Origin: Planctomycetaceae bacterium | GTDB lineage: Bacteria > Planctomycetota > Planctomycetia > Pirellulales > Thermoguttaceae | DNA: 33,789 nucleotides | Direction: 5' to 3' | Assembly: GCA_003561895.1 (NCBI GenBank) | Contig: PWXP01000566.1 | Coordinates: 1-33,789, forward strand | In this document: piece after piece, positions 1 to 33,789 of the stretch | Numbering within the stretch: position 1 is the stretch's first letter | How the letters are laid out: each line of letters opens with the position of its first letter | Notes under the pieces: generated by a model | What the model was told of the DNA's origin: nothing | The model's input: only the letters and a program-made list of their open reading frames with translations | Databases searched by the model: none | Program-made: the position numbers and the translations under genes

Positions 1-553
1 GCAACGCATCACGGTCGGCGCCTTCCCCGCGGGCGCTCTGGAACAACTCCTGCATTTGCGTTCGCACGCCTTCGGCAATCTCGGCCAGTTTGGCTTTCTG
101 ATCGTCCGAAAGCTTCAGCAACTGCTGGACTCCTTCCTGACGAAGGACGCCAATGCCTTGCTGCTGCGCCCGGATTTGCGCCAAGCGTTCCATTTGCTCG
201 GGCTCGAGGATCTTCGCCAATTCCTCACGGGCCTTGGCGGCGCGTTCCGCGCCCTGCTCGCGCAGGCGCTCCATGGCTGCGCGTCGTTCCTCCGGCGACG
301 CGTCGCGCAGGTTCTGCCACTGGCCTCGCAGGCCTTCCCGCTGCGCGGTGCGCCACTCTTCAAGGGCCTGCTTCTGCTCGGCCGTGAGCTTGATCTCCTC
401 CTGGACCTGCGGCGAACGCAGCAGGGCGACGTTGTCCAACCCGCCCATCATGCCACCCATCCCGGGGCCCCTGCGTGGCCCCGGCTGGGCCAGGGCGACG
501 CTGGCCGCGACCAACGTCAGGCAAACGAGACCGACTACACACGAACCTCTCAT
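1..553 (-). CDS. Secreted Spy/LTXXQ-like hypothetical protein (3' end beyond window)
   Basis: Open minus frame from ATG (cat 551-553) to the window edge: MRGSCVVGLVCLTLVAASVALAQPGPRRGPGMGGMMGGLDNVALLRSPQVQEEIKLTAEQKQALEEWRTAQREGLRGQWQNLRDASPEERRAAMERLRE... Signal peptide plus LTxEQ-type helical repeats. Not in the ORF track because it runs off the edge. Confidence 0.75.
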   Translation of the reverse strand, partial: MRGSCVVGLVCLTLVAASVALAQPGPRRGPGMGGMMGGLDNVALLRSPQVQEEIKLTAEQKQALEEWRTAQREGLRGQWQNLRDASPEERRAAMERLREQGAERAAKAREELAKILEPEQMERLAQIRAQQQGIGVLRQEGVQQLLKLSDDQKAKLAEIAEGVRTQMQELFQSARGEGADRDAL

Positions 554-872
554 AACACTACTCCTCCGAAAAAGTACACGGAACGTAACGGAAACTCTGG
601 TTTTCACGCGGAAGTGCGCGGTTGCGACATGTTGGCGGCGGCTTCACCCCCCGCGCGGGAGCCAGCTACTCTTCGTCGCTGCCTCGCGCCGCCAGCCTCC
701 GCCAAACATCGGGGTCAACCAGTATGGAACCCCGCCGAAAGTCAAGAGTTCCGAGCGAAGAGAAACTTTTCAGGAGGGCCGGGGTTTGTTTATAATATAT
801 GCGTATAGGGTGCGCGCTCGCGCGCATCCGGTGAGGGAACGGGGACTCACCGAGGTACCGGGAGTTGGAAAA

Positions 873-929
873 CGTGGGATAGGCTTCCAGCCTGTCTTTT
901 CCGGCGAAAGGCTGGAAGCCTATCCCACG
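873..929. repeat. Intergenic hairpin repeat, copy 1 (CGTGGGATAGGCTTCCAGCCTGTC...AGGCTGGAAGCCTATCCCACG)
   Basis: Near-perfect inverted repeat; a related copy lies at 19994-20055. Confidence 0.8.
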
Positions 930-1007
930 CAATTCGGTAGGTTATTGGGTTACGACGGCTAAGGGTATAAATCGTAAAGAAAGCACGTCTTCCGACAGCG
1001 ACACGAC

Positions 1008-2204
1008 TTACCACGAGCCGAGCGCTTCGCCGCTGTTGCGCGAGCCGAGCGCGCGCCAGGTGTCAAGGTCGATCGTCTCGCTGACGAAGTGAACCGAGCC
1101 GTCCACCAAGGCCACGTTCACGCCGCCGGGATGGCGGCTGCGGGCCGTCTGCCAGAGCGACCGCAAGGGCGACCATTTCGCGCAGTCGGGCACGGGCGAG
1201 TTCGGGCCGTGCCAGTGGTAATAGGCCCGGTAGAGCACGAATCCGTCGAACCAACGCCCCGTGCGCCGCGGCTGGGAAGCGACCGGCTGCCCGAAACGCG
1301 TGCACCACTCCACGCTAAGCGTGGGGTCCCCGCCGCTGCGCGCGCCCACAATAACGTGGTTCTTGTTTTGCTCGGTCAGGGTGACGGAGGAGGACGCCAT
1401 GTGCGCATCGGGCAACAGGCTTTCGGAAAACGCCGCCGTATTGCTGGTTCCGTCGGTCACGTCGGCGAAGCGGATGCCATTTCGGTTGTTGAACAACCCG
1501 TCGGTGTCGAACACCGCTGTTCCCGTGGCGGTCGGCGCGCCGCGTCCCCAGCAAGTCATATAGTTGCTACCGGCGAACTCCAGCTCCGAGTCCGGCGGCA
1601 CGCTCTTTTCCCCCCGGTCGCTGGGACAGTAGAAGAATGGAATCTCCTGGGTCAACGCCTCGTGGTTGCTCGGATGCACCCCGTACCCGGGCCCCCTGTA
1701 CACCCCGGTATGTCCATACAAGGGAACCTGAAGATTCAGCGACTCGTACAGGTTGAACTGCTCCATGTACGGCGTGAGCATTGCCAGGGGACCCCAGCGG
1801 TACTGCCAAGCGGGAATATCCTCGTACCCCGAGCAGGTTTTCGATGGCGACCCGACGGGAAATCGCTTGTGACTGCCGTGGAAATTGTGCAAGGCCAGGC
1901 CGATTTGCTTGAGATTGTTCGTGCAGCTCATCCGCCGGGCCGCTTCCCGGGCGGCCTGCACGGCAGGAAGGAGCAAGGCGATAAGGATGCCAATGATGGC
2001 GATGACCACCAGCAGCTCAACCAGGGTAAAAGCTGCGCAACGGCGCGGCGGCGAGCGGTGGCCGGGTAGCGCCGGTCTCGCCGCATTACGGCAAAGGGGC
2101 GGTTTCTTGGACGTGCCGGTGCGGGTGGACGGCAGGATGGCCGTGCAAGCGTGGGCGCTCGTGGCCCTGAACGTCGGGTTGGCTGGGTCGATGGTCATGT
2201 GCAT
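1008..2204 (-). CDS. DUF1559 domain protein with prepilin-type N-terminal cleavage/methylation motif
   Basis: FTLVELLVVIAIIGILIALLLPAVQAAREAARRMSCTNNLKQIGLALHNF and C-terminal HPGGVNVALVDGSVHFVSETID are typical of this planctomycete family. Start codon uncertain. Confidence 0.93.
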   Translation of the reverse strand: MHMTIDPANPTFRATSAHACTAILPSTRTGTSKKPPLCRNAARPALPGHRSPPRRCAAFTLVELLVVIAIIGILIALLLPAVQAAREAARRMSCTNNLKQIGLALHNFHGSHKRFPVGSPSKTCSGYEDIPAWQYRWGPLAMLTPYMEQFNLYESLNLQVPLYGHTGVYRGPGYGVHPSNHEALTQEIPFFYCPSDRGEKSVPPDSELEFAGSNYMTCWGRGAPTATGTAVFDTDGLFNNRNGIRFADVTDGTSNTAAFSESLLPDAHMASSSVTLTEQNKNHVIVGARSGGDPTLSVEWCTRFGQPVASQPRRTGRWFDGFVLYRAYYHWHGPNSPVPDCAKWSPLRSLWQTARSRHPGGVNVALVDGSVHFVSETIDLDTWRALGSRNSGEALGSW

Positions 2205-2481
2205 GGTGGGATGGTTAGGCCGTTCCGAGTCCGTGGCGTGCCATCGCGCGCCGCGTCTGGCAGGCGCCTTCGGTCGTTGGCTGCCGCGGGGGGTTACCGA
2301 GGGGGGATGTTACGAATCGCCGTTTCGTATTACTGTCATTCTACCGAACCGACAACAGAAGGCAAGGGCTAAGCGGCCCGTTTGCTCGCCAGAGCGGCGC
2401 GCACCGCACTGCACCCCAGGAGAGGGGGCGTCTGTAATGCCACGGCAGGACCGGACCCGACTACACGTGAGGCTAGATAGG

Positions 2482-2609
2482 GGGACGAGGGGTGCGAGTC
2501 CCACCATCATCCCGTTCTCCGGCCTACACCTATCTTTCGGCGCCGGCCCGGGTTTGGGGGAAAATAGTCAGGTGTTCAGTTCGTTGGTGGGACTCGCACC
2601 ACTCGTCCC
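2482..2609. repeat. Inverted repeat pair, 25-bp arms (2482-2506 and 2585-2609), 78-bp spacer
   Basis: gggacgaggggtgcgagtcccacca versus reverse complement of tggtgggactcgcaccactcgtccc, one mismatch. Confidence 0.8.
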
Positions 2610-2652
2610 ACCCTACTTGGAGCATCGAGTCGAGGAGATGGGCGTGCCGCGT

Positions 2653-3909
2653 TTACCTCCGCCGGCGGTATCGCACCATGCCCGTCTCGTCGATAAACAG
2701 TTTCGCCTCGTCGTAAACCCACATTTCCCAGCGGATCTCCCTCCGGCTGCGGTCGCGTCCGACGGGCAGTTCGCCGCGGAGGTCGAACACCCGGTCGGGA
2801 TCGCCGAACTGGCGGCGAATATCGGTGGCGGGAATCGGCCTGGAGGACGTGAAAGTTACCGGCCGCGCCTCGCCCAGGGCCACGCGAATGGCCGGCGGAA
2901 CCTTGGCGTCGGGATCAGGAGTCAACAGCGCCGTTAGCTCGTCGTCGCCGCCGCGCTGAGCGGACGGTGGCGGCTCCCGCGGCGGCGGTTCGGCCGGCTG
3001 CTGCGGCATCGGCCTGGCAGAGGGGTCGGGCGGCTCGGCCCCGGGGGCGGCCCCAGCCGGCTCTCCCGGACCTTCCGGTTCCGGCACCGGCTCCCCCCCG
3101 AACGGTTCGCGCTCTGCCGGCTGAAGCCGGCGCGCCTCGGGGGCCGGTGCGGGCCGCTTTCGCGGATCGCCCACCGGAGCGCTCAGTTCAATACTCACTT
3201 CCTTCGCCCGAATGGCGTTCGGACCGATCTGAGGGCCCTTGGCCGAAACGTGATCGCCCGGTCGGGCCCCGCTGTAGTCGGAAGTCTCGAGTGCGATAGT
3301 AGGCAATTCGGTCAATTCCACCCGCAACGGGCCCTTGAACAGGGGGTGGGGCACTTCGAGCGACAGAAAGTTCCCTCGATAGTTGCGGACCCGGCCGCGA
3401 AGCTCCAGCATCACCTCCTCGGCCCCCTCTGGTATGGGGTTTTCGGGGGCGAGCATCGGCATGCCTACCGCGGGATCGTGCTTTCGTTCGCCCGGCGCCG
3501 GCGGCTCGTACTGACCCCGGCGAAATGCCCCCCGCCTCCGCCCGGGCCGATTGGCCACCTCGCTCAGGGTCAATTGGTGTACCGGGTCGCGCACCTGTCC
3601 CCGCCGGTTGACCGTCGCCAGGAGGCGGACAAACGCGCCGCGTTGCAGCAGGTCGGGCTGGGCCGTGCCGGTAACCTCGATGTCCGCGTCCGGGGGAACC
3701 ACGAGCGTCCAGGTTTCATTGGCAGGAGTTTTCAGCGCAATTCTGCCGGGCCCTACGGCCTCGACGGCGCCGGATATGCTGAGGTCGCCCTCCTGAGCGA
3801 AGGCGGCGGCGGCCAGGACCGTCACGACCCCTGCCGAGAGCACCCACCGGCAAAGCCTCGCCGCGCCGGTTGTCCTTCGGCGCCCACCGGACACAAACGC
3901 AGTCATCAT
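2653..3909 (-). CDS. Secreted multi-domain protein: signal peptide, two beta-rich modules, Pro-rich linker, BamE/SmpA-like C-terminal segment
   Basis: C-terminal part of the 1437-aa ORF; start at MMTAFVSGGRRR... follows purine-rich gaggggga. Signal peptide ...VVTVLAAAAFAQEGD. Upstream part of that ORF is antisense to panB and the DUF255 gene. Confidence 0.7.
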   Translation of the reverse strand: MMTAFVSGGRRRTTGAARLCRWVLSAGVVTVLAAAAFAQEGDLSISGAVEAVGPGRIALKTPANETWTLVVPPDADIEVTGTAQPDLLQRGAFVRLLATVNRRGQVRDPVHQLTLSEVANRPGRRRGAFRRGQYEPPAPGERKHDPAVGMPMLAPENPIPEGAEEVMLELRGRVRNYRGNFLSLEVPHPLFKGPLRVELTELPTIALETSDYSGARPGDHVSAKGPQIGPNAIRAKEVSIELSAPVGDPRKRPAPAPEARRLQPAEREPFGGEPVPEPEGPGEPAGAAPGAEPPDPSARPMPQQPAEPPPREPPPSAQRGGDDELTALLTPDPDAKVPPAIRVALGEARPVTFTSSRPIPATDIRRQFGDPDRVFDLRGELPVGRDRSRREIRWEMWVYDEAKLFIDETGMVRYRRRR

Positions 3910-4200
3910 TTCCCCCTCATGCATCGGACCCGAAGCCCCAAGCTCCACACTTTCATGATAGCCGACAATTGCCGCCGTAGCTACCGCTGGGAGGCAGCCT
4001 TTCACGGGGGCAACTGGCCCTGGAGCCGCGCAAACCGTAGAATAAGGCGCGGTATTGGAGGGCAGGGCCGTGCGTACCGGCGCATCGACCCTGCCTCCCT
4101 CATCGGCTGTAATGTTTACCGCGGCTGAGACGGTTCGCCCCACCGTTGTCGGCGCGAGGCGAGCGGTTCCATGCCGCCCCCCTACCACACTGGAGACACG

Positions 4201-5001
4201 ATGCCCCGCGACCCACACCAGCTTACCGTTCCCGAGTTCGTGGCCAGGAAGGCCGACGGCCGGAAGCTTACCGTTCTGACGGCCTACGATTACCCGACCG
4301 CCCGTATGTTGGACAGCACCGGCATCGAGGGCATTCTCGTGGGCGACAGTCTGTCGATGGTCGTTCAGGGGCACGCCAACACCCTGCCGGTGACCTTGGA
4401 GGAGATGATCTATCATGCCGAGATGGTGGGCCGGGCCGTCCGGCACGCCCTGGTGATCGTCGACATGCCGTTCCCGAGCTTCCATTTGGGCACGCATCGG
4501 GCGATCGACAGCGCGGGCCGCATCCTGAAGGAAACCCGGTGCCAGGCCGTGAAGCTCGAAGGCGGCGTCGAGCAGGCCGAAACCATCGCGGCGCTGGTGG
4601 CCGCCGGCATCCCGGTGATGGCGCACGTGGGACTGCGGCCGCAGAGCATCCATCAGTTGGGCGGCTACCGCGTGCAGCGCGACGAGAAACAGCTTTTGGC
4701 CGACGCCCGGGCAGCCGAGCAAGCCGGCGCGTTTTCCATCGTGTTGGAGTGCATTCCCACCGGCATCGCCGGGCGCATCAGCGGCGAGCTGCACATTCCA
4801 ACCATCGGTATCGGAGCCGGGCGGGATTGCGACGGCCAGGTCTTGGTGATCCACGATTTGCTCGGGCTTCACGACGGCCGTGTGCCGAGGCATGTGCGGG
4901 CCTACGCCGACTTGCGAAGCGAGGCGTGCCGAGCAATTACCCGATTCCGCGACGACGTGCGCCAGGGAGAGTTTCCCGGCGCCGAACAAGCCTTCCAGTA
5001 G
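4201..5001 (+). CDS. panB: 3-methyl-2-oxobutanoate hydroxymethyltransferase
   Basis: MPRDPHQLTVPEFVARKADGRKLTVLTAYDYPTARMLDSTGIEGILVGDSLSMVVQGHANTLPVTLEEMIYH...VKLEGG...MAHVGLRPQS matches PanB. ORF open from 4171. Confidence 0.96.
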   Translation: MPRDPHQLTVPEFVARKADGRKLTVLTAYDYPTARMLDSTGIEGILVGDSLSMVVQGHANTLPVTLEEMIYHAEMVGRAVRHALVIVDMPFPSFHLGTHRAIDSAGRILKETRCQAVKLEGGVEQAETIAALVAAGIPVMAHVGLRPQSIHQLGGYRVQRDEKQLLADARAAEQAGAFSIVLECIPTGIAGRISGELHIPTIGIGAGRDCDGQVLVIHDLLGLHDGRVPRHVRAYADLRSEACRAITRFRDDVRQGEFPGAEQAFQ

Positions 5002-5034
5002 CCCCCACCACTCACGGCAACGGAGCGGTACACG

Positions 5035-6837
5035 ATGCCAAACCGACTGCATGCGTCCCTGAGTCCCTATCTTCTGCAACATGCCGAGAACCCGGTCGAC
5101 TGGTATCCGTGGTGCGAGAAAGCTCGGCAGAAGGCGGCAGAGGAAGACAAGCCGATTTTTTTGTCGATCGGCTATTCGGCGTGCCACTGGTGCCACGTCA
5201 TGGCGCACGAGAGTTTCGAGGACGACGGCCTTGCCCGACTGCTTGCCGAGCACTTCGTCAGTGTCAAGGTCGATCGGGAGGAACGGCCGGACCTCGACCA
5301 GCTTTACATGGACGCCGTGCAGATGATGGGGGGGCAGGGAGGCTGGCCGCTTTCGGTATTCCTGGCGCCGGATGGACGGCCTTTTTTCGGCGGCACCTAT
5401 TGGCCCTACCCGGCGCGCGGCGGCATGCCCGGCTTCGATCAGGTGCTCGCGGCGATCGCCGGCGCCTGGCGGGATCGGCGGCAGGAGCTTCTCGAGCAGG
5501 CCGAGAAGGTAACCCGCTTCCTGGTCGAGGCAAACCGGGGCGCCGGCGAAGGGGCGATGCCCGGCCCGGAAACGCTGGCAGCGGCCGAGGCGGCGCTGCG
5601 GCAGGCGTTCGACGCCGAGTTCGGCGGCTTTGGCCCGGCGCCGAAGTTCCCGCAGCCCACCAGCCTGCGGTTGCTGCTCCGCCGCTGGCGGCATTCCGGC
5701 AACGACGACCTGTTGCGGATGGTCGCGAAGACCCTCGAGTGCATGGCCGGCGGCGGCATCTACGACCACCTGGGCGGCGGGTTCCACCGTTACAGCGTCG
5801 ACCGCCGCTGGCTGGTGCCCCATTTCGAAAAGATGCTGTACGACAACGCCCAACTTGTCGCCTGTTACGTCGAGGCGTGGCAGGCCACCGGCCGCGACGA
5901 GTTCGCAGACGTTGCCCGCGAAACGCTCGACTACGTCCTCCGCGACATGGCCCACCCGGAGGGGGCCTTCTTCAGCAGCGAGGACGCCGACAGCGAGGGC
6001 CGGGAGGGAACCTTTTACCTGTGGAACCCCGGTGAGGTGCGGGCGGTACTCGGCGCCGGCCGCGCCGAGACCTTCTGCCACGTGTACGACGTGACGGAAT
6101 CCGGCAATTTCGAGGGGAAGAGTATCCTGAACCGCCCCCGCGCCCTGGCCGAACACGCCCAAGCGCTGGGCCGGACGGTTGAGGAACTCTCGGCCGGATT
6201 GGAAGCAAGCCGCGCGGCACTGCGGGCCGCGCGGGCGAAGCGCGTTCGACCCGGCCGCGATGACAAGGTGCTGCTCGGCTGGAATGCGATGATGGTCGAC
6301 GCCCTCGCCCGGGCCGGCGCGGCGCTGGGCCAGCCGCGCTACACGGAGGCCGGCGTTCGGGCCACCGAGTTCCTGCTGGGCCGGCTGCGGGATGAACGCG
6401 GCCGCCTGCTCCACTGCTGGCGGAACGGTCAGGCCCTGCACCCGGCCTTTCTGGACGACGTAGCCCTCCTGGCCGACGCGCTGACCACGCTCCACGAAAC
6501 GACCGGCAACGCCCACTGGCTCGACGCCGCCATGGGCCTGGCCGACGATCTGCTCGCCCGGTTCGCCGATGCCGAGGGCGGCGGCTTCTTTTACACGCCC
6601 GCCGATCACGAGCCGCTCATCGCCCGCAAAAAAGAATTCGTCGACGGCTCGACCCCGAGCGGCAATGGGCTGGCAGCGGCCGTTCTGGTGCGACTCGGCC
6701 ACACGTACGGCCGCGGCAACTTCATCGAGGGCGCCGCCTCGGCCTTGCGCGCCGGCGCCGACGTGCTCGACCGCGTGCCGAACGCGGCCGGCCAGTTGCT
6801 GATCGCGCTGCAGGCGTATCTCCAGCGGGAAGCCTGA
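5035..6837 (+). CDS. DUF255 thioredoxin-domain protein (YyaL/SPATA20 family)
   Basis: [30 protein letters not shown]...[20 protein letters not shown]...[23 protein letters not shown]; CxxC motif and six-hairpin-like C-terminus. Confidence 0.95.
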
Positions 6838-6874
6838 AATCGAGGCACCACGGCCGAAGTGGCGCCCCGGAACA

Positions 6875-7891
6875 TCAGGCCGCCACCGCTTCGAACCGGC
6901 CGAACACCATGCGGCCGGCGCTGGTCTGCAGCACGCTGGTGACCGTAATGGCCACTTGCTTGCCAATGTGGTCGCGCCCCGCTTCGACCACCACCATGGT
7001 GCCGTCGTCGAGGTAGCCGATACCCTGCCCCGGCTCCTCGCCCGGTTTCACCACCTGCACTTCGATCCGCTCGCCGGGCAGAAAGACGGGCTTCAGCGCG
7101 TTGGCTAAGTCGTTGAGGTTCAGCACGGGCACGTCCTGCACGCGAGCGACCTTGTTCAGGTTGTAATCGTTGGTCAGGAGCCGGCCGCCCAGGTCCTTGG
7201 CCAGGATCACCAGTTTCATGTCGACCGGTTGTCCGACGAAGGCGGGCAATTCCTGGTCGTAGATTTCCAAATCGACGTTGGGATTGTTTCGCAGGCGGGC
7301 GAGGATGTCCAACCCGCGGCGGCCCCGGCTCCGCCGCAGACGGTCGGAGCTGTCGGCAATCGCCTGCATTTCGCCGATGACGAACTTCGGCATGACAAGC
7401 TGGCCGTCGAAGATGCCCGTCTCCACCACGTCGGCAATCCGCCCGTCAATGACGACGCTCGTATCGAGAATACACGGTTTCAGCCGTTTCACCTCCTTGG
7501 CAAACTCGACGTAGGGGATAATGAAGCGGAAGTCGTTTTTCGTCTGCAGCAGCAGGCTGATGCAGGCGTAACAGAACACCAAGCCGAGCGTCAGTTGCAC
7601 GTTGTCGCGGAGGGCGGAACTCATCGGCAGCGGGGTCAGTGCGATGCCCACGACGTAGGCGAGGAACAGCCCCACCACCATGCCGAAGTAGACGGCCGTG
7701 ATCGTCTGAAGCTCCTTGCGGCGGACGACGACGTCCAACCCAATGACGGCCATCGCCAGCAGGAGCATGCCGGCCAGCACGACAATGGCCATCCATTCGC
7801 TGTCTTCGGGCACGACGGGCGAGTTGATGATCGAGATCGCCAGCCCCGCCGCGACCAGCACGAACACGCATCGGAGAATAATCAGTATCAC
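6875..7891 (-). CDS. Membrane-anchored PIN-TRAM domain protein (YacL-like)
   Basis: N-terminal TM helices; PIN core CILDTSVVIDGRIADVVETGIFDGQLVMPKFVIGEMQAIADSSDRLRRSRGRRGLDIL; C-terminal TRAM-like IEVQVVKPGEEPGQGIGYLDDGTMVVVEAGRDHIGK. Confidence 0.93.
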   Translation of the reverse strand: MILIILRCVFVLVAAGLAISIINSPVVPEDSEWMAIVVLAGMLLLAMAVIGLDVVVRRKELQTITAVYFGMVVGLFLAYVVGIALTPLPMSSALRDNVQLTLGLVFCYACISLLLQTKNDFRFIIPYVEFAKEVKRLKPCILDTSVVIDGRIADVVETGIFDGQLVMPKFVIGEMQAIADSSDRLRRSRGRRGLDILARLRNNPNVDLEIYDQELPAFVGQPVDMKLVILAKDLGGRLLTNDYNLNKVARVQDVPVLNLNDLANALKPVFLPGERIEVQVVKPGEEPGQGIGYLDDGTMVVVEAGRDHIGKQVAITVTSVLQTSAGRMVFGRFEAVAA

Positions 7892-8116
7892 AGAGATTGT
7901 CCTTCAGGTGGAGTTCGTCCGGTACGGAAACCCGTTGACGTTGACAAAAGTCCATTGTAGGGGGTTCCTGGCGACGACGGTAGGGGCCCCCTACGGTGTT
8001 TTCTACTGGCCGCAGAGTTGCCGAACAGCACGCCACAGCCCATAATGGCCGTTATGCTGGCCTTCTACTTCATCGGGTTGGGGCATGGGAGTCAATGAGG
8101 CCAGCCGGGATGACGC

Positions 8117-9226
8117 TCACGGTGGGTTCGTCGATTCAGGTTCCAGGAAGTCCTCTTCTCGCTGCGTGCAGTACTCGATGATGCCCGAGATGGCGGTGAT
8201 GGGGAGGCCGCGCCAGAAGATATGCCACTTCCCGGCAACGTGGTGGCCGTCGGCATGCCTGTGGTACCACGAATTGAAGGGGTTGGCCGCGCCCGAGCGC
8301 CAGAACAGCGCGCGGTGGTGCCGGCAGACTTCGCGCCACAGCTCCAGGGCCAGGCCTTCGCCGCGCGCCTCGCGCCCGACGGCGAACTTGGAAAGAAAGT
8401 GACCGTCGGCGTGCTCCTCGAGCAACACCGCCCCCCGATAATCCTTTTCCAGATAGGCCAGGCTGATCCGGTCGAGACAAGCGGGGCTCTTCAGCCGTTT
8501 TCCGAAGCTCGTTTCGAGCAGTTCCGCTAGCCGGCCGCGGTCCACGCCGGCGAGCCCGGGAAAACGCAACACCTCCGTTCCCTTGCGGAACACCGTACCC
8601 GCCCCCTTCACGGTGAACACTTCCCGCAGCAGGTTGATCGGCGAGGTGACCGAAAGGTGGACGCCCGGCCGTGCGTCGAGCAGCTTTCGGGCGAGGGCGG
8701 GAAAGTCGTATTCGAGGGGTTCCACGTGCTGGAAGCCCTCCTTGTGGGTATAGACGTAGGACAGCGGCTCGCCCGAGACGCCCTTCAATCCGCCCGCCGC
8801 CCGGATGAAGTGGATGCGTCGGGCTACGGCGGGAACCAACTGTAGCAGGGCGTCGGCCAGGGGGACGTCCCCCTCCACCAACACCGGCACCCTCTCCGCC
8901 CCGCCCTCCGCGCGGATGAACGCGGCGGCATCGCCCGCCTGCAACGGCCGGAACACGAAGATCGGCTCGCCCGAAAGAAGCGATTGCATCCGTTCCGCTT
9001 CGCGACCGCCCAACAGCAGGGCCGGCGCCAGTTCCAGCCGGAGCAGGAATTGGAGATCGAACGCCAGCACTCCGGCTCCCCCCTCGATGCTGCCCAGGTC
9101 GGGGCACAACAGCGCGAAGCAGGCCGTATGCTCCGACTGGAACTTCTCGAGGTAGAATTCGTACTCGTCGCGCCGGCCGATCCCGTCAAGGAACAGCCGT
9201 AGGGTCTTGTTGAGCATCATCTTCAT
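8117..9226 (-). CDS. N-acetylglutamate synthase-like protein: amino-acid-kinase-like region plus NAGS-type NAT domain
   Basis: C-terminal YLEKDYRGAVLLEE...HFLSKFAVGREARGEGLALELWREVCRHHRALFWRSGAANPFNSWYHRHADGHHVAGKWHIFWRGL resembles the eukaryotic/NAGS-K NAT domain. Start among M codons at 9226/9220/9217. Confidence 0.8.
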   Translation of the reverse strand: MKMMLNKTLRLFLDGIGRRDEYEFYLEKFQSEHTACFALLCPDLGSIEGGAGVLAFDLQFLLRLELAPALLLGGREAERMQSLLSGEPIFVFRPLQAGDAAAFIRAEGGAERVPVLVEGDVPLADALLQLVPAVARRIHFIRAAGGLKGVSGEPLSYVYTHKEGFQHVEPLEYDFPALARKLLDARPGVHLSVTSPINLLREVFTVKGAGTVFRKGTEVLRFPGLAGVDRGRLAELLETSFGKRLKSPACLDRISLAYLEKDYRGAVLLEEHADGHFLSKFAVGREARGEGLALELWREVCRHHRALFWRSGAANPFNSWYHRHADGHHVAGKWHIFWRGLPITAISGIIEYCTQREEDFLEPESTNPP

Positions 9227-9389
9227 TTCTTGACTACCGTAGTTCGATATTATCGTATCAGCGGCCGGAAATCCAGGAGAGGGCGCCCCCCATCACGCCC
9301 CTCGTGTCGCCATCGCAAGCTGGTAAGCCGTCCAGATTCGTTGCGACGCCCGGCTCCCCACGTGATCCGCAGCACTCTACAATAGGGCC

Positions 9390-9934
9390 ATGAAGGTCGT
9401 TTCCCCTGAATCCGGCTTGAACCGCTCGCCGGCAGACTATTGTTCCCGGCCGGCAGACTATTGTTCCCGGCCGGCAGACTATTGTTCCCGGCCGGCCGCC
9501 GGTTTCGCGCCCCCCCGGATCGTGCTGGCCAAGGGGAGCAACACCTCGGCCCCGCGCCGCAGGCTGGCCGGCGCGATCTGCGCGGCGTATCCGGGCGCGG
9601 AAGTGATCGAGGCCTTCGATACGGCCCATAACCGCGTCCGCCTAGCGTCGGCCGCTCCCCTGGAACGTCACGGGGAAGGCAAGCAGACGCTGGTGCTGGC
9701 CGAACATCGCAGCGCGGTCCGCCAGAGCACCGAGGACGGCAACACCTGCCCGAACTACTGGCACTTCTCGAGTCGAACACACCGCCGCTGGAGGCCCGCA
9801 TTCGGGCCATGGAGGCCTGTACCGAGGGGGGCTACCCCGTGCGCGCGGTCGTGATGCCGATTTTGCCGGTACCCGACTGGGAAACCGTCTATGGCGAGTT
9901 TTTGCGGGGTCTGCTGCGGCGTCGAATGTATTAA
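9390..9934 (+). pseudogene. Degraded SPL-type (spore photoproduct lyase-like) radical SAM gene with central deletion and frameshift
   Basis: Frame 1 (9390-~9770): PRIVLAKGSNTSAPRRRLAGAICAAYPGAEVIEAFDTAHNRV...GKQTLVLAEHRSAVRQSTEDGNTCPNYWHFS. A +2 frame (9767-9934) then reads LESNTPPLEARIRAMEACTEGGYPVRAVVMPILPVPDWETVYGEFLRGLLRRRMY*. The expected CxxxCxxC region is absent. Confidence 0.75.
9429..9491. repeat. Three exact tandem copies of 21-bp ccggcagactattgttcccgg
   Basis: Copies 9429-9449, 9450-9470, 9471-9491; encodes PADYCSR x3 in the pseudogene frame. Confidence 0.97.
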
Positions 9935-9973
9935 GAAATGACGCGACGTCCCACTCTACATGAATCATCCGCC

Positions 9974-10435
9974 TCAAGGCACCGGGCCGGGAGGGGGCGG
10001 CGGGGGCGGCCGCCAGCCGGGGCGGCGGTTCCATTGCCCGTACGGGTTCCACCAGGAATCGAACGGCAGGGTCCAGGGCCCCTGCGGGTTGCCCCAGGGG
10101 CCGTAGGGCGTGGCGCCGGCGCGGTAGGGGCGCTGCCATTCGCCGTAGGGGCGAATCTGCTCGCCGTGGCCCCACGTCTGCACCACGTGCGTGCGGTCCG
10201 CCGTCCGATCGGCGCCGCGGATGCTCGTCCGCGTGTGCCGGTAACCGCTTTCGACGAAGTTGGGCGCCTCGCGGGCGTAGGGCGTTACCTTCGGCGCGTA
10301 CTGCGCCACGCGCCGGCCGCTCACCGGCTCGTGGGTGTACCGCGAGGGCTGAAAGAACCAGTCGGCTTCCGCTGCCGTTGCAAACGTCAGGGCCACCACC
10401 GTCCCCGCGATGGCCACAGCCGGATGCCGAATCAT
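9974..10435 (-). CDS. Small secreted hypothetical protein rich in Pro/Gly/Trp/Tyr
   Basis: MIRHPAVAIAGTVVALTFATAAEADWFFQPSRYTHEPVSG...; signal peptide, same-strand position downstream of surE. Confidence 0.7.
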   Translation of the reverse strand: MIRHPAVAIAGTVVALTFATAAEADWFFQPSRYTHEPVSGRRVAQYAPKVTPYAREAPNFVESGYRHTRTSIRGADRTADRTHVVQTWGHGEQIRPYGEWQRPYRAGATPYGPWGNPQGPWTLPFDSWWNPYGQWNRRPGWRPPPPPPPGPVP

Positions 10436-10464
10436 GGTAGTTGAACCTGCTGCGTGGGAAAGTG

Positions 10465-10938
10465 TTAATCGAGTTTGGAACGAATGACCATCAGTTGTTC
10501 GGTGTCCGGATCGTACCGGTACTGCCGCCCGTCCGGCAGTTCCGGCAGGTCGATGCGGTTGAAGTCGATAATCTCCTGCACGAACTCCTCGTGCGAGTCG
10601 GGCGCCCGGCCATGGGTGGCCTTGAACAGGTTCATGGCATGGGGAATCTGCACGTCGAACACCAGTCGCTCAGCGGCGCGCCATCGGGCGGCCAAGGGCG
10701 CCGCGATGGGTCCCGTGCCGTAGCCGTGTCCCTTCCGGCCCACGCCCACCTCGGCCGGCCGGGCCGGCGGGGGGGCGGGCTCGCTGTCGGCGCTCTGCAG
10801 CCCGTCGACGTCCAAACCGGTCGGCGGCGCGGGGGGCGGCGGGGGCGCTTCCGCTTCGGGCGCCGGCGCGGCGGGCCCGCGGCCACCGCAGCCGAGCAGC
10901 GCTCCGCAAACGCACGTGACAGCCAACGTCCATCGCAT
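10465..10938 (-). CDS. Hypothetical lipoprotein
   Basis: MRWTLAVTCVCGALLGCGGRG lipobox; Pro-rich linker; conserved-looking C-terminal domain HAMNLFKATHGRAPDSHEEFVQEIIDFNRIDLPELPDGRQYRYDPDTEQLMVI. Confidence 0.75.
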   Translation of the reverse strand: MRWTLAVTCVCGALLGCGGRGPAAPAPEAEAPPPPPAPPTGLDVDGLQSADSEPAPPPARPAEVGVGRKGHGYGTGPIAAPLAARWRAAERLVFDVQIPHAMNLFKATHGRAPDSHEEFVQEIIDFNRIDLPELPDGRQYRYDPDTEQLMVIRSKLD

Positions 10939-10980
10939 GGCGAAATTCCTTCTGCTACGGCGGCTGCCGATCGGAGTTGG

Positions 10981-11847
10981 TCAACCGCCCGCGGTTCTTG
11001 CCTCCCCGCCGCGGCCTGCCGTCTGGCGGCGGGTGTGCATCAACGGCGGGGCGGCCGCCGAAGGCCCGGCCGGCGGGGCGCCGGCGCCGTCGAGGTCGAA
11101 ATGCCAGCCTTCCATTTGGGCCACCGTGGCCGCCCGCGTCAAATTGTAGCCGAGCGGCGTCAGGGTGATGTTCCCCGCGGCCAGCTCCGTCAGGTCGGTC
11201 TTCTGGCCGGTGGTGGAAGCGGGCGGGCCTCCGGTCAGCCAGAAGTATTCGCGTCCCCAAGGGTCGATGCGCCGCTCGAACCGGTCGTGGTGCAGGATCA
11301 CGTCCATCGGCACGGTGCTCACTTGCGGCACGTCCCGCAGCGCCGCCTGGGGGATATTCATGTTGTAAAGTTGCGGCTCGGGGCCTTCCTGGGTCAGCAC
11401 CTGCTCGATGATCCGCCCCGCCAAGTGGGCCGCCCGGTCGTAATCGGCGTGCTCGTCGAACTCCAGCGAGACGGCGAAGCTCGTGATCCCGTAAAACGCC
11501 CCTTCAATCGCGGCGGCCACCGTGCCCGAGTACAGCACGTTGATGCCCGCGTTCACCCCGCTGTTGATGCCACTGACGACCAGGTCGGGCATCCGGGGGC
11601 AGAACTCGGTGGCGCCGATCTTCACACAGTCGGCGGGGCTGCCCTGGACGGCCCAGCCCCAATGCTCCTCCCCATGGAAAACCTCTTTGACGATCAACGG
11701 GGTCAGGTAGGTGATGGCGTGGCTCACGCCGCTCTGCTCGGTGGCGGGGGCCACCACATACACGTCGCCCAATCGCAACAGGGCCCGGCCGAGGGCGGCC
11801 AGACCGGGCGCGTAAATGCCGTCGTCGTTGGTAACCAGGATAAGCAC
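10981..11847 (-). CDS. surE: 5'/3'-nucleotidase SurE
   Basis: MLILVTNDDGIYAPGLAALGRAL...VVAPATEQSGVSHAIT...GSPADCVKIGATE...PDLVVSGINSGVNAGINVLYSGTVAAAIEG. Confidence 0.97.
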   Translation of the reverse strand: MLILVTNDDGIYAPGLAALGRALLRLGDVYVVAPATEQSGVSHAITYLTPLIVKEVFHGEEHWGWAVQGSPADCVKIGATEFCPRMPDLVVSGINSGVNAGINVLYSGTVAAAIEGAFYGITSFAVSLEFDEHADYDRAAHLAGRIIEQVLTQEGPEPQLYNMNIPQAALRDVPQVSTVPMDVILHHDRFERRIDPWGREYFWLTGGPPASTTGQKTDLTELAAGNITLTPLGYNLTRAATVAQMEGWHFDLDGAGAPPAGPSAAAPPLMHTRRQTAGRGGEARTAGG

Positions 11848-12064
11848 AGTGGGTTCCTGCCGTGGTTCGGGTACGTCCGTGAGGAAAATGCACTACCTTC
11901 CATGATAATTGCCAGGGGCGAGAAACTCAAGGGCCTGAAACACAAGCGGAAAAGTAGTCATTGGAGTTGCACGGCGCGGGACCACCGGCCACCAAACCGG
12001 GCAATCGGTCCAGGCGAACGCCGTGAAGGACGGACGGCACCTGCAGCCGGTCAAAAAGAAGACG

Positions 12065-12121
12065 TCACCGTTCACGGGCCGGCCGCCGACAAATTGGGAC
12101 CGTCCCCCGTCAACGGTTACG
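12065..12121. repeat. Palindromic element family A, internally shortened copy
   Basis: Left caccgttcacggg..., right ...gggaccgtcccccgtcaacggttac; same termini as the copy at 31331-31440. Confidence 0.6.
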
Positions 12122-12149
12122 GCAAGACTTTCAGCGCCTACGGGTCGAT

Positions 12150-12617
12150 TCACTCACCGTAGCCGATCTTGGCGAGCTTCGGCTGCACGAGCCGCTCGAA
12201 GTCGGCATAGGCCAGCCGGACCAGTTCGGTGTGCGACCCGGCGTTGAAGGCGATCTCTTCGTCTTCTGCCAAGCACTCCGACACATACACCTCCATACCG
12301 TACAGGTTCCCGAACGGCGGCATGGCGCCCACCTCGCAACCGGGAAACAGGTCGGCAAACTGCACCTCGTCGGCCAGGCCGGCCTTCTTGGCGCCGGCTG
12401 CCTGTTGCAGCCGGTCGAAGTCGATTTTCAGCGAGGCGGGCAGCACGGCCATGGCCAATCGGCCGTCGAGTTCGACGATGACTGTCTTGGCAAGCTCCTT
12501 GCCCGGGATGTGCGCCGAGGCGGCGATCTCCTGCGCGGTGAAGGCCGCCGAATGGCCGATGGTCACGTACTTGACCCCCTGCGAATCCAGAAATTCCTTC
12601 AGTTGTTTCAGTGGCAT
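12150..12617 (-). CDS. YbaK/ProX-type aminoacyl-tRNA deacylase domain protein
   Basis: MPLKQLKEFLDSQGVKYVTIGHSAAFTAQEIAASAHIPGKELAKTVIVELDGRLAMAVLPASLKIDFDRLQQAAGAKKAGLADE...GAMPPFGNLYGMEVYV; fits the YbaK fold. Confidence 0.9.
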   Translation of the reverse strand: MPLKQLKEFLDSQGVKYVTIGHSAAFTAQEIAASAHIPGKELAKTVIVELDGRLAMAVLPASLKIDFDRLQQAAGAKKAGLADEVQFADLFPGCEVGAMPPFGNLYGMEVYVSECLAEDEEIAFNAGSHTELVRLAYADFERLVQPKLAKIGYGE

Positions 12618-12835
12618 GCCCCACTCCTTTCCGGCCGTCGGGCCGCGGTGTTGAACCTTGCGAGGGACGCGTCGCGCCGACAAATACCGAACGATGCGAC
12701 TGCGAGGACTATAATATTGTTTCGTTCGTCCCGCGTTTGGTCAAGATGGGCGAGCGGCGGCCGTTCACCGCCGTGTTGGCGCGGTCCCCCTCCTACTTCC
12801 ACCGTAACTGGTTAACGTATATCATTGCCGGCGCG

Positions 12836-12940
12836 TAACCGTTCACGGGGGGACTGTTCCAATTTTCGCGGCACACAGAGCGTTTAGTCCAATGCGCCAC
12901 CATTGCGGCCGCGAAAATGGGACTGTCCCCTTCGCATGTA
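12836..12940. repeat. Palindromic element family A, copy 2
   Basis: taaccgttcacggggggactgttccaattttcgcggcacacag...gcggccgcgaaaatgggactgtcccc; inverted arms, shared with 31331-31440. Confidence 0.85.
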
Positions 12941-12981
12941 GCCCCGGTCGTACCCAACCCCCCCATCGGACTCCCCCTGTC

Positions 12982-13632
12982 ATGAAAGATCACGAGATAT
13001 TTCACAAAATCGCCCACTTCGGCATTGTACCGGTGATTGCCATCGATCGCGTCGACGACGCGCTGCCGCTGGCCGACGCGCTGTTGGAAGGCGGGCTGCC
13101 GGTCATCGAAATCACCTTCCGCACCCGCGCGGCCGCCGAGGTAATGGAGACGATCAGCCGGCACCGGCCCGAATTGCTCCTCGGCGCCGGCACGGTTCTG
13201 ACGGTCGAGAATCTCGAGGCTGCGAGGTCCTGCGGCGCCGCCTTCGCGGTGGCGCCGGGGCTGAACCCGCGCGTGGTGGGGCGGGCGAACGACCTGGGCT
13301 TTCCCTTTGTGCCGGGCGTTGTCACTCCGAGCGACATCGAAGCCGGACTGGGGCTCGACTGCACCACGCTGAAGTTCTTCCCTGCCGAAGCGGCCGGAGG
13401 CGTGCCGATGCTCAAATCGCTCGGAGCCCCTTACAAGCACGCGGGAGTTCGTTTCGTACCCACCGGAGGCGTGAACATGGGCAATCTGGAAAGCTACCTT
13501 CAGCTCGATACGGTCGCCGCGGTGGGCGGCACGTGGATTGCCAAGAAGGACGACATCGCCGCCGGCCGATGGGCCGACATCCGCCAGCGATGCGCGGAAA
13601 CGGTAGAGGTCGTCCGGCGCGCCCGCCCGTAA
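12982..13632 (+). CDS. eda: Bifunctional 4-hydroxy-2-oxoglutarate / 2-dehydro-3-deoxy-6-phosphogluconate aldolase
   Basis: MKDHEIFHKIAHFGIVPVIAIDRVDDALPLADALLEGGLPVIEITFRTRAAAEVMETI...LLGAGTVLTVENLEAA...FPFVPGVVTPSDIEAGL...LKFFPAEAAGGVPMLKSLGAPY...FVPTGGVN. Confidence 0.95.
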   Translation: MKDHEIFHKIAHFGIVPVIAIDRVDDALPLADALLEGGLPVIEITFRTRAAAEVMETISRHRPELLLGAGTVLTVENLEAARSCGAAFAVAPGLNPRVVGRANDLGFPFVPGVVTPSDIEAGLGLDCTTLKFFPAEAAGGVPMLKSLGAPYKHAGVRFVPTGGVNMGNLESYLQLDTVAAVGGTWIAKKDDIAAGRWADIRQRCAETVEVVRRARP

Positions 13633-13669
13633 ACGTCGAACGTGGGGGGGCGAACGGGCTTCTCAGAGT

Positions 13670-13887
13670 CTGTCCGAAAAGGCTCGGATCCAGGTTCCCT
13701 ATCCATCCGGGAGAGGGTTAGGGTGATGGCTATGGGTGGCCCTGATCGTAATCTTGCCAACGGCTATCAATTCGCAAGGTTACGATCGAGGCCCTATGGG
13801 TCAAAGACCTTGCCCCTATCTTACTCATATCCCACAGCCCCTCACCCCCAACCCCTCTCCAACCGGGAGAGGGGAGTTTTCGGACAG
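13670..13887. repeat. Nested palindromic element (outer arms ctgtccgaaaa/ttttcggacag)
   Basis: Outer 11-bp perfect arms at 13670-13680 and 13877-13887; inner 14-bp arms gatcgtaatcttgc (13744-13757) and gcaaggttacgatc (13774-13787), one mismatch; right part contains ctcacccccaacccctctccaaccgggagagggga. Confidence 0.85.
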
Positions 13888-13920
13888 CCCCTCAACGAAA
13901 CGGCGCTCCCGCCTTTCACA

Positions 13921-15180
13921 CTACCGTACGCGGCAGCGGAATCGCAGCACGCCGCCCTCGCCGGCTTCGAGCGGGTCGATGATTTCGGCCCGCACCACCA
14001 CCGACCCGGCTTCGTTCGGTTCCGTGAAGAAGTCGGCTTCGAGGCTGCACTGGGCGCTGTCGGGGATGTACTCGAGGCGGCCGGTCAGGTTGTCGAGGAT
14101 CGTCACGTTCCCGATCACCTCGTTGCCCACGTTGTCGAAGCGGATGGTGAACGCCACCTCTTCGCCCGGCTTGGCGAAGTGCTCGGAGGCGATCTTGACG
14201 ACGCGCAGCCGCGGTCGGCCTTCGGGCGTGGTGACGGTGAACACGTCCTGCAGCGCCTCGGTTTGCACCTCGGCGATGGCGGCCTGGTGGTCGAGGATGA
14301 TCTGGACGGCCTGCGTGGTTTCCCAGGCGTTGGCGGCCTCGACCCCCTGGGCGAGCCATGCCATTTCCGCCGCCTCCATAACGCCGCGGCGGATGATGGC
14401 AAGGTTCTCGTACGGCAGGAGCTGATCCTGGAACGCGAGCGGCCCGAGCGCTTCGGAAACCACGCCGTCGCCCTGCCAGCTCTCGTAGATACCCAGCGGC
14501 CGCTGGCCGATTTCGCCGGCCGCCTGGTAGTATTGCGAGCCCACTCCGACCGACTGGCGCATGGTGGGCCCGGCGAGGTGCTCGGGCTGTACGACCCCGG
14601 CCGCCCGGTGCGCCTGCTCGCCGGCGACCATCCCCACCACCTGCCGGACCGCCCCGAACCGCGGCGCGTAGATCTGCACCCGGTTGCTCGGCTCGACGAG
14701 GGTTCGGCCGTCGAGCGTGTCGAAGTGGGCGACCGTGTCTTCCGGGTACAATCCGCGGACGTGCCAGTCGGGGTCGACGGTAGCCGGGGCCTCGCGGTCG
14801 CCACCGTCGAACAGATATTCATCGGGCGGCCAGGGGCGAGCGATGCCCGGAGGCGCCCAGGGGCCTTCGGGGGCGTAGGGCCGGGGCGGACCCTCGCCTG
14901 GATAGGGGGATGCCGGATACCCGGCCGGCGGAGCGCCGGTGAACGCCTCCGGCGGCAGGCCTTCGGGCGCAACCCCGCCCGGAACCGTCGGCCCGTGCGG
15001 GCCGTACCCCGCGTACGGCGGAGGCCCCAACCCGGGGCCCGGCACCGGACCCCGGCACGCACTGAGGATCAGGGTCCCCAACGCGATGACCGCCAACCGC
15101 CAGAGGCGTTCAAAGTCCAGTTCGGCGGTGGAAGTCCACGGTGCGGTTCGCATGGCGGCGATCGTCTCTCCACGAATCAA
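13921..15180 (-). CDS. Lipoprotein with C-terminal DUF11-like domain
   Basis: Lipobox GTLILSACRG; Pro/Gly-rich N-terminal region; C-terminal RLRVVKIASEHFAKPGEEVAFTIRFDNVGNEVIGNVTILDNLTGRLEYIPDSAQCS is DUF11-like. Confidence 0.85.
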   Translation of the reverse strand: MIRGETIAAMRTAPWTSTAELDFERLWRLAVIALGTLILSACRGPVPGPGLGPPPYAGYGPHGPTVPGGVAPEGLPPEAFTGAPPAGYPASPYPGEGPPRPYAPEGPWAPPGIARPWPPDEYLFDGGDREAPATVDPDWHVRGLYPEDTVAHFDTLDGRTLVEPSNRVQIYAPRFGAVRQVVGMVAGEQAHRAAGVVQPEHLAGPTMRQSVGVGSQYYQAAGEIGQRPLGIYESWQGDGVVSEALGPLAFQDQLLPYENLAIIRRGVMEAAEMAWLAQGVEAANAWETTQAVQIILDHQAAIAEVQTEALQDVFTVTTPEGRPRLRVVKIASEHFAKPGEEVAFTIRFDNVGNEVIGNVTILDNLTGRLEYIPDSAQCSLEADFFTEPNEAGSVVVRAEIIDPLEAGEGGVLRFRCRVR

Positions 15181-15968
15181 TCGAGTTCCTCGGCCGGCGG
15201 GGGCAACTCAAGCGGTGCCGGCACCCCCTGCCGTTGCGGCGGAAAATGCACCAGCGGCGGCGAGCCGAAAAGGAACTGGGCACTGACCTCTCGCGGATCG
15301 TCCGGCAGCCGGCCGCCCAGGCGAAGGATCGCCACGGGCCGGCCGAGCGTGTCGGCCACCGCGAGCGGGTCGCGGCGGGGGCCTGCGTCGAACCACCGGT
15401 GTTCCTCGGGATCCTCCCGCGCCGGCAAGGCGTTTCGCGGGTTCTCCAGGTAGATCACCCGCGTGACGAACTGCCCCGCCAGCGCCATGCGCAACTCCTC
15501 GAGCGTCAATTGCACGGGGATGGGGAACCGCAGTTCCTGGCCCCGCGGCGGATAGGTGCGATCGATGACCTCGACGGTCGGGAAAACTTCCAATCCCTCG
15601 GCGCCCCGAATGTGACTGACCTTCAGCCGGTACACTTGGCCGATGAGCATGCCCACCACTTGCGGCGTGGGGTCGGCGGGCTTGAAGCGCCCTCCGGCGG
15701 CCAGCGAAACCAAGGCCCCCGGAGGGGCCTTGATTTCCACTGGCTGAAAGTATCCGGGCAAGGGGCCGCCCCGCTGGAGTTGCCGGCTGCCAATCGCTCC
15801 CGGTGGCATTACACCCTGGTGCAGGTAATGGACGTCCGGCTGCTGGCCGAGCAACGCCGCGGTTTGCAGCCACAACACAACCATTACCCGTGCCGAAATG
15901 CCGACAACTCGCCCGCAGCTTGCCGAGGCCTCAGGTGCCGTACAGCGGTGCATGCGGATCATTGCCAC
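15177..15968 (-). CDS. Hypothetical secreted envelope protein, paralogue of 16218-17291
   Basis: GQVYRLKVSHIRGAEGLEVFPTVEV...PIPVQLTLEELRMALAGQFVTRVIYLENP; 4-bp overlap with the downstream DUF11 gene. Confidence 0.8.
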   Translation of the reverse strand: MAMIRMHRCTAPEASASCGRVVGISARVMVVLWLQTAALLGQQPDVHYLHQGVMPPGAIGSRQLQRGGPLPGYFQPVEIKAPPGALVSLAAGGRFKPADPTPQVVGMLIGQVYRLKVSHIRGAEGLEVFPTVEVIDRTYPPRGQELRFPIPVQLTLEELRMALAGQFVTRVIYLENPRNALPAREDPEEHRWFDAGPRRDPLAVADTLGRPVAILRLGGRLPDDPREVSAQFLFGSPPLVHFPPQRQGVPAPLELPPPAEELD

Positions 15969-16014
15969 GGACTAAACTTCCTTACGTCAAACGCCTTGGG
16001 TTTCGATGCTCGTC

Positions 16015-16114
16015 GGAGTTCACGCTTCAGCGTGTTGGTTGGAGTTCACGCTTCAGCGTGTTGGTTGGAGTTCACGCTTCAGCGTGTTGGTTGGAGTTCA
16101 CGCTTCAGCGTGTT
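16015..16114. repeat. Tandem 26-bp hairpin repeat ggagttcacgcttcagcgtgttggtt, about 3.9 copies
   Basis: Copies start at 16015, 16041, 16067, 16093; an inverted copy lies at 16138-16161. Confidence 0.97.
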
Positions 16115-16217
16115 ATGCACGGCATGTACCGGATTCGCACGCTAAAGCGTGAACTCCAACCGGTTCTCTTGGGGCGGCTCTCGCGAGCGGCACCGGTCGC
16201 CTCCTCCGCGCTCCCGC

Positions 16218-17291
16218 TCAATGCGGCGCGGGGGAGAGGGCCGTGCCGGAGTCAGGGCAGACCGCCTGGCCTGGGAACGCACGCTCGACGATGCGCGCCC
16301 GGCTGGGCGGCTTCGGATAGCTGTACCCGGGACTCTGCCGCACGTTGATATCCACCTTGTCGGTCGGACCGGGGATCCGATGCGGTGTGCGATTCGTCAT
16401 TGTGTGCTTCTGGAGCCCGGCCGGGATGCCGTGGGGCACGTGCGGCGGGCCGGGAAGGCCGATCGGCGTGCCGGTCATCGGCATGCCGTACTGCGGACCG
16501 GTCACGCCGGAGATGTACGTGCTGGGCATGGTCGTCGGGTGGCCCGGCATGCCCATCGGAGGCGGCCCGCCCCCCATCACGGGATGGCCGGCGTGACCCC
16601 ACGCCTGCTCGTGGCCGGCGGGCATGACCTGCTCCTCGTCGAGAAACTCGCCGGGCATTTCCAGGTCTTTGTTGCCCAGGCGGGCAATGGCCAGGATCGA
16701 ACCCCGGCGGTCGGCCTCGACGATCGGGTCGACGCCCGGATCGAGCCGCGTACTCACGAGCGTTTCCACCCCGGCCAAGGCCAACTCCTGGTACTCGGGA
16801 TCAGGCAAGTAAATGACCTTGGTAACGAAGTTGCCGGTGAGCACCTGGTTGAAGTCCTCCTCGGTCCATTGGATCGGAATGGCGTTATGGGCAAGGAAGG
16901 CTTCCGTGCGCGGCATGGCGGGCCCGACCTCGATGGTCGGGTACAACTCCACACCCGGCCGCCCCGGAATATTCGTCAGTTTCAGCCGATAGATCGCCCC
17001 CTGGGCGAAGTTCTGCCGGCCGGGGATGATCAGCGGCTCGGAGTCGAACGCGCCGGGCACGGTCACGTCCCACTGCACCATGGCGCCCTCCGGCCCCACA
17101 AAGGTCAGTTGCGAGCTGGCCTGCACCATGGGCATACCCGGTTGGTGCATCATTACTCCCGGCCCGGGGCCGCCGACACCGGGCCCGGGCTCCATAAGCC
17201 TCTGGGCGGGCGGCAGATTGTGTCGGGCGGGTCCCGTACACCCGGTTGCCGCCAGCAAGGCCACTACGGATGCCACTACGGTTGTCCTCAT
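16218..17291 (-). CDS. Hypothetical envelope lipoprotein, paralogue of 15177-15968
   Basis: MRTTVVASVVALLAATGCTGP lipobox; GAIYRLKLTNIPGRPGVELYPTIEV...IPIQWTEEDFNQVLTGNFVTKVIYLPDPEYQELA. Confidence 0.82.
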   Translation of the reverse strand: MRTTVVASVVALLAATGCTGPARHNLPPAQRLMEPGPGVGGPGPGVMMHQPGMPMVQASSQLTFVGPEGAMVQWDVTVPGAFDSEPLIIPGRQNFAQGAIYRLKLTNIPGRPGVELYPTIEVGPAMPRTEAFLAHNAIPIQWTEEDFNQVLTGNFVTKVIYLPDPEYQELALAGVETLVSTRLDPGVDPIVEADRRGSILAIARLGNKDLEMPGEFLDEEQVMPAGHEQAWGHAGHPVMGGGPPPMGMPGHPTTMPSTYISGVTGPQYGMPMTGTPIGLPGPPHVPHGIPAGLQKHTMTNRTPHRIPGPTDKVDINVRQSPGYSYPKPPSRARIVERAFPGQAVCPDSGTALSPAPH

Positions 17292-17906
17292 TGCATTTTC
17301 CCCCTTGCGTTCGGCTCGCCTTCGGGCCGGATCGACCGCCCGCCCGTCGCGAACATGAGAAGTCTCTTATCCTCGGTGTCCGCCTCCGGGCGGAACATGA
17401 TCCCTAACCGGCCCAGTCCACCCCCGGCGGCGTCATCGCAGCCCGGGTATTGGATTGGGCGAACAGCCGCGGCAACGCGAAGTCCTGTCGCGCAGAGCAC
17501 CCGTTCTGAGGGTTATGGTCGGCCTGTTACAACGCGATTCTTTGGAAAATCCCGCAGAACCGTTAGAAAACGCCCAATTTGACGCAGGCTGCCCTCGGAA
17601 ACCCCCCATCCCGACTTGTTATCAGTGCCACTGGAGACGGGTAGCCGTTCACGCCGCCTGCCCACACCCTCCTTCGTCCCCGCCGGGCTCGCCCCGGCCG
17701 GTCCCATGACTGGCCAGCTACCACGCCGCCTGCCCCCTCGCGCCCTCGAGTTGCGAGTTTTTGGGGTTCTCCCGCCAGGAAGGTTGTGCTACGATCCCGG
17801 TTCGGTTCCTGGTCGGCTGCTGGCTCGAGAGGGCAGGCAGTCTTTTTCGCCGCGCGTTTTGGGCTGTGCGCCCCTGCGGCGGCAGCGGCGCCCGGAGGGC
17901 GGCTCC

Positions 17907-18740
17907 TTGCGTTTCGTCGCCTTTGCACTCCTGTTGATGGCCGGCTGGGGCTGCTCCGCCCTACCCACCCGCCCGCTCTCATTACCCGGCCGCTACACCC
18001 TGGTCCGCGAGCCGCTGGTCGTTTACAGCGACTTTCCCATCGAGTCGCACCACCGGCTACTCGATGAGTTGGTGGCGCGTCGCTCCGACATCCGCCGGGT
18101 TCTCGACCTGCCCTATTCCGACGAGCGCGTGCACGTCTACCTGTTCGAAAGCACGGATCGGTTCAACCGCTTCATGCGGTTGTACCATCCGCAAATGCCG
18201 GCCCGTCGGGCATTCTTCCTGGAGACCGAAACGCGGTTGCTCATCTACGCTCAGTGGGGCGACCGCGTGGCCGAGGACCTGCGCCACGAGGCCACCCACG
18301 CCTACCTGCACGCGGTGGTGCCCAATCTTCCGCTGTGGCTCGACGAGGGCCTGGCCGAATACTTCGAGGTGCCCCGGGGCTACGGGGGCTTGAACCGCGA
18401 GAACCTCGAGGCCGTGCTGGCGCACATCGAGCGGGGAGAATGGAACCCGGACCTCAGGGGGCTCGAGCAGCTCGCCCCGACCGACGACATGACGCACGAC
18501 GAATACGCCGAGGCATGGGCGTGGGTCCATTTCCTGCTGCACGGGGGCGCGGGAGGCGACACGCTCGTGCGCGACTACCTTGCCGACCTCCGCGGCGACG
18601 CCGCCGTGGAGCCGCTCTCGCACCGGCTGGCACGGATCGTCGCTTCGCCCGAGGAAGCGCTCAACGGCCATCTTCGGCAACTCGCGGCCCTCACCACGTT
18701 GCCCACAACGTGCCCGACCGGCCAACCTCCGAGGCGGTAG
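17907..18740 (+). CDS. DUF1570-like lipoprotein / putative zinc peptidase
   Basis: Likely TTG start at 17907 (longest ORF begins 17616); lipobox LLLMAGWGCSAL; LRHEATHAYLHAVVPNLPLWLDEGLAEYFE (HExxH-like plus downstream E). Confidence 0.8.
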   Translation: MRFVAFALLLMAGWGCSALPTRPLSLPGRYTLVREPLVVYSDFPIESHHRLLDELVARRSDIRRVLDLPYSDERVHVYLFESTDRFNRFMRLYHPQMPARRAFFLETETRLLIYAQWGDRVAEDLRHEATHAYLHAVVPNLPLWLDEGLAEYFEVPRGYGGLNRENLEAVLAHIERGEWNPDLRGLEQLAPTDDMTHDEYAEAWAWVHFLLHGGAGGDTLVRDYLADLRGDAAVEPLSHRLARIVASPEEALNGHLRQLAALTTLPTTCPTGQPPRR

Positions 18741-18744
18741 GCCG

Positions 18745-18931
18745 GGGCCGTTTCCATGGCTCGGCGGAGCCGGCTGAAATAAATCGCGTGGACCGGCTCG
18801 CCGGCCAGGGCTTCGGCCGCGGCGTCGCTTTGCCGCCGACCCAACTCGGAAAGGGGAACGTCCGACTGGCCCTGGATGCGGCCCTCGGCGTTGTACGCGC
18901 TCTCTCCATGGCGAACAAAGTACAACAGCAT
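18745..18931 (-). pseudogene. 5' fragment of a histidine phosphatase family (phosphoglycerate mutase-like) gene
   Basis: MLLYFVRHGESAYNAEGRIQGQSDVPLSELGRRQSDAAAEALAGEPVHAIYFSRLRRAMETA, then non-homologous tail antisense to the DUF1570 gene (ORF stop 18575). Confidence 0.75.
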
Positions 18932-19088
18932 GGTTTCTGTGCAGGATGACGGCCGCCGTCGTTCGCGGACGATCTGCAGTGCCGGCCCTCAGCTAGTTCA
19001 GGCCGGTTTCCGCAGGGCGACGGTCGACGGGCTTCGACATAGGGCGTATCCGGCGGAGTGGCCGCAGAACTCGTCGAAGCTCACAATT

Positions 19089-19967
19089 TCAGCATTCCAT
19101 GGCCCGCCCGGCGGCCCGCCGGTAGCCTTCAACGGCGATGCGCCCGGGTCGAATGTCGACGATCGCGTAGGCATTGTTTTCCGGCCCGGAGCCTTCGACC
19201 ATCGCCCGGAGCGTATAGTAGTGGATGCCCTCGATCCGGCGGTACGAGCCCGAGTGATGATGCCCTTGGAACACGGCCAGCGTATTGCCCGACGCTTCGA
19301 GCGCCTTTCGGACGTCGGCGGCGTTGTTGACGTAAATGCTCCCTTCGCCGTCGAGGAGTTGGTGTAAGAATATGATGGCGGGCTTCTGCGCCGCGTCGAG
19401 GTCCTGCTTTAGCCAGTCGATTTGATCGGGGGGGATATTGGCGTCGGTCCAGCGGAAATTGCCCCGGTCGTAGGGGGCGCCGTCGGCGCGGAAGTTGGGA
19501 TCGAGCACGACAAAGTGCAGCCCGCCCCGGTCGAACGAATAGAACGAGCGATCCGGATCGATGCCCGTGTTCTCGATCTGCCCGAGCACCTGCGGTTTGG
19601 ACAGCGCGTCCATGTTATGGTTGCCCAGTGCGTGGTAGCGCGGGCCGGCGAAGCGGGCGAACTCGGCCTCGATGTCGGCCAGGTAACGCAAGGCGTCGTC
19701 TTCGGCCGGTTTGCGCGCGCCGTCGTTGAAGTCGCCCAGTTCGACCAGTAGCGCGACCTCCGCGTCGTTCATCCGGTCGACACATTCGCGCATCTTGGCA
19801 ACCGACTCGCGGTAGTGCCGATTGCCGCGCGATGCGTAGTCGGCGTAATGCGAGTCGGTCAACATGCCGAACCGGAGGCGCCCGCTGCCGGCGCCGCGCG
19901 CCCAGCCGGGGGTGGCCAGGACGGCCAGCGAGGTTAAGACAAACTTGCGGCGGGTGAACTGAGGCAT
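19089..19967 (-). CDS. Tat-type secreted calcineurin-like metallophosphoesterase
   Basis: MPQFTRRKFVLTSLAVLATPGWARG signal; GMLTDSHYADY, ELGDFNDG, ALGNHNMD, VFQGHHHSGSYRRIEGIHYY. Confidence 0.92.
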   Translation of the reverse strand: MPQFTRRKFVLTSLAVLATPGWARGAGSGRLRFGMLTDSHYADYASRGNRHYRESVAKMRECVDRMNDAEVALLVELGDFNDGARKPAEDDALRYLADIEAEFARFAGPRYHALGNHNMDALSKPQVLGQIENTGIDPDRSFYSFDRGGLHFVVLDPNFRADGAPYDRGNFRWTDANIPPDQIDWLKQDLDAAQKPAIIFLHQLLDGEGSIYVNNAADVRKALEASGNTLAVFQGHHHSGSYRRIEGIHYYTLRAMVEGSGPENNAYAIVDIRPGRIAVEGYRRAAGRAMEC

Positions 19968-19993
19968 GGCAGTCTTGTCAATGCTCGGCTAAC

Positions 19994-20055
19994 GTGGGAG
20001 AGGCTTCCAGCCTGTCCTTTCCGACCGGAAGGCCGACAGGCTGGAAGCATCCCAC
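19994..20055. repeat. Intergenic hairpin repeat, copy 2
   Basis: gtgggagaggcttccagcctgtcc...ggccgacaggctggaagcatcccacc; related to 873-929. Confidence 0.8.
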
Positions 20056-20073
20056 CTTTCATGCCGCGCCACG

Positions 20074-23000
20074 TTATTGCGCGGCGGCAACGGTTGCCAG
20101 GTCGACGGCAACGATTTCGAGGCCGTTGATCATGGGCCCGAGTTCCGAACCGTCCGACTTGCGCAACTCGATGGTGATCCGTTCGTCGGCTCGGACGGTC
20201 AATTCCTTGACGGCGCCGCGGAAGCAGCCCCCCGTCTCGGCAACGATGTCGAACTCGCTGAGGACCTCCTCGCCGTCGATCAGCACGTCGAACACGCGCT
20301 GGCCGGGTTCCACGCCGTCGGCGAGTTCGGCGAAGTGGAGGCGAACGGTATAATCGCCCTCGACCACCTCGTCGATCCGGATGCGCTCCTCTTCGTCGGC
20401 CTCGCGGGCCGAGGCGGCCACCCAGGCCAACGAGGCGCCGGCATCGGCGATGGCCGATGCGTGGCGGCGGTGCGTGCCCGAGGCGTCGTGCCATACCCTG
20501 CCGGCGTCGTCGACCCGTCGTCCCGGGGCGCCGAAGTTCACGCCGTGCCCTTCCGGGTCGGGCCGGGAGGCGTGGTAGCGGGTCCAGAACTCGATGTTCG
20601 GGTCGCCCGGCATGTGCACCAGCGCCAGCGAGGTCTGCTGCGCGTAACTGCACGTGCAGCTTCGGGTGTAGTCGAGCGCGTTGAGCACGCCGTCGGCGGC
20701 GAGCATGTTGGGGGTGCACCCGGCGCGGAACCCGCCCAGGGTGCCGGTGCCGCTGTCGTGCTCGAGGTCGAAGAAGCCCGCATACCCGGTGCGATACAGC
20801 AGCAGGTTATCGCTGGCGTTGAGCGTATTGCAGCCGTAGCGGCGCCGGTAGCTCCAGTCGTCCTCCCTGCCGGTGTGCGGCTGCTCGCGCGTCCACCGCT
20901 CGCCGGTCAGCAACGAGATGGCGTTGCCGGGCCGGCCGGGGATGAGCATTTCGCCGCGGAGCGCGGCGGGCAGGACGAAGCGCCCGCCTTGCCAAAGGAT
21001 TTCGCCGTCGTCGGCGCGTCGGGCGGTGATGTTGCGGGGCTCGTCGCCCAGCCGGCGGCGCAGGTCCTGGCTGCCGCCTTCGATGAGGATGTCGTGCTCT
21101 TCGCTGTACAGCAGGAACGTGCCGAACACGTTACTGTCGGTCCGCCAGCGCTCTTCGCCGGTTCGCAGATCGAGGGCCAAGACCACCGAGGGCTCGTCGG
21201 AGTCGGCGCCTCGGCGCGCGAGTTGCTTCACCGCGTTTTCCGAAAGGCCGTCGATGACGAAGACCGTATCGCCGTTGCTGATAATGGCGTTGTGCCGGAA
21301 GCCGATGTTCGCCTCCCGTTCCCAGCGGACCTCGCCGTCGCGGCGGTCCATCACCACCAGCCGCCGGCTCGACGTCCCGCTGTAGCTGTCGGTCCAGCCC
21401 AGGTTCTGGTCCTCGAAGATGTGCGGCTCATTCGTGGTGACCAGGAAATCGCCCTGTACGCTCACGTGGCCCCAATCGGGCGCGTCGTCGTCGTACAGTT
21501 CGGCCACGGAACGGCCGGGCAGCGAGAACTCGCCGATCGTTTCGCCGGTGGCCGGGTCGAGCCGCTGGATGCGACCCTCGTAACGCAAATAGATGCTGTC
21601 GGAAAGTGTGACGAACGGGCTGCCGATGTACGTGGCGCCGGGGATGTTCGACATGTACACTTCCCTTCCCCTCGCCCAACGCCGTTCGAGATCGAGGTTG
21701 GTGAACGGGTGGCCGATGCCCGGAAAATCCCGCTCCCAAAGCTGGCGGCCGGTGTACACGCAGCGGGCGCCGACGGTTTCGACGCCCAGGAACACCTGGC
21801 GCCCGGCGATGACCTGGGGCCGCGGTCCGCCCGAGTGGCGCGGGAGGATATTGTGGTTGTTGGGCCCGCCGAACCACAGCACGCCCAGCGGCAGCCGCAC
21901 GCGCCGGTCGCGCGAGAGCAGCGTATTGGCCGCGTCGTGGTGCTGATGGGTCCACTGGCCCGCGCCGGTCAAGGGGCCGCCCCGCTTTGCGAACAGATGA
22001 TTGCGCCGGCTTTCCACGGAAACCTGATCGACTTCGGCCTCGGCCAGTGCGTCGGCCAGATCCGACTCGGAGACCGTCGCGCCGCCCAGCCAGGCCACGC
22101 CGCCGTAGGGGCGCAGCCGGTCGAGCATCGCGGCCATCGCGGCCGCGTCGCCGCCGATTCCCGCCGCGCGGGCGTCCTCGCTCACCACCAGGCTGAACAG
22201 GTAGGGTTGCACGGAAAACGCGGCCGGGTCGGCCTCGATGACCGCGGCTCGCCGCCCCGACATGCCGCTCGCCGCCAACTCGTCGCGCAGCGCCCGCACA
22301 CGGGCGGCGTCGCCTTCGGCCACCACGACGTGCAGGTCGCTTTGTGTCAGCAGTTCGCGCAGCAGGTCGCCGGAACCGGCGCCCAGCACGAGGGCATATC
22401 CCGCCGACTCGCCGAGTTGTTCGAGCAGGTCGCCGGCGGTTTGCTCCCAATCGTCGGAGCGCGGTTCCAGGGAAACCGGGCTGTATTCGTGTCGCGCGGG
22501 TTCCTCCACCTCGTCCGGGCCGAAGCAATACAGCTTCCCGCACTTGGTCGTCACGAACAGGCGGTCGCGGGCGGCCAGCTTGTAGAAGACGTCGCCGTCG
22601 ATTTCGTCGGACAGGGCGCCGACGCGACCGCGCAACATGTCGTTGCGCCGCATCCCCATGCCGCCGCCGCCGACGGCATGGACGGCGTAGTTGCCCCGGC
22701 CCTTGCGGCCGCGATAGTCGGAACGGGTAACCCTGCCCGTCTGCCGGTCGAGATGGACCGGGTTCGGGCCCCTCCCGGCGGAAACGACCAGTTGATCTTC
22801 GCCGGCGGCGATGTAACCCTGCGGCGAAAGACCGCCGTAGCCGTCGGCGCCGCCGTGGGGCAGCGCCACGTAGTCGGAACTAGTCGTGTCGTTCACCCAC
22901 ACCACCTCGCCGCTTTCGGCGTCGAGCGCGTAGATGAACACCCCGTGCAGCGGCCAGATGCCGGCGGCGAAGTAGACGGTGCCGTCCTTGATGACCGGTC

Positions 23001-23559
23001 CGCCGCGGGCCGCCCAGAAGTTGATGATCCGCTCGTTGCCCAGCAGCCGATGGTCAGACGGGCCGGCGCGGAACTTCCACACCAGTTCGCCGTCTTCGGC
23101 CCCGACGCAGTACAGGTGGCCGTCGTCGGAGATGAAATACACCCGGCCGTCGAACGCCGCCGGGGCCAGCCGCACGGGGCCGTCGGTGTAGAATCGCCAC
23201 AACTCAGCGCCCTCGTCGATACTGTACGCGGTGACGCTGTCGGTGACGTTCGAGGGGACGAAAATCCGCTCGCCCATGACCACGGGGGCGTAGGAAACAT
23301 CGAATTCGAGCTTACCCCGGTCGTCCCATTGGTGGGGCCAAGCCCGTTTAGGTTCGGGGAGTTCGCGCACCCACTGCAAGTGGAGATCTTCGGCAAGCTC
23401 CAGCGACGTTCCCGCACTTCGGGCGGCGTCGTACCGCCACATGGGCCAGTCGGCGTCGTCCGCTGCGCGCGAACGGTTGGCGCCAGAGGCCAGGATCCAC
23501 ACAAACCCCAGGCACAGCAGGGGAAGGGTGTTTTTCAGGGTTTTCCAACATTTCTTCAT
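20074..23559 (-). CDS. Secreted PQQ-like beta-propeller protein with inserted methyltransferase-like domain and C-terminal malectin-like domain
   Basis: Start MKKCWKTLKNTLPLLCLGFVWILASGANRSRA; propeller repeats (LYCVGAEDGELVWKFRAG, VFIYALDAESGEVVWVND, VLALDLRTGEERWRTD); Rossmann-like YALVLGAGSGDLLRELLTQSDLHVVVAEGD; malectin-like IDEVVEGDYTVRLHFAELADGVEPGQRVFDVLIDGEEVLSEFDI. ORF track extends upstream to 23859. Confidence 0.88.
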   Translation of the reverse strand: MKKCWKTLKNTLPLLCLGFVWILASGANRSRAADDADWPMWRYDAARSAGTSLELAEDLHLQWVRELPEPKRAWPHQWDDRGKLEFDVSYAPVVMGERIFVPSNVTDSVTAYSIDEGAELWRFYTDGPVRLAPAAFDGRVYFISDDGHLYCVGAEDGELVWKFRAGPSDHRLLGNERIINFWAARGGPVIKDGTVYFAAGIWPLHGVFIYALDAESGEVVWVNDTTSSDYVALPHGGADGYGGLSPQGYIAAGEDQLVVSAGRGPNPVHLDRQTGRVTRSDYRGRKGRGNYAVHAVGGGGMGMRRNDMLRGRVGALSDEIDGDVFYKLAARDRLFVTTKCGKLYCFGPDEVEEPARHEYSPVSLEPRSDDWEQTAGDLLEQLGESAGYALVLGAGSGDLLRELLTQSDLHVVVAEGDAARVRALRDELAASGMSGRRAAVIEADPAAFSVQPYLFSLVVSEDARAAGIGGDAAAMAAMLDRLRPYGGVAWLGGATVSESDLADALAEAEVDQVSVESRRNHLFAKRGGPLTGAGQWTHQHHDAANTLLSRDRRVRLPLGVLWFGGPNNHNILPRHSGGPRPQVIAGRQVFLGVETVGARCVYTGRQLWERDFPGIGHPFTNLDLERRWARGREVYMSNIPGATYIGSPFVTLSDSIYLRYEGRIQRLDPATGETIGEFSLPGRSVAELYDDDAPDWGHVSVQGDFLVTTNEPHIFEDQNLGWTDSYSGTSSRRLVVMDRRDGEVRWEREANIGFRHNAIISNGDTVFVIDGLSENAVKQLARRGADSDEPSVVLALDLRTGEERWRTDSNVFGTFLLYSEEHDILIEGGSQDLRRRLGDEPRNITARRADDGEILWQGGRFVLPAALRGEMLIPGRPGNAISLLTGERWTREQPHTGREDDWSYRRRYGCNTLNASDNLLLYRTGYAGFFDLEHDSGTGTLGGFRAGCTPNMLAADGVLNALDYTRSCTCSYAQQTSLALVHMPGDPNIEFWTRYHASRPDPEGHGVNFGAPGRRVDDAGRVWHDASGTHRRHASAIADAGASLAWVAASAREADEEERIRIDEVVEGDYTVRLHFAELADGVEPGQRVFDVLIDGEEVLSEFDIVAETGGCFRGAVKELTVRADERITIELRKSDGSELGPMINGLEIVAVDLATVAAAQ

Positions 23560-23662
23560 CGGACCGGTACTCCTTACTTCGAGGGGGGAATGTTCGGGCC
23601 GGGCGGGGGTGGCAACTCGCACCGAGCCGGGCCCAGTCTGTTGGCAGCCACTTTGCAATATA

Positions 23663-23941
23663 TCACATCGCACCGCCGTCGGCAAACCCGCTTCCATCCC
23701 GGCAACCGTTCCTAGAAATGGAAGGGCCGTAAAAGTGCTCGTCAAAGCGGTTGTAGGCCTGGAAGATGGCGCCGTGCAGATGCTCCAAAGTCTGGTCGCC
23801 ACGTCTCTGGATGGTCCGGCTAATGGTCCTGCCCGCGCATTCCTCCGGTAACGGCCCACAAATGAATGACTGGCCGATTTGGACGGGCTGCGCCTGGGTC
23901 TTCTTACCGGCCATTCGGGGCTGCCTGGTTGTCGGTGCCAT
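23663..23941 (-). pseudogene. N-terminal fragment resembling plasmid pRiA4b ORF-3 / IS1096-passenger family
   Basis: QPVQIGQSFICGPLPEECAGRTISRTIQRRGDQTLEHLHGAIFQAYNRFDEHFYG, then unrelated PSISRNGCRDG. Confidence 0.55.
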
Positions 23942-23994
23942 GCTTGCCGGGCGTCACGTGGCTCTGTTTGCCTGCGACCTGCTACGGCGGGCGG

Positions 23995-25197
23995 CTAGGC
24001 GTCCAGTGCCTGGCGCAGGTCGGCGATAAGGTCTTCGGCGTTCTCGACGCCGCAGGCCAGGCGGATCATGTTGTCGGAAATGCCCACCGCCCGGCGCTGC
24101 TCGGGCGTGTGGCTGTGGTAGCTCATGACGATGGGTTGCTCGATGAGCGACTCGACCCCTCCGAGGCTCGGCCCGATGCGCGGCAGGCGGACGGCGTCGA
24201 CCACGCGGGCGGTGGCGGTGGCGTCGGCATCTTTGACCAGAAAGGTGATTAGCCCGCCGAAGCCGCGCAGGTACCGCAGGGCGACGCCGTAATCGCGGTG
24301 GCTGGGCAGGCCGGGGTAGTAGACCTTTTCGACGCGCGGGTGCCCCTCGAGGAACTCCGCCACGGCCATGCCGTTCTCGTTGTGCCGCCGCATGCGCAGT
24401 TCGAACGTCTTCAGCCCCCGCAGCAACAGGTAGTCGCTGTGCGGACCCGTCAGGTTGCCCACCACGCCGCGCAGGTCGCGCAGGGACTGGAGCTTTTCGG
24501 CCGAGCCGATGACCACGCCGCCCATCATGTCGTTATGCCCGGCAAGGTACTTCGTCACCGAGTGGACCACGTAATCGACGCCGTAGTCCAGCGGGCGGAG
24601 GTTCATCGGGGTGGCCAGCGTCGGGTCGACCATCGTCTCGATACCGTACTTGCGTCCCAAGGCGACGAACTGCTCGAGGTCGACCACGCTGAGGTGCGGG
24701 TTGGTGGGCGACTCACTGATCAGCAGCCGAGTGCGGTCGTTGATGGCGGCTTCCATGGCCTCGTAGTCGCAGGCGGGCACCTTGTGGGTGGCGCACCCGA
24801 ACCGGCCCAGGCACTCAGTGCAGAACTGGCGCGTGCGGTGATAGCACTCGTCGAACAACACCACCTCGTCGCCGGCGCGCAGTTTGGCCAGCAACAACCC
24901 GGCCACGGCCGACATGCCCGACGAATACAGCACGGCCGTCTCCCCACCGTCGAGCGCGGCCAGCTTGGCCTCGGCGACCTTTTGGGTCGGGTTGCCGTAC
25001 CGGGCATACTCCTCGCGGGGGAGATTCTGTTCGACGAACTCGATGGCCTCACGGGTGTCGGCAAAGGTGTAGGTGGCGGCGCAGAAGATGGCGTCGGTAA
25101 TGGCGTTTCCTGGCTTCTGGCGGGCCTCACCCGCGTGGACGGCCTGGGGGGAAAACCCCACACCGGGGGGCAAGAATGGCGTCGGATGATCGGTCAT
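23995..25197 (-). CDS. Cys/Met metabolism PLP-dependent enzyme (cystathionine gamma-synthase/lyase family)
   Basis: ITDAIFCAATYTFADT...EYARYGNPTQKVAEAKLAALDGGETAVLYSSGMSA...SVTKYLAGHNDMMGGVV (PLP lysine)...PSLGGVESLIEQP. Confidence 0.94.
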   Translation of the reverse strand: MTDHPTPFLPPGVGFSPQAVHAGEARQKPGNAITDAIFCAATYTFADTREAIEFVEQNLPREEYARYGNPTQKVAEAKLAALDGGETAVLYSSGMSAVAGLLLAKLRAGDEVVLFDECYHRTRQFCTECLGRFGCATHKVPACDYEAMEAAINDRTRLLISESPTNPHLSVVDLEQFVALGRKYGIETMVDPTLATPMNLRPLDYGVDYVVHSVTKYLAGHNDMMGGVVIGSAEKLQSLRDLRGVVGNLTGPHSDYLLLRGLKTFELRMRRHNENGMAVAEFLEGHPRVEKVYYPGLPSHRDYGVALRYLRGFGGLITFLVKDADATATARVVDAVRLPRIGPSLGGVESLIEQPIVMSYHSHTPEQRRAVGISDNMIRLACGVENAEDLIADLRQALDA

Positions 25198-25221
25198 GGT
25201 TACGAATCCTTTGCAACGGAA

Positions 25222-25262
25222 GCAAAAAGAAACCGCGACAGGCGCCTCATGGGCGGTCGCGG
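25222..25262 (-). terminator. Terminator-like hairpin in the leader of the PLP-enzyme gene
   Basis: On the minus strand: ccgcgaccgcccatgaggcgcctgtcgcgg followed by tttcttttt, about 25 nt before the start codon. Confidence 0.5.
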
Positions 25263-25660
25263 CTTTGCGGTTTCCGGTTGTTTCGCTGGGGGCTACATCC
25301 CCCCGGCGCTGGCTCTTTAGCAGTGCAGGTTGCCCACACAAGCGGGTACCCGGCGGAAATGGCGTCTCATCGCCCTTCCCGCGTAACGGCTGCAAGCGGC
25401 CGCAAATCCCATGCGACCCATGCTATTCCAGGACGGCGCGAAATGCAAGGGGTAGGCCGGTAGGCCGGGAGAACGCCAACGCCGGCGCGGCGAGTCTTTT
25501 CTTTCGACGCTGCGTGGAGAACCATTCGATCGCCCCAAAAGCCACCCCAACCTTCTCAGTCGACCTATCTTGTCTTGACCGAAAGCTTGCATGTTTCGAT
25601 AATCCGCCGCTGCTTCCAATACCGATAAACAGCGCGGTGAAAATGGACAAGGAGTAAGGC

Positions 25661-26323
25661 ATGAAACGTTCGAGCAAAGGGTATGCACTTGCGGCCATGG
25701 CGGTACTGGCATTCGGTGGCGGCTGTCAGTCGCCGTACCATGCCGACCAGGGCGCTCTTTTTGGGGGCCTGGTCGGTGCCGGTTCCGGGGCCATTATCGG
25801 AAGCCAGGTTGGGAATCCGGGGGCTGGTGCCGCTATTGGGGGGGCAATTGGATCGCTCACCGGGGCCGCCGTCGGCTCGGAACTCGATCATATCGAAGCC
25901 CAAAACGCCGCCAACCTCGCCGCCATCGAGCAACAACTCGGCCAGCAGGTTGCCGCCCGCGCCGCCACGGTCGACGACGTGGTTGCCATGACCAACGCGG
26001 GCGTCGACGAGGAGTTGATCGTCAACCACATCCGGCACAATGGGGCGGCCGTGCGGCTGCAAGCGGCCGACGTCATCTCGTTGCAGCAGCAAGGGGTGAG
26101 CAGCCGAGTGATCGCCGTGCTGCAGGCGCCTCCGGCGCCACAGGAACAGATGGCAGCCGCCCCGGCGGCGGTCGTGGCCTCGCCGCCGCCGATCATCGTG
26201 GAGGAGTACCATTACGGGCCGGGCTGGTGGGGGCCGTACCCCTATCGGTCCCGCCCACCTCGCTACTCTCGCCACCGGCGGCGCTCCGGGATGAGCTGGG
26301 GGTTTACCTACCGAAGCCGGTAG
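25661..26323 (+). CDS. Glycine-zipper outer-membrane-type lipoprotein
   Basis: MKRSSKGYALAAMAVLAFGGGCQSP lipobox; GALFGGLVGAGSGAIIGSQVGNPGAGAAIGGAIGSLTGAAVGSELD. Confidence 0.9.
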   Translation: MKRSSKGYALAAMAVLAFGGGCQSPYHADQGALFGGLVGAGSGAIIGSQVGNPGAGAAIGGAIGSLTGAAVGSELDHIEAQNAANLAAIEQQLGQQVAARAATVDDVVAMTNAGVDEELIVNHIRHNGAAVRLQAADVISLQQQGVSSRVIAVLQAPPAPQEQMAAAPAAVVASPPPIIVEEYHYGPGWWGPYPYRSRPPRYSRHRRRSGMSWGFTYRSR

Positions 26324-26340
26324 CGCCTGCCTTTGCCCTG

Positions 26341-26775
26341 ATGGCGAAGATGGACTATAATCGTAGAGAACGGGTGCGGTTGAAGGCAGACTTTCTGCGG
26401 TTAATCTTGAGGTCCCCGGTCGACCCGGCGCGGCGGAGCCTGCTGGTGGACTTCGTCGAGACCTACCTGCCGTTGGCGGGGCGCGAGAAGGCCGAATTCC
26501 AGCAAATAGTTGCGGCTGATCAAGAATATGCGGAGGTGGAACAGATGATCACGGTATACGAAAAAGAGGGTATTAGGAAGGGCCGACAGGAGGGCCTAGC
26601 GAAAGGCCGGCAGGAGGGCCTACAGGAAGCGCTGATCTTGCAGTTGGAAAAAAGATTTGGCAAGCTCGACGACGCCGTAAAGCGTCGGGTCCGCCGGCTC
26701 CGCTCGGTCGAGCGCCTCGATTCGTTGCTCCTTGCCGTCCTCGATGCCCAATCGGTTGAAGACCTGCCGTGGTGA
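26341..26775 (+). pseudogene. C-terminal fragment of a DUF4351/Rpn-like (PD-(D/E)XK nuclease/transposase) family protein
   Basis: MAKMDYNRRERVRLKADFLRLILRSPVDPARRSLLVDFVETYLPL...EKEGIRKGRQEGLAKGRQEGLQEALILQLEKRFGKLDDAVKRRVRRLRSVERLDSLLLAVLDAQSVEDL; no nuclease domain upstream. Confidence 0.65.
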
Positions 26776-26843
26776 TCGTCGTGCTACTTGCCGTGGCCGG
26801 GCAGTAAATTGAACAACCCAATCCCCCGCTTGGGGCAAGAGCT

Positions 26844-28364
26844 ATGCCAACGAGGGGCATGCCTGGGGACGGGCGAGGGACGCGGGGCATTTCGGGTTTC
26901 AAGTCCCTCCAGCCGACCGGGCGGCCAATTGTGACTGTCGATCTCCAGAACCGCGCTGCCGGCGCACCCATCGTCGAGCCGCTCTCGCCCACTCCCACCC
27001 CGGAGGAGGCCTTCCGCGCGTTGTGCCACCTGCCGCATTGCTTGTGGCTCGACAGCGCCGTGGAGCACCCGGAGACGGGGCGATTTTCCTTTCTTGCGGC
27101 TGATCCGTTCGACTACTGGCAGCGAGCCGTTGCCTCACCGCGCGACCTGGACCGCCTCGCGGCCCGCCTGGGGGCACTGGCAACCGCAACCGTGCCCGGG
27201 GTGCCGCCGTTCCAGGGAGGGGCGGCCGGCGTGCTGGGCTATGAGTTTGGGCATTCGCTGGAGACGTTGCCGCGGCCGGCCTACGACGAGTTCCGGGCGC
27301 CCGTACTCGCGCTGGGCTGGTACGACGTGGTGCTGGCCTGGGACCATGCCTCCAGGGCGGCGTGGATCGTCTCGCAGGGCTTACCCGAGTTGGACCCCCA
27401 CGCGCGACACCGGCGTGCCGCGTCGCGGCTGGCATACTTCCGCCGGTGCCTGGCCGGGGAAGCGCCGCCGCGAAGGGGCGAGCCGCCCCCGCCGCCGCTG
27501 GCCGCCGGAGACCTGGCTCCCCAGCACCCCGTTGCGGGGCCGGCCGGTCTGACGTCGAACTTCTCGCAGGGGCAGTTCCTGCGTACCGCCGAACGCGCCA
27601 TCCGGTACGTGCTCGAGGGCGACGTTTTTCAGGTCAACCTCGCCCAGCGGCTGTTGGCGCCGGCCCAGTGCAATTCCGCGGAACTGTACCTGCGACTGCG
27701 GCAGTGCAACCCGGCGCCGCTGGCCGGGTACTTCGATCTGGGGCCGTTTCAGGTCGTTAGCGCCTCGCCCGAACGGTTCCTCCGCGTCGAAGACCGGCAC
27801 GTCGAGACGCGGCCGATCAAAGGCACGCGGCGGCGGACTGCCGATCCGGAAGCCGACCGGCGCGTCGAGACCGAACTGCTCCGCAGCGAGAAAGACCGGG
27901 CCGAGAACGTGATGATCGTCGACCTGTTGCGCAACGACCTTTCCCGGGTTTGCGAGCCGGAAAGCGTACGGGTGAGCCGGCTTTGCGGGCTGGAACGCTA
28001 CCGGTTCGTGGCACACCTAGTGTCGGTGGTGGCCGGGCGGCTCCGCGAAGGAACGTGCCCGGTCGACCTGATCCGGGCCGCCTTTCCCGGCGGGTCGGTC
28101 ACCGGGGCGCCGAAGGTCCGCGCGATGGAGATCATCGCGGAACTCGAACCTACCGCCCGAGGGCCGTACTGCGGTTCGCTGGGCTACTTTGGCGTAGACG
28201 GCTCGATGGGCCTCAGCATCCTGATCCGCACCATCACCGCCGGCCGCGGATGGTGGCAGATTCCCGTCGGCGGCGGGATCGTGGCCCAATCAGACCCTCG
28301 GCAGGAATACGAAGAAACGTGGCACAAGGCCGCGGGGATGCTTCGGGCGATCGGGCAAGCATGA
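26844..28364 (+). CDS. pabB: Aminodeoxychorismate synthase component I
   Basis: EGDVFQVNLAQRL...SASPERFL...ETRPIKGTRRRTADPEAD...NVMIVDLLRNDLSRVCEPESVRV...FPGGSVTGAPKVRAMEII. PIKGT (not PIAGT) favours PabB over TrpE. Start uncertain (26844-26931). Confidence 0.93.
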   Translation: MPTRGMPGDGRGTRGISGFKSLQPTGRPIVTVDLQNRAAGAPIVEPLSPTPTPEEAFRALCHLPHCLWLDSAVEHPETGRFSFLAADPFDYWQRAVASPRDLDRLAARLGALATATVPGVPPFQGGAAGVLGYEFGHSLETLPRPAYDEFRAPVLALGWYDVVLAWDHASRAAWIVSQGLPELDPHARHRRAASRLAYFRRCLAGEAPPRRGEPPPPPLAAGDLAPQHPVAGPAGLTSNFSQGQFLRTAERAIRYVLEGDVFQVNLAQRLLAPAQCNSAELYLRLRQCNPAPLAGYFDLGPFQVVSASPERFLRVEDRHVETRPIKGTRRRTADPEADRRVETELLRSEKDRAENVMIVDLLRNDLSRVCEPESVRVSRLCGLERYRFVAHLVSVVAGRLREGTCPVDLIRAAFPGGSVTGAPKVRAMEIIAELEPTARGPYCGSLGYFGVDGSMGLSILIRTITAGRGWWQIPVGGGIVAQSDPRQEYEETWHKAAGMLRAIGQA

Positions 28365-29134
28365 TCCTTCTGATCGACAATTACGACAGTTTCGTGCACA
28401 ACCTGGCGCGGTACTTCGAGCGGCTGGGCCGGCGGACCCAAGTGGTCCGCAATACGGCGATCGACGCCGCCGGGGTGCGCCGACTGCACCCCGACGCCCT
28501 AGTCCTCTCGCCCGGCCCCTGCGCCCCGCGCCAGGCCGGCTGTTCCCTGGAACTGGTCCGCGCCTTGCACGGCGAACTGCCCATCCTCGGCGTATGCTTG
28601 GGCCATCAGGTCGTTGCCGAGGCGTTCGGCGGGCGGGTGGTGCGGGCCGAGGAGCCGGTCCACGGCCGGGCGACGCCCATTCGCCACGACGGCCGCGGCC
28701 TGTTCGAAGGACTGCCCGTGGAATTCGCTGCCGGACGGTACCATTCACTGGTCGTCGAAGAGGCGTCGCTGCCGGAGTGCTTGGAAGTATCGGCTCGGGC
28801 GCCGGGCGGCGCGATCATGGGGCTGCGGCACCGAGCCTTGCCGGTCGTGGGGCTGCAGTTCCACCCCGAGTCGATCCTCACGGAATACGGCTACCACCTG
28901 CTTGCGAACTTCTTGCGGGTGGCCGGCTTGCCCCTGTCCGAGCCGCTCCCGAGCATTGACACGGAACGCGCTAGGGGAGTGGAATCCTCGCGAAGAAGAT
29001 CATCCGTGACCTTTGCGACCGATGACCGCCGCCTGCTACCGTACATCGCCGTAGTGCACGACCAGCGCAGCCGCGGCGCGGTCGAGCCCGAAGGCCGACT
29101 CGGCCCGAGCCCGCGCGGCCTGACCCAGGGCTAA
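28361..29134 (+). CDS. pabA: Class I glutamine amidotransferase (PabA/TrpG)
   Basis: MILLIDNYDSFVHNLARYFERLG...LSPGPCAPRQAG...ILGVCLGHQVVAEAFGG...VVGLQFHPESILTEYGYHLLANFL; ATGA overlap with pabB. Tail beyond about 28930 is atypical. Confidence 0.93.
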   Translation: MILLIDNYDSFVHNLARYFERLGRRTQVVRNTAIDAAGVRRLHPDALVLSPGPCAPRQAGCSLELVRALHGELPILGVCLGHQVVAEAFGGRVVRAEEPVHGRATPIRHDGRGLFEGLPVEFAAGRYHSLVVEEASLPECLEVSARAPGGAIMGLRHRALPVVGLQFHPESILTEYGYHLLANFLRVAGLPLSEPLPSIDTERARGVESSRRRSSVTFATDDRRLLPYIAVVHDQRSRGAVEPEGRLGPSPRGLTQG

Positions 29135-30154
29135 TCGTCGTGGGTCGTCGTTGAGCAATTCCGCCATCGCTTTGGCCAACGCGGTGGCATTGTCGGGGAC
29201 TACCAGCCGGGCGGTGTTGCCGTGCGCTGGAAATATTTCAGCCGTGCCGCCCACGGCGGCCGCCACAACGGCCAGACCGCTCGCCGCCGCTTCCAGCAGC
29301 ACGCGGCCGAGCGGCTCCTGCCTGGCCGGATGCACCAGCAGCGTCAACTCGGACAGCAACCGGTCCATGTCGTCCCGATCGCCGAGCAGGTGCAAGCGGC
29401 CGGCCAGCGGCCCGCGCTGCGATGCCCGGCGGAGGCGGGCTTCGAACTCCAACGACTCGCGCTTCTGCGAGTGCCGCCGGCCGACGACCAGGTAGTGGAC
29501 GTTCGGGAAACGCTCGGCGAGCGCCGCGGCCGCCTCGACCAACGTGTCCTGCCCCTTCCGCAGGCAGATCTGCCCGATAGTGCCGACCAGCCGCGTCTGC
29601 CTCCGCAGGCCCAACTCGGCGTGGAGGTAGCCGGTTGGCGGCCGGGGGCGGAACCGGGCAAGGTCGACGCCGTTATACACAACGTACGTCTTCCCGGCGT
29701 CGAGGCCGGCGGCCACGTGGGATTCGCGCACGGCGCGCGAGACGGCCAGCAGCCGGCGATGCCGGTTCAGATCGGCAACAGCCTGGCGGCTGAGGCGCAC
29801 GATGTCGCGGAGGTGGGCGATGCTGGGCACCCCTGCCTCGGCTGCCACCGGCCCGGAAAGCCGGCCCATCGACAGGCTGTTGGCATGGAGCACGCCGGGC
29901 CGGCATCGGGCGAGCAACCCCGCGAGGTCACTCCGCAGCCGGGCCTGGGTGCGTCGCCGGCCGTCCGGTCCGGTGGTGGAAAAGGGCACATGTTCGACGC
30001 CCATCTCGGCCAGGGCCCCGGCCAGCGGTCCGGCGGGCGGGGCGGCCACCACCACCTCGAACCCCACCGCCCGAACGCCATCGAGGGTCGACAGCATCGA
30101 CCGCTCGCCGCCGCACAGCGTGGGGTATTCGCACAGAATCAGGACGGTGGCCAT
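29036..30154 (-). CDS. GT4-type glycosyltransferase
   Basis: MATVLILCEYPTLCGGERSMLSTLDGVRAVGFEVVVAAPP...VGTIGQICLRKGQDTLVEAAAALAERFPNVHYLVVG...LLVHPARQEPLGRVLLEAAASGLAVVAAAVGGTAEIF. Confidence 0.93.
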   Translation of the reverse strand: MATVLILCEYPTLCGGERSMLSTLDGVRAVGFEVVVAAPPAGPLAGALAEMGVEHVPFSTTGPDGRRRTQARLRSDLAGLLARCRPGVLHANSLSMGRLSGPVAAEAGVPSIAHLRDIVRLSRQAVADLNRHRRLLAVSRAVRESHVAAGLDAGKTYVVYNGVDLARFRPRPPTGYLHAELGLRRQTRLVGTIGQICLRKGQDTLVEAAAALAERFPNVHYLVVGRRHSQKRESLEFEARLRRASQRGPLAGRLHLLGDRDDMDRLLSELTLLVHPARQEPLGRVLLEAAASGLAVVAAAVGGTAEIFPAHGNTARLVVPDNATALAKAMAELLNDDPRRLALGQAARARAESAFGLDRAAAALVVHYGDVR

Positions 30155-30268
30155 CGGGCGATACCCCCTGTGACGAGCGGCGAGTCGGCATTTAGGCGTA
30201 GAATGGACATTTTTCCTCCTACGACTGCGTTCATCGTACCGCTCGATTGGGTGCTTTCCGCTGCTCGC

Positions 30269-31156
30269 TTACAGCAGGCCGTAGGCCGCCAGCGTTTCGC
30301 GCAGCCGGGCTTCTTGCGCCGCGGTAAGCGGCGTCATGGGCAGGCGCAGCTCGCCGGTGTCGCGGCCCAGCAGCTTCATGGCCGCCTTGATAGGGATCGG
30401 GTTTGTGGCCAGCGAGAGCATGTCGCGGCAGAGGGGGAAGAGCTTATGATGCCATCGCCGGGCCTCGGCCAGGTCGCCGGCCTCGAACGCACGGAGCATC
30501 GCGGCCACGTCGCCCGGCACGATGTTTCCCACCACGGAAATCACCCCCCGCCCGCCGATGGCAAGCAAGGGCAGCGTCAGGCTGTCGTCGCCGCTGAGTA
30601 CCGTCAGATCGGTGGCCCCGAGAATCTGTGAGGCCTGGTCCATCGATCCGGTCGCCTCCTTGACCATGGTGATGTTGGGTAGCTCGGCCATGCGGATGAT
30701 CGTCTCCGGCTCGATGTTCTTGCCCGTTCGGCCGGGGATGTTATACACGCAAATGGGAATATCCACCGCTTCGGCCAGCGCGCGGTAGTGCTCGTACATG
30801 CCCTCCTGGACGGGTTTGTTGTAGTACGGGGCCACTACCAGGGCGGCATCGGCGCCGGCCTGGGCGGCGAAGCGGGTCAGCCGCAGCGCCTCCGAGGTGC
30901 TGTTGCTTCCGGTGCCGGGCATTACCTTGATGCGGCCGGCGGCCGCATCGACCACGGCGGCGATGATCCGCTCGTGCTCCTCATGGGAGACGGTGGGCGA
31001 CTCGCCCGTCGTGCCCACCGGACAGAGGCACGTGGCACCCGCCTCAACCTGGAGGTCGACCAGACGGCCAAGGGCGTCGAAATCGACTTCTCCGTTACGG
31101 AAGGGCGTGATCAGGGCCACCGAAAGGCCGGCGAACGGTTCGCTGCGTGTACTCAT
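30269..31156 (-). CDS. dapA: 4-hydroxy-tetrahydrodipicolinate synthase
   Basis: [65 protein letters not shown]...[16 protein letters not shown]...[16 protein letters not shown]...[10 protein letters not shown]. Confidence 0.97.
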
Positions 31157-31306
31157 GACGGTCCAAGGGTTGGGGTTCCAACGGGTTTTTCCGGGCTTCG
31201 GCGGCACGTTCCGGCACCCGGTCCGTGCCACGGGCCGCCGACGGCCAAGATGTCAACCGGCCGAGTATAGCCGAGGCTCCGCCGCCTGCCAACCGGCCCG
31301 GCCGAA

Positions 31307-31440
31307 GGGGCAGTCCCATTTTCGCGGCGGTAACCGTTCACGGGGGGCACTGTCCCGATTTTCGCGGCACACAGCGCGTTTGGCGCAGTGAGCCACCGTC
31401 GCAGCCGCGAAAATCGGGACAGTCCCCCGTAAACGGGTAC
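31307..31440. repeat. Palindromic element family A, fullest copy (31331-31440) plus an abutting half-copy (31307-31330)
   Basis: taaccgttcacggggggcactgtcccgattttcgcggcacacagcgcg...gcagccgcgaaaatcgggacagtcccccgtaaacgggtac; upstream ggggcagtcccattttcgcggcgg. Confidence 0.9.
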
Positions 31441-31968
31441 AAAGATTCTAAAGTCGCAAGCCGGGCTGTGGCGAAGACAATGATTGGAAGGCTTTTCCCG
31501 ACGGTATTGAGCCCAAGCTCACCCGTGGGCGAAGAGTCGCAGGGGGGACCCTGCCTTGAAGGCCTTGCCTTAGCGGCCAGTCGAAGTGCCTTTTCGACCG
31601 GCAGTTCGAGGCTCTCTCTCCTTTCCGCCTTGAGTTTGCCGGGTACGGTCCTGGGAGCGTGTCGAACTTCATAATAGTGAGCTTAGACCGCAGCTTCGCT
31701 ATTTTACGGATTTTCACTGGCTTCCGGATGCCCAGGTTGTCGATGTGATTAGTACGGCGCGGATCAGAAGGAGCTGAACCTCAGCCACCATGGAAAGCGA
31801 ATTACGTAGAGGCCCCGACCCAGATGCTTGTGGATTCCGGCAGCATCAACTGCTGGTTCGAGGGAACGCGTCCGGTTCCACGAGTAAGGGGCGAGAGAGC
31901 GTCTTGTGCCGGGTACGTCCGGCCGAGACTCCAAATAAACCAACGTGAGATAAATCGGAGAGCCTGCG

Positions 31969-32541
31969 ATGAAGGTCTTCACTACGGGTCAGGTCGCCAA
32001 GATCTGCAAGGTGGCGCCGCGTACCGTCAGCAAATGGTTCGATTCGGGCCGCCTCAAGGGATACCGCATTCCGGGTTCCCAAGACCGCCGTATTCCCAGG
32101 GAATACCTGATCAAGTTCCTCAAGGAACACGGAATGCCATTGGGCGACCTCGAGGATGAAGCCATGGCCAAGGTCCTGATTGTAGCTCAGGACCAGGTCT
32201 TGATCGAGAACCTCAGGCGAGAATTGCCGCTGGAACGTTCCTTCAAGGTGGCCGTGGCGGCCAGCGGCTTCGATGCCGGCATCCAAGCCGAGAGTTTCCA
32301 TCCGGACTGTATTATTGTGGACTTCTCGATCGGCCGCACGGAGGCGCTGCAAATCTGCCAGAACCTCCGCCGCAATGCCGAGTTCGCCGAAGTCACGCTC
32401 ATTGCCTTGTTGCCCGACGATGGAAGCGCTGTGAGCTTTGACCGCTCGGCCATCAATGAGACGTTCAAGAAGCCGTTCGACGCCGCGCTGTTGGCCGAGC
32501 GGTTACGGACGCTGATCGGCGCCAAGAAGGAGCTTGTCTAG
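31969..32541 (+). CDS. Excisionase/MerR-like HTH fused to a degenerate response-regulator receiver domain
   Basis: MKVFTTGQVAKICKVAPRTVSKWFDSGRLKGYRIPGSQDRRIPREYLIKFLKEHG (HTH); KVLIVAQDQVLIENLRREL...CIIVDFSIG...TLIALLPDD...FKKPFDAALLAERLRTLI (receiver-like). Confidence 0.88.
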   Translation: MKVFTTGQVAKICKVAPRTVSKWFDSGRLKGYRIPGSQDRRIPREYLIKFLKEHGMPLGDLEDEAMAKVLIVAQDQVLIENLRRELPLERSFKVAVAASGFDAGIQAESFHPDCIIVDFSIGRTEALQICQNLRRNAEFAEVTLIALLPDDGSAVSFDRSAINETFKKPFDAALLAERLRTLIGAKKELV

Positions 32542-32640
32542 GAATCGGGGCGCAAGCCGGCCCCCGACCTGGAAGCTGGATAGATTCCGTTCGCCGCCCC
32601 ATTCAACCCGTCGCGGATAGACCCCCGCGACGGATAATTT

Positions 32641-32745
32641 TTGGCTCTTCCGTTTCTAGGTGCCGGCCGCGGCAATGTAGTAGGCACACGCCGCTGTGCC
32701 GTCCCTGAAACAAAGGCTGTCTGCACTTAGAAACGGAAGAGCCAA
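32641..32745. repeat. Inverted repeat with 23-bp arms enclosing a small hairpin
   Basis: ttggctcttccgtttctaggtgc (32641-32663) / gcacttagaaacggaagagccaa (32723-32745), one mismatch; spacer contains ggcacacgccgctgtgcc. Confidence 0.9.
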
Positions 32746-33223
32746 TGTTTTCTTGGTTCTTCCGTTCCCGGGTTCTTGAGTCGTCGTAAGTGCCTCTAGG
32801 GTAAATGCTTATGATGCGCCCATCCCGGGGCACGATGTTTCCGGCCGGTGCGGCAAATATCGGCGTTCCCCGCCATCATCATCAATTCGGGCTAAGGTCA
32901 TCCGGCGCCCGCCGAATTCGCCACTCAGCGCATTGCAAGCTCGAGTGGCTTCTGTTATAGCGGAAGGCGTCGGTTGCAACCCTTTTGGAAGCGGGCTCCA
33001 CCCTGCCAGCCAAAGCGCAGAAACCGCAGGGACCATCGCGGAAATCACGATCGGTGGGTGCCGGGACTCGGCGGGGACTTTCTCGATTCGGTCGATGCCG
33101 CACAGGCCGCGAAATAGGAGCGCCCGCGCCGTCAGGGTTGTTCTCGCCCTGGGGAGCGGTACAATGGCGTTCAGAGTCCACAAATGAATAACTGGCCGAG
33201 AAATTTGACTGCGAGGCCGTCCG

Positions 33224-33373
33224 ATGGGACAATCCCCTGCCGATTCCATCCCCGTTGTTCGGCCCCCGTGGTGGAAGTCGATCGGGCCGGCCCTGATTAC
33301 CGCCTGTGTGGTGTTCGGCCCGGGGAGCCTCATCATCAGCGCCAACGAGGGCGGGGGAAGACCGGAGAAATGA
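33224..33373 (+). pseudogene. 5' fragment of an Nramp-family metal transporter gene
   Basis: MGQSPADSIPVVRPPWWKSIGPALITACVVFGPGSLIISAN then EGGGRPEK*; matches the Nramp N-terminus and stops at the first TM segment. Confidence 0.75.
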
Positions 33374-33660
33374 GCTTCAACCGACGCGAATACGAAATCG
33401 AAGGCCGATCGGCCCTGCTGCGCGCAGGTGGCGACCACGGTCCAGATGCGTTCGCACCAGCGCCGGCCCTTTTCGCTGCGCGTCCCCCTGCGTAATGTAC
33501 CGGTCAATGACCACGAACCGAATCGCTTGCTCAGCCAGGTTGTTCGTCGGCCCCATGCCCGGCGTCGTGATGAAACGGAAGTACGCCTCGCCATAGCAGC
33601 GGTCGGGTGTGTTGTTCGTGGCCAGGTTGCCCGCCGCGTTTGCGCTGTTGGTGCGTTTCC
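33347..33660 (-). mobile_element. IS66-type transposase C-terminal remnant, frameshifted
   Basis: Minus strand, one frame CYGEAYFRFITTPGMGPTNNLAEQAIRFVVIDRYITQG, next frame TRSEKGRRWCERIWTVVATCAQQGRSAFDFVFASVEAHFSGLPPPSL; typical IS66 C-terminal motif. Confidence 0.8.
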
Positions 33661-33789
33661 CGCGTCTTCATGGTGCGGGACATTACTGTCATCGTGCAGA
33701 CGTGGCAGGGGCAATTTGCAGGTCGGACGGCGGCATTGCACCGTTCGGGCGCAGCGGGCCGCGCGAGCGTGGGCGCGGGGCTCGCGGCC

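Follow-up and report, generated by a model that had tools for sequence, protein, structure and literature searches.

The window analysed here is a stretch of 33,789 nucleotides (contig PWXP01000566.1, assembly GCA_003561895.1) from a Planctomycetaceae bacterium. The continuous frame that an earlier note had placed at 20074-23559, naming no strand, lies exactly there on the minus strand. It runs from an ATG at 23559 to a stop at 20074 and encodes 1,161 amino acids plus the stop (1,162 codons). The plus strand of the same interval is likewise open; its translation is unrelated and contains none of the motifs described below. As dN/dS among close relatives is well below 1 in every domain, the gene is not a chance open reading frame. 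Its product almost certainly consists of the parts listed in Table 1, in that order.

Table 1. Parts of the gene and their positions in the window
Feature	Residues	Window positions	Strand	Basis
Whole gene: signal peptide, propeller P1, MT domain, propeller P2, malectin-like module	1161 aa	20074..23559	-	
Signal-peptide-like N-terminus (MKKCWKTLKNTLPLLCLGFVWILASGANRSRA)	1-32	23464..23559	-	hydrophobicity rule; most relatives alike
First PQQ/BamB-like beta-propeller (P1)	about 36-350	22510..23454	-	Pfam, P1-P2 homology
Class I methyltransferase-type Rossmann domain (MT)	366-526	21982..22464	-	profiles, AlphaFold2 segment model, Foldseek
Second beta-propeller (P2)	about 530-1000	20560..21972	-	P1-P2 homology
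Four invariant cysteines of P2	C910, C948, C968, C970	20650..20832	-	family alignment
C-terminal malectin-like carbohydrate-binding module	about 1005-1155	20095..20547	-	Pfam

The segment likened in the earlier note to class I methyltransferases (aa 372-528) lies where it had been placed, at 22446-21976 of the window. As a single sequence it matches Methyltransf_25 weakly, short of the Pfam cut-off both as the whole protein (E 0.0023) and as the isolated segment (1e-4). Searched against the PDB, a profile built from 38 homologous segments matches RebM at E 3.7e-6 and, more strongly, the putative SAM-dependent methyltransferase 3dlc at E 2.4e-9, and 31 of the 38 relatives match Methyltransf_25 (best E 2.3e-13). 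Helices and strands alternate in a medium-confidence AlphaFold2 model of aa 335-539, computed from 8 rows (mean pLDDT 67.8; 80-88 in the central part). With this model Foldseek returned 459 PDB matches at E<=1e-3, led again by 3dlc (E 2.2e-7); the best 50 of the 459 are methyltransferases nearly throughout. The full-length AlphaFold2 model (8 rows) has a mean pLDDT of 41.6, too low for reading the domain arrangement or the surroundings of the cysteines. Family profiles, segment model and Foldseek matches thus bear out the resemblance and identify the segment as a Rossmann domain of the class I methyltransferase type; the structural check proposed for it returned a fold of this type, not propeller blades. 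With its nearest solved structure, 3dlc (MMP1179), and then with RebM (3bus), it has in common the Rossmann fold, the motif order and an LRPxGG post-motif.

The genome of the window also encodes a stand-alone methyltransferase (G000:C605:29-868, L089/L158) whose motif I is intact (VDLGAGRGQ) and whose N-terminus is signal-peptide-like. No other ordinary methyltransferase of the genome scores as high against the family MT profile (38.9 bits; next, 21.1), and this one is a candidate source of the MT domain.

The propeller repeats had been recognised correctly (PQQ_2/BamB repeats, Pfam E 3.3e-27). Profiles of P1 and P2 cut from the family alignment match each other with an hhalign probability of 98.6 (E 8.9e-16), and the two are homologous from a common N-terminal motif, the W-motif GQWTHQHHDAANT with which P2 opens and its P1 counterpart DWPMWRYDAARS. 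Neither profile resembles the MT domain. The homology of P1 and P2 means that MT joins two separate propellers and interrupts none, which rules out the insertion within a single propeller that had been proposed before. In the subgroup to which the window protein belongs, P1 is ∼100-140 residues (about two blades) shorter than in most paralogues, with the gap at about aa 278-320 (22600-22730, minus strand), directly before MT; a P1 of this length may or may not still close as a propeller.

The earlier note had asked whether the architecture recurs. It does so in many relatives, from independent assemblies of several phyla, some of them single-contig genomes. Eight homologous loci at 70-96% identity come from MAGs labelled Planctomycetales, Planctomycetaceae, Opitutales and Lentisphaerae. 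Of these eight, L008 lies on a truncated contig and the other seven are full length. A profile covering the last P1 blade, MT and the start of P2 finds seven full P1-MT-P2 copies in the window's own genome. It also matches 102 of 294 sampled Planctomycetota genomes at E<=1e-3, where strong full-length copies reach about ten per genome and the weakest matches may be ordinary methyltransferases. For the phylum to which the Opitutales MAG belongs, 43 of 241 genomes match, ∼17 of which look strong and near full length. From Planctomycetota and Verrucomicrobiota we collected 99 P1-MT-P2 genes, seven of them from the window's genome; a few had been fetched twice, leaving 95 distinct. The window protein, with the cyclic order of the three parts and the four P2 cysteines, is a member of a large family of proteins, apparently not described before, that occurs in Planctomycetes and related bacteria.

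No description of such a family was found in the open-access literature searched. Searches there for this domain combination or for the propeller/BamB expansion of planctomycetes gave no mention of a methyltransferase domain in such proteins, and searches on exported, inactive or degenerate methyltransferases gave no description of this family. Many BamB paralogues have been recorded from planctomycete genomes: T. immobilis reportedly has 28, of 43-193 kDa and in different cell fractions (PMC8567305). In P. limnophila bamA is the sole essential Bam gene (PMC10632474). Propeller repeats and a signal peptide are common to the present family and BamB/PQQ_2 (PF13360) proteins; in contrast to these, the family adds an MT domain between two propellers (or a permuted arrangement), four invariant cysteines and lectin-type modules. 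It explains part of the big, uncharacterised 'BamB/PQQ' paralogue expansion in Planctomycetes.

The same genomes encode a second layout, in which the signal peptide is followed by MT, P2 and P1. MT matches were obtained in 141 open frames: 99 have the order P1-MT-P2 (class A), 30 have MT-P2-P1 (class B, 29-30 genes) and the others are incomplete. No other order occurs among those frames that contain all three parts, so that the two classes are related by circular permutation at the level of domains, and the cyclic order P1-MT-P2 is retained in 129 genes. The C-terminal propeller of class B scores ∼100-135 bits against the P1 profile and 10-16 against that of P2; for the N-terminal propeller the scores are reversed. 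Moreover, the blade with which P1 ends in class B is the one that leads straight into MT in class A. Class B forms one group in the MT tree (29 of 29, support 0.92), and its 26 rows in the P2 tree, with L008 left out, form one clade (SH-aLRT 99). An apparent polyphyly of class B in the P2 tree (AU p 0.005) was due to L008, a truncated class A gene scored as class B because its contig begins inside the MT domain. A single permutation event would explain these trees and domain orders, perhaps one that went through a tandem duplication followed by loss of some parts. With two layouts and a single cyclic order, the family is a clear case of circular permutation among the domains of a natural three-domain protein.

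Two loci, L193 (G088:C11:670000-689000) and L194 (G066:C6:7000-25000), each carry three to four family genes in tandem. Some MT domains in these arrays are very degenerate, and such arrays are a possible route to circular permutation. On contig G000:C184 (L035, L199) a class A gene stands beside a class B gene fragment on the opposite strand. One class B gene (L187:8020-11946) has, by eye, a LamG-type lectin-like segment inside P1, ahead of the last blade.

The four P2 cysteines are the strictest feature common to both classes. In class A they are present in 93/93 (C910), 91/91 (C948), 90/91 (C968) and 90/91 (C970) sequences with a residue at the position; in class B the corresponding counts are 27/27 for each of C910, C948 and C968, and 25/25 for C970. 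In three genomes inspected by eye, every class A four-cysteine propeller match had an MT match in the same gene (7/7, 7/7 and 6/6). A scan of 69 class A sequences gave no CXXCH motif, and a multi-haem or cytochrome function was rejected on this basis.

The MT domain differs from class I SAM-dependent methyltransferases in having lost the motif-I acid in most members and in its predicted location within an exported multidomain protein. Motif I of the window protein reads LVLGAGSGD, V replacing the D/E that precedes GxGxG in active SAM-dependent methyltransferases, and its strand 2 ends with an acid (VVVAEGD). The motif-I acid is retained in 10/95 class A and 0/29 class B members (10/124) and lost in 114/124, class B often having His at this position (VH[LV]GCG). 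A subset of class A, for instance L043 and L048 (VDLGCG), has the full canonical motif. As a control, 24 further PF13649 methyltransferases from the window's genome were counted by eye from their sequences, and the acid is present in all of them (24/24; Fisher p 5e-20 for family versus control, relatedness among sequences being ignored). GxGxG is intact in 41/95 class A (the window protein among them) and 11/29 class B members, and the acid ending strand 2 in 77/95 and 16/29, respectively. In methyltransferases the latter acid is the usual ribose contact. Given these class A frequencies a nucleoside ligand may still bind, and a residual nucleoside pocket in the MT domain is possible. This pocket and the four invariant cysteines yield specific predictions.

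Selection on this domain was compared among close relatives. The dN/dS ratios are 0.08-0.11 for P1, 0.08-0.14 for P2, 0.12-0.26 for MT and 0.16-0.33 for the malectin module; MT is thus at about twice the level of the propellers and close to the malectin module. Such values indicate that the domain is maintained, not decaying: it is degenerate, held by purifying selection and less constrained than the propellers. Its best-conserved positions lie mostly outside the SAM motifs (R425, Y/G434-435, Y453 and P484-G487 in RPYGG). It would represent a methyltransferase fold retained under purifying selection in an exported protein after degeneration of the SAM motif. The suggestion in the earlier note of a 'repurposed ligand or redox-cofactor domain' fares well as regards repurposing, which the loss of the motif-I acid favours; between ligand and redox cofactor the sequence does not decide.

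Both ends of the protein agree with what had been read from the DNA. By a simple hydrophobicity rule (not SignalP) the N-terminus is signal-peptide-like. So it is in most of the family genes open to judgement by this rule, 74 of 90 in class A and 28 of 29 in class B, several of the negatives resembling missed or truncated starts. At the C-terminus, aa 1067-1122 match Malectin (E 7.8e-12; 45.9 bits, the PF11721 gathering score being 23), the match spanning only positions 74-128 of 163, in the C-terminal half of the profile; Malectin_like matches the module at E 2.5e-9. Among 35 family members scanned, 20 carry Malectin, 7 Laminin_G_3 and 1 CBM96.

We consider it somewhat better than an even chance (about 0.55) that the protein is an exported pseudo-methyltransferase, acting as a structural or ligand-binding hub within a carbohydrate-binding envelope protein. 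It would be a cell-envelope protein in which two BamB/PQQ-type propellers are joined by a methyltransferase-derived Rossmann domain. With a conserved part of the SAM-binding motif lost in most members, the window protein included, methylation is probably gone, and the MT domain would most likely be a pseudo-enzyme that provides a rigid hub, a pocket for a small ligand, or both, between the propellers. Malectin-like or other lectin modules may tether the protein to polysaccharide. We propose that the cyclic order survives in two permuted classes because P1, MT and P2 form one cooperative unit. METTL14, a degenerate methyltransferase with a scaffold role (PMC6413633), may offer a parallel, of function only: it likewise combines a methyltransferase fold and a degenerate active site with a structural role. 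It differs in being a cytosolic/nuclear RNA methylation partner, and no sequence relation is claimed.

Other readings give the domain more chemistry. The MT domain might hold a non-SAM nucleotide-type or redox ligand and, with a metal or disulfide redox centre formed by the four P2 cysteines, make an exported oxidoreductase or sensor. We regard this as unlikely, although the glycine-rich loop and the strand 2 acid are kept more often than the motif-I acid, class B has a conserved His at that very position and no feature of the family is stricter than the cysteines. These lie in P2, however, not in MT, and may be plain structural disulfides of an exported protein; CXXCH is absent from the scanned class A set, and the neighbouring genes include no conserved redox partner. 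Rather doubtful, too, is a surface sensor or new type of enzyme: outside the cytoplasm the exported, repurposed domain would bind a small ligand, nucleotide-like or other, and relay this to the propellers, one of them with a four-cysteine metal or redox site. Such a family would persist in two circularly permuted forms, with copies amplified to ten or more in a genome. That the protein is still an active exported SAM-dependent methyltransferase seems improbable to us: the window protein does keep GxGxG and the strand 2 acid (LGAGSGD ... AEGD), some class A members have the full canonical motif, and the nearest ordinary methyltransferase (G000:C605) combines an intact motif I with a signal-peptide-like start. 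Nevertheless, the motif-I acid is missing from the great majority of members and no substrate or partner gene recurs nearby. Moreover, no supply of SAM is known outside the cytoplasm, which also counts against activity there.

The propellers themselves could instead define the protein as a PQQ-dependent dehydrogenase or a BamB outer-membrane assembly factor, with MT as a decoration. Their top Pfam and PDB matches are indeed BamB and PQQ dehydrogenases, and planctomycete annotation names such paralogues BamB (PMC8567305). Yet the protein reaches 45.3 bits against the BamB equivalog TIGR03300 (cut-off 285.2) and 32.9 against PQQ_enz_alc_DH, TIGR03075 (cut-off 480), and it lacks the adjacent Cys-Cys (vicinal disulfide) of quinoprotein dehydrogenases, leaving this reading very improbable. 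Finally, the assembly of the window is fragmented (680 contigs), as would suit an assembly artefact or chance fusion; but the architecture recurs in independently assembled genomes from several phyla, some of them in a single contig, which refutes such an origin and makes its probability negligible. The hub function of a pseudo-methyltransferase remains our preferred reading.

Among 84 proteins neighbouring family genes, no partner family recurs beyond DUF1559/N_methyl, found in 5. In the window, a PLP enzyme of Cys/Met metabolism (PF01053, 9.1e-123; 23995-25395, minus strand) adjoins the gene on the same strand; it is ruled out as an operon partner, a near-identical relative (L001) having another neighbour. 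Further away, frames at 26844-28364 and 27950-29134 (both plus strand) correspond to component I of anthranilate synthase and to a partner of the glutamine amidotransferase type. A Thioredox_DsbH (DUF255) protein (3.1e-74) is encoded at 5035-6837 of the plus strand.
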